Of a stretch of 64,000 bases of DNA, positions 1 to 64,000 are shown piece after piece; the stretch's first letter is position 1, and each line of letters opens with the position of its first letter. The position numbers and the translations under genes are program-made. A model generated the notes under the pieces. It saw only the letters and a program-made list of their open reading frames with translations, was not told the origin of the DNA and ran no database searches. The stretch comes from Paludisphaera mucosa (GTDB lineage: Bacteria > Planctomycetota > Planctomycetia > Isosphaerales > Isosphaeraceae): the NCBI RefSeq assembly GCF_029589435.1, contig NZ_JARRAG010000002.1:186001-250000 (forward strand), given 5' to 3'.

Positions 1-759
1 GTCAACGGCATCGACGCCCGGTCGTGGACGCCCTCCCATGAAACCATGCTGGCCGCGCGATACGACCTCGACACGGTCGAGTCCGGCAAGGCCGCCTGCA
101 AGGCCTGGCTCCAAAAGCACGCCGGGCTGCCGGTCCGTCCCGAGGTGCCGCTCTTCGCCCAGATCGGCCGCCTCGACCCCCAGAAGGGCTGGGACCTGCT
201 CGCCGACGTCGCCGAGCGGCTTCTGGCGCGGGACGTCCAGCTCGTCGTGCTGGGGACGGGCCATCCCAAGTACCACGACCTCCTCGAATCGCTGGCCCGC
301 CGCCATCCCGGCAAGGTCTGGGCGTACCTGGGCTTCTCCGACGACCTGGCGCATCAGATCGAGGCCGGCGCCGACGTCTTCCTGATGCCCAGCCTCTTCG
401 AGCCCTGCGGCCTGAACCAGCTTTACAGCCTGGCCCACGGCACCGTCCCGGTCGTCCACGCGACGGGCGGCCTCGTCGACACGGTCGTCGACCTCGACCC
501 GACGAGCCTCGCAGAGGGCCGGGCGACGGGCTTCGTGTTCCGCGACGCCTCGCCCGCCGCGCTCTGGGGGGCCCTCGAACGGGCCCTCGACGCCTGGGGC
601 GACCGCGAGACCTGGCGCAAGCTCGTCCGCGCGGGCATGTCGGGCGACTGGTCGTGGCATCGCAGCGCCCAGCGATACGTCGAGATCTACCGCGAGATCC
701 AGCGGCGCCGTCACCCGCAGCTTGCCCAGGATCCCAGGGAGACCCCGGTCTCGACCTGA
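1..759 (+). CDS. glgA: glycogen synthase (GT5), C-terminal part, cut by the window edge
   Basis: This is the C-terminal half of an ADP-glucose-dependent glycogen synthase, which extends alpha-1,4-glucan chains in the cytoplasm. The frame is open from base 1 and ends at the TGA at 757-759, leaving 252 residues where complete bacterial GlgA has about 480-500. Visible family marks are the N-G-I-D...W-x-P linker motif at the very start, the IGRLDPQKGWDLL strand-loop of the second Rossmann domain (about residues 54-66), and the nucleotide-sugar motif EPCGLNQLYSLAHGT (about 134-148) followed by a TGGL turn. The N-terminal KTGGL region lies outside the window. The downstream GH57 and GalT-like genes support a glycogen-metabolism setting. 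Confidence 0.93.
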   Translation, partial: VNGIDARSWTPSHETMLAARYDLDTVESGKAACKAWLQKHAGLPVRPEVPLFAQIGRLDPQKGWDLLADVAERLLARDVQLVVLGTGHPKYHDLLESLARRHPGKVWAYLGFSDDLAHQIEAGADVFLMPSLFEPCGLNQLYSLAHGTVPVVHATGGLVDTVVDLDPTSLAEGRATGFVFRDASPAALWGALERALDAWGDRETWRKLVRAGMSGDWSWHRSAQRYVEIYREIQRRRHPQLAQDPRETPVST

Positions 760-867
760 TCCGGCGAAATCGCTTCAAGTCCTCCGTCCCACATTCCGAG
801 CCTAACTAGCGTACCCTTCGGCGCACGCCAGGGACGGGCCGGAGTGACTTGGGCGAGGGACCGTGGA

Positions 868-3057
868 ATGTCGGACGTCGCGTTGGCCTTGATGTGGCAT
901 CAGCATCAGCCCTACTACCCGGACGACGCGACCGGCGAGAACCCCATGCCCTGGGTCCGCCTCCACGCCGTCAAGGACTACCTGGGGATGGCCCTCCATC
1001 TCGAGGAGGTCCCCGAGTTCCACTGCACGATCAACCTCGTGCCCAGCCTGCTGCAGCAGCTCGAAGCGTACGTCGGCGGGGCGACCGACAAGCACCTGAT
1101 CGTCTCGCGCAAGCCGGTCGACGGCCTCGACCGCGAGGACGTCTTCTACCTGCTCGACAACTTCTTCATGGCCTTCCCGGACTCGATGATCCGGCCCCAC
1201 CCGCGGTACCACGAGCTGTACCTGCTGCGCTCGTCGTGGTCGCTCAGCGGCGAGCAGGCCCGGACGCGGTTCCGCCCCAGGGACTTCCGCGACTTGCAGG
1301 TTTGGTCGAACCTGGCGTGGTTCCACCCCCTGCTCTTCGAGAAGGACCCGGAGCTGGCCGCGTTCAAGGAGCAGGGCCGGGATTACTCGGAAGACGACAA
1401 GCAGTGGCTGCTCGACAAGCAGCGCGAGCTGCTGGGCCAGGTCGTCCCGCTGCACCGCAAGCTCGCCGAGCGCGGCCAGGTCGAGCTGACGACCACGCCG
1501 TACTACCACCCGATCCTGCCGCTCCTGCTCGACAAGAAGCTGGCGCGCGAGGCCATGCCCGAGGTCGCGCTGCCAGCGTATCGCGAGGGCTACCCCGAGG
1601 ACGCCGAGGTCCACGTCCGCCGCGCCGTCGAGAGCCACATCCGGCGGTTCGGGACGGCCCCGAGGGGGATGTGGCCGAGCGAGGGGTCGGTCTGCCAGGC
1701 CCTCATCCCGCTGCTCGCCAGGCACGGCATCGAGTGGATCGCGACCGACGAGGAGATCCTCGGCTGTTCGACGGGGGGCGTCGTCGGCCGCGACGGCCGG
1801 GGGCACGTCCGCCGCCCCGAGCTGCTCTACCGCGGCTGGAACGTCCGCGAGGGGGATTCGCAGCTCGGGATCGTCTTCCGCGACCATTCGATGTCCGACC
1901 AGGTCGGCTTCCACTACCAGCGCAGCCCGGGGCCGATCGCGGCGGCCGACTTCCTGGCCAAGCTGCACGCCATCGGCGACGCCTGCCGCCACAACCCGGC
2001 GACGGTCGTCCCGGTCGTGCTCGACGGCGAGAACTGCTGGGAATACTACCCCGACGGCGGCGTCTCGTTCCTGCGGTCGCTCTATCAGGAGGCCGTCCGC
2101 GACCCCCGCGTGCGGCCCGTCAAGGTCGGCGACCACCTCCGCGAGAATCGGCCGACCGACACCCTCCAGCGGCTCTTCGCCGGCAGCTGGATCAGCCACA
2201 ACTTCGCCATCTGGGTCGGCCACCCCGAGGACAACAGCGGCTGGGACGCCCTCCACGAGACCCGCGAGTTCCTGGTCCGCGAGCAGCAGTCGGGCCGCCA
2301 CGACCCGGCGCACCTGGCCCGGGCCTGGGAGGAGATCTACATCGCCGAGGGCTCCGACTGGTTCTGGTGGTACGGCGACGACCACTCGTGCGCCCAGGAC
2401 GCGCTGTTCGACCACCTCTTCCGCAAGCACCTGCGCAACGTCTACGCGTTCCTCGGCTGCGACCCGCCGGGCTCGCTGTTCAAGCCGATCTCGCGGGCCG
2501 CGAGCCCCCGGTCGGTCAACGACCAGCCCCGGAGCTTCCTCAACGTGAAGGTCGACGGCCGCGCGACGTACTTCGAGTGGATCGACGGGGCGCGCTACGT
2601 CTGCGGCAACGACCGCGGCACGATGACGCTGGTCACCCGGGGCCTGATGCACGTCGTCTGGTTCGGATTCGACGCCGAGCGGTTCCTCGTCCGGATCGAC
2701 ACCGAGGGCGCGCCGGCCGCCGAACGGCTGGCCGAGATCGACCGCCTGCGGATCGGCTTCGTCGACCCCGCCGAGCGCGAGATCGTCGTCGTCCAGCCCT
2801 GCCTGGAACGGCCCGTCGGCTACCTGAACCACGCGGGGCGTCCCTCGGTGAACGGCTCGACCGTCTCGGCCGCGACCGGGGCGATCTTCGAGCTGGCCGT
2901 GCCGCTGGATCGGCTGGAGCTGAAGCCGGGCGACCCGATCCGGTTCTACGTCGAGTTGCTCAAGGGCGAGTCGAGCCTCGACCGCGCCCCGCGGGAGGGG
3001 GTCTTCGAGCTGACCTCCCCCTCGCCGGATTTCGAACGGATCATGTGGCAAGTCTGA
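868..3057 (+). CDS. glycoside hydrolase family 57 enzyme (amylopullulanase/alpha-amylase type)
   Basis: Predicted alpha-glucan-active GH57 hydrolase or transglycosylase, 729 residues, retaining mechanism. The five-motif pattern is visible: HQHQP near residue 11, GQVELTTTPYYHP from about 202, MWPSEGS with the probable nucleophile Glu272, and VVLDGENCW with the probable acid/base Asp386. The C-terminal 180 residues look like a beta-sandwich domain. An in-frame GTG lies 24 bases upstream, but the ATG at 868 starts directly at the first beta strand (MSDVALALMWHQHQP) and has an AGGGA-type ribosome site, so I prefer it. No signal peptide is seen, so it probably acts inside the cell on glycogen. It lies 108 bases after glgA and 24 before the GalT-like gene, probably in one transcript. 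Substrate specificity cannot be read from sequence alone. Confidence 0.92.
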   Translation: MSDVALALMWHQHQPYYPDDATGENPMPWVRLHAVKDYLGMALHLEEVPEFHCTINLVPSLLQQLEAYVGGATDKHLIVSRKPVDGLDREDVFYLLDNFFMAFPDSMIRPHPRYHELYLLRSSWSLSGEQARTRFRPRDFRDLQVWSNLAWFHPLLFEKDPELAAFKEQGRDYSEDDKQWLLDKQRELLGQVVPLHRKLAERGQVELTTTPYYHPILPLLLDKKLAREAMPEVALPAYREGYPEDAEVHVRRAVESHIRRFGTAPRGMWPSEGSVCQALIPLLARHGIEWIATDEEILGCSTGGVVGRDGRGHVRRPELLYRGWNVREGDSQLGIVFRDHSMSDQVGFHYQRSPGPIAAADFLAKLHAIGDACRHNPATVVPVVLDGENCWEYYPDGGVSFLRSLYQEAVRDPRVRPVKVGDHLRENRPTDTLQRLFAGSWISHNFAIWVGHPEDNSGWDALHETREFLVREQQSGRHDPAHLARAWEEIYIAEGSDWFWWYGDDHSCAQDALFDHLFRKHLRNVYAFLGCDPPGSLFKPISRAASPRSVNDQPRSFLNVKVDGRATYFEWIDGARYVCGNDRGTMTLVTRGLMHVVWFGFDAERFLVRIDTEGAPAAERLAEIDRLRIGFVDPAEREIVVVQPCLERPVGYLNHAGRPSVNGSTVSAATGAIFELAVPLDRLELKPGDPIRFYVELLKGESSLDRAPREGVFELTSPSPDFERIMWQV

Positions 3058-3081
3058 CCTGAGCCAGGAAGGGGGAGACGG

Positions 3082-4161
3082 ATGCCCGAGCTTCGGAAGG
3101 ACCCGATCGTCGGCCGCTGGGTGATCATCGCGCACGAGCGGGCCCGCCGCCCCCACGACTTCAAGGCCGAGCCGACGAGCCACGCGCAGTCCAAGGTCTG
3201 CCCGTTCTGCGAGGGCAACGAGGACATGACCCCGCCCGAGATCCTCGCCTACCGAGACTCGGGCAGCCGCCCCAACGGGCCGGGCTGGCGGGTGCGAGTC
3301 GTCCCCAACCGGTTCCCCGCCCTGAAGATCGAGGGCGAGCTGGACAAGCGCGGCGACGGCATCTACGACCGCATGGCCGGCGTGGGGGCCCACGAGGTCA
3401 TCATCGAGAGCCCCCGCCACCACGTCACGATGGCCACGCTCCCCGAGGAGAACATCCGCGACGTGCTGTGGGTCTACCGCGACCGCCTGGTCGACCTCAA
3501 GCGCGACCGCCGGCTGGTGCACGGCATGCTCTTCAAGAACGTCGGCGAGGGGGGCGGGGCGAGCCTGGAGCACACCCACAGCCAGCTCATCGTCACCCCC
3601 ATCGTGCCGATCTCGGTCTGGGAGGAGATGACCGGCTCGCTGGAGTTCTTCAACTACCGCGGCCGCTGCATCTACTGCGACATGGTCCAGCAGGAGGCGG
3701 CCGTCGAGAAGCGGGTCGTCCTGGACACCCCGCACTTCACCGCGTTCTGCCCCTACGCCAGCCGCTTCCCGTTCGAAACCTGGATCGTCCCCAAGGCGCA
3801 CGAGAGCCACTTCGAGAACATCCCCAAGCCGGCCGTCGACGACCTGGCGCACGTGATGCACCAGGTGCTCAACAAGCTGGAGCTGGCGCTCGACGCGCCG
3901 TCGTACAACTACATCGTGCACACCGCTCCCTTTGACCATTCGGGGCTGCCGCACTATCATTGGCATGTCGAAGTGATCCCCCGATTGACCAAGGTCGCGG
4001 GGTTCGAGTGGGGCTCGGGGTTCTACATCAACCCGGTCCCGCCCGAGCACGCGGCGGCCTTCCTGCGCGAGGTCGAGATCGCGACGTCCCACCCGGGCGT
4101 CGCCGCGCGGGAGCGGACGTCGGGGGGTCGGCCTCAGCCGCTCGCGTCGAAGGTCCCCTGA
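3082..4161 (+). CDS. galT: galactose-1-phosphate uridylyltransferase-like nucleotidyltransferase (possible ADP-glucose phosphorylase)
   Basis: A 359-residue HIT-superfamily transferase of the GalT family. It has an N-terminal CPFC (Cys40, Cys43) and a later CIYC pair, consistent with a zinc site, the active-site block EHTHSQL with His164-Thr-His166, and a C-terminal [12 protein letters not shown] block (His291, His293, His295). Classical GalT enzymes carry His-Pro-His; here the middle residue is Thr. Relatives without the Pro include the plant ADP-glucose phosphorylase. Because the gene sits between two GH57 genes downstream of glgA, and no galK or galE is nearby, a role in ADP-glucose or glucose-1-phosphate turnover is as likely as the Leloir pathway. 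That is inference. The symbol refers to the family only. A good AGGAAGGGGGAG ribosome site precedes the ATG. Confidence 0.85.
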
Positions 4162-4370
4162 GCGACAGTGGATCGACGCCGATCCGTGGCCCCCGCGGGA
4201 CGCGCGATGGACCTATCTACCGGCCTTGTCGCCCCGCCCTCCCGGCGCAATCCCAGGCCGTTCCCCGCACGAGACGTCCCGCCCGGAAGATTCTCCGCGA
4301 CCGCCCCAGCTTCACGCCCCTCGTCGCCACGGCCGGCGGCGGGGGGAACCGGCCCCCACGAGGCACCTCC

Positions 4371-6563
4371 ATGTCGAACCTGCGCCTGATCCTCGCGCTG
4401 CACAACCACCAGCCGGTGGGGAACTTCGAGGGGGTCTTCGAGGCCGCCTACCGCGACAGCTACCTGCCGTTCCTGGAGGTCTTGGAGCGCTATCCCGAGA
4501 TCGCCTTCGCGCTGCACACCTCGGGGCCCTTGCTGGAATGGCTGGTCGACCAGAGGCCCGACTACGTCGCGCGGGTGCGGGCGCTGGTGGAGGCCGGGCG
4601 GGTCGAGATCCTGGGCGGCGGCTACTTCGAGCCGATCATGACGATGATCCCCCACGTCGACCGCGTGGGCCAGATCCGGGCCTTCTCGGCCTATCTGCAG
4701 GAGGTCCTGGGCGCCAAGGTCCGGGGGATGTGGACGCCCGAGCGGGTCTGGGAGCAGCACATGGTCTCGGCGATCGCCGAGGCGGGCGTCGAGTACACGG
4801 TGCTCGACGACTTCCACTTCGAACGCGCCGGGATCGCCGGCGACGACCTCTTCGGCTACTACCTGACCGAGGACGAGGGCCGGCTGCTGAAGATCTTCCC
4901 GGGGTCGGAGACGCTCCGGTACACGATCCCCTTCCAGGAGCCGCACGCGACCTACGAGTTCCTCCGCGGTCTGGCCTCGCGGCGTCCCGGGGCGACGGTG
5001 GTCTTCGCCGACGACGGCGAGAAGTTCGGCTCGTGGCCCGAGACCTACAACCACGTCTACACCCGCGGCTGGCTGACCCGGTTCTGCGACATGATCGTCG
5101 GCAACCGCGACTGGCTGACCTCGACGACCCTGGGCCGCACGGTCGACGCCACGCTCCCCCTGGGCAAGCTCTACATCGCCGACGGCTCCTATCGCGAGAT
5201 GACCGAGTGGGCGCTGCCCCCGGCCCGGCACCACGCGTACGAGCAGGCGGCGAAGCTGGTCCGCCAGCACGACCGCTCGACCGAGATCCGCCCCTTCGTC
5301 CGCGCCGGGGGCTACTGGCGGAACTTCAAGGCCCGCTACCCCGAGAGCGACGAGATGTACTCGCGGATGCTCGGCCTCTCGCGACGGCTCGCCGACGTCG
5401 CCGCCCGCCCCGAGGTCGACCCCGACTACCTGGAGGCCGCCCGCCGCGAGCTGTACCGCGGCCAGTGCAACTGCCCCTACTGGCACGGCGCGTTCGGCGG
5501 CCTGTACCTGCCCCACCTCCGGGGGGCGATCTACCAGGCCCTGATCGCCTGCCACGACGCGCTCGACGAGGCCGAGGGGAAGACCGGCCCGCGGGCCTCG
5601 CTGGAGATCGGCGACTTCAACCTCGACGCCCGCCAGGAGGTCCGGATCGAGAACGACCGCCTCATCGCCTTCGTCCGGCCCGCCCAGGGGGGGCACCTCT
5701 ACGAGCTGGACGTCCGCAAGGCCGGCGTAAACGTGCTGGCCACGCTCGACCGCCGGCCCGAGGCGTACCACCAGACCATCCTCGACGTCATCCGCGCCCG
5801 GGGCTCGGCCGAGCACGACGCGGCGCACGCGGGGGTCGAGGACCGCGTCGTCCTGAAGCAGGACCACCTGGACGACCGGATCGTCTACGACGACCACTCC
5901 CGCAAGGCCCTCGTCGACCACTTCTACCCGCTCGACGTCACCCTCGACGACCTGACCTCCTCGCGCGACGTCGAGCGCGGCGACTTCGTCACCGGGGCCT
6001 ACCTGGCGCGGGTCCGCCGCGAGGGCCCGAAGGTCGGGCTGGTGATGGAGCGGCCCGGCGTCGCCGACGGCCGGCCGATCCGGCTCCGCAAGACGATCGA
6101 GGCGGCGGCCGGCTCGTCGACGCTCGAGATCCGCTACGAGATCGAGGACCTGCCGCCCGACGTCTGCCTGCACTTCGCCGTCGAGATCAACCTGGCGGCG
6201 ATGGCCGGCCACGCCGACGACCGCTACTACGCGACGCTCGCCGGCGAGAAGCTGGGGATGCTCGACGCCCGCATCGACCGGCCCCACATGGAGGGGCTGA
6301 CCCTGGCCGACGAGTGGCTCGACCTGGCCGTCGACCTGGGCTGGACCAAACCCTGCGGCCTCTGGTGCTTCCCCATCGAGACCGTCAGCCAGAGCGAGGG
6401 GGGCTTCGAGGGGGTCTACCAGTCGTCCGCGGTGATCCCCCACTGGCACGTCGTCGGCGACGAGTCGGGCCGCTGGGAGGTCGCCGTCACGATGTCGTTC
6501 GACGCGTGCAAGCCCGCGGCCGAGCCCGCGCCCCAGCGTCGGGCGAGCCTCGCCGAGGTCTGA
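4371..6563 (+). CDS. glycoside hydrolase family 57, alpha-amylase / 4-alpha-glucanotransferase type
   Basis: A 730-residue GH57 enzyme of the subgroup with DUF1925 and DUF1926 C-terminal domains, which includes archaeal 4-alpha-glucanotransferases. HNHQP lies at residues 11-15, GRVEILGGGYFEP at about 80-92, GMWTPERVWE gives nucleophile Glu124, and VVFADDGEKFGSWP gives acid/base Asp214. From memory, the corresponding residues in the Thermococcus litoralis enzyme are Glu123 and Asp214, so spacing is conserved. The frame stays open far upstream, but the family begins at MSNLRLILALHNHQP, so the ATG at 4371 is chosen. The preceding 209 bases (4162-4370) hold no gene that I can support. There is no signal peptide; a cytoplasmic glycogen or maltodextrin substrate is inferred. 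Confidence 0.92.
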   Translation: MSNLRLILALHNHQPVGNFEGVFEAAYRDSYLPFLEVLERYPEIAFALHTSGPLLEWLVDQRPDYVARVRALVEAGRVEILGGGYFEPIMTMIPHVDRVGQIRAFSAYLQEVLGAKVRGMWTPERVWEQHMVSAIAEAGVEYTVLDDFHFERAGIAGDDLFGYYLTEDEGRLLKIFPGSETLRYTIPFQEPHATYEFLRGLASRRPGATVVFADDGEKFGSWPETYNHVYTRGWLTRFCDMIVGNRDWLTSTTLGRTVDATLPLGKLYIADGSYREMTEWALPPARHHAYEQAAKLVRQHDRSTEIRPFVRAGGYWRNFKARYPESDEMYSRMLGLSRRLADVAARPEVDPDYLEAARRELYRGQCNCPYWHGAFGGLYLPHLRGAIYQALIACHDALDEAEGKTGPRASLEIGDFNLDARQEVRIENDRLIAFVRPAQGGHLYELDVRKAGVNVLATLDRRPEAYHQTILDVIRARGSAEHDAAHAGVEDRVVLKQDHLDDRIVYDDHSRKALVDHFYPLDVTLDDLTSSRDVERGDFVTGAYLARVRREGPKVGLVMERPGVADGRPIRLRKTIEAAAGSSTLEIRYEIEDLPPDVCLHFAVEINLAAMAGHADDRYYATLAGEKLGMLDARIDRPHMEGLTLADEWLDLAVDLGWTKPCGLWCFPIETVSQSEGGFEGVYQSSAVIPHWHVVGDESGRWEVAVTMSFDACKPAAEPAPQRRASLAEV

Positions 6564-6583
6564 GCCGAGCCGAGGAGTCGCGC

Positions 6584-7519
6584 ATGTTCTGGCCGTTCCG
6601 GCGACGCCCGACGCCCGAGCCCCCCGAGCGCCGGGCGATCGACGCGGCGGCGATCGTCCGCCGGGCGCGTCGGCTGCGGTTCCGCGTCCGGCCGGAGAGC
6701 GTCCTGCAGCTCGCCGGCGCCTACCACGGAGCGAGGCCGGGCGAGGGCCTGACGTTCGCCGAGCTGCGCGCCTACGAGCCCGGCGACGACGTCCGCCACC
6801 TGGACTGGAACGTCACCGCGAGGCAGGGCCGGCCGTTCGTCCGGCGCTACGTCGAGGAGCGGTCGTTCGTCCTCTGGCTGGTCGTCGACGCCTCGGCCAG
6901 CATGCGGTTCGGCCGCGAGGGCCGCACCAAGGCCGACCGCGCCGCGCAGGCCGCCGCCCTGCTGGCCACGGCGGCCGTCCACAACGGCGACCGCGTCGGC
7001 CTGCTGATCGTCAGCGACCGGATCGAGCTGGAGGTCCCCGCCGGCGGCGGCGTCCGGCACCTGGCGCAGGTCGTCCGCGCGCTGGTGGCGACGCCGACGA
7101 CCTCGCGGAAGACCCACCTGCCGGCCGCCCTGCCCCGGCTGCGGCGGACCTCGCGGAGGGCGATGCTCGTGGTCCTGAGCGACTTCCCGGCCGACGAGCC
7201 GATCGGCGCCTGGCGGCAGGCCAGCCGGCGGCACGACGTCGTCGCGGTGCGGATCGTCGACCCGCTGGAGGAGGACCTCCCCGACGTCGGCCTGCTCGCC
7301 GTCCGCGACGCCGAGGGCGAGGGCCGGCTCACCGTCGACACCCACCGCCCGCGCCGCCGCCGCGTCTACGCCCGCCGCGCCGAGGAGCACCGGCAGGCGT
7401 TCGTCCGCTGGTGCACGTCCGCCGCCATCGACGGCCACGACATGTCGACCGAGACCGAGCCGCTCCAGACCCTGATGGAAGTCTTCGAGCGCCGCGCCGC
7501 GCGTCGGAGCCGGCCGTGA
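6584..7519 (+). CDS. DUF58 domain protein (vWA-like)
   Basis: A 311-residue DUF58 protein. The family hallmark lies at about residues 48-80 (GLTFAELRAYEPGDDVRHLDWN), followed by a vWA-like half with the metal-site motif DASASM near residue 105. DUF58 proteins usually accompany MoxR AAA+ ATPases and membrane-bound vWA proteins. No moxR gene is visible here, only the small membrane protein that follows with a GTGA stop/start overlap. The gene starts 20 bases after the second GH57 gene, so it may be co-transcribed with the glucan genes, although no functional link is known. The molecular role of DUF58 is not established. Confidence 0.88.
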   Translation: MFWPFRRRPTPEPPERRAIDAAAIVRRARRLRFRVRPESVLQLAGAYHGARPGEGLTFAELRAYEPGDDVRHLDWNVTARQGRPFVRRYVEERSFVLWLVVDASASMRFGREGRTKADRAAQAAALLATAAVHNGDRVGLLIVSDRIELEVPAGGGVRHLAQVVRALVATPTTSRKTHLPAALPRLRRTSRRAMLVVLSDFPADEPIGAWRQASRRHDVVAVRIVDPLEEDLPDVGLLAVRDAEGEGRLTVDTHRPRRRRVYARRAEEHRQAFVRWCTSAAIDGHDMSTETEPLQTLMEVFERRAARRSRP

Positions 7520-8043
7520 ACGGCCTCGTCGCGCAGGAACCCGAAGAGGTCCCCCGGACGGCGACGATCGTGCCGCCCCGCCCCAACCTCGGGCCCGAGC
7601 CCTGGCGCGACGACTCCGCCCCCTGGCTCGTTCCCGTCGCCATCCTGGTCGCGGCCGGGCTGATCGCCGCGACGGTCCTGCGCCGGCGGCGACGACGCGC
7701 GAGCCTTCCCGCGACGGCCGGATCGCCGGCGGCGGTCGACGACTCGCCCGAGGGCCGGCTGCTCGCCCTCTGCGACCGCCTCCGCGCCACGCTGGCCGCG
7801 CGGCTGGGGCCGTCGTTGCGGGCGCGAACGACCGAGGAGGTGACGGCCGACCCCCGCGTCGCCCAGCTCCTCGGCGACGACCGCGACCGCCTCGCCGCCA
7901 TCCTGGTCGCGGGCGACCGCATCAAGTTCGCGCGTCGCGAGGCCGCCGAGGGGATCCTCGACCGCCTCCCCGAGTGGACGGCCTGGGCGGCCTCGCTCGA
8001 CGCCCGCCGCGAAACCACGCGTCGTCAGCCTCCGTCGCCGTGA
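7516..8043 (+). CDS. small single-pass membrane protein, partner of DUF58 gene
   Basis: Predicted 175-residue protein with one membrane segment near residues 36-54 (WLVPVAILVAAGLIAATVL) followed by an Arg-rich stop-transfer stretch, then a helical cytoplasmic domain of about 110 residues. The GTG start at 7516 overlaps the TGA of the DUF58 gene, which argues for translational coupling; the frame is open further upstream, but there it overlaps DUF58 coding sequence. The layout resembles the small membrane proteins (DUF4381-like) that follow DUF58 in MoxR-type operons. I did not identify a family with certainty. Its 3' end overlaps the convergent gene at 8025-9044 by 19 bases. Confidence 0.75.
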   Translation: MNGLVAQEPEEVPRTATIVPPRPNLGPEPWRDDSAPWLVPVAILVAAGLIAATVLRRRRRRASLPATAGSPAAVDDSPEGRLLALCDRLRATLAARLGPSLRARTTEEVTADPRVAQLLGDDRDRLAAILVAGDRIKFARREAAEGILDRLPEWTAWAASLDARRETTRRQPPSP

Positions 8044-9044
8044 ACCTGGTCGCGGCCGAAGCGGACGCCGACGTCCGCCCGCTCCGTGCGGCCGGCGTCC
8101 GCCGCGACCCGGAACCGCCAGGTCATCGCCGGGCCCAGGCGCTCCGCGGGGATCGGCTCGCTGACGAGCACGACGTCCTCGACCGCGCCGGGATCCAGGG
8201 TCGGGAACTGCTGTTCCTCGATCGTCCAGGCGCTCCCCGCCGCGAGTGCGAACATGCCGATCCGTCCCGCCGGCGGCGCGTCGATCGCGAACGCCTCGCC
8301 GTCGCGTAGGTCCTCGGCGGCCAGCGGCTGGAGGGAGTCTTCGGTCGCGAGGTTCTTCAGGCGGAGCGTCAGGGCGAGGCAGCCGTCATGATCGCGCACC
8401 AGATTCTCTTCGCCCAGGTTTCGGCTCGTCCGCACGCTCCGGTGCAGGACCATCAGGGGCGTGATCTCCAGGTCGCCGACGACGATCGGCTTGCCCAGGG
8501 AGGTGAGTCGGCCGGCCGGGACGTCCGCGACCGCCGCCGAGGAGGCGGTCGGCGCAGTCGGCTCGACGGCCGGGCGGCGGGGGGCCGGGGCCTCGCGCGC
8601 CGGCACGGCCTTCGGCGTCGTCCGCCCCGACCACAGCAGCCAGGCGAGGGCCAGCGTGACGGCGCTGGCGTAGCTTTTGAGGATCACGCTCGTCCACGAA
8701 GCGCCCTCTTCCCGTTCGCGCCTCGGCCCGGCGGCCGCGTGCCGGGGCGCCGTCTCGACGCCGATGTCCAGGCCGTCGGCCGACCGCAGGCGGGGCGCCG
8801 CGCCCGGCGAATCCTGGGCGGCGGCCCGTTCCAGGTCCCAGGAACTCGACCCGCCGAGCATCGGGTCGGGCTGGGGCAGCTCCATCGACGAGGAGAGCAT
8901 GGCGCTGATCTCGTCGGTGGTGCGCGAGTCGAACGGGTCGGACGACGAGCGGCCGGGCCGGGCGGATTTGGGTCCCGGCGGGGCGTCGGGGTCGTCGGAG
9001 CGGGTGCGAAGCTCGTCGGAGGAGCGGGGCGTTCTGGGGCTCAT
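8025..9044 (-). CDS. uncharacterised membrane-anchored protein with C-terminal beta domain
   Basis: A 339-residue protein that I do not recognise. Residues 1-115 are low-complexity, Ser/Pro/Arg-rich and probably disordered. One hydrophobic segment at about 124-141 (SYASAVTLALAWLLWSG) is followed by a Pro/Ala linker and a C-terminal domain of about 155 residues, which resembles the immunoglobulin-like DUF4352 fold in pattern (VGDLEITPLMV, then alternating strands, CLALTLRLKNLA). A GGGGGAA ribosome site precedes the ATG. It starts 36 bases after the SAM hydroxide adenosyltransferase gene on the same strand, so the two are probably co-transcribed. Its tail overlaps the convergent gene by 19 bases. 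Confidence 0.72.
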   Translation of the reverse strand: MSPRTPRSSDELRTRSDDPDAPPGPKSARPGRSSSDPFDSRTTDEISAMLSSSMELPQPDPMLGGSSSWDLERAAAQDSPGAAPRLRSADGLDIGVETAPRHAAAGPRREREEGASWTSVILKSYASAVTLALAWLLWSGRTTPKAVPAREAPAPRRPAVEPTAPTASSAAVADVPAGRLTSLGKPIVVGDLEITPLMVLHRSVRTSRNLGEENLVRDHDGCLALTLRLKNLATEDSLQPLAAEDLRDGEAFAIDAPPAGRIGMFALAAGSAWTIEEQQFPTLDPGAVEDVVLVSEPIPAERLGPAMTWRFRVAADAGRTERADVGVRFGRDQVHGDGG

Positions 9045-9080
9045 GGACGATTCCCCCGGACAGCCGCGGACGTCGCGGCT

Positions 9081-9872
9081 TCAGGACCTGGGACGCAGCC
9101 AGACCGTCGTGCCGGGCCCCGCCGAGAGCAGGCGTCCGGCGTCGCCGTTGACGACGGCGACCTCCACCCAACCGCTGCTGCCGAGCAGGGCGATGAGGCC
9201 GCCCGGCGAGCTCTCGCCGTACGTCCTCGCCACGCCCTCGATCCGACGCCCGCCGATCTCGACGACCCAGGCGTCCGCCGGCCGCGCCGCGAGTTGGGCC
9301 TCCTTGATGTTCGTGATCAGGTTGCCGAAGGCGTCCTTGAAGATGACCTCGCCGATGCAGCCGTTGTCGGCCGGCGTCGCCTCGAAGTTGCGGATCGTGA
9401 CGAACCGGGTCGTGGTCGGGCCCAGTTCGTCCGGGTCGCCCCCCTTCAGCAGGTGGGCGGCGGCCGGCGCCAGCACGTCGCGGCCGTGGAACGTGGGCGC
9501 GATCTCGCGGCGGGCCAGGGCGCGGTTGGAGACCTCCCAGGCCCCCTCGACACCGTGCGCGTGCGCCACGCCGGTGATCAGGCCGTTGTCGGGGAGCACG
9601 AACCACTGGCCCGCGGCCTTGATCGCCAGCAGCCGGCGTCTGGTCCCCACGCCGGGGTCGACGACGGCCAGGTGGATCGTCCCCGGGGGGAAGGCGGCGA
9701 CGATCCCGTCCAGGACGAAGGCCCCCTCCAGCACGTTCTGGGGGGCGATCGAATGGCAGACGTCGACCATCGTCACGCCGGGCGCCAGGCCGAGCAGGAT
9801 GCCCTTCATGGCCGCGACGTAGGGCCCTTCGAGGCCGAAATCGGTGGTGAGGGTGACGATTCCCGGTGTCAT
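9081..9872 (-). CDS. SAM hydroxide adenosyltransferase (DUF62 family)
   Basis: A 263-residue member of the DUF62 / fluorinase-chlorinase superfamily; most members hydrolyse S-adenosylmethionine to adenosine and methionine. The family signature is clear: LTTDFGLEGPYVAAMKG at residues 8-24, VVDPGVGT-RR near residues 70-80, LPDNGLI, and FHGRDVLAPAAA near 130, which supply the conserved Asp, Arg and His used by the hydroxide-type enzymes. Nothing suggests halogenase activity, since the halide-pocket insertion typical of fluorinases is not apparent. The start ATG has a strong GGAGG site. It lies 60 bases downstream of queF on the same strand, so co-transcription is likely. Confidence 0.93.
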   Translation of the reverse strand: MTPGIVTLTTDFGLEGPYVAAMKGILLGLAPGVTMVDVCHSIAPQNVLEGAFVLDGIVAAFPPGTIHLAVVDPGVGTRRRLLAIKAAGQWFVLPDNGLITGVAHAHGVEGAWEVSNRALARREIAPTFHGRDVLAPAAAHLLKGGDPDELGPTTTRFVTIRNFEATPADNGCIGEVIFKDAFGNLITNIKEAQLAARPADAWVVEIGGRRIEGVARTYGESSPGGLIALLGSSGWVEVAVVNGDAGRLLSAGPGTTVWLRPRS

Positions 9873-9932
9873 GCGGCCTCCGCTGATCGTCTCGCTCGCG
9901 CCTCTTCTTTTCGCCTTATCGATATCGATGGG

Positions 9933-10283
9933 TCAGGGTCGCGACGCCTCGTGGGTCGCGGTGATCTTCGACGTGATCCCGCCCCGGGGGTTGAAGTGGC
10001 CGACCACCGTCATCCGCCGCGGCCGGCACGAGGCCACCAGGTCGTCGAGGATCGTGTTGATGGAATGCTCGTAGAAGATGCCCCGGTTGCGGAAGTCGCC
10101 GAGGTACAGCTTGAGGCTCTTCAGCTCCAGGCAGGTCTCGGCCGGGACGTAGGCGATCACGATCGTGCCGAAGTCGGGCTGGCCCGTCTTGGGGCAGACC
10201 GCCGTGAACTCCGGGCAGGTGATCTCGATCTCGTAGCCGCGATCCGGGAACTGGTTGGGGAACGTCTCCACCGCGCCTGGCAT
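9933..10283 (-). CDS. queF: NADPH-dependent 7-cyano-7-deazaguanine reductase QueF
   Basis: QueF reduces preQ0 to preQ1 in queuosine synthesis. This is the short (type I) form, 116 residues. The catalytic Cys lies in EFTAVCPKTGQPDFG, the QueF NADPH motif is LELKSLKLYLGDFRN, and YEHSINTILDDL follows. The frame is open for about 175 residues further upstream, but that stretch is Arg/Pro-rich and unlike QueF. The ATG at 10283, with AAGGA about ten bases before it, gives the family N-terminus (MPGAVETFPNQFPDRG), so I start there. No preQ1 riboswitch is apparent upstream. The other queuosine genes are not in this window. Confidence 0.93.
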   Translation of the reverse strand: MPGAVETFPNQFPDRGYEIEITCPEFTAVCPKTGQPDFGTIVIAYVPAETCLELKSLKLYLGDFRNRGIFYEHSINTILDDLVASCRPRRMTVVGHFNPRGGITSKITATHEASRP

Positions 10284-10731
10284 GTCGATCGGGTCCTTCG
10301 CCGGGGAACTCTCGCCTGGGGGTCCGCACGCGGCCGACGCACGGGGCCGGCCGGCCCTTCGCTCCCATTCTAGGCTGCGCCGGCGGCGAAGCGTAGTCGT
10401 CCCGGGGCCGGATGCGGCCCCTCCGGGCGGGATTTTCGCGCGGCGGAGGGTCGGGGCGGCGTGGTATGATGGGCCCTTCGCCGGCCGGGTCCGGCCCGGG
10501 ACCTCGGCCCTCCGGAGGAGGCGTCGTCGGACGTCGAGGCTTTTCGTTGGCAGCCCCCTTGATTCCCCGGCGGTTTTTGCTAAATGTGTTGGTAACGCAG
10601 GTTTCTGGCCTCCGCGGGCTCGTGTGCGCCTTTCGCGCCCCGCCCGGGGGCTTCGCGTGCGGGACCGACCTGTTCGCTTCCCAGTAATTCGAATGACCTG
10701 GTGCGGTTCCGCCCCCGACAGGAGTTTCCCG
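10284..10731. other. divergent intergenic region between queF and the STAS gene
   Basis: These 448 bases contain no gene I can support; the open frames crossing them have Arg/Pro-rich compositions typical of shadows. The left half must carry the queF promoter. In the right half a local AT-richer patch at 10559-10586 gives the best promoter candidate for the STAS gene. Confidence 0.6.
10559..10586 (+). promoter_or_regulatory. candidate sigma-70-type promoter of the STAS gene
   Basis: TTGATT at 10559-10564 and TAAATG at 10581-10586 are separated by 16 bases and lie in an AT-richer patch. This would give a leader of about 140 bases before the ATG at 10732. The match is moderate and the promoter consensus of this organism is unknown to me. 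Confidence 0.3.
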
Positions 10732-11091
10732 ATGTCCCAAGGCCCTCGCCGTCTCCTCCGCCTGGAAACCGTCGACGGAGTGACCGTCGTCAGCTTCGTC
10801 GACACCAAGATCGTGACCGAAGAGCAGATCCAGGAAGTGGGCGAACAGCTTTACAGCCTGGTCGAGGACGAAGGCCACAAGAGCCTGCTGCTGAATTTCG
10901 GCAACGTCCAGTACCTCTCCAGCGCCGCGCTGGGCAAGCTGATCAACCTCAAGAAGAAGGTCTCGGCGGTCAAGGGGAAGCTCAAGCTCTGCTGCATCCA
11001 CCCCGATCTCCTCGAAGTCTTCCGGATCACCCGCCTCGACCAGGTCTTCGAGATCTATCCCGAGGAGCAGACGGCCCTCGACAAGTTCTGA
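10732..11091 (+). CDS. STAS-domain protein, anti-sigma factor antagonist type
   Basis: A 119-residue single STAS domain, the SpoIIAA/RsbV fold used in partner-switching control of sigma factors. The fold pattern is complete: first strands RRLLRLETVDGVTVVSFVD, then NFGNVQYLSSAALGKLINL, where one of the two serines near residue 64 is the expected phosphorylation site, and a C-terminal FRITRLDQVFEIYP. The start ATG follows an AGGAG site at good distance. No anti-sigma kinase lies next to it, so its partner must be elsewhere. The ECF-type sigma gene 4.5 kb downstream is not an obvious partner, because ECF factors are rarely controlled this way. Confidence 0.9.
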   Translation: MSQGPRRLLRLETVDGVTVVSFVDTKIVTEEQIQEVGEQLYSLVEDEGHKSLLLNFGNVQYLSSAALGKLINLKKKVSAVKGKLKLCCIHPDLLEVFRITRLDQVFEIYPEEQTALDKF

Positions 11092-11128
11092 TCCCGGGGC
11101 TCGCACGCCCTGCGTCCGCGTCCGACAG

Positions 11129-11148
11129 CCCCCGCGCTGGGGCGGGGG
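11129..11148 (+). terminator. possible stem-loop after the STAS gene
   Basis: CCCCCGC at 11129-11135 pairs with GCGGGGG at 11142-11148 around a six-base loop. No T-run follows, so if it ends transcription it is not a classical intrinsic terminator. Confidence 0.25.
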
Positions 11149-11233
11149 TCGACCCGACGATCGAGCGATTTCCGGCGTGGCGGTCTCGCGCCCCCAGGGG
11201 GACGCGGACCGCTTTTTCGTTGGCGGAGCGCTG

Positions 11234-13855
11234 ATGGCCGATCCCGCGCCGACACCGATGATGCAGCAGTACCGCGAGATGAAGGCGCGCGACCCCGACG
11301 CGCTGCTGCTCTTCCGGATGGGCGACTTCTACGAGATGTTCGGCGACGACGCCGTCCGCGCCTCGGCCCTGCTCGGCATCGCCGTGACCACCCGCGACAA
11401 GGACAAGGGCGACCAGGCCGTCCCCATGGCCGGCTTCCCCCACCAGGCGCTCGAGACCTACCTCGCCAAGATCGTCCAGGCCGGCCAACGAGCCGCCGTC
11501 TGCGACCAGGTCGAGGACGCCCGATTCGCCAAGGGGCTGGTCAAGCGCGACGTCGTCCGCGTGGTCACGCCGGGCACGCTCACCGACGAGGCGCTGCTCG
11601 ACCCCCGCGCGGCCAACTACCTCGCCGCCGTCGTCGAGTCGGGCGCGCGGATGGGCCTGGCCTGGGTCGAGCTGTCGACCGGCCGGTTCTCGCTGACGAG
11701 CCTCCTCCGCACCGAGCTGGCCGACGAGCTGGCGCGGCTCGACCCCGCCGAGACGATCGCCTCGGAGCTGGCGGTCGACGCCCCCTGGCTCCGCGCGCTC
11801 CGCGGCCAGCAGTCGCACCCCGTGACGATCCGGCCCTCGTGGGACTTCCAGCTCGAACAGGCGCGGAAGACCCTGTTCGAGCAGTTCGGCGTGGCGACCG
11901 TCGAGGGCTTCGGCGTCGACGACCGCAGCCCCGAGATCCAGGCCGCCGGCGCGCTCGTCGCCTACCTCCGCGAGACCCAGAAGTCGGCCCTCGGCCACAT
12001 CGCCCGCCTGACCCCGTACCGCCGCGCCGAGGTCCTGGCGCTCGACGAGACCACCCGACGCAGCCTGGAGCTGACCAAGACGCTCCGCGAGGGCAAGCGC
12101 GAGGGCTCGCTGCTGCAGGTGATCGACCGCACCGCCACGCCGATGGGGGCGCGGCTGCTGTCCGAGTACGTCACGTCGCCCCTGACCTCCCCCGCCCTGA
12201 TCGAGGAGCGGCTGGCCGCCGTCGACGAGCTGTTCCAGGATTCCGGCCTCCGCAACGACCTCCGCCAGGCGCTCGGCGAGGCGTACGACCTGGAGCGGCT
12301 CGCCGCCCGCGCCGCGACCGGCCGCGCCACCCCGCGCGACCTCTGCTCCCTGGCCCGCACGCTGGCCCTGCTGCCCCGGGTCAAGGCCCGGCTGGCCGCC
12401 CGGCGGTCGAAGCGGCTCTCCGAGCTGGAGGCCGCCATCGAACTCTGCCCCGAGGTCCGCTCGGCGATCGAGACGGCCCTCGTCGACGACCCGCCGCTGG
12501 CGATCAAGGAAGGGGGCCTCATCCGCCCCGGCTGCCACGAGGAGCTTGACCGCCTGCGGTCGGCCTCGAAGGACGGCAAGTCCTGGATCGCCCGGTACCA
12601 GTCCGAGCAGATCCGCCGCACCGGGATCGCGGGGCTGAAGGTCGGCTTCAACAACGTCTTCGGCTATTACATCGAGATCTCCCACGCCCAGGCCCAGCGC
12701 GGCGAGATCCCGGCCGACTACATCCGCAAGCAGACGGTCAAGAACGCCGAGCGATACTACACGCCCGAGCTGAAGGAGTTCGAGAACGAGGTCCGCAACG
12801 CCGACGAACGCGCCAACGCCCTCGAATATGAATTGTTCCTGGCCCTCCGCGACCGGGTCTCCGCCGACGCCCCGCGTCTGATCCAGGCGGGCTCCGCGCT
12901 GGCGCAGGTGGACGTCCTGGCGGCGCTCGCGGAGCTGGCCGCGCGGCAGGGCTACTGCCGGCCCGAGGTCGTCGCCGAGCCCGTCTTCGAGGTCGAGGCC
13001 GGCCGCCACCCGGTCCTGGACGCGATCCTCCCCCGCGGCGAGTTCGTCCCCAACGACACGATGCTCAGCCCCGAGAAAGGGGACCTGCTGCTGATCACCG
13101 GCCCCAACATGGCGGGCAAGAGCACGTACATCCGCCAGGTCGCGCTGATGGCGATCCTCGCCCAGATCGGCGGCTTCGTGCCGGCCCGCCGGGCGAAGAT
13201 CGGGGTCGTCGACCGCCTCTTCGCGCGGGTGGGGGCGACCGACGAGCTGTCGCGGGGCCAGAGCACGTTCATGGTCGAGATGACCGAGACGGCCAACATC
13301 CTCAACAACGCCACGAAGCAGAGCCTCGTCATCCTCGACGAGATCGGCCGAGGCACCAGCACGTTCGACGGCGTCTCGCTCGCCTGGGCGATCACCGAGC
13401 ACCTCCACGACGTCGTCGGCTGCCGGGCGCTCTTCGCCACCCACTACCACGAGCTGGTCGAGCTGGAGAAGACCAAGCCCCGGCTCCGCAACGCCAACGT
13501 GGCGGTCGGCGAGAGCCAGGGGGAGATCGTCTTCCTGCACCGGATCGCCCCCGGCGGGGCCGACCAGAGCTACGGCATCCACGTCGCCCGGCTGGCCGGC
13601 GTCCCCGGCCCGGTCCTCGACCGCGCCCGCGAGATCCTGGCGTTCCTGGAGAAGCAGCACGGCCCCGACCCCGGCCTCCCCGAGCCCGAAGGGCCGATCC
13701 GCCGCAAGGTCAAGTCCGGCCGCGCCCTCCAGGGGAGCCTCTTCGCCTCGCTCCCCGAGCCCATGCTCGCCGAGCTGCGCCAGGTCGACCCCGGCGCGAT
13801 CACCCCCGAGCAGGCTGTCGACCTGCTGAAACGCCTCCGCGAACTGGCGGGCTGA
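11234..13855 (+). CDS. mutS: DNA mismatch repair protein MutS
   Basis: MutS binds mismatches and recruits MutL in post-replicative repair. The 873 residues match the usual MutS length. The mismatch-reading motif FRMGDFYEMF (Phe32, Glu34) is intact. The C-terminal ATPase has Walker A GPNMAGKST (residues 623-631), Walker B LVILDEIGRGTSTFDG (Asp702, Glu703), and FATHYHEL after it. A GTG 57 bases upstream is in frame, but the ATG at 11234 has a GGAG site and gives the family start, so I use it. mutL is not in the window. The small membrane protein gene starts six bases after the stop. Confidence 0.97.
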   Translation: MADPAPTPMMQQYREMKARDPDALLLFRMGDFYEMFGDDAVRASALLGIAVTTRDKDKGDQAVPMAGFPHQALETYLAKIVQAGQRAAVCDQVEDARFAKGLVKRDVVRVVTPGTLTDEALLDPRAANYLAAVVESGARMGLAWVELSTGRFSLTSLLRTELADELARLDPAETIASELAVDAPWLRALRGQQSHPVTIRPSWDFQLEQARKTLFEQFGVATVEGFGVDDRSPEIQAAGALVAYLRETQKSALGHIARLTPYRRAEVLALDETTRRSLELTKTLREGKREGSLLQVIDRTATPMGARLLSEYVTSPLTSPALIEERLAAVDELFQDSGLRNDLRQALGEAYDLERLAARAATGRATPRDLCSLARTLALLPRVKARLAARRSKRLSELEAAIELCPEVRSAIETALVDDPPLAIKEGGLIRPGCHEELDRLRSASKDGKSWIARYQSEQIRRTGIAGLKVGFNNVFGYYIEISHAQAQRGEIPADYIRKQTVKNAERYYTPELKEFENEVRNADERANALEYELFLALRDRVSADAPRLIQAGSALAQVDVLAALAELAARQGYCRPEVVAEPVFEVEAGRHPVLDAILPRGEFVPNDTMLSPEKGDLLLITGPNMAGKSTYIRQVALMAILAQIGGFVPARRAKIGVVDRLFARVGATDELSRGQSTFMVEMTETANILNNATKQSLVILDEIGRGTSTFDGVSLAWAITEHLHDVVGCRALFATHYHELVELEKTKPRLRNANVAVGESQGEIVFLHRIAPGGADQSYGIHVARLAGVPGPVLDRAREILAFLEKQHGPDPGLPEPEGPIRRKVKSGRALQGSLFASLPEPMLAELRQVDPGAITPEQAVDLLKRLRELAG

Positions 13856-13861
13856 CCGACC

Positions 13862-14176
13862 ATGGACCACACGCCTCTCGAACTCGACCCCCGTCGGGCG
13901 GAATGGCAGCGCAGGCTCGGCCGGCTCCGGCTCGACGCCGAGCCGCTCGACGTCCAGCTCGCCCGCCACCGCGGCGTCTGCTGGGCCCTGACCGCCGTCA
14001 CGACGGCCATCGGCGCCGCGTTCGTCGCGCTCTTCGCGGCCTTCGAACGCCCGGGCGTGGGCCTGGCGCTGGCGGCCGCGTTCTGGGTGCCGATCGTCGG
14101 CCTGTCGTGGCGGGACCACGCCCGGCTCGCCCGCATCGCGAGGGCGTATCAAGACGAAGAGGCCGGGCGGACCTGA
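13862..14176 (+). CDS. small two-pass membrane protein downstream of mutS
   Basis: A 104-residue protein that I do not recognise. A charged N-terminus of about 40 residues is followed by two hydrophobic segments at about 42-60 (CWALTAVTTAIGAAFVALFA) and 68-82 (GLALAAAFWVPIVGLSW), with both termini probably cytoplasmic. It begins six bases after mutS and probably depends on read-through from it. Nothing indicates a role in repair; co-location may be incidental. Confidence 0.7.
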   Translation: MDHTPLELDPRRAEWQRRLGRLRLDAEPLDVQLARHRGVCWALTAVTTAIGAAFVALFAAFERPGVGLALAAAFWVPIVGLSWRDHARLARIARAYQDEEAGRT

Positions 14177-14244
14177 ACCCGCCGGCGTCGCGGAGCGTCG
14201 GAAACGAGGGCGCGATCCGGTCGGCACGTTGACGAGGATTCTCG

Positions 14245-15456
14245 ATGATGCAATCGACCGGCGTCCCCGAGCCAGCCCCTTCGCCCGCCGCAGCTTCGGC
14301 CCGCCTCGAAGGCGTGGACCTGCTGCGCGGGCTGGTCATGGTCGTGATGGTGCTGGACCACACGCGCGACTATTTCGTCGACCCGACGATCGAGCCCACC
14401 GACCTGACCCAGGCGTCGCCGGCGCTCTTCCTGTCGCGCTGGATCACCCATTACTGCGCCCCGACGTTCGCGCTGCTCGCGGGCGTGGGCGTCCGGCTGG
14501 CGGCGAATCGGGGGACGGACTCGGGCTCGCTCGCGAGGCTCCTGCTGACGCGGGGCCTCTGGCTGATCCTGCTGGAGGAGACGGTCGTGAAGCTCGGCCT
14601 CTTCTTCCGGTTCGACCCCAACTTCTATCTGGGGCTGGTCCTCTGGTCGATCGGCGGGGCCTTCATTTTGCTCTCGCCGTTCGTGGCGGCGCGGGCCTCG
14701 GCGTGGCTTATCGGGGCGATCGGGCTCCTGATCGTCGTCGGCCACAACGCCCTGGACGCGATCCCGCCCGACGTCGGCGGGGCCTTGCGGCCCGTCGTGA
14801 ACTTCCTGTTCCGTCCCGGCGTGATCGCGCTGCCGGGGGGGATGCGGGCGTTCGTCGGCTATCCGCTGTTGCCGTGGTTCGGGGTCGTGGCCGTCGGCTA
14901 CGGCCTGGGGGGCGTCTACCGGCTCGACCCGCGGCGGCGTCGGGCGATCCTCGCGACGGCCGGGCTGGCGGCGATCGGGCTCTTCATCGCCCTGCGGGCC
15001 TCGGGCGTTTACGGCGACCCCCAGCCCTGGAACCGCGAGGGCGACGCGACGCGGGTCGCGCTGGAGTTCCTGAACTGCACGAAGTATCCGCCGTCGCTCC
15101 AGTTCCTGCTCATGACCCTGGGCCCCGCGCTCTTGGCGCTGGCGGCGTTCGACCGCGGCGCCGGGGCGCTCGGCAAGCCCCTCGTGACGCTCGGGCGGGT
15201 GCCCTTGTTCTTCTACCTGCTCCAGTGGTACGCGGCCCACGGCCTGGCGCTGGTCGTGGCCTTCCTGCGCGGCGAGCCGACCGGCTGGCTGTTCGTCGGC
15301 TCCTTCCCCTTCGAGCCCCCGCCGTCGTGGCCCTACAGCCTGCTCGCCCTCTACGGCTGGTGGATGCTCGTGCTGGCGATCCTGTACTTCCCGTGCGCCT
15401 GGTTCGCGGGATACAAGGAGCGGCACCGGGGATCGGCCTGGCTCGCTTACCTCTGA
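14245..15456 (+). CDS. DUF1624-type multispanning membrane protein (heparan-alpha-glucosaminide acetyltransferase-like)
   Basis: A 403-residue integral membrane protein. The N-terminal signature RLEGVDLLRGLVMVVMVLDH (about residues 20-39) followed by TRDYF is typical of the DUF1624/YeiB-like acyltransferase group, whose eukaryotic relative transfers acetyl groups across the lysosomal membrane to glucosamine. The conserved His of the MVLDHTRD loop is present. About ten hydrophobic helices follow (for example LYNVV-like LVLWSIGGAFILLSPFVAA and LFFYLLQWYAAHGLALVVAF). A role in acylating a surface sugar is a family-level inference. The gene ends just before a large inverted repeat shared with the convergent sigma gene. 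Confidence 0.82.
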   Translation: MMQSTGVPEPAPSPAAASARLEGVDLLRGLVMVVMVLDHTRDYFVDPTIEPTDLTQASPALFLSRWITHYCAPTFALLAGVGVRLAANRGTDSGSLARLLLTRGLWLILLEETVVKLGLFFRFDPNFYLGLVLWSIGGAFILLSPFVAARASAWLIGAIGLLIVVGHNALDAIPPDVGGALRPVVNFLFRPGVIALPGGMRAFVGYPLLPWFGVVAVGYGLGGVYRLDPRRRRAILATAGLAAIGLFIALRASGVYGDPQPWNREGDATRVALEFLNCTKYPPSLQFLLMTLGPALLALAAFDRGAGALGKPLVTLGRVPLFFYLLQWYAAHGLALVVAFLRGEPTGWLFVGSFPFEPPPSWPYSLLALYGWWMLVLAILYFPCAWFAGYKERHRGSAWLAYL

Positions 15457-15478
15457 CGGATCGCCGGGAAACGAAAAA

Positions 15479-15527
15479 GGCCGGATGAAAGGAGGACGGC
15501 CTCTCGGCGTCTCCCCTTCATCCGGCC
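15479..15527. terminator. large inverted repeat, probable bidirectional terminator
   Basis: GGCCGGATGAA at 15479-15489 is matched by its exact complement TTCATCCGGCC at 15517-15527, and the arms continue imperfectly inward through GGAG/CTCC. The structure sits between the convergent stops of the DUF1624 gene and the sigma gene. The AAAAA just left of it becomes a U-run in minus-strand transcripts, which suits termination of the sigma gene. Confidence 0.6.
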
Positions 15528-15550
15528 CTGGTCATCGCTTTACGTGTCGG

Positions 15551-16243
15551 TCACCAGCCGCGGGCGGAGCCGGCTCCGACGCAGCCGAGGGCGTCGGCCT
15601 CGTCGTCGTCGGCGTCCGCGTCGAAGTCGAGCCGCTCGGTCCACTCGTCGTCGGGCGCGGTGGACTCCAGCTCGACGCGGAGCCGCTTGCGGGCGGTGTG
15701 GAGGCGACGCTTGACGGTCCCGATCGGGACGTCCAGCTCGTCGGCCATCTCGATCAGCGACAGGTCGCGGATGTAGAAGGCGACGAGGGTGTCGCGGTCC
15801 AGCGCCTTGAGGCGGCCCAGCGCCTGCCAGAGCCGCTCGGCGCGCTCGCGGGCGATCAGGGCGTCGATCGGCTCCTCGACGGCCTCGAAGGCCCCTTCCA
15901 GGACGGACGACTCGACCGTGAACGGGGCCGACCGCCGCGTGACGTGGTTGATCGCCATGCGGACGGCGACCTGCCGGAGCCAGCCGGCGAACCGCTCGGG
16001 CTCGCGCAGCTGCTCCAGCCGCCGCATCACGTGCAAGAAGACCTCCTGCGTCAACTCCAGGGCCTCGCCGACGTTCCCCAGCCGGCGCAGGGCGATCGCC
16101 CGGACCGTGGGCTCGAACTGCTCGACCAGGCGGCCGAAGGCTTCGCGGTCGCCGGCCTGGGCGCTCCGGACCAGGGCGGCGACCTCGACCCAGCTGGGAG
16201 TCTCTTCCTCTCGCGTCTGCATCGTGGCGAACAAGGGATCCAC
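15551..16243 (-). CDS. RNA polymerase sigma factor, ECF/sigma-70 family
   Basis: A 230-residue sigma-70-family factor with only regions 2 and 4. Region 2 spans about residues 31-100 (AGDREAFGRLVEQFEPTVRA, then ALELTQEVFLHVMRRL and FAGWLRQVAVRMAINHVTRR). Region 4 lies at about 140-190 (RLKALDRDTLVAFYIRDLSL, then helix-turn-helix VPIGTVKRRLHTARKRL). The acidic tail after it is Asp-rich. The start is uncertain: GTG at 16243 is given, but a TTG at 16234 has better ribosome-site spacing and an ATG at 16222 also fits. No anti-sigma gene adjoins, so its control and regulon are unknown. Confidence 0.9.
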   Translation of the reverse strand: MDPLFATMQTREEETPSWVEVAALVRSAQAGDREAFGRLVEQFEPTVRAIALRRLGNVGEALELTQEVFLHVMRRLEQLREPERFAGWLRQVAVRMAINHVTRRSAPFTVESSVLEGAFEAVEEPIDALIARERAERLWQALGRLKALDRDTLVAFYIRDLSLIEMADELDVPIGTVKRRLHTARKRLRVELESTAPDDEWTERLDFDADADDDEADALGCVGAGSARGW

Positions 16244-16649
16244 CTTCCCCGCTCCGGGGGGCGGCCGGCGACTCGCGCCATCGGGCCCGTCTTCACGGGT
16301 CCGACTTCGTAGGGCGAGCTTCCGGCGACGTCACGAACCTGAAACGCTCGCGGGCGGACGCGAAACGGCCGGACGGGCCTCCCGGAAGATCCGGAGGGCG
16401 ACCGAGGGCCTTCGCGCGTCGGGACGCGGCGACGCTAAGCCTGCGCGGCGCGGTGCGACCGGTTCGAGTTCAAGAAACCCGATTCCGAAGGCACCCGCGC
16501 CGAGTCGTCTTTCGCCGGATCGATCGGCCGGCCTCGGGTGGAAGGGACGGGACGCGGCGTCGAAGAGTCGGGGCCGGGCCCCTCTCCTCACGCGTCGCCC
16601 CGCCGGTCCTCACCGGCGGCGAGCCTCTTTCTCCAGGACGTTCGACTCG
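16244..16649. other. gene-poor stretch upstream of the sigma gene
   Basis: About 400 bases without a supported gene. Open frames here are rich in Arg, Ser and Pro and show no coding periodicity. It should hold the promoter of the sigma gene, but I see no clear -35/-10 pair. Confidence 0.5.
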
Positions 16650-17162
16650 TTAGAACCCGGCGGTCGCCGCTATTGCAGCGATCCTCGCCGTCCGACGACT
16701 TGCGGCCCCAGCCGCGCCGGCCTTACCCTCTTGACCCAGGCCCCGGCCGAGCCGGGGCTTGGTAGCGACGATCCGCTCCGAGGCGGAAGCTCGTCGAGAT
16801 CGGGAAGACGGGCGGGAAGCGACCTTAGGACTCGCGGAGGAACGGCATAGCCGCAACCTCCGCCAGCTAAGGGCCGTTCCGGGGGACGCGTCGGCGGCGG
16901 CCGGCGACTTCGGAGCTTCGCACGCCGTGAGGCATGGCGTTTCCGTCGTCGCCGGGTCGGTAATCGGCGGCATGGGATAGGCGACTACGAAGGGGTCGCC
17001 TACGCCGAAATCCGCCATATGGTTGCGCATGACGTCTTGATGGGCGTGACGGATGCGCAGGGCCGTACCGTTGTTGACGTTCGCCACGACGGCGAACGAC
17101 CGCGTCCCGAGATTCAGCCGGTTGGAAAGAGCCGACAGCGTCAGGTTGTTGCGGTTCAACAT
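16650..17162 (-). CDS. doubtful small protein, coding only convincing in its first half
   Basis: From the ATG at 17162, preceded by a GAGGG site, the first 75-95 codons look coding: mostly G or C in third position and a sensible protein (MLNRNNLTLSALSNRLNLG, then SFAVVANVNNGTALRIRHAHQD and FGVGDPFVVAYPMPPI). After about residue 98 the composition turns Arg/Ser-rich and the third-position bias fades, as if the frame were lost or the real gene ended earlier. Two other frames in the region are no better. I recognise no family. It may be a genuine short planctomycete protein, a decayed gene, or chance. Confidence 0.35.
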   Translation of the reverse strand: MLNRNNLTLSALSNRLNLGTRSFAVVANVNNGTALRIRHAHQDVMRNHMADFGVGDPFVVAYPMPPITDPATTETPCLTACEAPKSPAAADASPGTALSWRRLRLCRSSASPKVASRPSSRSRRASASERIVATKPRLGRGLGQEGKAGAAGAASRRTARIAAIAATAGF

Positions 17163-17630
17163 GGCAGTACCCTCGCATCCGCCTTCAGGTGGGGCGGGAT
17201 CAGGTGGTGGGGCTTCGTCGTGATCGTCGCTCGTGCGGCCCGGTCGATGAAACCGAGGCCGGCGGCCGCGACGGCGGCGAAATCCCACGTGGAAGGGACG
17301 GTTCCTGACCGTCCCGAGAGCGTTCACCGAGCCGGAGGCGTTCGGCCTCCGGGTCTCGATGGGACCGGGCACGCGCCCGAATCCCTAGGTTGCTGCGTTC
17401 GCTTCGCGAGCCGACCTTCCGGCCTCCCGGTCCGTGCGTAGCTCGCACGGTCGGCTTTCGGGAGATCCCGTGGTCGATTCACGGCCGTAGACATCTTAAC
17501 TCGGGAACAAGTTCGCGCGAAATCGAAAAATTCGTGCGAGAAACGTGCGACCCCCGAAAATGGAAGTTGCCACCCCGGGCCGATCGCGCCGGATAATGGC
17601 GAAAAGTCCGCGCCGGGGCGGACGATCCGC
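17163..17630. other. non-coding region with a cluster of hairpins
   Basis: No supported gene. Three perfect hairpins with five-base loops lie close together: GGGACGGT/ACCGTCCC at 17295-17315, CCGGAGGC/GCCTCCGG at 17332-17352, and CCGTGCG/CGCACGG at 17432-17450. The last is enclosed by GCCGA/TCGGC (17410-17414, 17451-17455). CCGTG/CACGG (17468-17484) and the palindrome TTCGCGCGAA (17512-17521) follow. The last 120 bases are AT-richer and probably hold the promoter for the gene at 17631. The structures could belong to a leader RNA, an unknown small RNA or protein-binding sites. Confidence 0.5.
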
Positions 17631-19097
17631 ATGGTCCTCGGGAACGACGGGATGACCGCGATCGCCTGGCGACGAACGGCCTGGGTCCTCGGCTGCTGCG
17701 CGGCCGCCCTGGCGGCCTGGGCCTGGTTCGCGACGAGGATCGCGCCGGGCCTGTTCGCGACGGCCTACGCCGGAGAGGGCTCGTCGCCGCTGGACCGCGC
17801 CCTGCGGCTGTTCGGCGGCCCGCGTCCCCTCAAGGACGTCCTCGGGCTGTGGGAGGTGGCGACGCCGGCCGTCGCGGCCGCGCTGATCGTCCACGCGGCG
17901 CTCGTGCTGGCCATCGGCCGCTGGGGTCGTCGCGACGGCGCGGCGAGCCCTCGCGACGCCCGGCTCGACCGGGCGACGTCGGCCGTCCTGATCGTCGTCA
18001 GCCTGGCCTTCCTGCCGGCGACGGTCCTCTGCGGCGCCGTGCAGGACTATTACCTCTACCAGCAGATCTGGGGCGAGGTGCTGCGCGGCCACGACCCCTG
18101 GTATCTGGTCGTAGGCAGCCCCATGGGCTCCTACTCGCTCAACGCCTACGGGCCGCTCTACAACCTGCTGGCCCTGCCGACGCTCTGGAACCCCCTTGGC
18201 CCCAAGCTGATCTTCGCCGCCGCGTATTGGTTCTTCGTCGCCTGGCTGATCCTGGGCCTCGGCCGACGGCGCGGCTTGCCGGCCTGGGCGGGGCTGGGGC
18301 TGGCCCTCTGGTTCGCGTCGCCCTTCGCCTGGGTCGAGATCGCGTACTTCGGCCACTTCGACGTCCTCGTCGGGCTCCTCTGCATCGCGGCGGCCGAGGC
18401 CCGGGTCCAGGACCGCTGGGCCTCGAGCGCCGTCTGGCTGACGTCGGGGGTCCTCCTGAAGTTCTTCCCGGGCGTGCTCGCGCCCTTCCTGGCGCTCGAT
18501 CGCGGGCGGATCCGCTGGGGCTACCTGGCGGCGGCGGCCGGCCTTCCGCTGGCGGGGATGGCGACCGCATGCGCGATCTGGGGGGCCTCGGTCTTCCGGC
18601 CGATCACGCTGGCGGTCAACCGCGAGTCGGCGGCCCTCTCGATCTTCCGCGTCCTGCGCGGGAGCTACACGCCCATCGGCCGCGACGCGCTCTTCTTCAC
18701 GCCCGACGAATACGCGACGCCGCTCTTGCTGCTGGCCCTGTTCGGGGCCTGGCGGTGGACGCGGCGGACGGGCTTCGGGACGCTCGCCTCGTGCGTGCTG
18801 GCGGTCGCGACGACGTTGCTGCTCTACAAGGTGGGGTTCCCGCAGTACTACATGGTCCTGTTCCTGCTCGCCCCGTACTGGTTCGTCCGCGACTACGCGA
18901 CCCTCACGCACCGGGGATGGCTCGCGGCGGCCTACGCGGCCGGCTTCGCGCTGGTCGCCTGGTTCGACGTGCGGATCGCGCGCGAGTCGGTCCACATCAT
19001 GGTCGACTGGGTCGGCCTGCCGATGTTCGTCCTGATGCTCGCGTTCATCGCGGCGATCGCGGCCGCCGGCCCCCGCGAGGGCGGCGGCGAGTCCTAA
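17631..19097 (+). CDS. GT-C fold membrane glycosyltransferase-like protein
   Basis: A 488-residue integral membrane protein with about eleven hydrophobic helices. A loop reading DYYLYQQIWGEVLRGHDPWY (about residues 130-149) followed by NAYGPLYNLLALP is the pattern of GT-C enzymes, which use polyprenyl-phosphate sugars at the outer face of the inner membrane (mannosyltransferase/GT87-like). The Asp there is the likely catalytic or metal residue. Sugar and acceptor are unknown. Two in-frame ATGs, 17631 and 17652, are possible starts; neither has a clearly better ribosome site. It stands alone, converging on the kinase gene with 25 bases between stops. Confidence 0.8.
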   Translation: MVLGNDGMTAIAWRRTAWVLGCCAAALAAWAWFATRIAPGLFATAYAGEGSSPLDRALRLFGGPRPLKDVLGLWEVATPAVAAALIVHAALVLAIGRWGRRDGAASPRDARLDRATSAVLIVVSLAFLPATVLCGAVQDYYLYQQIWGEVLRGHDPWYLVVGSPMGSYSLNAYGPLYNLLALPTLWNPLGPKLIFAAAYWFFVAWLILGLGRRRGLPAWAGLGLALWFASPFAWVEIAYFGHFDVLVGLLCIAAAEARVQDRWASSAVWLTSGVLLKFFPGVLAPFLALDRGRIRWGYLAAAAGLPLAGMATACAIWGASVFRPITLAVNRESAALSIFRVLRGSYTPIGRDALFFTPDEYATPLLLLALFGAWRWTRRTGFGTLASCVLAVATTLLLYKVGFPQYYMVLFLLAPYWFVRDYATLTHRGWLAAAYAAGFALVAWFDVRIARESVHIMVDWVGLPMFVLMLAFIAAIAAAGPREGGGES

Positions 19098-19122
19098 ATT
19101 AGGCATCCCTGGGAATTCCCCC

Positions 19123-20319
19123 TCAACGCCGGGGATCGAAATGGCGATCGATCCGGCGCAGAGATTCGGTCAGGGCGCGACGAAGGTCGGGAATCGTCGC
19201 GTACCGGTCGGCCGGGTCCTTCGCCAGGCAGCGATGGACGATCTCGTCGATCCGTCCGGCCTCGCGGGCGAACCGGCGCGAGATCGCGGGGACGATCGAG
19301 GGCGGGTCGGCCCGGCAGTGCTGGCGTTCCAGCTTCGCGACCGTGTCGCCCCGGAACGGGAGCCTTCCCGTCAGCATCTGGAACAGCACGATGCCGAAGG
19401 AGTAGACGTCCGCGCGCACGTCGGCGGACTTGGCGTCGTGGAACTGCTCGGGGGCCATGTACGGCAGCGTCCCGACCATCACGCCGGTCCGCGTCAGGCG
19501 GGAGACGGCCCCTTCCGGGATGCTCGTCCGAGAGAATGGGACGTGCTCGATCGTCGATTCCGGGTCCAACGTGGATTCCAGATTCGTCTCGGCGGGGACC
19601 GGTCTCGAGGGCCGGGGCGGGGCGGGAAGGCCGGTGAGTCCACTCGCCGCGCCGGCGGGCTCGCTCTCTTCAGGGGGCGGATCGAGCCGAGGACGGACGC
19701 GGGGAAACGTCTCAGGGACCCGGTCCCGGGGGTCGTCCCAGATGATCGGCCGCTCCTCGAACGACTCGTCCAGGGGGATCGGCTCGTCGGCCCGCTCGGG
19801 CCCGGCGCCGATGATCTCGTCGCGGATGCCGGCGAGGCCGAAGTCGGCGATCTTGAGGACGCCCGCCCGCGTGAGGAGGAGGTTGGCGGGCTTGATGTCG
19901 CGGTGGCACCGGAGCCCCTGACGGATCGCATGCTCCATGCCCAGGCAGAACTCGAACCCGTGGCGGAGGGCGCGGGGCGGGTCGAGTTCCGGCGTCCCGA
20001 TCCGCCGCCTCAGGTCGCCGCCGGTGACGAGTTCGAGCAGGATGTGCGGACGGCCCTCGATCTCCTCGACCGCGTAGGCCTGGACGACGTTCGCGTGGTT
20101 CCCGAGGTGGACCCAGAGGTGGCATTCGGAGGAGAACCGCGCCCCACGTTCGCGATCGAGGAACAGCTCTTCGTGGAGCGTCTTGAGGGCGATGATGGGC
20201 CGATCGGCGGTCCCCAGGCGGTCCTTGACCGCATAGACGACCCCCATGCCGCCCTGGTTGACCTCGAAGATCTCGAATCGGTCGGCGATCCAGTCCCCGA
20301 CCTGCCTGATGCCCGGCAT
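19123..20319 (-). CDS. Hanks-type Ser/Thr protein kinase with long activation-segment insert
   Basis: A 398-residue soluble kinase with all catalytic motifs: G-loop NQGGMGVVYAV (21-31), VAIK-type Lys46, alpha-C Glu65, CHRDIKPANLLL with catalytic Asp141, DFG at 159-161, and GTLPYMAPEQ with APE at 289-291. About 130 residues separate DFG from APE, against the usual 20-35, so roughly 100 residues (about 170-270, rich in Pro, Glu, Asp and Arg) are inserted in the activation segment. No membrane segment or extracellular sensor follows, unlike most bacterial kinases. An in-frame GTG at 20349 exists, but the ATG at 20319 has a GGAG site. It lies 97 bases downstream of the ppk1 stop's opposite side, with ppk1 transcribed toward it on the same strand only after a gap. 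Confidence 0.93.
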   Translation of the reverse strand: MPGIRQVGDWIADRFEIFEVNQGGMGVVYAVKDRLGTADRPIIALKTLHEELFLDRERGARFSSECHLWVHLGNHANVVQAYAVEEIEGRPHILLELVTGGDLRRRIGTPELDPPRALRHGFEFCLGMEHAIRQGLRCHRDIKPANLLLTRAGVLKIADFGLAGIRDEIIGAGPERADEPIPLDESFEERPIIWDDPRDRVPETFPRVRPRLDPPPEESEPAGAASGLTGLPAPPRPSRPVPAETNLESTLDPESTIEHVPFSRTSIPEGAVSRLTRTGVMVGTLPYMAPEQFHDAKSADVRADVYSFGIVLFQMLTGRLPFRGDTVAKLERQHCRADPPSIVPAISRRFAREAGRIDEIVHRCLAKDPADRYATIPDLRRALTESLRRIDRHFDPRR

Positions 20320-20416
20320 GTTGGACTCCCGGGTCGGCGATCCGCCCACAATCTCGATCCGATCATCCCCGGAACGGCCGACGGGCCCGGACCCGGTTCG
20401 ATTCGCGAGAAGGGGC

Positions 20417-22603
20417 CTAGCCGATCTCGGATTCGGGCACGGCGACGGGGGTCATCGGGATGCTCGACGCGTGCTCGATGGCCAGCTTCTGGAACTCGAC
20501 CTGGCAGCGGACGGCCGGGGCGTCGGGCTTCGGCTTGAGGCGGCGATACGTGCCGTCGGCCTGCAACTCGCGGGTCTTGACGTTGTCGGCCAGGGCGATG
20601 GCGAGGATCTCGTCGATGACGCGCGAGCGGAGCGCCGGGGCCTCGATGGGGAACATCAACTCGACGCGGCGGCGGAAGTTGCGGGGCATCCAGTCGGCCG
20701 AGGAGAGGAAGACCTCGGGCTCGTCGCCGTTGGCGAAGTAGGCGATGCGGGAGTGCTCCAGGAACTTGTCGACGATGCTCCGGACGGTGATGTTCTCCGA
20801 CGCGCCGGGGACGCCCGGGCGCAGGCAGCAGATGCCCCGGACGATCAGGTCGATCTTGACGCCCGCCTGCGACGCCTCGTACAGCGAGGTGATGATCCGG
20901 GGGTCGACCAGCGAGTTCATCTTGGCGACGATCCGCGCCGGCAACCCGGCCAGGGCGTGGTCGGCCTCGCGGCGGATCAGGGCGGTGAGGCGGTCGGCCA
21001 GGTTCATGGGGGCGATCACCAGCCGCTTCCAGGCGTGGCCCTGCGAGTAGCCGGTCAGCAGGTTGAACAGGGCGCTGGCGTCCTCGCCGATCTCGGGGCG
21101 GCAGGTGAAGTAGCTTAAGTCGGTGTAGAGCCGGGCCGTGGTGTGGTTGTAGTTGCCGGTCCCCAGGTGGACGTAGCGGCGGATGCCGTCGTGCTCGCGG
21201 CGGACGACGAGCGCGGCCTTGCAGTGGGTCTTGAGGCCGACGATGCCGTAGACGACGTGGACGCCCGCCTTCTGGAGCATCCGGGCCTTGTCGATGTTGT
21301 TCTCCTCGTCGAGCCGGGCCTGCAGCTCGACCAGGGCGGTGACCTGCTTGCCGTTCTCGGCCGCGCGGGCCAGCGCGGTGATGATCGGGTTGGAGTCGGC
21401 CGTGCGGTAGAGCGTCATCTTGATGGCCAGGACGTTGGGGTCCTCGCTGGCCTGCTCGATGAGCTGCACGACGGTGCCGAACGACTCGTACGGGTGGTGG
21501 ACCAGGAAGTCCTGGTCGCGGATCGCCCGGAAGACGCTCTTGCGGCCGGTGAAGGCCGGGGGCATCTTGGGCTCGAAGGGGGGCTCGCGGAGGTCGCGGA
21601 AGCCTTCGAGCTTGTACAGGCCGCCCAAAACGGTCAGGTCGACGGGCCCGGGGACCTTGTAGACGTCGCGCTCCTCCAGCTCCAGGGCCGAGGCGGCCAA
21701 AAGTTGGGCGAGGAAGTCGGTGTCGGCCCGCTCGGAGATCTCCAGCCGGACCGGGGCGCCCCACTTGCGCTGGCGGAGCGTCTCCTCGATGGTCGAGAGC
21801 AGGCTGCTCTTGACCTCGTTCTCCTGGATCGAGAGGTCGCTGTTGCGGGTGGCGCGGAAGGCGACGCGCTCGACCGTCCGGTAGCCGCCGAAGAGCGAGT
21901 CGAGCCGGGGGCCGATCACGTCCTCGAGAAGGACGAACTTCTTGCCGCCCCCCTCCTCGTCGGGCAGCGGAACCAGCCGGCTGATGACCGAGGGGACCTG
22001 CAGCACGGCGTAGAGCAGCCGGCCGTTCTGGTGGATCGACTCGATCCGCAGCAGCAGGTTCAGGCTCTTGTTGTGGACGTGCGGGAACGGGTGCGCGGGG
22101 TCGATCGCCAGCGGGGTCAGGACGGGGTAGACCTGGACCTGGAAGTAGTCGTCGAGGAAGGCGACCTGGCTCTCGGTCAGCTCCTCGGGGGTGCAGATGC
22201 GGATCCCGTGCTGCTCCAGCTCGGGGCGGACCTCGTGCAGCCAGACGTCGTACAGGCGGGCGACGAAGTCGTGGGCGCGCTTCGAGATCTCCAGCAGCTG
22301 GGCGAGCGGGCCCATGCCGTCGGGGGGCGGGTCCTGGGGCTCCAGGCTCTCGTAGAGCTGGGCCTGGAGGCCGGCGACGCGGACCTCGAAGAACTCGTCC
22401 ATGTTCGACGAGCAGATGGCCAGGAACTTGAGCCGGTCGAGCAGCGGGTTGGAGAGGTCGCGGGCCTCCTCCAGGACGCGCTCGTTGAATTCGAGCCAGC
22501 TCAATTCGCGGTTGATGAACAGGCTGGAGTCGACGGCGACCGCCGGGAGGGTCTGGCTCGTCGAGGGGCCGTTCTCGGGGGGGGGGTTCTTCGTCTTGCC
22601 CAC
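20417..22603 (-). CDS. ppk1: polyphosphate kinase 1
   Basis: PPK1 reversibly makes inorganic polyphosphate from ATP through a phosphohistidine intermediate. The protein has 728 residues, near the family norm. The N-terminal domain starts SLFINRELSWLEFNERVLEEA and NMDEFFEVRVAG. The catalytic region has GLKTHCKAALVVRRE with His460, and YVHLGTGNYNH with His479. The 19-residue spacing equals that of the two essential histidines of Escherichia coli PPK (435 and 454, from memory). The GTG at 22603 is the first start that is not inside nfo; the open frame upstream is a shadow of nfo. It lies 68 bases after nfo on the same strand, and the kinase gene follows 97 bases downstream. Confidence 0.96.
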   Translation of the reverse strand: MGKTKNPPPENGPSTSQTLPAVAVDSSLFINRELSWLEFNERVLEEARDLSNPLLDRLKFLAICSSNMDEFFEVRVAGLQAQLYESLEPQDPPPDGMGPLAQLLEISKRAHDFVARLYDVWLHEVRPELEQHGIRICTPEELTESQVAFLDDYFQVQVYPVLTPLAIDPAHPFPHVHNKSLNLLLRIESIHQNGRLLYAVLQVPSVISRLVPLPDEEGGGKKFVLLEDVIGPRLDSLFGGYRTVERVAFRATRNSDLSIQENEVKSSLLSTIEETLRQRKWGAPVRLEISERADTDFLAQLLAASALELEERDVYKVPGPVDLTVLGGLYKLEGFRDLREPPFEPKMPPAFTGRKSVFRAIRDQDFLVHHPYESFGTVVQLIEQASEDPNVLAIKMTLYRTADSNPIITALARAAENGKQVTALVELQARLDEENNIDKARMLQKAGVHVVYGIVGLKTHCKAALVVRREHDGIRRYVHLGTGNYNHTTARLYTDLSYFTCRPEIGEDASALFNLLTGYSQGHAWKRLVIAPMNLADRLTALIRREADHALAGLPARIVAKMNSLVDPRIITSLYEASQAGVKIDLIVRGICCLRPGVPGASENITVRSIVDKFLEHSRIAYFANGDEPEVFLSSADWMPRNFRRRVELMFPIEAPALRSRVIDEILAIALADNVKTRELQADGTYRRLKPKPDAPAVRCQVEFQKLAIEHASSIPMTPVAVPESEIG

Positions 22604-22671
22604 GCGATGACCACCGTCCAGGGTTTCAATGTCGGGCGCGGGTCGGCCCGGCCGCGGCGGGTCGCGTCGGC

Positions 22672-23583
22672 TCACGACGCCAGCAGCCCGCGCAGGACCC
22701 GCCGGTTGCGCGCGTCGAGATCCTCGCCGTCCTCGACCCCCTTGGGGGTCTCCAGGATCATCGGCAGGCCCCGCAGCCGCGGGTCGTTGAGGACGAAGCG
22801 GAAGGGTTCCAGGCCGAGCATCCCGACGCCGATCCCCGCATGGCGATCGACGCGGCTGGCGCGCTCGCGACGGCTGTCGTTGAGATGCAAGACCCGGACC
22901 AGGTCCAGGCCGACCGCCCGATCCAGCTCGTCGAAGGTCCCATCGTACAAATCTTGGACGTCCAGGGAATAGCCCGCCGCGAAAATATGGCAGGTGTCCA
23001 CGCACACGCCCAGGCGCGAGCGTCCCGCCGTAAGTTCGAGGATCGCCTGGAGATGCTCGAAGCGATGGCCCAGGCAGGTCCCCTGCCCCGCGGTCGTCTC
23101 CAGGTCGATCGTCACCGCCAGGCCGGCCGTCTTGGCGATCACCCGGTCGAGCCCCTGCGCGACCCGCCGCAGCCCTTCCTCCTCGCCGGCGCCGACGTGC
23201 GCCCCCGGGTGGACCACCAGGTCGGCGATCCCCAGCCGCGCGCAGCGCTCGACCTCGACCGCCAGGGCGTCGATCGACCGGTTCCACAGGACGTCGTCGG
23301 GGCTCGCCAGGTTGATGAGGTACGATGCGTGTGAAATCGGGTCGACGACCCCCGTCTCGGCGAGCGCCGCGCGGAAGGCGTCGGCCTGGGCGTCGGTGAT
23401 CGGCGGGGCGTTCCACTGGTTGTTGTTCTTCGTGAACAGCTGGACGGTCTCGAAGCCCACGGCGTGCGCCGCCCGGACGGCGCGGTCGTAGCCGCCGGCG
23501 ATCGACATGTGCGCGCCCAATTTGAGACCGGGCGCGGCCGGGGCCGCGGGCTGGGGAGGGGTCGGCTTCGGCTTTCGCGGCAT
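22672..23583 (-). CDS. nfo: endonuclease IV (AP endonuclease)
   Basis: Nfo cleaves abasic sites in base-excision repair using three metal ions in a TIM barrel. The 303-residue protein shows the metal-ligand motifs in order: SHASYLINLASP, VVHPGAHVG, DLETTAGQGTCLG, VCVDTCHIFAAGYSL, HLNDS, DRHAGIGVG and ILETPKG. The first 20 residues are a Pro/Ala/Lys-rich extension absent from most relatives. An upstream promoter is expected in the 136 bases shared with the divergent small membrane protein gene. ppk1 follows on the same strand and may be co-transcribed. Confidence 0.96.
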   Translation of the reverse strand: MPRKPKPTPPQPAAPAAPGLKLGAHMSIAGGYDRAVRAAHAVGFETVQLFTKNNNQWNAPPITDAQADAFRAALAETGVVDPISHASYLINLASPDDVLWNRSIDALAVEVERCARLGIADLVVHPGAHVGAGEEEGLRRVAQGLDRVIAKTAGLAVTIDLETTAGQGTCLGHRFEHLQAILELTAGRSRLGVCVDTCHIFAAGYSLDVQDLYDGTFDELDRAVGLDLVRVLHLNDSRRERASRVDRHAGIGVGMLGLEPFRFVLNDPRLRGLPMILETPKGVEDGEDLDARNRRVLRGLLAS

Positions 23584-23719
23584 GCGACGGGTCCGGAAGC
23601 GGAAAGGGGCCGAATCCGCGACGTTCCCCGCGGAGCGTCCCTTGCGGATCGGGCCGATCCCCTCCTACAATGCATTATCCTGCCGACCTGTCCAGGGCGA
23701 GGGGCGAGGGTTCTACACT

Positions 23720-24190
23720 ATGGCATGGCTGATCGGAGCCGGCGTCCTGCCCGTCTGCATCTTCGCCGCGTGGTGCATCCTGCATCGCCCGCTGCGGATT
23801 TTTTTCGAAGATCTGCACGTCGACCAGGCCCGCCTGGCGTTCCGCCGCCGCCGCGAGCGCCTTGAGGCCGAATTCGTCGCCAGCCTGGGCCGCTTCGACC
23901 GCGACGAGGGCCTGCGCTGGGACGACGCCCAGTGGCACGACGAGGTCCTCTGGGCGCGCGACCGCCAGACCCGGCGGTTCCTCGCGCTGGTCTGCGTCCA
24001 CTTCGAGCCCGACCCGTTCGAGACCCCGCAGGTGCGTCGCCACGCGACGGCGGTCTTCGAATTCCACAAGGGCCGCTGGCGGGCCGAGGGCAAGCGCCTG
24101 GACCAGGTGCGGCCCGACGAGGCCGTGGGCCGGAACCGCCGCTACGAGCCCGTCGCGGTGGTCCACCCCAACCCCCGCCGGGTCGGCTGA
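23720..24190 (+). CDS. small single-pass membrane protein of unknown function
   Basis: A 156-residue protein with one N-terminal membrane segment (residues 2-20, AWLIGAGVLPVCIFAAWCIL) and a charged cytoplasmic domain rich in Arg, Trp and acidic residues (FDRDEGLRWDDAQWHDEVLW, then HATAVFEFHKGRWRAEGKRL). The frame is open upstream into nfo, but the ATG at 23720 has a GCGAGGG ribosome site and starts the membrane helix, so I choose it. No family is recognised. The next gene, for the S1-domain protein, begins 161 bases later. Confidence 0.75.
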   Translation: MAWLIGAGVLPVCIFAAWCILHRPLRIFFEDLHVDQARLAFRRRRERLEAEFVASLGRFDRDEGLRWDDAQWHDEVLWARDRQTRRFLALVCVHFEPDPFETPQVRRHATAVFEFHKGRWRAEGKRLDQVRPDEAVGRNRRYEPVAVVHPNPRRVG

Positions 24191-24351
24191 GGGGCCCCCC
24201 GCCGCCGCGCCGGACGGGGCCGCGCCTTGGCTCGATTCCGCCGACTGGATAGGCTGGGTTCGAGCGACCCCGCCGAGGATGCGCCGGATTCGCCCGCGAT
24301 CGGCCGACGTCCCACTGTCATGTAACCGCCCGAGAAGACGGACCTGATCCC

Positions 24352-25770
24352 ATGCCCGACGAACCGACGAACGCCTCGATCACGCCCGGATCGCCCCCCA
24401 AGCCCCCCGCCGGCCCCGAGCGCGCCCCGCTCGCGCGGGCCTCGCGCGACGCGGCCGTCGACGAGGCGATGGAGGCCGCCATGGGACGCCCGACCGCCCC
24501 CCCGGTCGCCGAGGGCCCGCTCAAGAAGCAGTGGGACGCCGAGCTGGAGGCCGAGCTCGAGGCGGCCCTCAGCGGCTTCGACCCCAAGGCGTTCGACGTG
24601 GCGACCCCCGCCCGCCGCCCCCGCGCCGAGCGGCTGCCGGCCGACGGCCGCGACCGCGGCCAGGAGGGCCGGCAAGGCCAGGGCCCGCGCATGGGCAAGG
24701 TGATCTCCGTCCGGGGCCGCAGCCTGTTCGTCGACCTGGGCGGCAAGAGCGAGGGCGTCGTCCCGCTCGACCAGTTCGTAGGCGAGGTCCCCGCCCCCGG
24801 CTCCGAGATCGAGGTGGTCGTCGACCACTTCGATCGCTCCGAGGGGATCGTCCACCTCCGCCTCAAGGGGTCGGCGATCGAGGCCGACTGGAGCAACCTC
24901 CGCCAGGGGGTGATCGTCGAGGCCAAGATCACCAAGACCGTCAAGGGGGGCGTCGAGGTCGACGTCGACGGCATCCGCGGCTTCATGCCCATCAGCCAGA
25001 TCGACCTCAACCGCGTCGAGGACGGCGCCGACTACGTCAACCAGAAGGTCAAGGCGATCGTCACCGAGGCCAACCCCCGCGAGAAGAACCTCGTCGTCTC
25101 CCGCCGCGAGCTGCTCGAACAGGAGCGCGCCGAGCTGCGCGAGAAGACCTGGCTCACGCTCGAAGAGGGCCAGATCCGCGAGGGCGTCGTCCGCTCGGTC
25201 AAGCCCTTCGGCGCGTTCGTCGACGTCGGCGGCGTCGACGGCCTGCTGCCGATCGGCGAGATGAGCTGGGTCCGCGTCGCCCAGGTCGAGGACGTCATCC
25301 GCGCCGGCGACAAGGTGCAGGTCAAGATCCTCAAGATCGACCGCGAGGCCCGCAAGCTCACCTTCGGCCTCAAGCAGCTCCAGAAGAACCCCTGGGACGA
25401 CGCCGAGGACAACTATTCGCGGGGCGCGACCCTCACCGGCAAGGTGACGAAGATCATGGAGTTCGGCGCGTTCGTCGAGCTGGAGCCGGGCGTCGAGGGC
25501 CTCATCCACGTCTCCGAGCTCTCCCCCAACCGCGTCCGCCGGATCGCCGACGTGGTCCAGCCCGGCCAGGAGGTCGAGGTCCGCGTGCTCAAGGTCGAGG
25601 CCGACGTCCGCCGCATCAGCCTGTCGCTGATCCCCCTGCCCAAGGACCAGGTCGTCGAGGAGGAGGCCGAGGACCCGGACGCCCCGCCGCCGCCCCCCAA
25701 GCCCGAGCGCAAGGTGCCCCTCAAGGGGGGCCTGGGCGACCGCGACCCCTTCCCCAAACTGGGCTCGTGA
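24352..25770 (+). CDS. S1 RNA-binding domain protein (ribosomal protein S1-like, four S1 repeats)
   Basis: A 472-residue RNA-binding protein. After an acidic, Pro/Ala-rich N-terminus of about 110 residues come four S1 domains at about 112-175, 183-255, 268-343 and 358-429. Each has the typical beta-barrel pattern ([59 protein letters not shown]) and ends with a reads-as-R/L-S-L strand. Full ribosomal S1 has six domains in E. coli; four-domain forms occur in several phyla. It could be the S1 of this organism or a second RNA regulator; the hibernation-factor-like gene just downstream suits a ribosomal role. Confidence 0.9.
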
Positions 25771-25896
25771 ATTGCATGATCCTCCTCGGGGCGTCGCCGG
25801 GGCCGTCGCTTGAATTCGGCCCCGCGTGACGTACCCTTGACAGCGGAGGGCCGTGCGAACCCCTCCGCTCCGAAGGCAGCGACTGCGAGGTGTATG

Positions 25897-26250
25897 ATGC
25901 AGATCCAGGTCACGACGGACAATCACATCCACGGCGGCGAGCGGCTCATCGCGGACATCAGCGAGGGCCTCCAGGGCGCCCTGAAGCGATACGACCACCA
26001 GATCACGCGCGTCGAGGTCCACCTGGCCGACGTCAACGGCCCCAAGGGTGCCGACAACGACAAGCGCTGCCTGATCGAGGCCCGCCTCGCCGGCCACCAG
26101 CCGATCGTCGCCAGCCACCAGGCCGCCACCGTCGACGAGTCGGTCGAGGGCGCCTCCGACAAGCTCTTCCGCGCCATCGAGACGACCCTCGGCCGCCTCC
26201 ACGACGCCAAGGGCCACAAGACCTCCGCCGGCGGCGACCAGGTCATCTGA
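25897..26250 (+). CDS. hpf: ribosome hibernation promoting factor / RaiA-like protein
   Basis: A 117-residue protein with the beta-alpha-beta-beta-beta-alpha layout of HPF/YfiA: IQVTTDNHIHGGERL, a helix ending YDHQITRVEVHLADVNG, KRCLIEARLAGHQPIV, and a second helix with ASDKLFRAIETTLGRLHDAK. These proteins bind the 30S decoding region in stationary phase and silence ribosomes. The sequence is divergent, so the assignment is to the family, not to a specific subtype. It is the short form without the C-terminal dimerisation domain. Two adjacent ATGs at 25894 and 25897 follow the same GAGG; the second has the better spacing. Confidence 0.78.
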   Translation: MQIQVTTDNHIHGGERLIADISEGLQGALKRYDHQITRVEVHLADVNGPKGADNDKRCLIEARLAGHQPIVASHQAATVDESVEGASDKLFRAIETTLGRLHDAKGHKTSAGGDQVI

Positions 26251-26275
26251 CCGGTCTTGAAGCGAGGCTAAACGT

Positions 26276-26323
26276 CCTCCTCCCCACGTGGGAGAAGGTG
26301 GCCCGAAGGGCCGGATGAGGGGG
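26276..26323 (+). repeat. dispersed palindromic repeat, copy A
   Basis: Two adjoining palindromes: a CTCCCC...GGGAG arm pair followed by GGCCCGAAGGGCC and ending GGATGAGGGG. It lies in the gap after the hpf gene, in inverted orientation to copy B about 80 bases further on. The same unit recurs at 46083-46127. Confidence 0.75.
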
Positions 26324-26400
26324 ACCCCAATCGTGGGGTACTCGGACTTCGAGGGCGATGCGGCCTCGTGACATGCGCAAGGTCTGGGTCGGATGAAGGG

Positions 26401-26446
26401 CCCCTCATCCGGCCTTCGGCCACCTTCTCCCACGAAGGGGAGAAGG
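26401..26446 (-). repeat. dispersed palindromic repeat, copy B (inverted)
   Basis: The reverse complement of copy A: it starts CCCCTCATCC, has GGCCTTCGGCC in the middle, and ends with TTCTCCC...GGGAGAAGG. Copies A and B together form a large inverted pair between the hpf and oxidoreductase genes, like a REP doublet. Confidence 0.75.
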
Positions 26447-26483
26447 CCGATCCGCCCGGACTCCCTCGGCGTGGGTGGTTCGC

Positions 26484-27440
26484 ATGGTCGTCCATCCCGC
26501 GTCCAACGAGGCTCTGTGGTTCCGCCGCTTCGGGCCGCCGGTGGACGTGCTGGAACGGGAGACGTCGGAACTCCCGCCGCTCGCGGCCTGTCGCGTCCGC
26601 GTCGCCATGACCGCCGCGGCGATCAACCCGTCCGACCTGATCCCGATCACGGGGGCGTACCGACACCGGGTCGTCCCGCCGCGGGTCGCCGGATACGAGG
26701 GCTGCGGGATGGTCGTCGCCGCGGCGGAGGCATCGCTCGAGGGCCGCCGCGTGCTCCCCCTGCGGGGCGACGGCACGTGGCAACGGTTCGTCGACGCCGA
26801 CCCGACGTGGCTCGTGCCCGTCCCGGACGACATCCCCGACGATTTGGCCGCGCGGGCCTACATCAACCCCCTCGCGGCGATGCTGATGCTGGAGCGCCAG
26901 CCCGTCGCCGGCCGTCGCGTGCTGCTGACGGCCGGCGGATCCGCCTGCGCACGGTTGCTCGGCGCGTGGGCCCTCGCCGCCGGCGCCCGCGAGGTCGTGG
27001 CCGTCCACCGCTCCCCCGCGCACGCCGGGTCGCTCGCCGCACTGGGCCTGATCCCGATCCGGCAGGATGACCCGGCGCTCGCGTCGTACGCGGCCAGGGC
27101 CGACGTCGCCTTCGACGCCGTCGGCGGCCCGATCGCCGACGCGATCCTGGCCGCCATGCCCCGCGACGCGGCGTTCGTCTCCTACGGCCTCCTGTCCGGC
27201 GAGACCTTCCGCCCCCGTGCGGATGGGGCGAGCATTCACCGCTTCCATCTGCGCGACCGCCTGGAAGGCGTCGACCCCGCGACCTGGCGGGGCTGGTTCG
27301 AGCGGCTCTGGCCGTTGCTCCGCGCCGCGGACCTGCCCGACGTGCGCCGCTTCCCGCTCCGCGACTGGCGCGGGGCGCTGGCGGCGTTCGAGGCGTCGGG
27401 CCGATCGTTCAAGCCGATGTTGATGCTGGGGTCAGAATAG
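26484..27440 (+). CDS. zinc-independent MDR oxidoreductase (quinone oxidoreductase / enoyl reductase-like)
   Basis: A 318-residue medium-chain dehydrogenase/reductase. The GroES-like N-terminal half has [20 protein letters not shown] and [13 protein letters not shown], and the cofactor half has a Rossmann-type [20 protein letters not shown] and [10 protein letters not shown]. The catalytic-zinc ligands and the structural zinc Cys cluster of alcohol dehydrogenases are absent, placing it with NADPH quinone or 2-enoyl reductases. Substrate unknown. A GTG nine bases upstream of the chosen ATG is also possible. The glycine pattern AGGSACA is weaker than the usual GAxGxxG. Its end overlaps the convergent argC by nine bases. 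Confidence 0.85.
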
Positions 27441-28451
27441 CGCGGTGGCCTCGGGCGCGCCCAGCATCAGGTTGAGGTTCTGGACGGCGACGCCGGCCGC
27501 CCCCTTGATGAGGTTGTCGAGGCACGAGAGGATGAGGATCCGGCCCCGGACGACGCGGACGGTGATGTCGCAGAAGTTGGTGTACGCCGAGTCCTTCGTC
27601 GCCGGCAGGTGGGTGACGACGCGGACGAACGGGCTGTCGGCGTAGAACGAGCGGTACAGCTCGATCAGGTCGTGCTCCACGGCCGTCCCCAGCGGCTTCG
27701 CGTAGATGGTGGCGAAGATGCCGCGGTCCATCGGCACGAGGTGGGGCGTGAAGATCACCTCGACGGGGTCCCCGCCGCCCGAGGCCGTGGTGAGGATCTG
27801 GTCGATCTCGGGCGTGTGGCGGTGGCGGCCGACGCTGTAGGCCGAGAGGCTCTCGTTGCACTCGGGGAAGTGCGTGTTCAGCTTCGGCGAACGCCCCGCG
27901 CCCGAGACTCCGCTCTTGGCGTCGATGACGATCCCGGTCCGCTCGATCAGCCCCTCCGCCACGAGCGGCGCGAGCCCGAGGATGCTCGCCGAGGTGTAGC
28001 AGCCGGGGTTGGCGATCAGGGTCGCCGACGGGATTTTTTGGCGGAACAGCTCGGGCAGGCCGTAGACGGCCGAATTCAGGCCCTCGGCGTCGGTGTGCTC
28101 GTGGCCGTACCAATCCTCATAGACCTGGGCGTCGTCCAGCCGGTAGTCGGCGCTCAGGTCGATGACCTTGACGCCGCGCTCGCGGAGCGACGGCGCGATC
28201 GCCATGCTCGCCGTGTGCGGCAGGGCCAGGAACGCGTAGCCCGCGCGCTCGGCGATCCGGTCGGCGTCGAAGGGCTCGCAGGCCAGGTCGATGCGCTTCG
28301 TCAGCCCGGGGTGGAGCGCGTCGAGCCGCTCGTCCTGGCGCGAGGTCGCCACCGCGACCTTCACGCCCGGGTGCCTCAACAGGATCTGGATCAGCTCGCG
28401 GGCCGCGTACCCCGAGGCCCCCACGATCGCCGCGCCGACAGGTTCCGCCAC
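27432..28451 (-). CDS. argC: N-acetyl-gamma-glutamyl-phosphate reductase
   Basis: ArgC performs the third step of arginine synthesis, NADPH-dependent reduction of N-acetylglutamyl phosphate. The 339 residues fit the family. The Rossmann motif is [18 protein letters not shown] at residues 7-24, the catalytic Cys lies in [16 protein letters not shown], and the conserved KSGVSGAGR and HRHTPEI blocks follow. No other arg gene adjoins, so the pathway is dispersed. It lies 26 bases downstream of the large membrane protein gene on the same strand and may share its transcript. Confidence 0.96.
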
Positions 28452-28477
28452 GTCTCGATCCCCTCTCCGCTACCGGG

Positions 28478-31033
28478 TCAGTCCGCCGCGGGCCGGGCGA
28501 CTCGACGCCCCCGCCGCGATGCATAAAGTATCGCCAAGCCCCAGGCCGTCCAGCAAGCTCCCGAGGCCCAAAGCCCCTGGCGGACGTCGGCCGCGTCGTA
28601 CCGAAGCCGCAGCACAGCCCCCGGCCCCGGCGCGGCGGCGAGCCCGATCCGCATCCAGGCCCCGCCCCCCTTCCCGACCCGGAACGCCGGCCCGATGTTC
28701 GCGGGCGTCTCGCGGCCGCCGTCGACCACCACGGCCAGCCACTGGGGGTCGTACAACACCGAGACCAGCACCGGCCCGGGCCGGGCGACGCCCTCCAGCG
28801 CGATCTCCCATTCGACGGGCGACCTCGACTCGGCCTTCAGCGGCCGGGCGCGGTCGAGCGCGTCGAGGACCGGCCTCGGGTCGCCGTCCCAGTCCTCGGG
28901 GACGTCCGAGGCCGGCAGCCAGGCGCGGGGGCCTTCGGCCGCCGGCCGGACGATCTGGAACTCGTCGGCCCAGGCCTGGCGGGACGGGTTCCAGTCCGCG
29001 CCGAAGAGCCAGCGGGCGAGGTCGGGGTCGGCGATCGACTCGACCGTCCCGGGCGGCTCGGCGTTCCGCATGCGCATCGCGGCGACCTCGATCGGGTCGA
29101 GCAGGCGCAGACCCGCGCCGGTCGCGCGGAGGGCGCGGAGGACGGCGTCCCGGCCGGGCCCGGCTTCGAGGGACCCTCGGGCGACCGTGGCGAGCGGCGT
29201 GAGCGCGGGCAGGTCGAGCGTCCGGTAGGCCTGCACCGGGGCCAGGCCGGCGGCCATGGGCAGGTTGCGCAGGGGGTCGATAATCCGCGTGCCCCGCGGC
29301 TCCTTCGCCAGCCTCGCCAGCACCGGGCTCTGCTCGCCCAGCGGCCGGAGCGGGCCGACGTCGACCAGGCGATGTCGCCCCAGCAGCATCAGGTCGACCG
29401 CCGTCAACGCGACGAGGACGATCGGCGCGTGGGGGTGCAGCCTGGGCACGCACGCCAGCGCCGCGACGGCCGCGAGGATCGCCAGCGTCCCCGCCAGCTC
29501 CGCGCGGTAGATCTCGAACCGGCGCTGCTCGAACGACCGCGCGTCGCGCGGGGCCGTCTCCCGGCGATATCCCGCCCGTTCCAGGGCCGGCGGGATCAGC
29601 GGGTCGGTCGAAGGCCGCCGCGCCAGGCTCGCCACGCTGCGAAAGTCGGGATCCCCCTCCCAGGGCCGGATCCTGAAGGCCCGCTCGTACAGGTCGGCCG
29701 CGACGCGACTCCCCGAAGGCGACGTCGACCAGAGCGCCAGCTCGACGAGCCCCACGGCCGCGCCGATCCACAGGAAGGCGAGCACCGCCAACGGCAAGAG
29801 GCCCCGCGCGGGCCGCTCCCACGTCCGCCAGCGATCGACCCCGAGGCCCGCCAGCATGGCCAGCGCCAGCGACATCGGGAGCCCCCAGCGGGCCGGGGCG
29901 CGGAAGAACGAGAAGCCGGGCAGCCGGATCAGCCACCCGAATCCCGGCACGTACGGCCCCAGGCTGAGCACCAGGCAGACGGCCGCCAGGACGGCCAGGC
30001 ATCGCACGGCGGCATCCCGTCGGGCCTCGCGGACGACGACCAGCACCGCCAGGAACAACGGAGCGATCCCGACGTAGGCCAGGTATTCCTCGGGCGAGGT
30101 GTGGAACGGGTCCCAGACCAGCGGTCGCCACAGCGGCGAGCGGTGGAACAGGTTGGGCGCGGCGAGGCTGACGAGGTGGAAGGGCGTCGCGGCGAAACCC
30201 GAGAGGTATTCGTAGTCGCGACGATCGGCCGCGAGCCCCGCCAGCCGGGCCGTCGGCCAGACCTGCGCCGCGGCCATCGGCAAGACGACCGTCAGCCCCA
30301 GCACGACCAGCCCGGACCGCCCGGCCGCGACGCCGGGCGTCCGTCTCGCCGCCCTTTCCAGCAGCGTCCAGGCCGCTATGACCGCGACCGTCGCCTGGGT
30401 CATGAAGGCGACCTGGAAATGTCCCGGCAGCACCTGGATCGCCAGCACGACGGACAGCAGGAACAGCCTGCGGGCCGTCCCGGGCCCTTGATCCTTCAGC
30501 AGGCCCCACACCAGCCCCCAGGCCCAGGGGAGCCATGAGCCCGTCGTGTATCCCCAGGGGTGCGGCATGTGGATGACGAAGAATCCCGACGCCGCGAACG
30601 CGAAACCGGCCAGCCCCGCCCCCAGTCGGCCCGCCCCGAACTTTCGGGAAGCCCAGTATCCGCCCAGCCCTCCCCACAGGGTGTGCAGCAACAGGCTGGC
30701 GACGTACGCCCGCTCGACGCCCAGCAGCCCGTAGAGCACCAGGTGGGGCGGATAGAAGGCCCCCATCTGGCTCTCGCCGACGCCCGGGAAGCCATAACCC
30801 CAGAGGTCGTTCCACACTGGGATGCGGCGTTCGGCCAGCGAGGTCGCCAAAACGCTCATCAAACCGAGGAAGAACTGGGTGACGTCGCCCCCGACCGGCA
30901 TGGCCGTTCCCAAACTGAAGGGGAAGAGCCAAACGAGAAGCGCGAGGATCACCACGACCGCGACGACCGGGCTCCGGGGCGCGAACTCCTGCGCGGGTGC
31001 GCCGACCGGGACCGCCTTCGTCGCCTCTGCCAC
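28478..31033 (-). CDS. YfhO-like multispanning membrane protein (GT-C superfamily type)
   Basis: An 851-residue membrane protein with about a dozen hydrophobic helices in the first 500 residues, then a soluble C-terminal part and a last helix near the end. After the first helix comes GGDVTQFFLGLMSVLATSLA, then PVWNDLWGYGFPG and GAFYPPHLVLYGLLG: the pattern of YfhO-family proteins, which are thought to glycosylate polymers with undecaprenyl-linked sugars. The Asp in GGD is the probable active-site residue. I choose GTG at 31033 because of an AGAGG site upstream; TTG at 31069 is another possibility. It diverges from csrA and precedes argC. Confidence 0.8.
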   Translation of the reverse strand: MAEATKAVPVGAPAQEFAPRSPVVAVVVILALLVWLFPFSLGTAMPVGGDVTQFFLGLMSVLATSLAERRIPVWNDLWGYGFPGVGESQMGAFYPPHLVLYGLLGVERAYVASLLLHTLWGGLGGYWASRKFGAGRLGAGLAGFAFAASGFFVIHMPHPWGYTTGSWLPWAWGLVWGLLKDQGPGTARRLFLLSVVLAIQVLPGHFQVAFMTQATVAVIAAWTLLERAARRTPGVAAGRSGLVVLGLTVVLPMAAAQVWPTARLAGLAADRRDYEYLSGFAATPFHLVSLAAPNLFHRSPLWRPLVWDPFHTSPEEYLAYVGIAPLFLAVLVVVREARRDAAVRCLAVLAAVCLVLSLGPYVPGFGWLIRLPGFSFFRAPARWGLPMSLALAMLAGLGVDRWRTWERPARGLLPLAVLAFLWIGAAVGLVELALWSTSPSGSRVAADLYERAFRIRPWEGDPDFRSVASLARRPSTDPLIPPALERAGYRRETAPRDARSFEQRRFEIYRAELAGTLAILAAVAALACVPRLHPHAPIVLVALTAVDLMLLGRHRLVDVGPLRPLGEQSPVLARLAKEPRGTRIIDPLRNLPMAAGLAPVQAYRTLDLPALTPLATVARGSLEAGPGRDAVLRALRATGAGLRLLDPIEVAAMRMRNAEPPGTVESIADPDLARWLFGADWNPSRQAWADEFQIVRPAAEGPRAWLPASDVPEDWDGDPRPVLDALDRARPLKAESRSPVEWEIALEGVARPGPVLVSVLYDPQWLAVVVDGGRETPANIGPAFRVGKGGGAWMRIGLAAAPGPGAVLRLRYDAADVRQGLWASGACWTAWGLAILYASRRGRRVARPAAD

Positions 31034-31197
31034 GCCTGGTCGACCTCTCGCTGCAGGTAACTTTTGCAAATCTCCGGGCGATCTTACAGAAATCCGGCTT
31101 GACCGTCACGGCCCGGGCGACCTCGGAACCTCACGGAGGCCTAGTTTGGGCCGAAAATCCGGCCTGGCCGCGAACTCGCCCAGCCCATACCGGGTCT

Positions 31198-31214
31198 TGG
31201 CACGGGAGGTGCTT
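31198..31214 (+). promoter_or_regulatory. sigma-54-type promoter upstream of csrA
   Basis: TGGCACGGGAGGTGCTT matches the RpoN consensus TGGCACG-N4-TTGCW at all but one base and has the invariant GG (31199-31200) and GC (31211-31212) exactly ten bases apart. It points toward csrA, whose ATG lies 90 bases after the GC element. If real, csrA needs an enhancer-binding activator, whose gene is not in this window. Confidence 0.6.
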
Positions 31215-31301
31215 TTACTCAAGCCATCGAGCCCCAAGCGTGAGGAGACGCCGGGCTCACCGGCGACCGAAACCGATCGAATCGAACATGGAGGATAGAT
31301 C

Positions 31302-31502
31302 ATGCTGGTCCTGAGCAGGAAGTTGGGCGAGGTCATCCAGATCGGGTCGGACATCCGGATCGTGGTCGCGAAGATCGACGGCCACCAGGTGCGCATCGGC
31401 ATCGAGGCCCCCATGAGCGTCTCGATCAAGCGCCAGGAGATCTGCTTCGAGCTGCCGAACGAGCGCGAGGCCGATCGGCTCATGCAGGCGGTCGGCGCTT
31501 GA
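31302..31502 (+). CDS. csrA: carbon storage regulator CsrA
   Basis: CsrA is a small dimeric RNA-binding protein that recognises GGA in hairpin loops near ribosome sites and represses or stabilises mRNAs. The 66-residue protein matches the family throughout: MLVLSRKLGEVIQIG at the start, VRIGIEAPMSVSIKRQEI with the RNA-contacting Leu4 and Arg44 in place. A GGAGG ribosome site precedes the ATG. No flagellar genes or fliW adjoin, unlike the common Gram-positive arrangement. The upstream sigma-54 motif suggests conditional expression. The glycerate kinase gene starts 84 bases later. Confidence 0.97.
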   Translation: MLVLSRKLGEVIQIGSDIRIVVAKIDGHQVRIGIEAPMSVSIKRQEICFELPNEREADRLMQAVGA

Positions 31503-31586
31503 CGCTCCCCCGCCCGGCGCGCCCACACTGGGGAGGATGACGAGCGCCGACCGGTCGGCCTCGCATCCGACTCCGGGTGGGCGTCG

Positions 31587-32753
31587 ATGCGGATCGTGAT
31601 CGCTCCAGACAAGTTCAAGGGGAGCCTGACGGCCGCCGAGGCCGCCCGGGCGATCGCGCGAGGCGTGCACGCGGCCGACCCTAAGGCCGATGTCGTCGCC
31701 GCGCCCATGGCCGACGGCGGCGAGGGGATCGTCGAGGCCCTCGTCGCGGCCACCGACGGATCCTTCCGCGAGATCCGCGTGACGGGCCCGATGGGCGAGC
31801 CGATCGCGGCGCGCTACGGCCTGCTCGGCGACGGACGCACGGCCGTCGTGGAGATGGCGAAGGCCGCCGGGCTGGTCCTCGTCCCCAAAGACCGTCGCGA
31901 CCCGCTCCGGGCCACGACGCGGGGCGTCGGCGAGTTGATCCTGGCCGCGGCCGGCACGGGCGTCCACCGACTGATCGTCGGCATCGGCGGCAGCGCGACC
32001 AACGACGGCGGCGCGGGGCTGGCGCAGGCCCTCGGCTATCGCCTGATCGACGCCCAGGGCCGCGAGATCGGCCCCGGCGGCGGCCCGCTCGCGGACCTCG
32101 ACCGCATCGAGCGCGACGGGGCCGCGCGCGCCCTGACGGGCGTCGAAATCGCCGTGGCCTGCGACGTGACCAACCCTTTATGCGGCCCCTCGGGCGCCTC
32201 GGCGGTTTACGGCCCCCAGAAGGGGGCGACGCCGGCGATGGTCGAGCAACTCGACCGCAACCTCGCCCGGCTGGCGGAGGCGATCGAGCGCGACCTGGGC
32301 GTCGCGGTCGCCGAGATCCCCGGCGCGGGGGCCGCGGGCGGCCTCGGCGCGGGGCTGGTCGCGTTCGCGGGCGGCCGTCTGGAGCCGGGCATCGACCTCG
32401 TGATCGAGGCCGTCGGCCTGGCGGACAAGCTCCGCGGCGCCGACCTCTGCCTGACGGGCGAAGGGTCGCTCGACGCCCAGAGCGCCTTCGGCAAGACGGC
32501 CGTCGGCGTGGCGAGGCTGGCGCGCTCGCTCGGCGTCCCCACGTTCGCCCTCGTGGGCTCGATCGGCGAAGGGGCGGAGCAATGCCTCGCGCAAGGGCTC
32601 GACGCCTACTTCCCCATATGCCCCGGCCCCATGAGCCTCGACGACGCGATGGCCCGGGCCCCGGACCTGCTCGCCCGGGCCGCCGAGCAGGCCGTGCGCG
32701 GCTTCCTGGCGGGAGTCCGCCCATCGTCGAAGCGGATTCACGTCCATGAGTGA
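31587..32753 (+). CDS. glycerate kinase (GK-I/GarK-GlxK family)
   Basis: Phosphorylates glycerate to 2- or 3-phosphoglycerate. The 388-residue protein has all hallmarks of the family: MRIVIAPDKFKGSLTAAEAA at the start, PMADGGEGIVEALV, LIVGIGGSATNDGGAGLAQALG, VACDVTNPLCGPSGA, and a C-terminal LTGEGSLDAQSAFGK. Residues 344-388 are a less conserved tail. The ATG at 31587 is weakly supported by a ribosome site, but the N-terminus is invariant in the family. The next gene, thiL, overlaps the stop by eight bases, so the two are translationally coupled although their pathways differ. Confidence 0.95.
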   Translation: MRIVIAPDKFKGSLTAAEAARAIARGVHAADPKADVVAAPMADGGEGIVEALVAATDGSFREIRVTGPMGEPIAARYGLLGDGRTAVVEMAKAAGLVLVPKDRRDPLRATTRGVGELILAAAGTGVHRLIVGIGGSATNDGGAGLAQALGYRLIDAQGREIGPGGGPLADLDRIERDGAARALTGVEIAVACDVTNPLCGPSGASAVYGPQKGATPAMVEQLDRNLARLAEAIERDLGVAVAEIPGAGAAGGLGAGLVAFAGGRLEPGIDLVIEAVGLADKLRGADLCLTGEGSLDAQSAFGKTAVGVARLARSLGVPTFALVGSIGEGAEQCLAQGLDAYFPICPGPMSLDDAMARAPDLLARAAEQAVRGFLAGVRPSSKRIHVHE

Positions 32754-33711
32754 ACAACCCATCACGGGCGAATTCGGCCTGATCGAGTGGATCCGGGGCC
32801 GGCGGCCGGCGCTCACGCCCGAGGACGGCGTCTTCGGCGACGTCGGCGACGACTGCGCGACGGTCGGCTTGCGCGAGCGGCTGACGCTCGTGACGACCGA
32901 CATGCTGATGGACGGCCGCCACTTCCGGCTCGCCGAGGTCGGCCCCGAGGCGGTCGGGAACAAGGCGATGGGCGTGAACATCTCGGACGTCGCCGCGATG
33001 GCGGGCGTCCCCCGGTTCGCGACGGTCGCCGTCGCGCTGCCGCGGCGGGACGCGGTCGCCGTCGGCCAGGGGCTCGACGCCGGCCTGCGACGCATGGCCG
33101 ACCGCTTCTCCGTCCACATCGTCGGCGGCGACACCAACGCCTGGGACGGCCCGCTCGTCGTGTCGGTGACGCTCATCGGCGAGGCGTCCCCGCTGGGATC
33201 GCCCGGCCGCTCGCACGCGCGCGTCGGCGACGCGGTCTTCGTCACCGGCCCGCTCGGCGGCAGCCTGTTCCGGGGCCGCCACCTCCGGCCCGAGCCCCGC
33301 GTCGCCGAGGCGGCCGCCCTGCTGAGGGCGACGACGCTGCACGCGATGATCGACCTGTCCGACGGCCTCTCGTCCGACCTCGGCCACATCCTCGACGAGA
33401 GCGGCGGCCTGGGCGCGGTGCTCGACGCCGACGCGATCCCGATCCATCCCGACGCGATCGACATGGCCCGCGAGGACGGCGTCCCCGCACTCCGGCACGC
33501 GCTCGACGACGGCGAGGACTTCGAGCTGTGCTTCACCGTCCCGGCCGACGCGGCCGAGGCGATCGTGAACGGGCCGCCCGATGGGGTCGTTCTCCACCGC
33601 ATCGGGACGATCGTCGCGACGCCCGGCGTCCGCCTCCGCGGGTCCGACGGCCGAATCACCGCGGTCGAGCCCCGGGGCTTCGACCATTTCCGGGGGCCCT
33701 CCCCCCCATGA
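32746..33711 (+). CDS. thiL: thiamine-monophosphate kinase
   Basis: ThiL phosphorylates thiamine monophosphate to the active diphosphate. The 321-residue protein belongs to the PurM/AIR-synthase-like ATP-grasp-free superfamily: N-terminal GEFGLIEWIRG, DVGDDCATVG, the metal-binding VTTDMLMDGRHFRL, NKAMGVNISDVAAMAGVP, VGGDTN, and C-terminal MIDLSDGLSSDLGHI and DDGEDFELCF. All Asp ligands expected of the family are visible. It overlaps glycerate kinase (8 bases) and tsaE (4 bases, ATGA), indicating a coupled run. Confidence 0.96.
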   Translation: MSEQPITGEFGLIEWIRGRRPALTPEDGVFGDVGDDCATVGLRERLTLVTTDMLMDGRHFRLAEVGPEAVGNKAMGVNISDVAAMAGVPRFATVAVALPRRDAVAVGQGLDAGLRRMADRFSVHIVGGDTNAWDGPLVVSVTLIGEASPLGSPGRSHARVGDAVFVTGPLGGSLFRGRHLRPEPRVAEAAALLRATTLHAMIDLSDGLSSDLGHILDESGGLGAVLDADAIPIHPDAIDMAREDGVPALRHALDDGEDFELCFTVPADAAEAIVNGPPDGVVLHRIGTIVATPGVRLRGSDGRITAVEPRGFDHFRGPSPP

Positions 33712-34217
33712 ACGTCGCGCGCGACGAGGACGGCCTGCGGATCGAACTCGACGGCGAGGCCGAGACCGACGCGCTCGGCCGGGCCCTCGCCGCCGTCCTG
33801 GCGCCGGACACGGTCGTCGGCCTCGTCGGCCCGCTCGGGGCCGGCAAGACCCGGCTCGTCCGCGCGATCGCCGAGGCCCTCGACGTCGACCCCCTCGCCA
33901 TCGCCAGCCCGACGTTCGTGCTCATCCATGAATACGAGGGCGCGATCCCGATCTATCACTTCGACGTGTACCGCCTCACCTCCACCGCCGCCTTCGACGA
34001 CCTGGGCCCGGCCGACTACTGGACGGCCGGCGGGATCTGCCTCGTCGAGTGGGCCGACCGCGTCGCCGCCGCCTTGCCCCCGGACGCCTGGTGGATCACG
34101 ATCGAGCCGGTCGACCCCGCCCGCCGCGCCGTCCGCCTCGCCGCCCCCGACGACGCCCTCGAACGCCTCGCGAACCTCCTCACGCCCCCTTCCGACGCAC
34201 CGAAGGACGGACCATGA
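33708..34217 (+). CDS. tsaE: tRNA t6A biosynthesis ATPase TsaE
   Basis: TsaE is the P-loop ATPase that drives cycles of the TsaBD complex in making N6-threonylcarbamoyladenosine at position 37 of tRNAs. The 169-residue protein has Walker A GPLGAGKTRLVRAI near residue 45, SPTFVLIHEYEG, and the downstream YHFDVYRL and LVEWADRV motifs characteristic of the family. The ATG at 33708 overlaps the thiL stop as ATGA. The tail after about residue 145 is poorly conserved. A separate gene at 41053-42201 carries the TsaC-type domain of the same pathway. Confidence 0.95.
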   Translation: MNVARDEDGLRIELDGEAETDALGRALAAVLAPDTVVGLVGPLGAGKTRLVRAIAEALDVDPLAIASPTFVLIHEYEGAIPIYHFDVYRLTSTAAFDDLGPADYWTAGGICLVEWADRVAAALPPDAWWITIEPVDPARRAVRLAAPDDALERLANLLTPPSDAPKDGP

Positions 34218-35476
34218 CGTACCGCGCGCCGAAGCTCGCCACGCCGACCGTGATCCTGATGCTGGGAGCCTTCCTGACGACGGCGGGCGCCGAGGACGGC
34301 GCTCCCGCTCCCGCGCCGGACGGGCCCCGGCCCAACCTGGTCGGGGCGTATGGGCCCTGGTTGTCGGACAAGGTCCTCGGCGACGGGCCGGCGCGGCTGT
34401 CGTTCCGCACGGGGCGCTGGAGGACGCTCGACGAATGGCGGAAGGTCGGCCGCGAGCGGACCTGGGAATGCCTCGCGCCCGTCGACCAGGGGGGCGTCCC
34501 GGAGGTCCGCGTCGAGGAGTCGCGGGAGTACGACGGGCTCCACGTCGAGCGGCTGTCGTGGCAGCTTCCCGGGGGGCCCCGGACGGAGGCGGTGTTCCTC
34601 AAGCCCGCCGGCGCGACGGGGCGGCTGCCCGCGGTGCTGGGGCTGCACGACCACGGCGGCAACAAGTTCCTGGGCTGGCGGAAGATCGCCCGGATCGACG
34701 AGACGCTCTGGCCGATCCTGGTCGACCACCACGACCAGTACTACGGCGGCGTCGCGTGGGCCAACGCGCTGGCGAAGCGGGGCTACGCCGTCCTGGTCCA
34801 CGACACCTTCCCGTTCGCCAGCCGCCGCGTGCGGGTGGCCGACGTCCCCGAGCGGATCCGCGAGGACGGCGTCGACCCCGAGCCGACCGACGCCGAGGGC
34901 GTGAAGCGCTACAACAAGTTCGCCTCCGCCCATGAAGACGTCATGGAGAAGGGCCTCCTGAGCGCCGGCACGACCTGGCCGGGCGTGTACGTCGTCGAGG
35001 ACCAGCGGGCGCTGGACGTCCTGTGCGCCCGCGCCGACGTCGACCCGGGCCGGGTCGGCTGCGCGGGGCTCTCGGGCGGCGGCATGCGGACCGTCTACCT
35101 CGGCGGCCTCGACGACCGGATCCGGTGCGCGGTGGCCGTCGGCTTCATGACGACCTGGCGCGACTTCATCCTCAACAAGTCGTATACGCACACCTGGATG
35201 GCCTACGCCCCCCTGCTCCCCCGCGACCTCGACTTCCCCGAGATCCTCGCCCTGCGGGCGCCATCGCCGACGATGGTCCTGAACGGCAGCGAGGACGGCC
35301 TCTACACCCTCCCCGAGATGCGCCGCGCCGACGCCATCCTCCGCGAGACGTTCGCCAGGGGCGGCGCCCCCGAAGCCTACGAGGGCAAGTTCTACCCCGG
35401 CGGCCACCGCTTCGACCTGGAGATGCAACGCGACGCCTTCGCCTGGTTCGACAGGCACCTCAAGGACGCGAAGTGA
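34214..35476 (+). CDS. secreted alpha/beta hydrolase (dienelactone hydrolase/acetyl esterase-like)
   Basis: A 420-residue alpha/beta hydrolase with a signal peptide (about residues 1-26: hydrophobic VILMLGAFLTTAGA then a cleavage-like AEDGA). The nucleophile elbow is GCAGLSGGGMR, with Ser near residue 287; the acid is probably the Asp of LNGSEDGLYT; the His lies in GGHRFD near the C-terminus. An oxyanion-type LHDHGGNK block is present. The substrate is unknown; such planctomycete proteins often deacylate polysaccharides, but that is inference. The ATG overlaps the tsaE stop (ATGA), so it is the last gene of the coupled run, though the signal peptide sets it apart functionally. Confidence 0.87.
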   Translation: MTYRAPKLATPTVILMLGAFLTTAGAEDGAPAPAPDGPRPNLVGAYGPWLSDKVLGDGPARLSFRTGRWRTLDEWRKVGRERTWECLAPVDQGGVPEVRVEESREYDGLHVERLSWQLPGGPRTEAVFLKPAGATGRLPAVLGLHDHGGNKFLGWRKIARIDETLWPILVDHHDQYYGGVAWANALAKRGYAVLVHDTFPFASRRVRVADVPERIREDGVDPEPTDAEGVKRYNKFASAHEDVMEKGLLSAGTTWPGVYVVEDQRALDVLCARADVDPGRVGCAGLSGGGMRTVYLGGLDDRIRCAVAVGFMTTWRDFILNKSYTHTWMAYAPLLPRDLDFPEILALRAPSPTMVLNGSEDGLYTLPEMRRADAILRETFARGGAPEAYEGKFYPGGHRFDLEMQRDAFAWFDRHLKDAK

Positions 35477-35513
35477 CCGGGCGATCCGGCCTCGACGTCA
35501 AAGGATGAAATCA

Positions 35514-35535
35514 CCCTTCTCCCACCGGGAGAGGG
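35514..35535. repeat. partial copy of the dispersed palindromic repeat
   Basis: CCCTTCTCCC-ACC-GGGAGAGGG resembles the first palindrome of the repeat at 26276 and 46083 but lacks the GGCC...GGCC second half. It lies 37 bases after the hydrolase stop and may act as its terminator. The rest of the 239-base gap (35477-35715) holds no supported gene. Confidence 0.45.
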
Positions 35536-35715
35536 ATCCGGCTCTCCCTAATCGCCCGAATGAGAGTATGGTTACTCGGGAGTCTAAACCGTCCGATCGA
35601 ACGCAGCGGCAAGCCCTCACGACGACGCGAAAAGGGGAGAAAATGAAAAAACCGCGGCCGACGAAAACCCCGAAAAGCCGGCCTTAAACTACCATCGAAA
35701 TTCACCTTACGTCCG

Positions 35716-37185
35716 ATGGCTTTGTTGGTCTCCGATGCGAATGAAGCCGATTCGAAGCCGATCTCGCGGGGCCTCGCGAACGGCCCGAGTTGGAACACCG
35801 AGGGGCGGGCGGGTATCGTGGTCGGTGAGATTCCCCAACCCTCGGCGGCTCCGATCCTCGTGACGCATCAGCAAGACTCCGACCTGTTCGACGTGGCCGT
35901 CCTGGGGGCCGGCGCGGCCGGGCTGGTCGCGGCGGCGCGGGCGGCGGAGTGCGGGGCGAGGGTGGTCCTGCTGGAGAAGAACCGCAAGCCGGGCGTGAAG
36001 ATCCTGATGTCGGGCGGCACGCGGTGCAACGTCACCAACGCCCGGGGGCTGCGGCGGCTGGAGGCGGTCTCGGGGCCGGTCGACCCGGGCTTCGACCCGA
36101 AGCTGCTGCGCGGCGTCCGCGCGATTCAGGACGCCTTCGGGCCGGGCGGGCCGTTCCTGGGGCCGTCGCTCCGGAAGTTCGACGTCGACCAGAGCGTCCG
36201 GCTGTTCGAGGCCGAGGGCGTGGCCCTGAAGGTCGAGGCCAACGGCAAGCTCTTCCCCGTCTCCGACCGCGCCGTCGACGTCCTGGAGGCGCTCCTGAGA
36301 CGGTTGGGCCGATCGGGCGCCGAGGTGCGTTACCTGAGCCCGGCGCGGTCGGTCGAGCGCGTCGAGGACGGCTGGCGGATCGCGGCGGGCGATGGACATA
36401 TCCACGCGCGAGCGGTCGTCCTGGCGGTCGGCGGCCGGTCGTTCCCGGGGTGCGGGACGACGGGCGACGGCTACGCGATCGCGCGGGCGCTCGGGCATAC
36501 GATCGTCGACGTCCGGCCCGCGCTGGTCCCCTTGCGGGTGGTCCCCGAGTGGGTGCCGACGCTCCGGGGACTCAGCCTGCCCGACGTCGTCGTCTCGGTC
36601 CACGGCCCGTCCGGCCCGGCGCTGGCGCAGCGGCGTGAGGCGGTCCTGTTCACGCACACCGGCCTGAGCGGGCCGGCCATCCTGGACGTCAGCCGGGCCG
36701 AGGCCCGCCGCGAGGGCGAAGAGCGCCTGGAGCTGCGGATCGACCTCCGGCCCGACGAGTCGCGCGAGGACGTCGACCGGCGGATCCAGGAGGCGGCGCG
36801 GCGGGGCAAGGCCGGGATCGCCTCGATCCTGTCGGCCGACCTTCCGCACCGCCTGGCGGAGTGCGTCCTCGACCACTGCGGCGTCCCCCGCTCGCGGACC
36901 GGGCCCGACCTGTCGCGGCCCGAGCGGATCCGCCTGGTCGCGGCGCTCAAGGGGCTGGCCCTGCCGATCGCGGGGACGCTGGGCTTCGAGAAGGCCGAGG
37001 TCTCCAGCGGCGGCGTGGCTCTCGACGAGGTCGACCCGAAGACCCTGGAGAGTCGCCTGGCGCCCGGCTTCCACCTGGCCGGCGAGGTGCTCGACCTGGA
37101 CGGCCTGATCGGCGGGTACAACTTCCAGGCCGCCTGGAGCACCGGCTGGCTCGCCGGCGAGTCGGCGGCGCGGCCGCCGGGGTGA
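35716..37185 (+). CDS. FAD-dependent oxidoreductase, HI0933/BaiN family
   Basis: A flavoprotein of the HI0933/YhiN/BaiN group. The dinucleotide motif is FDVAVLGAGAAGLVAAARAA, followed by the family signature KILMSGGTRCNVTNA and, later, AVGGRSFPGCGTTGDGYAIA, LFTHTGLSGPAILD, and C-terminal GYNFQAAWSTGWLAGE. BaiN acts in bile-acid dehydroxylation in gut bacteria, but most family members have no known substrate. The first ATG (35716) is given, but residues 1-35 have weak codon bias and the family normally begins near the FAD motif, so GTG at 35818 or 35860 may be the true start. It ends 17 bases from the convergent mlaD. Confidence 0.9.
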   Translation: MALLVSDANEADSKPISRGLANGPSWNTEGRAGIVVGEIPQPSAAPILVTHQQDSDLFDVAVLGAGAAGLVAAARAAECGARVVLLEKNRKPGVKILMSGGTRCNVTNARGLRRLEAVSGPVDPGFDPKLLRGVRAIQDAFGPGGPFLGPSLRKFDVDQSVRLFEAEGVALKVEANGKLFPVSDRAVDVLEALLRRLGRSGAEVRYLSPARSVERVEDGWRIAAGDGHIHARAVVLAVGGRSFPGCGTTGDGYAIARALGHTIVDVRPALVPLRVVPEWVPTLRGLSLPDVVVSVHGPSGPALAQRREAVLFTHTGLSGPAILDVSRAEARREGEERLELRIDLRPDESREDVDRRIQEAARRGKAGIASILSADLPHRLAECVLDHCGVPRSRTGPDLSRPERIRLVAALKGLALPIAGTLGFEKAEVSSGGVALDEVDPKTLESRLAPGFHLAGEVLDLDGLIGGYNFQAAWSTGWLAGESAARPPG

Positions 37186-37202
37186 GCCGGGGCGGACGCG
37201 GC

Positions 37203-38315
37203 TCAGCGGCCGCCGCTGAGGGCGCCGCGCGAGATCGCGCCGGGGTCGCGTGAGACCTTCTCGGCGAAGTCGCGGAACGACGCCAGGGCCACCCGGAGCT
37301 GGACGAGCGCCTGATTGGCGGACACGGCCATGGCGTTGAAGTTGTCGTACAGCTCGGACTGGGTCAGCAGCCTCTGGATCGAGCCCGACGTGTTGAGCCC
37401 GCCGCGGCCGTTGCGGAGGGTGTTGGAGAGCAGCTCGACGTCCGAGGCGATCCGGTTCACCCGCCGCACGGTCTGGCCGAGGTCGGTCGCCGGCGTCTTG
37501 TCGACCGGCGCGCCCAGGTCCTTCATCAGCGGGGCGGCGTCGGCGAGCGCCACGTCCAGCCGCCCGGCGGCCGAGGAGAACTTGGCGATCCCGGTCTTGA
37601 GCGCGTCCTGGGTGGCGGGGTCGAGGGTGGAGTTGAGGCGGTCGGACGCCTTCTGGATGTTGGCGAGCGCCTCCTTCACGGCCGTCTGGTTCTCGTCGAC
37701 GAAGGTCCGGATGCCGGTCGAGGCGGACGAGAGGTCCTTGCCGGTGGTGTTCCAGGTGGCGAGGAATTCGTCGAGCTTGCCGGCGCTCGACGAGAGCTTG
37801 GACAGGCCGGCGGCGGCCTCCTGGATCGTCTTGAGGGTGTCGCCGGCGCTCTCGAAGACCTTGGTCGCGGCGGCCAGGGCCTTGGACGGGTCGGCGGCGA
37901 CCTCGCCCTCGATGATCGGCGCGGTGGCGGGGGTGGTCGAGGTCTCAAGCAGGCCCTCGCCCTCGCCGGGGAGCAGGTCGACGGTGACGTCGCCGATCAA
38001 CGACCGGGTGAGGCGGGGGATCGAGCCCTTACGGAGCTTGAACCGGCTTTCCAGGGCGATCGTCACGAGCACGCCGTCGGGCTGGTTGGGACGGTCGTCG
38101 AAGTCGATGCCGACGACCTCGCCCACGCGGATGCCGCTCTTGCGCACGGCCACGCCCTGGAGCACGCCCGGGGCCTCGGCGTAGTGGACCTTCAGGAACC
38201 CGCGCTCGCGGAGGATCTGGGGGGACTCGCCGAACCAGACCACCAGCATCGTTAGCACCAGGCCGGCGACGATGACGAACATGCCCAGCCGAAACTGCAT
38301 GACGCGTTCATTCAT
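37203..38315 (-). CDS. mlaD: MlaD/MCE-domain protein of lipid ABC transporter
   Basis: Periplasmic substrate-binding component of an MCE/Mla phospholipid transport system. The 370-residue protein has one N-terminal anchor (about residues 8-27, RLGMFVIVAGLVLTMLVVWF), an MCE domain (about 38-120, with APGVLQGVAVRKSGIRVGEV and LIGDVTVDLLPG), and a long alpha-helical region of Ala/Lys/Thr-rich heptad-like repeats to about residue 345 that could form a coiled coil or a tube. The ATG at 38315 has a GAGGG site and is preferred to the in-frame GTG at 38321. Third gene of the mlaE-mlaF-mlaD operon, 37 bases after mlaF. Confidence 0.93.
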   Translation of the reverse strand: MNERVMQFRLGMFVIVAGLVLTMLVVWFGESPQILRERGFLKVHYAEAPGVLQGVAVRKSGIRVGEVVGIDFDDRPNQPDGVLVTIALESRFKLRKGSIPRLTRSLIGDVTVDLLPGEGEGLLETSTTPATAPIIEGEVAADPSKALAAATKVFESAGDTLKTIQEAAAGLSKLSSSAGKLDEFLATWNTTGKDLSSASTGIRTFVDENQTAVKEALANIQKASDRLNSTLDPATQDALKTGIAKFSSAAGRLDVALADAAPLMKDLGAPVDKTPATDLGQTVRRVNRIASDVELLSNTLRNGRGGLNTSGSIQRLLTQSELYDNFNAMAVSANQALVQLRVALASFRDFAEKVSRDPGAISRGALSGGR

Positions 38316-38352
38316 GAGCACCCTCGACTTGCTACTTCAGGGGCCGCGTCGG

Positions 38353-39222
38353 TCACGGCCCCGCCGCGCGATTCTGGGCCGCCAGCTCGCGGAGCCGCTC
38401 GCCGGCCTCGCCCTTGACGAACTGGCGGACGCGGGGGTCGGCCGCCTCCTCCAGGCCGTCGGGCGGGCCGTCGTAGATCACCTGCGACTGGCCGCGGCCG
38501 GTCCGCGCCAGCGGGAAGAACATGACGACCCGGTCGGCCACCTTGGCCACCGTCCGCATCTCGTGGGTGACGACCACGCCCGACTTGTGGCCGCCCCGCT
38601 GGGTCTGGAGGATCAGCTCGTTGATGACGTCGGTCATGATCGGGTCGAGGCCCGTGGTCGGCTCGTCGTAGAGCATCACCTCGGGGTCGAGGGCCAGCGC
38701 CCGCGCCAGGCCCACGCGCTTGCGCTGGCCGCCGGAAAGCTCGGCCGGCTTCTTGCGCTCCAGGCCCATGGGGAGGCCGACGTCCTGGAGCCGCTCGGCG
38801 ACGATCGAGGCGACGTGCTCCTCGTCGCAGACCTTGTGCTCGCGGAGGCCGAACGCCACGTTGTCGTAGACGCTCAGGCTGTCGAACAGGGCCGCCATCT
38901 GGAAGAGGAAGCCGAACCGCAGCCGCAGCTTCACCATGGCCCGCGCGTTCATGCGGGTCACGTCCTCGCCGTCGAAGAGGATCCGGCCGCTGGTGGGGTG
39001 CAGCAGGCCGATGATCAGCTTCAGCAGCACCGTCTTGCCGCAGCCGCTCTCGCCGATGACGCAGACCGTCTCGCCCCGGCGGATCGTCAGGTTCAGGTTG
39101 CGCAGGACCTTCTGCTGGCGGAACTGGATGCAGACGTCCTGGAACTCGATCATCTCGCCGCCGGGGGCCGGCGTCGGGCCCTTCGACGGCGCGGGGGTCG
39201 GCTGGGGCGGGCCGGCGCTCAT
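38353..39222 (-). CDS. mlaF: MlaF, ABC transporter ATPase
   Basis: Cytoplasmic ATPase powering lipid movement between outer and inner membranes. The 289-residue protein has Walker A GESGCGKTVLLK, Q-loop FLFQMAALFDSLSVYDN typical of Mla-type ATPases, signature LSGGQRKRVGLARAL, Walker B VMLYDEPTTGLDP and the H-loop VVVTHEM. About 20 Pro/Gly-rich residues precede the ABC domain. Its ATG overlaps the mlaE stop as ATGA, so it is translationally coupled. Confidence 0.95.
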   Translation of the reverse strand: MSAGPPQPTPAPSKGPTPAPGGEMIEFQDVCIQFRQQKVLRNLNLTIRRGETVCVIGESGCGKTVLLKLIIGLLHPTSGRILFDGEDVTRMNARAMVKLRLRFGFLFQMAALFDSLSVYDNVAFGLREHKVCDEEHVASIVAERLQDVGLPMGLERKKPAELSGGQRKRVGLARALALDPEVMLYDEPTTGLDPIMTDVINELILQTQRGGHKSGVVVTHEMRTVAKVADRVVMFFPLARTGRGQSQVIYDGPPDGLEEAADPRVRQFVKGEAGERLRELAAQNRAAGP

Positions 39223-40076
39223 AAGAGCCCCGAGGCCTGGGGCCAGATCGAGCGGTAGGCGGTGTTCCAGAGCAGCCCGAGCACGAAGTCCAGGAACAGG
39301 ATCGCCATGAACGAGAAGACGAACGCCTCGGTCGCCGCCTTGCCCACGCCCTCGGCCCCCGCGGTCGAGTTGAACCCGCGATGGCAGCTGATCAGCGCGA
39401 TCGCCGACCCGAAGAAGAGGCTCTTGAGCACGCCGGCGAGGATGTCGAGCCCCTCGACGTAGTCGCGCGAGTGCTTCCAGTAGGCGAACGAGTCGACCCC
39501 CATCACCTGGGTGCAGACCGCCGCGCCGCCGATGACCCCCATGAAGTCGGCCATCAGGGTCAGGAGCGGGATCAGCAGCAGGCAGGCCAGGAACCGGGGG
39601 ACCGCCAGGTAATAGATGGGGTCGGTCCCCAGGGCCGACAGGGCGTCGATCTGCTCGGTGACCCGCATCGTCCCCAGCTCGGCCGCCATCGACGAGCCCA
39701 CCCGGCCGGCGAGCATCGTCGCCGCCAGCACCGGGCCCAGCTCCTTCACGAGCGAGATGTTGATCACCGAGCCCAGCCGCGTCGCCAGCCCCATCATCTG
39801 GAATTCGTGGTACGCCTGGACCGCCAGCACCATGCCGATGAACGTGCCGGTGATCGCCACGACCGAGACGCTCTGGACGCCGATCGCGTAGAAGATCGGC
39901 ACCAGGACCGACCAGCGCGGTCGGCGGCGGAAGATCCAGCCCAGCGTCCGGGCCGAGAAGAGGCCGACGTCGCCGATCTCGGCGACCCGTTCGAAGACGT
40001 GCCGCCCCAGGCGATGGACCGCGGTGTCCGGGCCCTCGACCGCGTCCTCTTCGAGATTCAGCGCCGCCACGGCCAT
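39219..40076 (-). CDS. mlaE: MlaE, ABC transporter permease
   Basis: Inner-membrane permease of the MCE/Mla system, 285 residues with five or six helices. Family marks are VPIFYAIGVQSVSVVAITGTF, the invariant FxGMVLAVQAYHEFQ block, VKELGPVLAATMLAGRVGSSMAAELGTM (cytoplasmic coupling region) and RFLACLLLIPLLTLMADFMG. An open frame runs about 190 residues further upstream but has no coding character; the ATG at 40076 has an AGGAG site, so I start there. Only mlaE, F and D are present; MlaA, B and C homologues are not visible. Confidence 0.95.
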   Translation of the reverse strand: MAVAALNLEEDAVEGPDTAVHRLGRHVFERVAEIGDVGLFSARTLGWIFRRRPRWSVLVPIFYAIGVQSVSVVAITGTFIGMVLAVQAYHEFQMMGLATRLGSVINISLVKELGPVLAATMLAGRVGSSMAAELGTMRVTEQIDALSALGTDPIYYLAVPRFLACLLLIPLLTLMADFMGVIGGAAVCTQVMGVDSFAYWKHSRDYVEGLDILAGVLKSLFFGSAIALISCHRGFNSTAGAEGVGKAATEAFVFSFMAILFLDFVLGLLWNTAYRSIWPQASGLL

Positions 40077-40315
40077 CCTTGCCACTCCTGTCGGGTCGAT
40101 CCCACGATCCCGCCGCGATCCGCCCCCGCGTCGGGCGCAGGCGCGACGCGTCGATCGCGGACGAGGTCCGGCGACGGCCCGGCCATTCTCGACATTCTTC
40201 GATCCCTTGGCAAGCCCGACCGAACTCGGCCGGGCCGGCGGCCGCTCGCAGCGGGCGTAGGCCGAACCCCGGGCCGCGACGAGCCCTCGACCGTCCGGGA
40301 GAGGGGCGCCCCGCC

Positions 40316-40591
40316 TCAGCGAAGGATGCGGACGTAGATGCAGCCGTCGTGGATGCAGATATCGGCCTCGACGCCGTCGAGGCCCGGCAGGGCGACCTCC
40401 ATGTAGTTGAACTCGGCGTCGTGATAGCGATGCACCGACTGCTTCAGGCGCCGCGAGCCCTTCCGGGCGTCGAGGCGGGCCAGGCCGCCCAGCAGGTCGT
40501 GGACCAGTTCGGCTACGGAGCGTCGCGGAGACGGCTCCATCGACGTCGGGCGGAGGGCGGGGAGGGAGGCGAAGGGAAGGGTCTCGGACAT
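40316..40591 (-). CDS. small protein of unknown function
   Basis: A 91-residue protein with good coding character. The first 45 residues are Ser/Pro/Arg-rich with a helix RSVAELVHDLLGGLARLDAR; the C-terminal half (FNYMEVALPGLDGVEADICI, then HDGCIYVRI) reads as three or four beta strands, like a small Hsp20- or BON-type sandwich, but I cannot assign it to a family. An AAGGA site lies nine bases before the ATG. It ends 239 bases upstream of mlaE on the same strand; that gap has no supported gene. Confidence 0.65.
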   Translation of the reverse strand: MSETLPFASLPALRPTSMEPSPRRSVAELVHDLLGGLARLDARKGSRRLKQSVHRYHDAEFNYMEVALPGLDGVEADICIHDGCIYVRILR

Positions 40592-41052
40592 GTTGGAATA
40601 TCCTTGAGAAACGGCGCCTCCCGCGGGCGGGGACTCGCAATGGCTGCACGGGGGATCGCGAATCCTCTCATCGAGCGGGCAAACTCTCTTGGTGCACCGT
40701 GACCGGCGGATCCCCTGCGATCCTGGGTGGTACGGCATTTCCGGCGGATTCAGAAGGCGATTCGGATCCAGGACCTGTTACAAGTCGATCGAGGCGGGAT
40801 GAGGCGACTGCTAGGCGACGAGACGGCGGCCATGCCGGGACGGGCACCACACTCGGCGGAAGTTCATACATCAAACCGAAACAATGTATGCTTGCTCGTG
40901 TGGGTCGAACTTTAATATAACGCCCTCACGCGTGGTGTACAGCTATTTTTTTCCGCGTTTTCGAGAGATGAATTCGTTAGGGGGGCGGGACCGTCGTAAC
41001 GCGTTGCGGGTCGGGGCTTAAGAAGCGGTCGCGACGAGCAGCGGCCTCGTGC
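40592..41052. other. intergenic region with an AT-rich patch
   Basis: No supported gene in these 461 bases. The stretch 40860-40985 is markedly AT-richer than its surroundings, and contains TAATATAA (TTATATTA on the minus strand) and CATACAT/ATGTATG (40865-40871 and 40884-40890), which pair around a 12-base gap. This is the likely promoter zone of the small gene at 40316-40591, but I cannot place a firm -35/-10 pair. Confidence 0.5.
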
Positions 41053-42201
41053 TCAGGCGACGGCAGGCCGAGGAACGCCGAGTTCGTCCAGCCGCCGGTC
41101 GAGCATGCGCTCCAGGGCCTCGGCGGTGCGGCGATAGGTCTGATGGTCGGAGCCGATCGGGTCGGGGACGTCGTCGCCCTCGGGGTCGAGGAGCGTCGCG
41201 AAGGTTTCGGCCTCCGGGGCGGCGTCGAGGAGGGTGTCCAGGTGGTCGAGGGTCATCGCGAAGACGCGGTCGGCCTGGCGGATCAGGTCGAGGCTGACGG
41301 CGCGGCTGCGGTGCTGGTCGAGCGAGCCCCCCATGGCGCGAAGGACCTCGACGGCGTGGGGGGCCGCCGGCGCGCCGTGAGAGGCCGCGACGCCCGCCGA
41401 GACGACGAGGTAGCCCCGCTCCTCCAGGTCGGCCACGGCGCAGTTCAGGCGGCGGGCGAGCAGGACCTTGCAGATGGCCTCGGCCATCGGGCTGCGACAG
41501 GTGTTGCCGGTGCAGATGAAGGCCAGGACGATCCCGGAGCGTCGGGAGAGCGTCGCGGCGTCGACGGCCCCCTCGCGGACGATCGACCAGCGGTCGTCCT
41601 GGACGCGGACGGCGGTCGCGACCCGGCCGAAGCGGGTCGGCCCGGAGTCGATGGCCATGTCGACGCCGGCCATGGCGCGCAGGGGGTCGGCGGTCGTCGC
41701 CGGCGAGCGGTCGGGGTTGCGGACCAGGCTGAGCACCAGCGGGGCCGGGCAGAACCGAAGGAGGTGCCGGATCAGCGGATCCTCGGGGCAGCGGAGGGCC
41801 ACGTCCCCTTCGGGCGAGATCATCGCCTTGACCGGTGCCGGGAGGCGGTCGAAAAGGCCGTCGCGGGAGGGGCGCGGGAAGATCAAGGCGACCGGGCCGG
41901 GCCAGCAGCGGCGGGCCAATCGGCCGCCGATCGCGGGGATCCCCGGGACCCAGTCGGCCGCCTCCGCGGGGCCCTTCACCAGGATGGTCAGGGGCCGGGG
42001 CGCGGCGTCGCCCCGGAGCCGACGGAGCTGGGCGACCCCCTCGGGATTCAGGGCGCTGGCGGCCAGGCAGTAGACCGTCTCGGTCGCCAGGCCGACGACG
42101 CCCCCCTGGGCCAGGCAGGCGACGGCCCGATGCACCACGTCGCGGGCGTCGTCGCACTGCGACAGGTCGATCCACTGGGGCGATGCGGGGCTGTCCGTCA
42201 T
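41053..42201 (-). CDS. fusion of threonylcarbamoyl-AMP synthase (TsaC/Sua5 type) and low-molecular-weight protein phosphatase with arginine-phosphatase signature
   Basis: A 382-residue two-domain protein. Residues 10-210 are a YrdC/Sua5 domain (AVACLAQGGVVGLATETVYC, PRPLTILVK, WPGPVALIF, ALRCPEDPL), which makes threonylcarbamoyl-AMP for tRNA t6A. Residues 225-375 are a low-molecular-weight phosphatase with the P-loop ICTGNTCRSPMAE (Cys230, Arg236) and the acid loop DVPDPIGSDHQTYRR. Thr234 occupies the position that in Bacillus YwlE selects phosphoarginine over phosphotyrosine (YwlE reads CTGNTCRS, from memory). In Bacillus, the homologues ywlC and ywlE are neighbours; here they are fused. The ribosome site is weak. 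It lies 64 bases after the DUF493 gene, probably in one transcript. Confidence 0.92.
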   Translation of the reverse strand: MTDSPASPQWIDLSQCDDARDVVHRAVACLAQGGVVGLATETVYCLAASALNPEGVAQLRRLRGDAAPRPLTILVKGPAEAADWVPGIPAIGGRLARRCWPGPVALIFPRPSRDGLFDRLPAPVKAMISPEGDVALRCPEDPLIRHLLRFCPAPLVLSLVRNPDRSPATTADPLRAMAGVDMAIDSGPTRFGRVATAVRVQDDRWSIVREGAVDAATLSRRSGIVLAFICTGNTCRSPMAEAICKVLLARRLNCAVADLEERGYLVVSAGVAASHGAPAAPHAVEVLRAMGGSLDQHRSRAVSLDLIRQADRVFAMTLDHLDTLLDAAPEAETFATLLDPEGDDVPDPIGSDHQTYRRTAEALERMLDRRLDELGVPRPAVA

Positions 42202-42265
42202 GGAGATTCGAAAAGTCCGGCGCTTCGGCGCGGAAAGGATCGCGGGGGGAGACGGTCGGATCGGA

Positions 42266-42562
42266 TCAGATCAGATAGGCCAGGCCGCCGACGTCCCGGA
42301 GCTGCTCGTAGATGGCGAGGACCTGCTCGGCGTTCTGGACGGTCAGCTCGAGCGTCACGGCGATGTGGCGGCCCCCCGGCGTGATCCGCACCGAGTAATC
42401 CAGGTCGGAGGGCGCGGCCAGGTGGGACGACACGGCCTGGACCACCCGCCCCTCGAAATCGTCCTCGGCCCGGCCGATCGCCTTGATGATGTAGCTGCCG
42501 GGGAACAGGTGCGTCGATTCGAGGAGTTCCAACGAAGGGCGATGAGCCGGTTCACTGTCCAT
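42266..42562 (-). CDS. DUF493 family protein
   Basis: A 98-residue DUF493/YbeD-like protein with the ferredoxin-like pattern: LELLESTHLFPGSYIIKAIG, FEGRVVQAVSSHL, YSVRITPGGRHIAVTLELTV, and AEQVLAIYEQLRDVGGLAYLI. The biochemical role of the family is not known; a small-molecule or protein-binding regulatory domain is supposed. The ATG at 42562 has a GGGAG site; the frame is open further but turns non-coding. In the minus-strand run with the 29-residue basic protein upstream (290 bases) and the TsaC-phosphatase fusion downstream. Confidence 0.87.
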   Translation of the reverse strand: MDSEPAHRPSLELLESTHLFPGSYIIKAIGRAEDDFEGRVVQAVSSHLAAPSDLDYSVRITPGGRHIAVTLELTVQNAEQVLAIYEQLRDVGGLAYLI

Positions 42563-42852
42563 GGCCTTGCTCCCAGGGAAGGCAAGAGCGAGCTGGCGAC
42601 GGGTCCGCATCGCGGGAGTCGCCTCAATCATACGGCCCGACCCGCCCCTCCGGAAACCCGACTCGGCGATTTTCGGCCCCTCGCCCGATCCGGCCGGCTT
42701 CGAAAACACGAACAGCCTCACGCCGAGGGATCCTCGGGGCGAGGCTGACCGCGAATGCTCTGCCTGGGCGGGGGGGAGTCAGTCCTGCGGCGGGCCGGCG
42801 GGGACGTGGCGTCGACCGGTCGGCTGCTGCGGCGGGGCCTGAGTCCGGCGGC

Positions 42853-42942
42853 TCATTTCTTGCGATGACGGATCTTGCTCCGCATCCGGCGCTTCTTGCG
42901 ACCGACCTTGCGGCGACCTTTGCCTCGACGACGACTGGCCAT
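42853..42942 (-). CDS. 29-residue basic AURKAIP1/COX24-domain protein (probable small ribosomal protein)
   Basis: A very short gene preceded by a strong AAGGAGAA site. The product starts MASRRRGKGRRKVGRKK and ends RMRSKIRHRKK, giving 29 residues, over half Arg or Lys. The pattern KKRR-MR-K-RHRKK is that of the AURKAIP1/COX24 family; mitochondrial members are ribosomal protein mS38 and the mycobacterial member is bS22, located on the small subunit (from memory). A ribosomal role is therefore likely but inferred. It lies between the dehydrogenase-like gene (84 bases upstream) and DUF493. Confidence 0.85.
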   Translation of the reverse strand: MASRRRGKGRRKVGRKKRRMRSKIRHRKK

Positions 42943-43025
42943 GCGTTCTCCTTGGGTTCCGGAATCGACACGGACGCGGGAGGGCGCCGCGGGGCGCGCT
43001 CCGATTCAAAACTCCATTTTATACC

Positions 43026-43958
43026 TCAGGAGGCGTCCGGGCTCAAGCGGTCCTCCCACGGGACGCGCGAGAGGTCGGCCAGCGCCAGCACCAAGGCCTG
43101 GGTCCCCTTGCGTCCCCGGCCCTGCGCCGCGACGGCCCGATAGAGCTGTTCGGCGAGCGCCAGGCCGGGCATGGCGAGGCCCATCCGCCGCGCCTCGGCC
43201 AGGGCGATCCCCATATCCTTGAGGAAGTGCTCGACGAAGAAGCCGGGCTCGAAATCGCCGGCGATCATGCGGGGGGCGAGGTTGCTCAGGCTCCACGAGC
43301 CGGCCGCGCCAGTGGCCACGCTGCGGAGGACCGTCTCCAGGTCCAGGCCGGCCTTGCGGGCGTAGAGCAGGGCCTCGCAGACGCCCACCATGTTGCCGGC
43401 GATCAGAATCTGGTTGACCATCTTGGCGTGCTGGCCCGAGCCCGGCCCGCCCTGGAAGACGATCGTCTTGCCCATGGCCTCGAACAGGGGCCGGAGGGCC
43501 TCGGCGACCGCGGCCTCGCCGCCGATCATGATCGACAGCCGGCCCTCGCGGGCGCCCACGTCGCCGCCGGAGACCGGCGCGTCGAGCGCGTGCACGCCCG
43601 CCGCGAGGGCCCGCTCGGCGATCTCGACGGCCAGGGCGGGCTCGCTGGTCGTCATGTCGACGAGGACCGAGCCGGCCGCCGCCGCGGACAGCACGCCGCG
43701 ATCCCCCAGGATCACCTCGCGGACGTCGCGGGGGTGGCCGACGATCGAGAAGACCACGTCCGAGGTCGCGGCGACCTCGGCCGGCGACGCCGCCGCCCTC
43801 GCCCCCTTCGCGACCAGGGGCTCGACCTTCGACGGCGTCCGGTTGAAGACGGTCGCCGCGTAGCCGGCGGCGAGCAGCCGGCCGCACATCGACGTCCCCA
43901 TCACTCCGGTCCCGATCCAGCCGATCCGCGTCTTCCCGGGTTCGATGCGCAGGTCCAT
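43026..43958 (-). CDS. 3-hydroxyisobutyrate dehydrogenase family NAD(P)-dependent oxidoreductase
   Basis: A 310-residue beta-hydroxyacid dehydrogenase. The Rossmann motif is [19 protein letters not shown] at about residues 11-29, the substrate-binding signature is [20 protein letters not shown], and the catalytic Lys lies in [17 protein letters not shown]. Members include 3-hydroxyisobutyrate, tartronate-semialdehyde and glyoxylate reductases; the exact substrate cannot be decided. Tartronate-semialdehyde reductase would feed the glycerate kinase at 31.6 kb, but the distance makes that only a thought. The frame extends far upstream, antisense to glyA; ATG 43958 with GAGGA is chosen. Divergent from glyA. 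Confidence 0.9.
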
Positions 43959-44023
43959 GGGTCGGGTCCTCGCGGCCGCGGGGGCCTCGTGGTCTTGAGC
44001 CTTCGGAGAGCCCGGCGATACAA

Positions 44024-44051
44024 TTGAGCTTTCCGACGGGTCGATTATAAC
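44024..44051 (+). promoter_or_regulatory. candidate promoter of glyA
   Basis: TTGAGC at 44024-44029 and TATAAC at 44046-44051 are separated by 16 bases, in the AT-richest part of the 159-base gap between the divergent dehydrogenase gene and glyA. The expected transcript start would leave a leader of about 60 bases. I see no glycine-riboswitch core there. Confidence 0.45.
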
Positions 44052-44117
44052 CGGAAGGTCTCGACGCGACAGTCCGGGGCCGTCGGCCCATCCCTCGGCA
44101 CGAGTCCAAGGCACGAC

Positions 44118-45656
44118 ATGCGACCTTCCCTGATCCAGAGCTACCTGTCCGGCAAGGCCGCCGGCGACGTCTCCCCCGCGTTCCTCGCCTACCTCGCCAG
44201 CCTGGAGACGGTCGCGGGGGTCGCCCCCGACGTCGCCCGCGCGATCGTCGCGGAGCTGGCCGACCAGCGCGGCAACATCAAGCTGATCGCCAGCGAGAAC
44301 TACTCGTCGCTGGCCACCCAGCTCGCCATGGGCAACCTGCTGACCGACAAGTACGCCGAGGGGATCCCGCACCACCGCTTCTACGCCGGCTGCGACAACG
44401 TCGACGCGGTCGAGGACCTGGCCAACGCCCGGGCCTGCGAGCTGTTCGGCGCCGAGCACGCCTACGCCCAGCCCCACAGCGGGGCCGACGCCAACATGGT
44501 CGCGTTCTGGGCCATCCTCCGGGCCCGCGTCGAGCTGCCCGCGATGGCCGAGATCCTCGGCCTCGAGAACGCCGCCGCGCTCGCGCCGGCCGACTGGAAC
44601 AAGATGCCCCTGGAGCAGTGGAACAAGGTCCGCGTCGCCCTGGGGAGCCAGCGGCTCCTGGGGATGGACCTGGCCTCGGGCGGCCACCTCACGCACGGCT
44701 ACCGCCTGAACGTCTCGGGCAAGATGTTCGAGGCCCACGGCTACACCGTCGACCGCGAGACCTTCCTGCTCGACTACGACGCCATCGAGAACCAGGCCCT
44801 CGAAGTGAGGCCGCTGATCCTGCTGGCGGGCTTCAGCGCCTATCCCCGCAACATCAACTACCGCCGGATGCGCGAGATCGCCGACAAGGTGGGCGCGGTC
44901 CTGATGGTCGACATGGCCCACTTCTCGGGCCTGGTCGCCGGCAAGGTGCTGACCGGCGACGAGGACCCGCTGGCCTTCGCCGACGTCGTGACGACCACCA
45001 CCCACAAGACGCTCCGCGGCCCCCGCGGCGGGCTCGTGCTCTGCAAGAAGGAATTCGCCGAGCACGTCGACCGCGGCTGCCCGCTCGTGCTGGGCGGCCC
45101 CCTGCCCCACGTCATGGCGGCCAAGGCGGTCGCGTTCACCGAGGCCCTGCGGCCCGAGTTCAAGACCTACGCCGCCAAGATCGTCGAGAACTCCCGGGCG
45201 CTCGCCGAGGCCTTCGTGTCGGTCGGGCTCAACGTGATCTCGGGCGGGACCGACAACCACCTGGTCCTGGTCGACGTGGCCTCGGCCCTGGGAGTCACCG
45301 GCCGCCAGGCCGAGGACGCCGTCCGTCGCTGCGGGATCACTCTCAACCGCAACCCGATCCCGTTCGACCCCAACGGCCCCTGGTACACCAGCGGCCTGCG
45401 GTTCGGCACCCCCGCCGTCACCACCCTGGGCATGGGCCGGGCCGAGATGCGCGAGATCGCCGAGGTCGTCCACCTGGTCCTCACCCACATCGTCCCCGCC
45501 GAGGGCAAGTCGGGCGGCAAGGACAAGGCCAAGTACACGCTCGATCAGGCCGCCGAGAAGCAGGCCAGCGACCGCGTGGCCAAGCTCCTCGAATCGTATC
45601 CGGTCTACCCGGAACTCGACCTGGCGTTCCTCAAGGCCCAGTTCGACGCGAGCTGA
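44118..45656 (+). CDS. glyA: serine hydroxymethyltransferase, long form
   Basis: GlyA interconverts serine and glycine with tetrahydrofolate, using PLP. Conserved blocks are [67 protein letters not shown], and [14 protein letters not shown] with the PLP Lys297. At 512 residues it is about 95 longer than the E. coli enzyme: an extra N-terminal stretch, about 35 inserted residues after [14 protein letters not shown] (with [20 protein letters not shown]), and a C-terminal Lys-rich insert. Chlamydial SHMT is similarly long, from memory, so this is a phylum-type variant rather than damage. A candidate promoter lies 67 bases upstream; rhodanese follows 30 bases later. Confidence 0.95.
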
Positions 45657-45686
45657 CCGCTCCGGCCCAGGGAGGGCCGCCCCCCG

Positions 45687-46055
45687 ATGTCGACCGAAGC
45701 CCTCGGGCCGATCGTCGAGCTGACCGCCCGGACGCTCCGCGAGCGGCTCGACGCCGGCGAGCCCATCACCCTGCTGGACGTCCGGGAGACCCACGAGCGG
45801 GCCTTCGCCGCCATCGCCGCGCCGGCATCGGCCGGCGACCTGTTCATCCCGATGCGTACGGTCCCGGCCCGCCTCGACGCGATCCGCGAGGCGCTCGACC
45901 GCGGCCCGGTCGTCGCCTACTGCCACCACGGAGTCCGCTCGATGATGGTCGCGCGTTGGCTCGCCGACCGCGGCCTGGCCGGCGTCCTGAACCTCGAAGG
46001 GGGCATCGACGCCTGGTCGATCAACGTCGACCCCGACGTCCGCCGCTATGCGTGA
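45687..46055 (+). CDS. rhodanese-like domain protein
   Basis: A 122-residue single rhodanese domain. The conserved DVRETHE block follows the first helix, and the active loop reads [15 protein letters not shown], with Cys near residue 76 that would carry a persulfide, then [10 protein letters not shown]. The family moves sulfur or acts as phosphatase-like switch; the donor and acceptor are unknown. It follows glyA by 30 bases and may be co-transcribed. The dispersed palindromic repeat lies just downstream. Confidence 0.92.
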
Positions 46056-46082
46056 TGCGACCCCGTAAGCCGCCGCCAGACT

Positions 46083-46127
46083 CCCTTCTCCCCTCGTGGG
46101 AGAAGGGGGCCGAAGGCCGGATGAGGG
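46083..46127 (+). repeat. dispersed palindromic repeat, copy C
   Basis: The same unit as copies A and B: TTCTCCCC...GGGAGAAGG, then GGCCGAAGGCC, then GGATGAGGGG. It sits between the rhodanese and GH43 genes in the orientation of copy A. Confidence 0.75.
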
Positions 46128-46228
46128 GCTCGTCGTCCGACGCCGGCCTTCCGGATTTTCCACAACGCCGCGCCGGCCTCGGAGATCCCGAGGCCCCGAT
46201 CAACCCTCGATCCCGAAGGACGAATGCC

Positions 46229-47359
46229 ATGACCGTCCTCTCCCTCAGGACGCCTCGGATCGCGGCCCTCTTCCTGGCCCTCGGCGGCTGGCTCGCGACC
46301 GCGGAGGCCCCGGCGCGGGCGCAGGCCGAGGTCGGGAAGCCCGCCACGTTCCGGAACCCGATCAAGCTCCAGGGGGCCGACCCCTGGCTGATGGTCCATG
46401 ACGGCTGGTACCACCTGGCGACGACCACCGGCCGCGACGTCCGGCTCCGCCGGGCCCGGCGGCTGGAGGACCTCAAAACGGCCGAAGATCGGATCGTCTG
46501 GCGGGAGGAGGATGCGACCCGCAACCGCGACCTCTGGGCCCCCGAGTTCCATCGCCTCGACGCCGGCGCGGGGCCGCGCTGGTATCTGTACTTCACGGCC
46601 GGCGACGGCCGCGAGCCGAGCCACCGGATGTACGTCGCCGAGTCGGCGGCCGACGACCCGATGGGGCCGTACGCGTTCAAGGCGAAGCTCAAGACCGACC
46701 CGAAAGACGAGTTCTACGCGATCGACGGCACCGTCCTGACGATGCCCGGCGACGCGCTCTATTTCGTCTGGTGCGGCCGGCCCAGCCCCTCGGGCCAGGG
46801 GCTCTACATCAGCCGGATGACGGACCCGTGGACGCTCGTCGGGCCCCGCGTCTACCTGGACGTCGACGGCCTGGGGTGCGACGTCGTCCGCGAGGGGCCC
46901 GTCGCGCTGCGGCGCGGCGACCAGGGCCGGATCTTCCTGGCCTATTCGACCTGCTCCGCCGACACGCCCGACTACAAGCTGGGGATCGCCTCGATCGCCC
47001 CCGACGCCGACCCGATGAAGAGCAAGTCGTGGGAGCCGCGGATCCGGCCGGCCTTCGAGCGGAACGACGCCTCCGGCGTCTACGGCCCGGGCCACAACTC
47101 GTTCTTCAAGTCGCCCGACGGCCGCGAGGACTGGATCGCCTACCACGCCAAGCCGGGCAAGGCCGTGGGCTACGCGGACCGATCCACGCGCGCCCAGAAG
47201 TTCACCTGGGACGCCGAGGGCACGCCGGTTTTCGGCGTCCCGCTCGGGACCGGCGTCGACGTCCCCGTCCCGTCGGGCGAGCCGGCGGCGGCCGACGAGT
47301 CGGTCACACGTCGACCGGCTGGCCCTCGGGGATCGGCCGCTTCTCGACCAGCGCCGTGA
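46229..47359 (+). CDS. secreted glycoside hydrolase family 43 enzyme
   Basis: A 376-residue GH43 five-bladed beta-propeller hydrolase, a family of arabinanases, arabinofuranosidases and xylosidases with inverting mechanism. A signal peptide covers about residues 1-32 (AALFLALGGWLATAEAPARA). The catalytic triad is visible: Asp51 in GADPWLM (base), Asp166 in AIDGTVL (pKa modulator), Glu222 in REGPVAL (acid). The propeller ends by about residue 355; the last 20 residues are Arg/Pro-rich and overlap the convergent glycosyltransferase gene by 56 bases, perhaps a lost earlier stop. An AAGGA site supports the ATG at 46229. Substrate cannot be fixed from sequence. Confidence 0.9.
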   Translation: MTVLSLRTPRIAALFLALGGWLATAEAPARAQAEVGKPATFRNPIKLQGADPWLMVHDGWYHLATTTGRDVRLRRARRLEDLKTAEDRIVWREEDATRNRDLWAPEFHRLDAGAGPRWYLYFTAGDGREPSHRMYVAESAADDPMGPYAFKAKLKTDPKDEFYAIDGTVLTMPGDALYFVWCGRPSPSGQGLYISRMTDPWTLVGPRVYLDVDGLGCDVVREGPVALRRGDQGRIFLAYSTCSADTPDYKLGIASIAPDADPMKSKSWEPRIRPAFERNDASGVYGPGHNSFFKSPDGREDWIAYHAKPGKAVGYADRSTRAQKFTWDAEGTPVFGVPLGTGVDVPVPSGEPAAADESVTRRPAGPRGSAASRPAP

Positions 47360-48632
47360 GGATCTCCAGGACGCGGTCGGCCTTGCCATCCCAGTCGAGG
47401 TACATCTCGTGGACCCGCGCTAGCGCCCCGCGGGAGAGTCGCTCGCGCAGCTCGGGCGAGTCGGCGAGCCGCAGCATGGCGTCGGCCAGGCCCCTCACGA
47501 AGCCCTCTTCCGAGCCGGGATCGACCGGGATGCCGCAACTGTCGTTGACGTAGATGCCCGGCCCCGCCCAGTTCGTCGCGACGACCGGCTTCCCCAGCGC
47601 CATGGCCTCCAGCATCGCGGCCCCGCCGCACTCGCGGATCGAGGGCATCACGAACACGTCGGCCCGGCGGATGATGTTCATGGCCTCGGGCCGCGAGATC
47701 CAGCCGTGCAGGTTCACGGCCGACCGCAGCGCCGGCGAGCCCTCGACGGTCCCCTTGATCTCCTCGAACATGTCGCCGGCGCCGATCAGGTCGAGGACGC
47801 AGTCGGGCCGCTTCTGGAGCACCAGCTCGAACGCCCGGACCAGGTAGCCGATCCCCTTCCAGTCCGCGAACCGCCCCGAGAAGACGAACCGCGGCCGCTC
47901 GTCGCCGTCGCTCGCCGGGGCTGGGCCGTCCTGCGGCGCGCCCCAGAGCGAGAGGTCCACGGCGCTCTCGATCACGGTGATCACCCGCCCCCGACACCCG
48001 CTCGGCAAGGCCGAGGCGGTCTGCCGGTTCGCGACCATCAGGACGTCGGCCTTGCGCTTGCCCGGCACCAGCCGGTTCGCCAGGTTCGACAGGCTGCGCG
48101 TGAACATGAAGGTCGCCCGCGTCAGCCTGGAGTCCAGGTGGCGGAATGCCGGCGGGAAGTCGAGGCCGCCGCAGAGCGGCCCGATCGCCACCGGCACGCC
48201 CAGGTCGTACATGAAGCTCAGCCCGCGGGGCGTGATGGGCGCGGGCTCCAAAACCACGTCGATCAGGCCGCGGCGTCCCAGGTCGATCGCGTGCTTGCGC
48301 AGACGCATCTGGGTGCGGTAGTGGATGAGCTGGTCGAAGATCATCTCCCGGAGCCGGGCGGGGAAGAACTGCGAGATGCGGTAGAGGGTCTTTTGCAAGG
48401 GCGTGTCGCTCGCCAGGTAGATCCGGTCGAGGTCGTCCGGGAACCCGGCCTTCAGCTCGGCGCCGACCCGCTCGTGGCAGGCCAGCCAGACCTCGACGCC
48501 GCGGGCCCGGAAGAGCTTGGCGTAGAAGTAGCCCATCGCCGTCTCGCCGCCGCTCTTCATCGAGATGTTCTCGGAGACGATCAGGACGCGAGGGCGGGCG
48601 CTCGTCGTGGCGGGGGCGGCGGGCGAAGACAT
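47304..48632 (-). CDS. family 4 glycosyltransferase
   Basis: A 442-residue GT-B retaining glycosyltransferase. The N-terminal domain opens PRVLIVSENISMKSGGETAMG and the C-terminal domain has RFVFSGRFADWKGIGYLVRAFE, DLIGAGDMFEE, and the ExxxxxxxE donor motif in SIRECGGAAMLEAMALGKPVVA. The donor is a nucleotide sugar, the acceptor unknown. The ATG at 48632 precedes the first strand; upstream open sequence is Pro/Arg-rich. No signal or membrane segment, so it works at the cytoplasmic face. It is alone on its strand between GH43 and the large secreted protein. Confidence 0.92.
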   Translation of the reverse strand: MSSPAAPATTSARPRVLIVSENISMKSGGETAMGYFYAKLFRARGVEVWLACHERVGAELKAGFPDDLDRIYLASDTPLQKTLYRISQFFPARLREMIFDQLIHYRTQMRLRKHAIDLGRRGLIDVVLEPAPITPRGLSFMYDLGVPVAIGPLCGGLDFPPAFRHLDSRLTRATFMFTRSLSNLANRLVPGKRKADVLMVANRQTASALPSGCRGRVITVIESAVDLSLWGAPQDGPAPASDGDERPRFVFSGRFADWKGIGYLVRAFELVLQKRPDCVLDLIGAGDMFEEIKGTVEGSPALRSAVNLHGWISRPEAMNIIRRADVFVMPSIRECGGAAMLEAMALGKPVVATNWAGPGIYVNDSCGIPVDPGSEEGFVRGLADAMLRLADSPELRERLSRGALARVHEMYLDWDGKADRVLEILTALVEKRPIPEGQPVDV

Positions 48633-48773
48633 CGGGGCGTGGGCCTTTCTTCGAGGAGGGGCGGGCGAGACGATCGGGGACGGCCTCTCCGGTATCAATC
48701 TCCCTGGATTCTGGATTAAATCCGCGGCCTTTTCAACGTCCTCGTCGCATCGCCCCATCCCGTCGAGGGCGGC

Positions 48774-51197
48774 TCAGGGGATTTCCAGGACCGCGAGGTC
48801 CTCCGCATCCAGCTCCAGCGCGGCCTTCCCTTCCCGCCACGAGACGGCCGTCCCCCGGACCAGCTCACGACCCTCGCCCGTCTTCGCGGCGTCGAGCGTG
48901 ATCGTCGTCGAGATCCGCTCGGCGGAGTCGTTGAAGACGGTCAGGCGGCGGTCGCCGAAGCGCTCGACGTAGACCCGCTCGTCGCCCGAGCGGGCCCTCG
49001 TGATCGGCTCCCAGCCGGCCTCGGCGACGAGCCTGGCCAGCGGGACGTACTTGCGGAACAGGGGTCGGTCCCGCTCGTACAGCTCGGGGCGGGTGAAGTA
49101 GGCGCCCTCGGAGGCGTTGTGGCTGAAGAAGCCGGGGAACATCCCGTAGGCGACCGACCGCTTCATGTACTTCTCGACCTTGTCGGGGCCGAGGCGGTCG
49201 AACTCGCTGTTCATCAGGAAGCAGAAGGGCTTCCCTTTGCAGAGGGCGCGGCGGAGCAGCAGCTCGGGGTCGGGCATCGGCCGCCAGCGGCCGCCCGGGT
49301 TCCAGTCGGACTCGGTGCCCATCACGTCCAGCAGCGGGGCCAGCCAGCAGAGGCGGTCGGGAGTGGAGTTGGCCATCATCAGCTTGCCCATGCCGTGGAC
49401 GTCGCGGGCGATGCCCCGCACGTATTCGAAGGCGATCGTCCCACGAAAGACGGCCGGGCGGCGGTCCTCCAGCGCGAAGACCAGCGGCGCCTCCGACCTC
49501 GCGAAATGGTCGCGGCGGAAGTCCAGCTCGTCGGTGACGTAGCCCTCGCTCGAGTCGACGTACTCGCCGTCGAGGTCGCCCTTCGTGCGGCCGGGCCCGT
49601 AGAGGCGGTCGCGGATCCGCGGGTTCCATTTGACGGCGAAGTCGTCGTCGGACGCGAGGCCGGGGGTCGAATTCATGCTCCAGACGGCCCCCTTGTTCCA
49701 GGGCTCGTCGCGGAAGAGGGCGACGGGCCCGCCGTCGCGGTCGTGGTAGACGCTCGATCGCCAGGCGCGAGCCTCGGCCTTGCCGGAGGCCGCGAGCCGC
49801 TCGGCCTCGGCCGTCGCGGCGGCCAGCGTGCGGGGCATGCCGGCGGGCATCGGCATCCACCAGGTCAGCGGCTCGGTGTAGCGGAACGTCAGGATCCCGT
49901 GCGCGTCGTCCCACTCGGGCTCGTCGCTCCCTTCCTTGAAGCGGAAGCCGAAGTCCTCCCAGCCCTTGACCTGGCTGATCGGGGTGAAGGGCATCCAGAG
50001 CCCCTGCTCGGCCACTCGCCGCTCGAAGGCCTCCGGGAACAGCCGGTAGTAGGCGTCGAGCGCGGCGCGGAACTCCCACGCGGGATCGAAGCCGAACCGG
50101 CGGAACCGCAGCCGGGCCTCGTTCTTCTCGGCGGTCAGGGCGACGTCGAACGCGATGAACAGCTCCTCGGTCCCGGCGTTGTAGCCGACCCGAAAGAAAG
50201 CCGGACGCGCCATGTCGAGCCCCAGGGCCGTCCCACGACCGCCCTGGACGACGGCCCCGAACGGGTAGGCCGACATCCGCCCGTTCGCGCCGGCCCGGAA
50301 CTGGGAGGGCGCGGACCTCAGGTACTCCCGGCCCGGCTCGACGGCCGAGGCCCGCCGCGGGTCGTCGAGCCAGCGGGCTCCCGAGGCCGCGACGGGCGTC
50401 GTGTAGACCAGGGTGACCGCGCGGTCGCGTCCGGTCTTGTCGCGGAGGACGACGTCGAACGACTCGGCGTCCTTCACGTCTCGGCCGCCCGTCAGCTCGA
50501 TGCCGACGGCCTGCCTGGCGAGATGGACGAAATCGCCGTCGGCCGCGACGTCGCGGACCTGGAAGCCCTCCTTCGCCGGGCTTTTCGGGACGACCGGCAC
50601 GCCGTCGAAGACGACCCCGCCCGCGCCGGCCTCGACGACCTCCAGCCGCGCGCCCCGGAACCAGGCCTTGCCCGCGTGGCCCCGCATCAGCAGGTTGACC
50701 GAAAGCTCCTTGATCGGCCGGGCGGGGACGAACGCCACGCGGGCCTCTTGCCAATCGTGCGAGCCGACCTTGAACGGCGACGACCGGCCCCAGACGGCCG
50801 TGCCGTCGTCGTAGACCAGGTCCAGATAGAGCGAGTAATCGGCGTCGGGGCCGCCCGAGACGCCCTCGGCCTTGCTCCACGCGGTCGCGACGATCGGCAT
50901 CGCCCGCTTCTGGTCCAGGACGACCCGCTGCGACGCCCCCCGCCGCGCCCCGGCGGACTCGCCGTTGTCGCACACAAAAGCGTCGCCCTCGACGACGTAG
51001 CCCTGGTCCCAGGGCGTCCACTTCGCGGCTTCCAGCCGGTTTCTCCCGCCCTCGCGGATCCGGACGACCGCCTTGGCGACCGCTCCGTCGGGAGGCTCGG
51101 CGGACCGCCCCTGTGGGCCCCCGAGCGCGAGCGTCAGTAGGGTGAACGCGATCAGGCTGGGTGTGCGGAAGGCACGGGGCGCAGGGTGGGGGATCAC
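48774..51197 (-). CDS. large secreted protein of unknown function, possible glycan-active enzyme
   Basis: An 807-residue exported protein. A signal peptide (about residues 1-30, PSLIAFTLLTLALGG then RSAEPP) is followed by a beta-sandwich region of about 150 residues with carbohydrate-binding-module character (VKVGSHDWQEARVAFVPA and LSVNLLMRGHAGKAWFRGARLEVV). A central part of alternating strands and helices follows (DPAWEFRAALDAYYRLFPEAF; GEYVDSSEGYVTDELDFRRDHF; NSEFDRLGPDKVEKYMKRS), suggesting a TIM-barrel hydrolase, then a small beta domain. I cannot name a family. GTG at 51197 with AGGAG seven bases ahead gives the signal peptide. Neighbouring GH43 and GT4 genes suggest glycan work. Confidence 0.75.
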   Translation of the reverse strand: MIPHPAPRAFRTPSLIAFTLLTLALGGPQGRSAEPPDGAVAKAVVRIREGGRNRLEAAKWTPWDQGYVVEGDAFVCDNGESAGARRGASQRVVLDQKRAMPIVATAWSKAEGVSGGPDADYSLYLDLVYDDGTAVWGRSSPFKVGSHDWQEARVAFVPARPIKELSVNLLMRGHAGKAWFRGARLEVVEAGAGGVVFDGVPVVPKSPAKEGFQVRDVAADGDFVHLARQAVGIELTGGRDVKDAESFDVVLRDKTGRDRAVTLVYTTPVAASGARWLDDPRRASAVEPGREYLRSAPSQFRAGANGRMSAYPFGAVVQGGRGTALGLDMARPAFFRVGYNAGTEELFIAFDVALTAEKNEARLRFRRFGFDPAWEFRAALDAYYRLFPEAFERRVAEQGLWMPFTPISQVKGWEDFGFRFKEGSDEPEWDDAHGILTFRYTEPLTWWMPMPAGMPRTLAAATAEAERLAASGKAEARAWRSSVYHDRDGGPVALFRDEPWNKGAVWSMNSTPGLASDDDFAVKWNPRIRDRLYGPGRTKGDLDGEYVDSSEGYVTDELDFRRDHFARSEAPLVFALEDRRPAVFRGTIAFEYVRGIARDVHGMGKLMMANSTPDRLCWLAPLLDVMGTESDWNPGGRWRPMPDPELLLRRALCKGKPFCFLMNSEFDRLGPDKVEKYMKRSVAYGMFPGFFSHNASEGAYFTRPELYERDRPLFRKYVPLARLVAEAGWEPITRARSGDERVYVERFGDRRLTVFNDSAERISTTITLDAAKTGEGRELVRGTAVSWREGKAALELDAEDLAVLEIP

Positions 51198-51301
51198 GGG
51201 GCGGCTCCTGGGCGGGGTCGGTTCCGGCGCCCCTATCGTGCCCCTCGCCGCGTCGCGTCGCAACCGTCGAGGGCCCGAGCGAGCCCGGGGCGCAACGAGA
51301 A

Positions 51302-51457
51302 AGGGCGGACCTTCCCCCCTTGCTGAGGATGGTCCGCCCTCGGAGGCGGGATGTCGGGAAGTGGTTCGGAGGCCTCCCCCCTTGCAAAAAGGAGGACCCC
51401 GTTTGTGCGTGGCGGGATCAGGTCGGGCGAAAGCCCCTCCCCCTTGCTAAGAGGGGC
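51302..51457. repeat. three short palindromes between genes
   Basis: Three units share a CCCCC(C)TTGC core: one inside a perfect ten-base hairpin AGGGCGGACC/GGTCCGCCCT (51302-51311, 51331-51340), one at 51373-51395 (CCTCC...GGAGG), and one at 51433-51457 (GCCCCTC/GAGGGGC). They fill most of the 305-base gap 51198-51502, which has no supported gene. Confidence 0.6.
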
Positions 51458-51502
51458 CCCCGCGAAAGGGTGCATCGAAGCCCGAACGGGCGGGGTGATT
51501 CG

Positions 51503-51844
51503 TCAATAACGGCCCACGAGGTCCGGCGAGCGGCCGAGCGCGGGGGGGAGTTCGTGGAGCGCGGCCGGCGGGTCGAGCCGACGGTACTCGCGATGGGCGT
51601 GGCGGGTCGGGCCGTTGGGGCCGAACGTCCCCTGCTTGGTCAGGAAGTCGGCGTTCAGCCGCAGCCAGCGGAGGATCTCGCCGGCCGCCTCGCCCTTCAC
51701 CAGCAGGTCGTTCCGGCCCCCGGCCTGCGAGGAGAAGCCCAGCCGCAGCTCGGGCCCCTCCGGACCGTCGCCGTCGACGACCGCGTAGGCCAGCAGCTCC
51801 GGATTGATCAACGTGTCGCCGACCGACAGGAATTTTTTGCTCAT
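51503..51844 (-). CDS. small hypothetical protein
   Basis: A 113-residue protein that I do not recognise. The N-terminal 40 residues (KKFLSVGDTLINPELLAYAV, then LRLGFSSQAGGRNDLLVKG) look like beta strands, followed by a helix EAAGEILRWLRLNADFL and an Arg/Pro-rich tail. The ATG at 51844 gives a sensible protein, but the ribosome site is weak; the frame continues upstream for 56 more codons without coding character. It could be a cytoplasmic accessory protein. Confidence 0.55.
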   Translation of the reverse strand: MSKKFLSVGDTLINPELLAYAVVDGDGPEGPELRLGFSSQAGGRNDLLVKGEAAGEILRWLRLNADFLTKQGTFGPNGPTRHAHREYRRLDPPAALHELPPALGRSPDLVGRY

Positions 51845-52617
51845 GAGACGTCTCGATTTCGCTTTCACGTTTTGGGAGCGAGGGGGCTCCGACGGGACCC
51901 GGGCGCGACCTTCGCGCCGCGGCGGTCCCGGAGCCTCCGGGTTCTCGTGTTCGGTGCGGACCGCGAGTCGATCGAAGTCCGTCGATCGCCCGCGAATGAC
52001 GGGGGCCTGCAACGCCGGGAGGCGGAGGTCCTTCCCGGACGCCCTACTGGATGGGCGTCAACAACAGCCTCGATTCGTTCGGCTCGGCATGCTCTGCACT
52101 CCTGAGAGGCCGACGAGGTGCGAGCGGGAAGAGGTCTCGAAACCCGACGTCGGCCAGGACGACCTAAACATAACGAGGGATCGGTAGGGGATCAAGGTTA
52201 GTTCTATAATTTCTATAGAATTTATATGGAATACACTCCCCGCCCCCTCGCCACCTTCATTTCATTCCCCCGCATGAATTCAGGGCGTTTGACGGAAAGT
52301 ATTTCGCGAGAAGATTTTGCCGTGACCATGTCGCCCGCGTGCCCGCGCCGCCGACGCGGCCCCGTCCCAAATGACGTAGGGATCAGGAGAAAACCCTCGC
52401 GTCCCATGTAAAGTCGTCGCGCGCCGAAGTCCGTCCGCCGCCGTCGAGCGGCTGTGCCCACTCGTCCTGGCATTAAGCGACCTTTACGTAGGATTGGATA
52501 TTCGGGCAAAATACATGGAATAGAGAAAACAGAATCCCGATTTAAAGGAGTAGATTCCCAGGGGCTGGGCGGGTTTCAACGTCGAGACTTCGCCCGGAGA
52601 TCGGGGGGGGAGCCAGA
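51845..52617. other. long gene-free region with an AT-rich patch, upstream of the desaturase
   Basis: No convincing gene in 773 bases; short frames at about 52226 on either strand lack coding bias. At 52195-52236 there is an AT-rich patch with the perfect palindrome TTCTATAGAA (52211-52220). A second AT-richer stretch (52488-52555) ends in TTTAAAGGAGTAGATT, which looks like a ribosome site without a start codon after it. Both patches could be promoters of the desaturase, implying a leader of 60-400 bases. Confidence 0.55.
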
Positions 52618-53907
52618 ATGAGCGTCTCAGAGACCGCACGGCCGTCGTTCGACGACGTCGTCCTGCAGCGGCGGATCATGCAACTGCGACGGCCGGACGA
52701 CGTGACGAACCTGCTGTACCTTGCGCGGGAGTACGCGTGCCTCGTCCTGGCGATCGGCGGCGCAGTCGTCTTCGCGGAGTCGCGTGCGGGCTGGGGATGG
52801 TCGTGGTGGTGGAACGTCCCGGTGTTCGCCGCGGCGATGGTCCTGGTCGGGGCCCTGCAGCATCGGCTGGCGGGGCTGGGGCACGAGTCGTCGCACTACA
52901 CGTTCGTCAAGAACCGGTTCCTCAACGACCTGATCCCCGACCTGTTCTGCATGTTCCCGATCCTGACGTCGGTGCACTTCTACCGCGTCTTCCACATGGC
53001 GCACCACCAGCACACGAACGACCCCGAGAAGGACCCCGACCTGCTGAACCTGGGGCGCGGCAAGCGGGCGTTCGAGTTCCCGATGACGCGCCAGCGATTC
53101 ATCGCCCTGATCTACTTCTGCATGTTCGTCGCGCCGATCCGGTTCGCGGAATACCAGTTCGCCTACATGACGGTCAACACCCTGGGCAAGGGCCGGAGCA
53201 TCTACACCGGCACGGTCGGCGGGCGGTGGTGCGACGTCTACCTGCCCCGGCTCTCGACGTGCCTGGGCGTGCTCTACGTCATGGCGATCAACGCGATGTT
53301 CGTGTTCCTGACGACGACCGGCCGGCCGGGCTGGATCGTCCCCGCGGCGCTGGTGGCGGGGGCCCTGGGGACGCTCGTCGCCTACACCCTGCCGGACCGG
53401 GCCGTATTTCAGTCCCCGTTCCACCAGGCCTATTCGACGCGCTTCGCTGGCTCGTCGCGGCTCTGGTTCTTCACGGTCGTGCTGGCGACGCTGGCGATGA
53501 CCCGATGGGCCACCGACGGCCGTTCGCCCGCCTACGTGGTGCTGCTCTGGATCGTCCCCCTGCTCTCGACCTTCCCGTTCTTCATGCTGCTGCGGGACGT
53601 CTACCAGCACTCGAACGCGGACTCCGGGCGGCTGACCAACTCGCGGGTCTTCTTCGTCGATCCCTTCACGCGCTGGGCGGTGTTCATCTACGGCCAGGAC
53701 ATGCACATCCCCCACCACCTCTTCCCGACCGTCCCGCACTACAAGCTCGCCGAGCTGCACGGGCTGCTCAAGGAGCAGCACGACGCCTATGGCAGCCAGG
53801 TCGTGGAATGCCACGGCACGTTCGTCGGCGACCCCGACCATCCGACGATCCTCGACGAGATGACGAAGCCGCGGCCCCCCCTGCTCGCCGGCTCGACGGG
53901 CGGCTGA
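52618..53907 (+). CDS. membrane fatty-acid desaturase
   Basis: A 429-residue integral membrane di-iron desaturase. The three histidine boxes are present: GHESSHY (about residues 89-95), HMAHHQHTND (about 126-135) and DMHIPHHLFP (about 362-371). Four or five hydrophobic helices (LVLAIGGAVVFAESRAGW, VPVFAAAMVLVGAL, LSTCLGVLYVMAINAMFVFL, LWFFTVVLATLAM) lie between them. It would introduce a double bond into membrane acyl chains or a related lipid; the regiospecificity is not readable. The ribosome site GGGGGGAG is strong. The long AT-rich upstream region suggests regulated expression, for instance by temperature, but no element proves it. Confidence 0.92.
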   Translation: MSVSETARPSFDDVVLQRRIMQLRRPDDVTNLLYLAREYACLVLAIGGAVVFAESRAGWGWSWWWNVPVFAAAMVLVGALQHRLAGLGHESSHYTFVKNRFLNDLIPDLFCMFPILTSVHFYRVFHMAHHQHTNDPEKDPDLLNLGRGKRAFEFPMTRQRFIALIYFCMFVAPIRFAEYQFAYMTVNTLGKGRSIYTGTVGGRWCDVYLPRLSTCLGVLYVMAINAMFVFLTTTGRPGWIVPAALVAGALGTLVAYTLPDRAVFQSPFHQAYSTRFAGSSRLWFFTVVLATLAMTRWATDGRSPAYVVLLWIVPLLSTFPFFMLLRDVYQHSNADSGRLTNSRVFFVDPFTRWAVFIYGQDMHIPHHLFPTVPHYKLAELHGLLKEQHDAYGSQVVECHGTFVGDPDHPTILDEMTKPRPPLLAGSTGG

Positions 53908-54012
53908 GGCCGACGACGCTGCCCGAGACGAGGACTTGACGCCCCCGGATCCCGGGGCCAGATTGAAGGCCGCGGGACGCCGAATCTTATCGATGGTGAC
54001 GGGCGCAGCCGA

Positions 54013-54645
54013 ATGGCGACGAGCACGATCGAGCACGTCCGGGCCGAGACCGGCCGCGACGTCTCAACATCCCTGTGGATCCCGGCCGACGTCCACCTCG
54101 CCGTCGACGCCGAAGGCTTCGCACGCCTTTCCGCCGCCAACCCCGACCTGCGGCTCGAACGTGCGGCCGACGGAGGCCTGATCGTCATGACGCCCGCATC
54201 GCCCGATGGAGGAGGCCGGGAGCTTGAGCTGGGCGCACAGCTCAGGAACTGGAACAAGGCGACAGGGCTGGGCAAGGCCTTCAGCCCCTCGACGGGGTTC
54301 ACCCTGCCCGACGGGTCCATCCGCGCCCCGGCCGCCTCCTGGATCCGCCGCGACCGCTGGGAGGCCGTCGAGGCGCGCGAGCGAAGGCGCTTCTCCCGCA
54401 TCATCCCCGACTTCGCGGCCGAGATCCGCTCACCCAGCGACTCGATCGCCGACCTCCGCGCCAAGATGGCCGGCTACCTCGCCCAGGGCGTGCGCCTGGG
54501 CTGGCTGATCGACCCGGAGTCGCGAACGGTGGAGATTTACCGTCCCGGACGCGAGCCCGAGACGCTCGTCTCGCCCAGGGAGCTGTCGGGAGAGGACGTC
54601 CTGCCAGGCTTCACGCTCGACCTGGCCGAGATCCTCTACGACTGA
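54013..54645 (+). CDS. Uma2 family (PD-(D/E)XK nuclease-like) protein with an altered active site
   Basis: A 210-residue member of the Uma2/DUF820 family, predicted restriction-like nucleases of unknown target, much expanded in planctomycetes and cyanobacteria. Family blocks are LERAADGGLIVMTPASPDGG, TGFTLPDGSIRAPAASWIRR, PDFAAEIRSPSDSIADLRAK and GYLAQGVRLGWLIDPESRTV. Normally the second block reads R-x-PD-x-S/A-F/W; here the Asp is Ala107 (codon GCC, one base from GAC). Glu137 and the following Lys remain. The protein may therefore be inactive as a nuclease, or use other residues. It stands alone, 105 bases after the desaturase. Confidence 0.88.
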   Translation: MATSTIEHVRAETGRDVSTSLWIPADVHLAVDAEGFARLSAANPDLRLERAADGGLIVMTPASPDGGGRELELGAQLRNWNKATGLGKAFSPSTGFTLPDGSIRAPAASWIRRDRWEAVEARERRRFSRIIPDFAAEIRSPSDSIADLRAKMAGYLAQGVRLGWLIDPESRTVEIYRPGREPETLVSPRELSGEDVLPGFTLDLAEILYD

Positions 54646-54690
54646 AGCGCGGCGGTCGTCGGCCGTGCCCGAGCACGCGGCTCCCTCGGT

Positions 54691-55320
54691 TCAAGAACTC
54701 AAAAGGAAGTAAAAGAACAGGATGTCGGCCGCTGCGAGGGCGAATCCCAGGGCCGCCGACCCGCAGGAGAGGCCTACAAGCGTCGAAGGCCTCCAGACGC
54801 CGCCCGTGATCGCCAGAACCACGGCCATCGTCCCGGCCAACGTCATGAATAGGCCGGCGAACCCCCAGAGCAGGAATAGAGCAAGCTCGGAGCTGAGCAG
54901 GGCTCCCAGGCCGTACCCGATCGGGAAGAGGGCCGACGAGGCCGCGGCCATCGCCCCCAGGATCGCCGACGCCTTGGCCGTATTCGACGACGAGTCGCCC
55001 GCAGCGTCGAGCCGGCCGGTCGCTGCCGCCGGCCGCAGGGCGACCGGATCGCGACGAGGCTCAACCCCCTCGTCCCCCAGGTAGGCTTCTGGCGGGTCGA
55101 TCCGGGCCAGCACGGCCAGGACGTCGTCGCGCGAAGGCTCCCGGCCGGGCCCGACGCGCTCGCGCAGCAGCTCGTCGATCCGCGATTCGACCTCGCCGAC
55201 GACGTCCATCCGCTCGGCCCGCGACACCCGGCCGAGCAGCGCCCGGTCGATCGCATCCAGCCGCGCGTCGATCAGCATCCGCGTGGAATTCATGGTCGCG
55301 CTCATCTCCGCCGTGCTCAT
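54691..55320 (-). CDS. membrane protein of PadR-associated (HAAS/DUF1700-like) type
   Basis: A 209-residue protein. The N-terminal 80 residues are a helical HAAS-like domain (LIDARLDAIDRALLGRVSRA, GEVESRIDELLRERVGP, DDVLAVLARIDPPEAYLGDE), then a disordered linker, then three or four membrane helices (ILGAMAAASSALFPIGYGLG, LALFLLWGFAGLFMTLAGTM, STLVGLSCGSAALGFALAAA). Such proteins are often the second gene of a PadR operon and are thought to interact with the membrane or the regulator. Its ATG overlaps the PadR stop (ATGA). The function is not known. Confidence 0.83.
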   Translation of the reverse strand: MSTAEMSATMNSTRMLIDARLDAIDRALLGRVSRAERMDVVGEVESRIDELLRERVGPGREPSRDDVLAVLARIDPPEAYLGDEGVEPRRDPVALRPAAATGRLDAAGDSSSNTAKASAILGAMAAASSALFPIGYGLGALLSSELALFLLWGFAGLFMTLAGTMAVVLAITGGVWRPSTLVGLSCGSAALGFALAAADILFFYFLLSS

Positions 55321-55649
55321 CCTTGCACCCCTTCGAGTAAGTTGGAAAGGCTCGCGGAGACCGTTCGCCAGCTCCGCGTCATCTCCCGGAACCGTCGCTC
55401 CCCCTCCGACGTCAGGCGGTAGTAGCGCCGCATCGGCCCGGCCGGCGACGGCTCGGCGCGGATCGCCAGGAAGCCCTCGCGGGCCAGCCTCGCCAGCACG
55501 GGGTAGACCGTGCTCTCGGTGAACTCCAGGCCCTCGATCTTCCGCAGCCGCTCGACGATCCCATAGCCGTACGCCTCGCCGCCGACCATCGTCGCCAGCA
55601 CCGCCAGCTCCACCAGCCCCTTGCGCAGCTGCGTCTCCCAAGGACTCAT
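55317..55649 (-). CDS. PadR family transcriptional regulator
   Basis: A 110-residue winged-helix repressor. The PadR domain is complete: LRKGLVELAVLATMVGGEAYGYGIVERL, helix-turn-helix LEFTESTVYPVLARLAREGFL, wing GPMRRYYRLTSEG, and a C-terminal dimerisation helix. The inducer is unknown. It is translationally coupled to the membrane protein downstream. A partial inverted repeat overlapping the -10 region lies 30-48 bases upstream, which fits autorepression. Confidence 0.95.
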   Translation of the reverse strand: MSPWETQLRKGLVELAVLATMVGGEAYGYGIVERLRKIEGLEFTESTVYPVLARLAREGFLAIRAEPSPAGPMRRYYRLTSEGERRFREMTRSWRTVSASLSNLLEGVQG

Positions 55650-55678
55650 CGCACCTATCCCCCGCGCCCATCCGTCGC

Positions 55679-55719
55679 TACCATGCGATACACAGTACCA
55701 ACCGGTGAGAGGATGTCAA
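55679..55719 (-). promoter_or_regulatory. promoter and candidate PadR operator
   Basis: On the minus strand TTGACA (55714-55719) is followed after 16 bases by TACTGT (55692-55697). The imperfect inverted repeat TACTGTG-TATCG-CATGGTA (55679-55697) covers the -10 element. The ATG of padR is 30 bases downstream. The arrangement is typical of an autoregulated PadR promoter; binding is inferred. Confidence 0.55.
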
Positions 55720-55787
55720 GGCGTCGGATCCGCGCGATTTGCGCGCACCGATGCCGGGATCGGCCGAACGATCCGAGGGGACGGGTC

Positions 55788-56867
55788 TCAGCCCCGGGCG
55801 TCGTCGCGGAGGGCCGAGGCTTCGCGGGGGCGGCGGAGGTGGTTGACGACGTCCTGGAGCGAGCCCAGGCCGACGGGGAAGTGGGGCGGGCGGACGGCCC
55901 GACGGCCCAGGTCGGCGCGGGCCTTGCGTCGGGCCGGGAGCTTGCCCAGCTCGCGAACGGCGTCGACCTTGCCCAGGAAGAAGGGGATGAAGCGCAGCCG
56001 GGCCAACCGCCAGGCGGACTGGGCCAACAGCAGGCCGACGTGCGGCACGACGGCCGCCGCCAGTCGACGCGCGGGCAGGTTCGACCAGAAGACCAGCTCG
56101 GCGTTGCGGGCCATCAGCCGCTGGAGCCGGGGGCTGCGGTGGTCGGCGGTGGCCGAGATGTCGTGCAGGATGCGGCAGTGGGGCGTGAAGACGACGCGAA
56201 GGCCCGCCCACCGCAGGCGGAAGCCCAGGTCGACGTCCTCGTAATACGAGACCAGCGTCGCGTCGAAGCCGCCCAGCCGGCGCAGGACGTCGGCGCGGTA
56301 GAACGAGGCCGAGCCGCTGGCGCTCATCACGTCCTCGACGGGCCGCGAGGCCCATCGCACGGCGGGCTGGCCGTGGCCCCGCTTGGAGGGCCAGCCGGCC
56401 AGGCTGTAGCTGTCGCCCGCCGAGTCGACGCGGTCGGGCGTCGAGCGGACCAGGACCAGGGGGGTGACCGCGGCGACGCTCGGATCGCGAAAGGGTTCGA
56501 GGCCCGCCTCGATCCAGCCCTGCGTGACCTCGGTGTCGTCGTTCAGGACCTGCACGAACCGGCCGCGGGCGGCCTCGACGCCGGCGTTGGCGGCGCGGCA
56601 GAAGCCCTGTCCGGGGGCGAGCCGGACGACGCGGACCGAAGGATGCACCTGCGCCAACCAGCGGCGGGTCTGGTCGTCCGGGCCGTTGTCGGCGACCACG
56701 ACCTCGCAGTCGAACGCGGGATCGCGCGGGAGGTGCCGGAAGACGCTCGCCAGGCAGGGCTCCAAGAGCGACCGGCCGTGATAGGTGGGGATCACGATCG
56801 AGCAGGCGGGTCGGGGCCCGGCCCCGTTCAGGCTTCCGGCTTCCTCGGCGGGCGCGAGATGTTCCAC
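55788..56867 (-). CDS. family 2 glycosyltransferase
   Basis: A 359-residue inverting glycosyltransferase resembling rhamnosyltransferases. It has CSIVIPTYHGRSLLEPCLAS, CEVVVADNGPDDQT, GFCRAANAGVEAARGRFVQV, LNDDTEV as the metal-binding acidic motif, and YYEDVDLGFRLRWAGLRVVF. The C-terminal 80 residues are Arg-rich and helical. The start is uncertain: no ATG fits, so GTG at 56867 is used, giving a 40-base overlap with the sugar transferase gene upstream. The overlap suggests coupling. Part of the polysaccharide cluster at the right end. Confidence 0.88.
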   Translation of the reverse strand: MEHLAPAEEAGSLNGAGPRPACSIVIPTYHGRSLLEPCLASVFRHLPRDPAFDCEVVVADNGPDDQTRRWLAQVHPSVRVVRLAPGQGFCRAANAGVEAARGRFVQVLNDDTEVTQGWIEAGLEPFRDPSVAAVTPLVLVRSTPDRVDSAGDSYSLAGWPSKRGHGQPAVRWASRPVEDVMSASGSASFYRADVLRRLGGFDATLVSYYEDVDLGFRLRWAGLRVVFTPHCRILHDISATADHRSPRLQRLMARNAELVFWSNLPARRLAAAVVPHVGLLLAQSAWRLARLRFIPFFLGKVDAVRELGKLPARRKARADLGRRAVRPPHFPVGLGSLQDVVNHLRRPREASALRDDARG

Positions 56868-57943
56868 GAGGTCTTTCCCCAGGCGACGTGCTGGAAGGTC
56901 ATGAAGAGGATGCGGAAGTCGATCCAGAACGACCAGCGGTTGATGTAGTCCAGGTCGTACTGGATGCGCTTGCGGAGCGAGGTGCGGCCCCGCCAGCCGT
57001 GGACCTGGGCCCAGCCGGTCATGCCGCAGGGGACGGCGTGCCGGAGGTTGTAGTCGGGCATGCCCGCGGAGAACTGCTCGACGAAGACCGGCCGCTCGGG
57101 CCGGGGCCCGACGAGGCTCATGTCCCCCCTGAGCACGTTGAAGAGCTGGGGCAATTCGTCGACGTTCGTGTGCCGCAGCCAGTCGCCGATGCGGGTGCAG
57201 CGGGCGTCGTGGTCGGAGGCCCAGATCGGCCCGGTCGCGTCCTCGGCGCCGCAGTTCATGCTCCGGAACTTGACGATCCGGAACCGCCGCCCCCCCTGCC
57301 CGATCCGCTCCTGGGTGTAGAAGATCGGCCGGCCCGAGCTGAGCAGGATCGCCGCCGAGACCGCCAGGAACAGGGGTGCGAAGAGGGTCAGGAGGGCCGC
57401 CGAGACCAGGACGTCGGCGGCGCGCTTGGCGAGCCGGGCGCCGTCGGTGCGCAGCCATTTGCGGACGCCGGCCGACGCGGTCCGCCAGTCGAGCGCGGGC
57501 CGACTCGGCGGGCCGTAGCCGTCGAGGTCCAGTCCGGTCAGGTCGGGGGCCTCGCCGCCGACGGCGACCCAATGGATGCTCACGCGGGCGCTCGACAGGC
57601 GTGCGAGCCGGGGCCGCAGGTGCTTGCGGGGGCGGGAGTGCGCGACCAGCACGTGGGTGGCGCCGGCCTCGTCGACGATCTCGTCCAGGCGGTCGATGTC
57701 GCCCAGGACGGGGAGCGGGCTGGTGCGGGGGTTGACGGCCAGGTGGCGGCCCCGCGAGCGCGGGCCCGTCTTGCGATGGTGGCCGGCGTCGACGAAGCCG
57801 ATGATCGGGACCGGGCGCGAGTGGAGGTCGCGCAGCAGCATCCGCGCGTCGCGGGGGGCCCCGACGATGACGATCCGCTGGCGCGGCCGCCCGGCCAATT
57901 CGCCGATCCGCTCCCGTCCCACGACTTCCAGGGAATCATTCAT
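56828..57943 (-). CDS. undecaprenyl-phosphate sugar phosphotransferase (bacterial sugar transferase)
   Basis: A 371-residue initiating enzyme of polysaccharide assembly: it moves a sugar phosphate from a nucleotide sugar to undecaprenyl phosphate. Residues 25-200 are a Rossmann-like regulatory domain (RQRIVIVGAPRDARMLLRDL, PVPIIGFVDAG). One membrane helix (about 213-238, LVSAALLTLFAPLFLAVSAAI) leads into the catalytic domain with PIFYTQERIGQGGRRFRIVK, FRSMN, RHTNVDELPQLFNVLRGDM, SLVGPRPERP and GMTGWAQVHG. The four-helix N-terminal bundle of WbaP-type relatives is missing. ATG 57943 is chosen; the upstream open frame is not coding. Shares a 227-base divergent promoter region with the GT2 gene at 58171. 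Confidence 0.93.
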   Translation of the reverse strand: MNDSLEVVGRERIGELAGRPRQRIVIVGAPRDARMLLRDLHSRPVPIIGFVDAGHHRKTGPRSRGRHLAVNPRTSPLPVLGDIDRLDEIVDEAGATHVLVAHSRPRKHLRPRLARLSSARVSIHWVAVGGEAPDLTGLDLDGYGPPSRPALDWRTASAGVRKWLRTDGARLAKRAADVLVSAALLTLFAPLFLAVSAAILLSSGRPIFYTQERIGQGGRRFRIVKFRSMNCGAEDATGPIWASDHDARCTRIGDWLRHTNVDELPQLFNVLRGDMSLVGPRPERPVFVEQFSAGMPDYNLRHAVPCGMTGWAQVHGWRGRTSLRKRIQYDLDYINRWSFWIDFRILFMTFQHVAWGKTSWNISRPPRKPEA

Positions 57944-58170
57944 GAGGCGCCACCGATCCCTCGGTCGGACTCCGGACGATCGCAGGGCCGACTCGGTCGC
58001 CCGATTGGCCTTTGCGGATCTCCGCCGTTCCCCGTACCATCCTTGGCGTAGGCCGCCCCGCGCGGCATTTCGTTCAAGCTTTTCCATCGGCCCGGCCGAC
58101 GGAATCATCCAGTGAAACCGGAAATCCGCCGGAACTGAGCAAGCCCGGCAAACCTGGCGAGGTCGACCGA

Positions 58171-59253
58171 TTGGACGCATCCCCCCGCGAGCCTCAGACC
58201 CGGCCCGACGCCCGGTTGACCGTCGTCGTCGTCAACTACGACGGCTGGCCGGACGTGCTGGGCCTGGTGGATCGGCTCGGGCACGAGCCCGAGTTCCTCT
58301 CGGGCGCGTGCCGGATCGCCGTCGTCGACAACGCCTCGCCTTCGCCGGCCCCGGACGCCTTGCGACGCCCCGGCCTCCGGCTGGTGCTGAGGCCCGATAA
58401 TGGCGGATTCGCCGCCGGTGTCAACGCGGGTTGGCGCGGGTCGCGCAGCCCCTGGCTGCTCCTGCTCAACCCCGACGTCGCCGTCGAGCCCGGAACGATC
58501 GGCCGGATCTTCGATCGCATCGCCGCCCTGGAGGCCCGGCCCGAGGGCCCGCCGGGCGTCGTCGGCTTCGGCCTGAGCAACGCCGACGGCTCGCCGCAGG
58601 GCTCGGTCGGCGTCTTCCCCAGCCTGGCGCGGTCGTTCCGGGAACAGCTCAGCCCGCGGAGCCGTCGCAAGTACGTGCCGAGACGTCGCCTGCGGCCCGG
58701 CCCCGTCGACTGGACGACCGGGGCCTGCATGCTCGTCAACGCCCGGATGATGGCCGAGCTGGGGGGCATGGACGAGGACTTCTTCCTCTACCACGAAGAG
58801 GTCGCCTTCTGCCGCGTGGCGAGCGACCGGGGCTGGGGCGTCGAGTACGACCCGACCGTGTCGGTGGTGCATCGAGCGCCCTTGCAGGATCGGCCGATTT
58901 CGCCCAAGATGCGCGTCGTCATCCGCCACAGCAAGCTCCTCTACTTCCGCAAACACGCCCCCCGCCGGCAGTTCCTGGCGTTGACGGGGATCGTCGAGCT
59001 GGAGGCGGCGGCGCGGGGGACCTGGGCGGCGCTCCGGAAGGCGGCCGCCGAACGCCGGGCCTGGGAGACGATCGGCGCGATCGCACGAGGCCTTCGCCGA
59101 GGCCGAGGCCCGCTCGGCCGCGAGGTCCTCGAGCTGGCCGAGCGGGCCGAACGCGGGGACGACCCCGACGACGGTCCCCGGCGCCTGGGCGACGGCCCTA
59201 GCCGGCCCAGGCCGCGGCGCTCGCCCCGGGGCTCGCGATCGCCCGGCGGCTGA
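58171..59253 (+). CDS. family 2 glycosyltransferase (rhamnosyltransferase-like)
   Basis: A 360-residue GT2 enzyme. Blocks are LTVVVVNYDGWPDVLGLVDR, CRIAVVDNASPSP, NGGFAAGVNAGWRG, WLLLLNPDVAVEPGTI (acidic metal site), WTTGACMLVNARMMAELGGM and EDFFLYHEEVAFCRVASDRG. The order matches WbbL-like rhamnosyltransferases, but the sugar is not proven. No ATG fits; TTG at 58171 is chosen because GAGG lies eight or nine bases upstream and the family begins just after it. A Pro/Arg-rich tail of about 40 residues ends the protein. It diverges from the sugar transferase gene. Confidence 0.88.
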   Translation: MDASPREPQTRPDARLTVVVVNYDGWPDVLGLVDRLGHEPEFLSGACRIAVVDNASPSPAPDALRRPGLRLVLRPDNGGFAAGVNAGWRGSRSPWLLLLNPDVAVEPGTIGRIFDRIAALEARPEGPPGVVGFGLSNADGSPQGSVGVFPSLARSFREQLSPRSRRKYVPRRRLRPGPVDWTTGACMLVNARMMAELGGMDEDFFLYHEEVAFCRVASDRGWGVEYDPTVSVVHRAPLQDRPISPKMRVVIRHSKLLYFRKHAPRRQFLALTGIVELEAAARGTWAALRKAAAERRAWETIGAIARGLRRGRGPLGREVLELAERAERGDDPDDGPRRLGDGPSRPRPRRSPRGSRSPGG

Positions 59254-59307
59254 CGACGACGGGCGGAGGATCCGCCCGCGACGGATGGGCGAAAGGATGG
59301 AACCGAC

Positions 59308-60864
59308 GTGACACCCGCGCGACACGCCCTGCGGATCGCCCTGCTGACGGCCTTCGCCGCAGCCCTCCTGGGCCGGCTGGCCGCGACCACCGAGGTCATG
59401 TACGCCGACGGCCTGCGATACGTCGCCGCCGCCCAGGCCGTCGTCCGCGGCGACTGGACCGCGTCGGTCGTCCGGTCCGTCGACCACCCCGCCTACCCGA
59501 TCGCCGTCGCCGCCGCGCACCGGCTCCTCGGCCTCGACGACGGCCCCCAGGGCTGGCAGACCGCCGCGCAGGCCGTCTCGGTGCTCGCCGGCGCGGCGCT
59601 CGTCGCCCCGCTGTATCTCGTCGCCCTGGAGCTGTTCGGGCCCACCTCCGCCTGGCTGGCGTGCCTGCTGACGTTCCTGGTCCCCACGACCGGCCACGTC
59701 ATGGCCGACGTGCTCTCGGAGAGCCTCTTCCTCCTCTTCTGGACCTGGGGCTGCTGGTCGGCCCTGCGGTTCTTCCGCGAAGGGGCGACGAGCTGGCTCG
59801 CGCCGACGATCGCCTGCGCGGCCGCGGCCTACCTGACGCGGCCCGAGGGCCTGCTTCTGCCCGCGGCGCTGGCGGCGACGCTCGCCCTGACGCCGCTGGC
59901 GGCCCGCTTGCGACTCCCCCGCCCCGCCTGGATCCGGGCGTCGGCCCTGGTGATCGTCGGGCCGGTGCTGCTCGTCGGGCCTTACGTCGCGATCAAGGGG
60001 GGCGTCGGCACCAAGCCGGCCGTGGCCCGATTGCTGGGGACGGCCCCGAAGTCCTCGGCGACGGCCGTCGAGCGGGAACGGCCCCTCGACCCCGACCAGA
60101 CGGCCCTCAAGGCGTTCGCCGTCGCTTGGCGCGGCATGTTCCGCGCGGTGCAGGCCGCCGTCACGACCCCCTTGCTGGCGCTCGCCGCCTTCGGGCTGAT
60201 CTTCCGCGGCCCCGCGCGAGACCCCGGTCAGGCGCGAGGCCGCCTTTTCGTCGCGATGTACAGCGGCCTCTGGATGCTGGCCCTCGTCCGCCTGTACGCG
60301 ACGGGCGGGTACTGCACGCCGAGGCACGCGCTCATCCTGGCCTTCCCGCTGATCGCCGCCGCGGCGCACGGTCTGGTGCGCCTGGCCGGGCGGATCGCCG
60401 ACCGCCTGCCGACGACCGCGACCGACGCCCGTCGGCTCGCCCCGCGCCTGACCTACGCGGCGTGCCTGGCTCTCGTCGCGGGCGTGTGGGGGCCGCAGAC
60501 GCTGGCCCCGATCAACGCCGACTACAACGGCTACCGCGCGGCCGGCGACTGGCTCGCCGCCCACGCCCCCCCCGACGCCAAGGTCTTCGACCTCAAGGGC
60601 TGGGCGCTCTACTACGGCCGGCGCCCCGGGTACTCGTTCGCGGACTTCCCGGCCGCCGACGGCGACCCGAACCTGAGGTATCTCGTCGCCCACGACGCCT
60701 TCCTGATCGGCGAATGGCCGTACTGCCAGGCGGTCCGCGACCACGTCGCCGGACGTCCCCCGATCGCCTCGTTCCCGCCGACCCGGCGCAAGGGCGTCGC
60801 GCAGGTCCACGTCTTCGAGCTGACGCCGGCCCTGGCCCGCTCGGAGCCGGCCGCGACGCATTGA
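59308..60864 (+). CDS. GT-C membrane glycosyltransferase-like protein, tandem paralogue 1
   Basis: A 518-residue membrane protein with about eleven helices, of the GT39/PMT-like GT-C group. After the first helix comes EVMYADGLRYVAAAQAVVRG, whose Asp is the expected catalytic residue, then VLSESLFLLFWTWGCWSALR, YLTRPEGLLLPAALAATLAL, and GPYVAIKGGVGTKP. A C-terminal soluble domain of about 120 residues (DYNGYRAAGDWLAAHAPPDA, VFDLKGWALYYGRRPGYSF) lies outside the membrane. The GTG at 59308 follows a GAAAGG site. It is paralogous to the next gene. The lipid-linked sugar and acceptor are unknown. Confidence 0.88.
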   Translation: MTPARHALRIALLTAFAAALLGRLAATTEVMYADGLRYVAAAQAVVRGDWTASVVRSVDHPAYPIAVAAAHRLLGLDDGPQGWQTAAQAVSVLAGAALVAPLYLVALELFGPTSAWLACLLTFLVPTTGHVMADVLSESLFLLFWTWGCWSALRFFREGATSWLAPTIACAAAAYLTRPEGLLLPAALAATLALTPLAARLRLPRPAWIRASALVIVGPVLLVGPYVAIKGGVGTKPAVARLLGTAPKSSATAVERERPLDPDQTALKAFAVAWRGMFRAVQAAVTTPLLALAAFGLIFRGPARDPGQARGRLFVAMYSGLWMLALVRLYATGGYCTPRHALILAFPLIAAAAHGLVRLAGRIADRLPTTATDARRLAPRLTYAACLALVAGVWGPQTLAPINADYNGYRAAGDWLAAHAPPDAKVFDLKGWALYYGRRPGYSFADFPAADGDPNLRYLVAHDAFLIGEWPYCQAVRDHVAGRPPIASFPPTRRKGVAQVHVFELTPALARSEPAATH

Positions 60865-60892
60865 CGGCACGATCAGACGAAGGAGTGTCGAC

Positions 60893-62509
60893 GTGAACAC
60901 CGCAGCCCCTGGACTCGTCCTCGCGCCCCACCTCATCCCCGAGGCCGGCGGCCCGTTCCGGCATGGGATCCGGATCGTCCTGCTCATGGCGGCGACGGCC
61001 GGCTTCCTGGGCTGGACGCTAAGGCATTCGGAGGCCGGCCTGCGCGACGGCCTGCGGTCGATCCTGGTGGCGCGGCAGATCGACGCCGGCGACTGGCGCG
61101 ACGGCGTCCGGGCGGTCGAGCACCCGCTGCACCCTCTGGCGATCGTCGCGGCGCATCGGTTGATCGGCGGCGAGGGCCCCGAATGGTGGCAGCGCGCGGC
61201 GGTCGCGGCGAGCTTCGCGGCGGTCGTCCTGCTGGTGATCCCGCTCTACCTGACCGGCCGCGACCTGTTCGGCGACCGCGCGGCGTGGCTGGGCTGCGTC
61301 CTCTTTTTGGCGAACCCCCTGGCCGGTTCGGTGGTCGTCAACGTCCTCAGCGAGTCGACCTTCCTGCTCGCCTGGACGTGGGGGCTGTGGGCGTCGGTGC
61401 GGTTCCTCCGCGACGGAGCGTTCGGCCGGCTGCTGGGTGCCGTCGCGTTCGGCGCCCTGGCCTACCTGGCCCGCCCCGAGGGGCTCCTCCTGCCGGCGAG
61501 CCTGCTGGCGACGCTGCTCCTGATCCCCTTCCACCGCTCGACCCGGATCCACTGGCCGCGCTGGCGTCGCGCGACGGCCCTATTGGTCCTCGGCGCGATC
61601 GCACTGGCCGGCCCGTACATGGCGGCCAAGGGGACGCTCACGGCGAAGCCCGGCCCGGCCCGCGTGCTCGGCCTCGAACCGCGATCGCCGGCCCTGGCGC
61701 TGGAGCGCGAGGCACCGATGGCCGCGGGCCAGACGACCTACGAGACCTACCGCCTGGCGACGCTGCGGATGATCGAGGTCGTGCTCGCCAACATCCCACT
61801 TGCGCTGCTGGCGGCGGCCCTGATCGGGGTCGCGACGGTCCGCGCCACGTCCGTCCCGGCGCGGACCTGGCTGTTCCTGGCGACCGTGCTCGCGGCGTCG
61901 GCTCTGGCCCTGATCCGCCTGCACGCGACGGCCGGCTACTGCGCGGCGCGAAACGCCCTGGTGCCGGGCATGATCCTGACGCTGATCGGCGCGAGCGGCC
62001 TCGACTGGCTGATCCGCCGCGTCGCCGTCCCCGGCCGCCTGTTCGGCCTGCCTCGCGAGCGGCTGCGGCCGGGCCCGGTCGTCTGGGCCGCGGCGGTCGC
62101 CCTGGGCGTGATCCTGCCGCGCTTCCGCGAGCCGGTCGTCGAGACTCCCGGTCCGTTCAACGTCTACTGGGACGCCGGCCGCTGGCTCGCGGATTCGGCG
62201 ACCGATGGCGAGGTCCTCGACCTGACCGACTGGTCGCTCTACTTCAGCCGGCTTTCGGGCTCGTCGTTCGCCCAGGTCCGCGAGGCCGCCGCCAATGCGA
62301 ACGTCCGCTGGGTCGTCGCGACGGGCTCGCAGGTCGACGAGCCCTCGACCTATTCCGAACACCTCCGCGCCCTGATCGGCGATCGCTCCCCCGTCGCCAC
62401 GCTCCCCGGCGCCCCCCGGCCGGGCCAGGTGCAGGTCCGCATCTTCGACCGCGACGCCGTCCCCGCCGCGATCGCAGGCGTGGGCGAGGGCCGCCCCGCC
62501 CGCCGCTGA
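60893..62509 (+). CDS. GT-C membrane glycosyltransferase-like protein, tandem paralogue 2
   Basis: A 538-residue membrane protein with the same layout as the gene before it. Shared blocks include RDGLRSILVARQIDAGDWRDG, VLSESTFLLAWTWGLWASVR, YLARPEGLLLPASLLATLLL, GPYMAAKGTLTAKP, HATAGYCAARNALVPGMI and a C-terminal WLADSATDGEVLDLTDWSLY domain. A strong AAGGAG site precedes the GTG at 60893. It starts 28 bases after paralogue 1, so the two are probably co-transcribed and arose by tandem duplication. Divergent N-termini and soluble parts suggest different acceptors or sugars. Confidence 0.88.
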   Translation: MNTAAPGLVLAPHLIPEAGGPFRHGIRIVLLMAATAGFLGWTLRHSEAGLRDGLRSILVARQIDAGDWRDGVRAVEHPLHPLAIVAAHRLIGGEGPEWWQRAAVAASFAAVVLLVIPLYLTGRDLFGDRAAWLGCVLFLANPLAGSVVVNVLSESTFLLAWTWGLWASVRFLRDGAFGRLLGAVAFGALAYLARPEGLLLPASLLATLLLIPFHRSTRIHWPRWRRATALLVLGAIALAGPYMAAKGTLTAKPGPARVLGLEPRSPALALEREAPMAAGQTTYETYRLATLRMIEVVLANIPLALLAAALIGVATVRATSVPARTWLFLATVLAASALALIRLHATAGYCAARNALVPGMILTLIGASGLDWLIRRVAVPGRLFGLPRERLRPGPVVWAAAVALGVILPRFREPVVETPGPFNVYWDAGRWLADSATDGEVLDLTDWSLYFSRLSGSSFAQVREAAANANVRWVVATGSQVDEPSTYSEHLRALIGDRSPVATLPGAPRPGQVQVRIFDRDAVPAAIAGVGEGRPARR

Positions 62510-62562
62510 AAGCCTTACCTCGGACGGTCCGCCGAGACACTCTTCCGAAGGGATGCGTAGCG

Positions 62563-64000
62563 ATGATCGACATGACCGAGCCCGGCCGGGACCCGATCGG
62601 ATCGTCGCGAGAGGTGCGGCTGCGCCGCATCGCCCTGATCGGGGTGCCGATCTTGCTGACGCTGGCGGTGGCGGCGCAGACCAGCCTGTCCCGCAGGTCG
62701 AGCAGCATCACCTATGACGAGACGTTCTACATCGGGGTCGGGGTCAAGACCCTCCACGGGGGCGGCCTCGACGCCGATCTGACGAAGTTCGGGGTGGCGC
62801 CCCTGCCGCTGGCGCTGAACATGGTCCCCGGGGTCTGGCTGGCCGGGGCCTCGCCGCATCAGGACGTCTGGGCCCCGCGACCCGACAACCGTCGCCTCAT
62901 CGACGTCCCCCGCATGCTGACGACCCTGACCACCCTCGTGCCGCTCATCCTGCTGGCCTTCGGCTGGTTGCATCACCGCCGCGGCCTGCTGGCGGCGACG
63001 CTGGGGGCCGGGATGCTCGCGACCTCGCCGAGCCTGCTGGCCCACGCGTCGCTGGCGACGACCGACGCGGCCTTCGCGTTCCTCGCCACCCTCGCCGCAC
63101 TGGCCATCGGCCTCTATCTCCGAGCCCCCAGCCCGCTGCGGCTGGCCCTCGCGGCGGCGGCGATCGGAATGGCGTTCGCGGCCAAGTACACCGGGGTCTT
63201 GCTGATCCCCTGCTTCGTGCTCGCCCGGTCGTTCGACTTCGTCCGGGCCTGGTGGACGGGTTCCGGCGGCCGGACCCGGCTCGCGGCCCGCTACGCGGTC
63301 GACGTCGCGGGCTGCCTGGCGATCGCCGTCCTGACCGCCTGGGCCTGCCACGGTTTCCAGCTCGACCCCGAACGGACCTGGCGCGGCCTGCATTTGCCGG
63401 CGTTCATGCGATCATTCGAATATCAGCTTAACCACAACAAGGGCGGACACCCGACGTTCTACGCGGGCGTGCGGGCGCTCAAGGGCTGGTGGTCGTATTA
63501 TCCCTTCACCATGCTCGCGAAGAGCACGCTCCCCGAGCTGGCCCTGGCGATGGGCGGGTTCTGGGCGGCCCTGCGCGGTCTGCGGAGCCCGACTCGCGGC
63601 GGCCTGCGGATCGACCGCGAGCGTGCGATCCTGATCTGGTTCGTCATGCTCCTGGCTGTCGCTCTCATGCGTTCGCCGCTCTGCCTGGGGCATCGCTACA
63701 CGCTGGCCCTGTACCCGGCCATCATCCTGCTCGCGGTCGACGCCACGGCCCAGGCCATCCGCGCCGGTCGCATGAGGAAGCTGTGGGGAGCGGTGCTGAT
63801 CGGGGGTCAGCTTGCGACGAGCCTCCTGGCCGCGCCCGGCTACCTTTCCTATTTCAACCCCCTCTTCGGGGGCCCCGACGCGGCCTGGCAATACCTCGCC
63901 GACTCCAACATCGATTGGGGCCAGGATCTCCCTGCGCTCAAAGAGTTGGTGGATCGCAAGCAGATCAAGACCCTGGCCGTCGATTACTTCGGGACCGCCT
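62563..64000 (+). CDS. GT39/PMT-type membrane glycosyltransferase, cut by the window edge
   Basis: Open from the ATG at 62563 to the edge: 479 codons, no stop. The product is a membrane protein of the dolichyl-phosphate-mannose mannosyltransferase (PMT_2) group. SSITYDETFYIGVGVKTLHG after the first helix carries the typical Asp-Glu pair, followed by LAHASLATTDAAFAFLATLA, GMAFAAKYTGVLLIPCFVLA, SFEYQLNHNKGGHPTFYAG, GHRYTLALYPAIILLAVDA and, near the end, DSNIDWGQDL. This set is usual in bacterial GT39 proteins. A GAAGGG site precedes the ATG. It follows paralogue 2 by 53 bases. The C-terminus lies outside. Confidence 0.9.
   Translation, partial: MIDMTEPGRDPIGSSREVRLRRIALIGVPILLTLAVAAQTSLSRRSSSITYDETFYIGVGVKTLHGGGLDADLTKFGVAPLPLALNMVPGVWLAGASPHQDVWAPRPDNRRLIDVPRMLTTLTTLVPLILLAFGWLHHRRGLLAATLGAGMLATSPSLLAHASLATTDAAFAFLATLAALAIGLYLRAPSPLRLALAAAAIGMAFAAKYTGVLLIPCFVLARSFDFVRAWWTGSGGRTRLAARYAVDVAGCLAIAVLTAWACHGFQLDPERTWRGLHLPAFMRSFEYQLNHNKGGHPTFYAGVRALKGWWSYYPFTMLAKSTLPELALAMGGFWAALRGLRSPTRGGLRIDRERAILIWFVMLLAVALMRSPLCLGHRYTLALYPAIILLAVDATAQAIRAGRMRKLWGAVLIGGQLATSLLAAPGYLSYFNPLFGGPDAAWQYLADSNIDWGQDLPALKELVDRKQIKTLAVDYFGTA

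Follow-up and report, generated by a model that had tools for sequence, protein, structure and literature searches.

An arginine-phosphatase-type protein fused to a folded, probably retired TsaC domain in Planctomycetota

A TsaC-phosphatase fusion gene in Paludisphaera mucosa

The window analyzed here, a 64,000-nucleotide stretch of the Paludisphaera mucosa genome (8.2 Mb in 9 contigs, completeness 100), carries a gene that is open in a single frame from an ATG start and encodes a YrdC domain followed by a low-molecular-weight (LMW) phosphatase domain (Table 1). A first-pass annotation of the DNA had proposed such a single-protein fusion, and the proposal is borne out by domain matches, predicted structure and relatives. 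The YrdC model PF01300 scores 90.7 bits against a cut-off of 25.1, and the LMWPc model PF01451 scores 82.8 bits against a cut-off of 23.2. AlphaFold2 predicts the whole chain with a pLDDT of 94.7 and a pTM of 0.89. The predicted YrdC half aligns with Sua5 of P. abyssi (6f89; Z 26.9 over 206 residues, rmsd 2.1, 24% identity), which together with the Pfam score indicates that the YrdC fold is present, and the predicted phosphatase half aligns with YwlE of B. subtilis (4etn; Z 24.4 over 144 residues, rmsd 1.4, 36% identity). The P-loop and the D-P-I-G acid loop named in the annotation are both in place, as is the threonine that it had assigned to the phosphoarginine-selecting position (Thr234, the PX5 residue). 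A second genome of the same genus (G359) encodes a fusion with 81% identity to the window protein.

A DUF493 gene precedes the fusion. It is possible that the two are co-transcribed as one unit, which would lie outside the mechanism proposed below.

Table 1. Features of the fusion locus, in window coordinates
Feature	Position	Strand	Basis or remark
TsaC/YrdC-YwlE fusion gene, 382 aa	41053..42201	(-)	ORF, Pfam, predicted structure, relatives
YrdC (PF01300) domain, residues 30-211	41569..42114	(-)	Fold kept, both catalytic motifs lost
KxR motif site, reads R63-G64-D65	42007..42015	(-)	Alignment to the genome's own Sua5 and 148 other fusions
SxN motif site, reads L159-V160-R161	41719..41727	(-)	Same alignment; solved Sua5 proteins have S-A-N
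LMWPc (PF01451) arginine-phosphatase-type domain, residues 227-367	41101..41523	(-)	Pfam, structure comparison
P-loop C230-T-G-N-T234-C-R236-S237; Thr234 is the PX5 selectivity residue	41491..41514	(-)	143 of the 149 aligned fusions have Thr
General-acid Asp347 of the D-P loop (D347-P-I-G)	41161..41163	(-)	Asp in 149 of 149 fusions
DUF493 gene	42266..42721	(-)	Upstream of the fusion, gap of about 64 bases, same strand
glyA (serine hydroxymethyltransferase)	44118..45656	(+)	2 kb from the fusion, other strand

Distribution and origin of the fusion

A search of 393 planctomycete genomes of at least 90% completeness with the window fusion as query gave some match in 387, and among the matches listed at least 150 genomes have a two-domain match. 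All but one of these 150 fusions (that of G190) were fetched and analyzed, and all 149 are single frames. For 80 of the 243 other genomes, a profile built from 40 fusions (A1) served as query, and it revealed both halves in one frame in 38. The first-pass annotation had suggested a survey of how widely the fusion occurs in planctomycetes; it is present in 188 of the 230 genomes examined individually, out of the 393.

Outside the phylum, the best 80 of at least 528 related loci include single-frame fusions in six Omnitrophota loci (L100 among them) and in a Gemmatimonadetes MAG (L107), as well as a fusion cut by the contig end in an Aerophobetes MAG (L103). Two Bacillota proteins (L110, 2938-4545 (+), and L113, 614-2398 (+)) carry YrdC, the Sua5 C-terminal domain (PF03481) and an LMW phosphatase in one frame. 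These three-domain proteins, which possibly represent a separate or intermediate fusion, indicate that such joining has occurred with the Sua5 C-terminal domain retained.

The surroundings of the fusion suggest how it was formed. In Omnitrophota locus L096 the gene order is fusion, RpiB, GlyA, cytidine-deaminase family and NrdR, and rpiB and glyA follow the fusion in all six Omnitrophota loci. The same order is seen in Firmicutes (L117, L120 and L122), where Sua5, phosphatase, rpiB and glyA are consecutive, separate genes. Among planctomycete loci, rpiB adjoins the fusion in 31 of 39, in one case (L044) on the opposite strand. Because this order is shared with the separate-gene cluster, the fusion most likely arose by the joining of neighbors in a Sua5-YwlE-RpiB-GlyA cluster. 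No rpiB was found in the window; the glyA gene located there is perhaps a remnant of the cluster.

Both domains are already known individually, and domain databases may well include the architecture, so we make no claim to a first report. Searches of the open literature (subscription journals were mostly outside their reach) listed no work whose subject is a fusion of YrdC and LMW phosphatase, McsB in planctomycetes, a phylum-wide planctomycete set of arginine-phosphorylation genes, or conditional decay of the fusion.

Loss of TsaC motifs tracks a separate Sua5

KxR and SxN are the catalytic motifs of TsaC. They are kept by the four solved Sua5 sequences, as K-x-R and S-A-N, and by most fusions whose genomes lack a second TsaC. 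The YrdC half of the window protein lacks both, the corresponding sites having become R63-x-D65 and L159-x-R161. Nor is the fusion the only or main TsaC of its genome. Three genes there match PF01300, namely the fusion, HypF (762 bits) and a separate, complete Sua5 of 342 aa with both PF01300 and PF03481. The absence of both motifs from the fused half, together with this second enzyme, suggests that the window protein probably no longer makes threonylcarbamoyl-AMP.

The first-pass annotation had viewed the fusion as a link between tRNA modification and arginine dephosphorylation. For the window protein this part of the claim lacks support, and the fused half was rejected as the t6A enzyme of this organism on the grounds of the lost motifs and the separate Sua5. 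For relatives without another TsaC the claim is supported: since 53 of the 57 searched genomes whose fusion keeps both motifs have no separate Sua5, tRNA modification and arginine dephosphorylation are probably combined in one protein there. Where the fusion is the sole TsaC found, it is thus probably bifunctional and also serves as the t6A enzyme of the cell.

Both KxR and SxN are retained in 74 of the 149 fusions; 57 have neither the Lys of KxR nor SxN, and 18 are mixed. One of the latter (G160, with K, without R and without SxN) was scored as lost in the statistics, giving 58 lost and 17 mixed. The PF01300 search covered 115 of the 149 genomes. A separate Sua5 is present in 40 of 41 motif-lost genomes, G160 being the exception, versus 4 of 57 motif-kept genomes, and in 6 of 17 mixed ones. 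With the 17 mixed rows of the 115 left out of the two-by-two table and kinship disregarded, Fisher's test gives p = 1e-21. In genomes other than that of the window, Sua5 was called by score and frame length as a PF01300 match of more than 165 bits outside the fusion, and HypF as matches, whole or in pieces, that score 97-164 bits and lie in frames some 750-1070 aa long. Five Sua5 calls scanned with Pfam, including the long-frame examples from G281 and G266, all contain PF01300 and PF03481.

The association is also seen when kinship is taken into account. Five families hold both states (f3, f12, f35, f58 and f77), and the contrast runs in the expected direction in each; the exceptions within them, G160 and two genomes that keep the motifs alongside Sua5, all belong to f3. 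A tree of the 149 fusions built without the motif columns has 13 state changes, and its well-supported branches yield 7 independent pairs. When the pairing was repeated 200 times, Sua5 differed in the same direction in 6.2 pairs on average and in the opposite direction in 0.0 (one such pair in each of 2 pairings), with a median sign-test p of 0.031 (range 0.016-0.125). A tree of the phosphatase half only retains just 4 well-supported pairs and is weak (median p 0.125).

Predictions for a second set of fusions were fixed from Sua5 presence before the motifs were read, with 13 expected to be lost and 23 kept. For these 36 further fusions, 32 predictions were right, 2 were wrong and 2 outcomes were intermediate. 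Twelve of the 13 predicted losses were observed, G023 having kept both motifs, while 20 of the 23 predicted to be kept were kept (counting G019, whose motifs were both read by eye in the alignment), two were mixed (G055 and G121) and one was lost (G014). Two second-set fusions, those of G088 and G035, lie outside the predictions.

Thus, a separate Sua5 in the genome usually goes together with decayed motifs and an intact phosphatase half. Exceptions occur in both directions. Both motifs are lost with no Sua5 found in G160 (99% complete, 290 contigs) and G014 (90% complete, 320 contigs), and both are kept despite Sua5 in G278, G391, G206, G349 and G023. The KxR/SxN criterion is strict: ten mixed fusions from genomes with no Sua5 found have no R at the aligned position and keep K and SxN (for example G010, G046 and G073), which suggests that the aligned R of KxR is not an absolute requirement. 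One fusion (G084) has R in place of the K, and 3 of the 57 both-lost rows retain R at the R position.

Divergence and possible constraint of the decayed YrdC half

A decayed YrdC half could be without a role, a leftover heading for deletion, in which case the protein would be a plain arginine phosphatase. Several observations agree with this. Within families, the median ratio of YrdC distance to phosphatase distance is 2.18 for pairs in which both fusions have lost the motifs (644 pairs) and 1.05 where both have kept them (181 pairs), leaving out mixed rows and pairs more than 97% identical in the phosphatase. PF01300 scores drop as low as 22.7 bits (G065), and in G331 the model does not match the fused half at all. 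Moreover, eight genomes (G199, G286, G176, G383, G142, G175, G257 and G237) encode a free YwlE-type phosphatase in an ORF of 160-225 aa, with PX5 Thr in each case, and all eight have a separate Sua5. These free phosphatases indicate that some lineages can do without the YrdC half, and hence that a docking role is not needed everywhere.

Other data argue that the half is still under constraint. In the f2 genus, dN/dS for the decayed YrdC half is 0.05-0.13 in the printed pairs with a defined value, versus 0.04-0.05 for the phosphatase, and in the genus of the window protein the two halves have close values of 0.23 and 0.21. These ratios for the decayed half are far below 1, although many f2 dS values exceed 1, some are undefined, and many pairs have a dS close to saturation. 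The YrdC half is retained in 37 of the 42 f2 genomes read, whereas one has part of it and four have lost it. Even a strongly decayed copy (G018) is predicted confidently, with a pLDDT of 92.5, a pTM of 0.87 and a Foldseek match to Sua5 6f89 at 3.3e-11. On balance, we regard a roleless leftover as somewhat unlikely for the window protein.

The phosphatase half and its arginine kinase

A published study states that Thr at PX5 favors phosphoarginine and Ile favors phosphotyrosine (PMC8001253). The P-loop Cys, the P-loop Arg and the acid Asp are each present in 149 of 149 fusions, whose PX5 residue is Thr in 143, Ser in 4, Leu in 1 and Ile in 1. In 38 further fusions the residue is Thr (27), Leu (4), Ser (2), Ile (2), Met (1), Arg (1) or Val (1). 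By contrast, Ile (15) or Ser (3) and never Thr occupies this position in 18 non-fused, lower-scoring LMW phosphatases of the phylum. These controls come from 20 stretches with lower-scoring non-fused matches, of which one gave no LMW phosphatase and one proved to be the G023 fusion; the eight free YwlE-type phosphatases described above were counted apart, and further free matches exist, for example in f21 and f67. The window protein thus has both features of the YwlE-type class, the LMW-PTP fold with a C(X)5R P-loop and D-P acid, and Thr at PX5, and its phosphatase half is probably a protein-arginine phosphatase, the specificity for phosphoarginine being read from these residues.

An ordinary LMW tyrosine phosphatase unrelated to McsB would fit the matches of the window protein to the NCBIfam tyrosine-phosphatase models NF007520 and NF008486, both far under cut-off, and the presence of Leu, Ile, Val, Met or Arg at PX5 in some fusions (f25, f31, f33, f36, f49, f54, f56 and f61). 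However, the PX5 contrast between fusions and non-fused paralogues points the other way, and the nearest solved relatives are a T. tengcongensis protein (4egs, the best PDB sequence match, at 1.5e-19) and YwlE. Furthermore, the fusion is the sole LMWPc match in a genome that encodes McsB. A tyrosine phosphatase is therefore unlikely.

The first-pass annotation had predicted an McsB-like arginine kinase in this organism and had proposed a search for McsB and ClpC; McsB and a ClpC-like ATPase were found. The single PF00217 gene of the window genome encodes protein arginine kinase McsB (NF002194, 441 bits, cut-off 385), which matches solved McsB at 2.8e-87. Directly upstream are two tandem McsA-like genes that score 123 and 104 bits with NF053706, under its cut-off of 210. 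A ClpC-like ATPase with two Clp_N domains, AAA domains and a UVR motif is also encoded. It is a tandem McsA-like pair, not a single gene, that precedes McsB here (L002, 151-1348 (+)).

McsB was found in 386 of the 393 planctomycete genomes, the seven with no match being G003, G021, G104, G105, G186, G236 and G380. In G104 and G105 the fusion is present and the McsB match is absent. Because McsB is nearly universal in the phylum, its co-presence with the fusion provides no contrast test. Likewise, all eight searched non-planctomycete genomes with the two-domain fusion (six Omnitrophota, L103 and L107) have McsB, as do 8 of 9 other searched genomes, two of which are planctomycete records, and this comparison also offers no contrast. 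A 14-genome control set was left unused since PF00217 and PF02861 gave no match in its Bacillus subtilis genome, although mcsB and clpC are known from this species; the relevant stretch may be missing from the genome used. Four planctomycete genomes of families f43, f64 and f69 (G066, G079, G100 and G169) have no LMW phosphatase match at 1e-10, and they encode a short unfused TsaC of about 215 aa together with McsB.

A proposed role for the fusion

From the computed observations, namely the fusion, the motif loss, the separate Sua5, the McsB and ClpC genes and the association of loss with Sua5, we infer with a probability of about 0.72 that the window protein is a YwlE-type arginine phosphatase that counters McsB, carried on a folded, catalytically retired TsaC domain. 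In this scheme the phosphatase would counteract McsB within a planctomycete McsA-McsB-ClpC system, stripping McsB marks so that proteins are spared from ClpC. In the planctomycete form, the YrdC half has the size of TsaC and lacks the Sua5 C-terminal domain. If no other TsaC is present, the fused YrdC keeps its motifs and the protein probably acts as both t6A enzyme and phosphatase. With a separate Sua5 available, decay of the motifs is usual and the phosphatase remains intact, and some lineages have lost the YrdC half altogether. The window protein would represent a middle stage, with a working arginine phosphatase and a TsaC half that is retired yet folded, most likely retained as a structural or docking part.

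It could be argued that the window protein is still bifunctional, with a YrdC half that makes threonylcarbamoyl-AMP through an altered active site and a second Sua5 that is redundant. The confident retention of the fold, the five genomes that keep both motifs despite Sua5, and the sole-TsaC fusions that must still work without the canonical R of KxR would be consistent with this. Nevertheless, the window copy lacks both motifs, motif loss follows Sua5 across genomes, and the TsaC/Sua5 equivalog model TIGR00057 gives the fusion 85.6 bits, under its cut-off of 123.2, while the separate Sua5 passes with 201 bits. We consider continued TsaC activity very unlikely. A frame that joins two genes through sequencing error or mis-assembly, which the first-pass annotation had named as a way to refute its reading, can be dismissed, as all 149 fetched planctomycete copies, the window's included, and the six Omnitrophota loci are single frames.

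Returning to the arginine phosphatase on a retired TsaC domain, there is precedent for its connection to t6A synthesis. In B. subtilis, McsB marks TsaD at Arg282, YwlE reverses the mark, and ClpCP degrades marked TsaD (PMC7546277), which supplies a reason for linking a t6A enzyme with an arginine phosphatase. By analogy, the YrdC half might be a docking module that holds the phosphatase on the t6A machinery, where McsB tagging of TsaD would be reversed locally, and, once a separate Sua5 takes over catalysis, it might persist as a pseudoenzyme with a targeting or gating effect on the phosphatase. This more specific proposal is tentative, and we judge it rather unlikely as it stands. TsaD is encoded in all 17 genomes searched, and an Arg is found in all 17 aligned sequences in the phosphosite region, onto which we take B. 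subtilis Arg282 to map. This Arg is probably conserved also in bacteria without McsB, and it is not counted as evidence.

Relation to known systems

The phosphatase half resembles YwlE/PtpB of Bacillus and Staphylococcus in its fold, in its P-loop with PX5 Thr, in its D-P acid loop and in its genomic setting of McsB, McsA-like and ClpC-like genes, and the rpiB and glyA neighbors of its relatives recall the firmicute YwlE cluster. Unlike those enzymes, it is fused C-terminal to a YrdC domain. The YrdC half shares its fold with TsaC/Sua5, and its motifs survive in most fusions from genomes where no other TsaC was found; however, a phosphatase replaces the Sua5 C-terminal domain, and the window copy lacks KxR and SxN. 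The three-domain Bacillota proteins likewise join YrdC and LMWPc in one frame, but they differ in having PF03481 between the domains and in their PF01300 scores of 205-207 bits. Another parallel is YciO, a PF01300 paralogue of TsaC that does not perform TsaC's function in vivo (PMC12506659). YciO keeps most active-site residues, whereas the decayed half is motif-less and fused. The Thermoanaerobacter LMW phosphatase 4egs was deposited as ribose 5-phosphate isomerase RpiB, and its link to rpiB is the deposited name alone.

How common arginine phosphorylation is beyond Firmicutes was described in 2022 as unclear (PMC9604228). With McsB in 386 of 393 genomes and the fusion in 188 of the 230 examined, Planctomycetota offer a whole phylum in which arginine phosphorylation outside Firmicutes can be tested. 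The fusion also constitutes a series of repeated natural experiments, wherein a catalytic domain relieved by a second enzyme decays and its fused partner persists. Moreover, it would give physical form to the connection of TsaD with McsB and YwlE described for B. subtilis (PMC7546277). If the docking proposal were true, an arginine-phosphorylation system spanning the phylum would be tied to translation fidelity in Planctomycetota.

Two groups of fusions have unusual P-loops. In all four f52 fusions read (L052, L225, L232 and L247), the second P-loop Cys, presumably the redox partner of the catalytic Cys, is replaced by Asp. Three fusions of families f31 and f61 (L277, L278 and L279) carry the altered P-loop C-x-G-N-L/V-N-R-S, and their phosphatase specificity may be changed.
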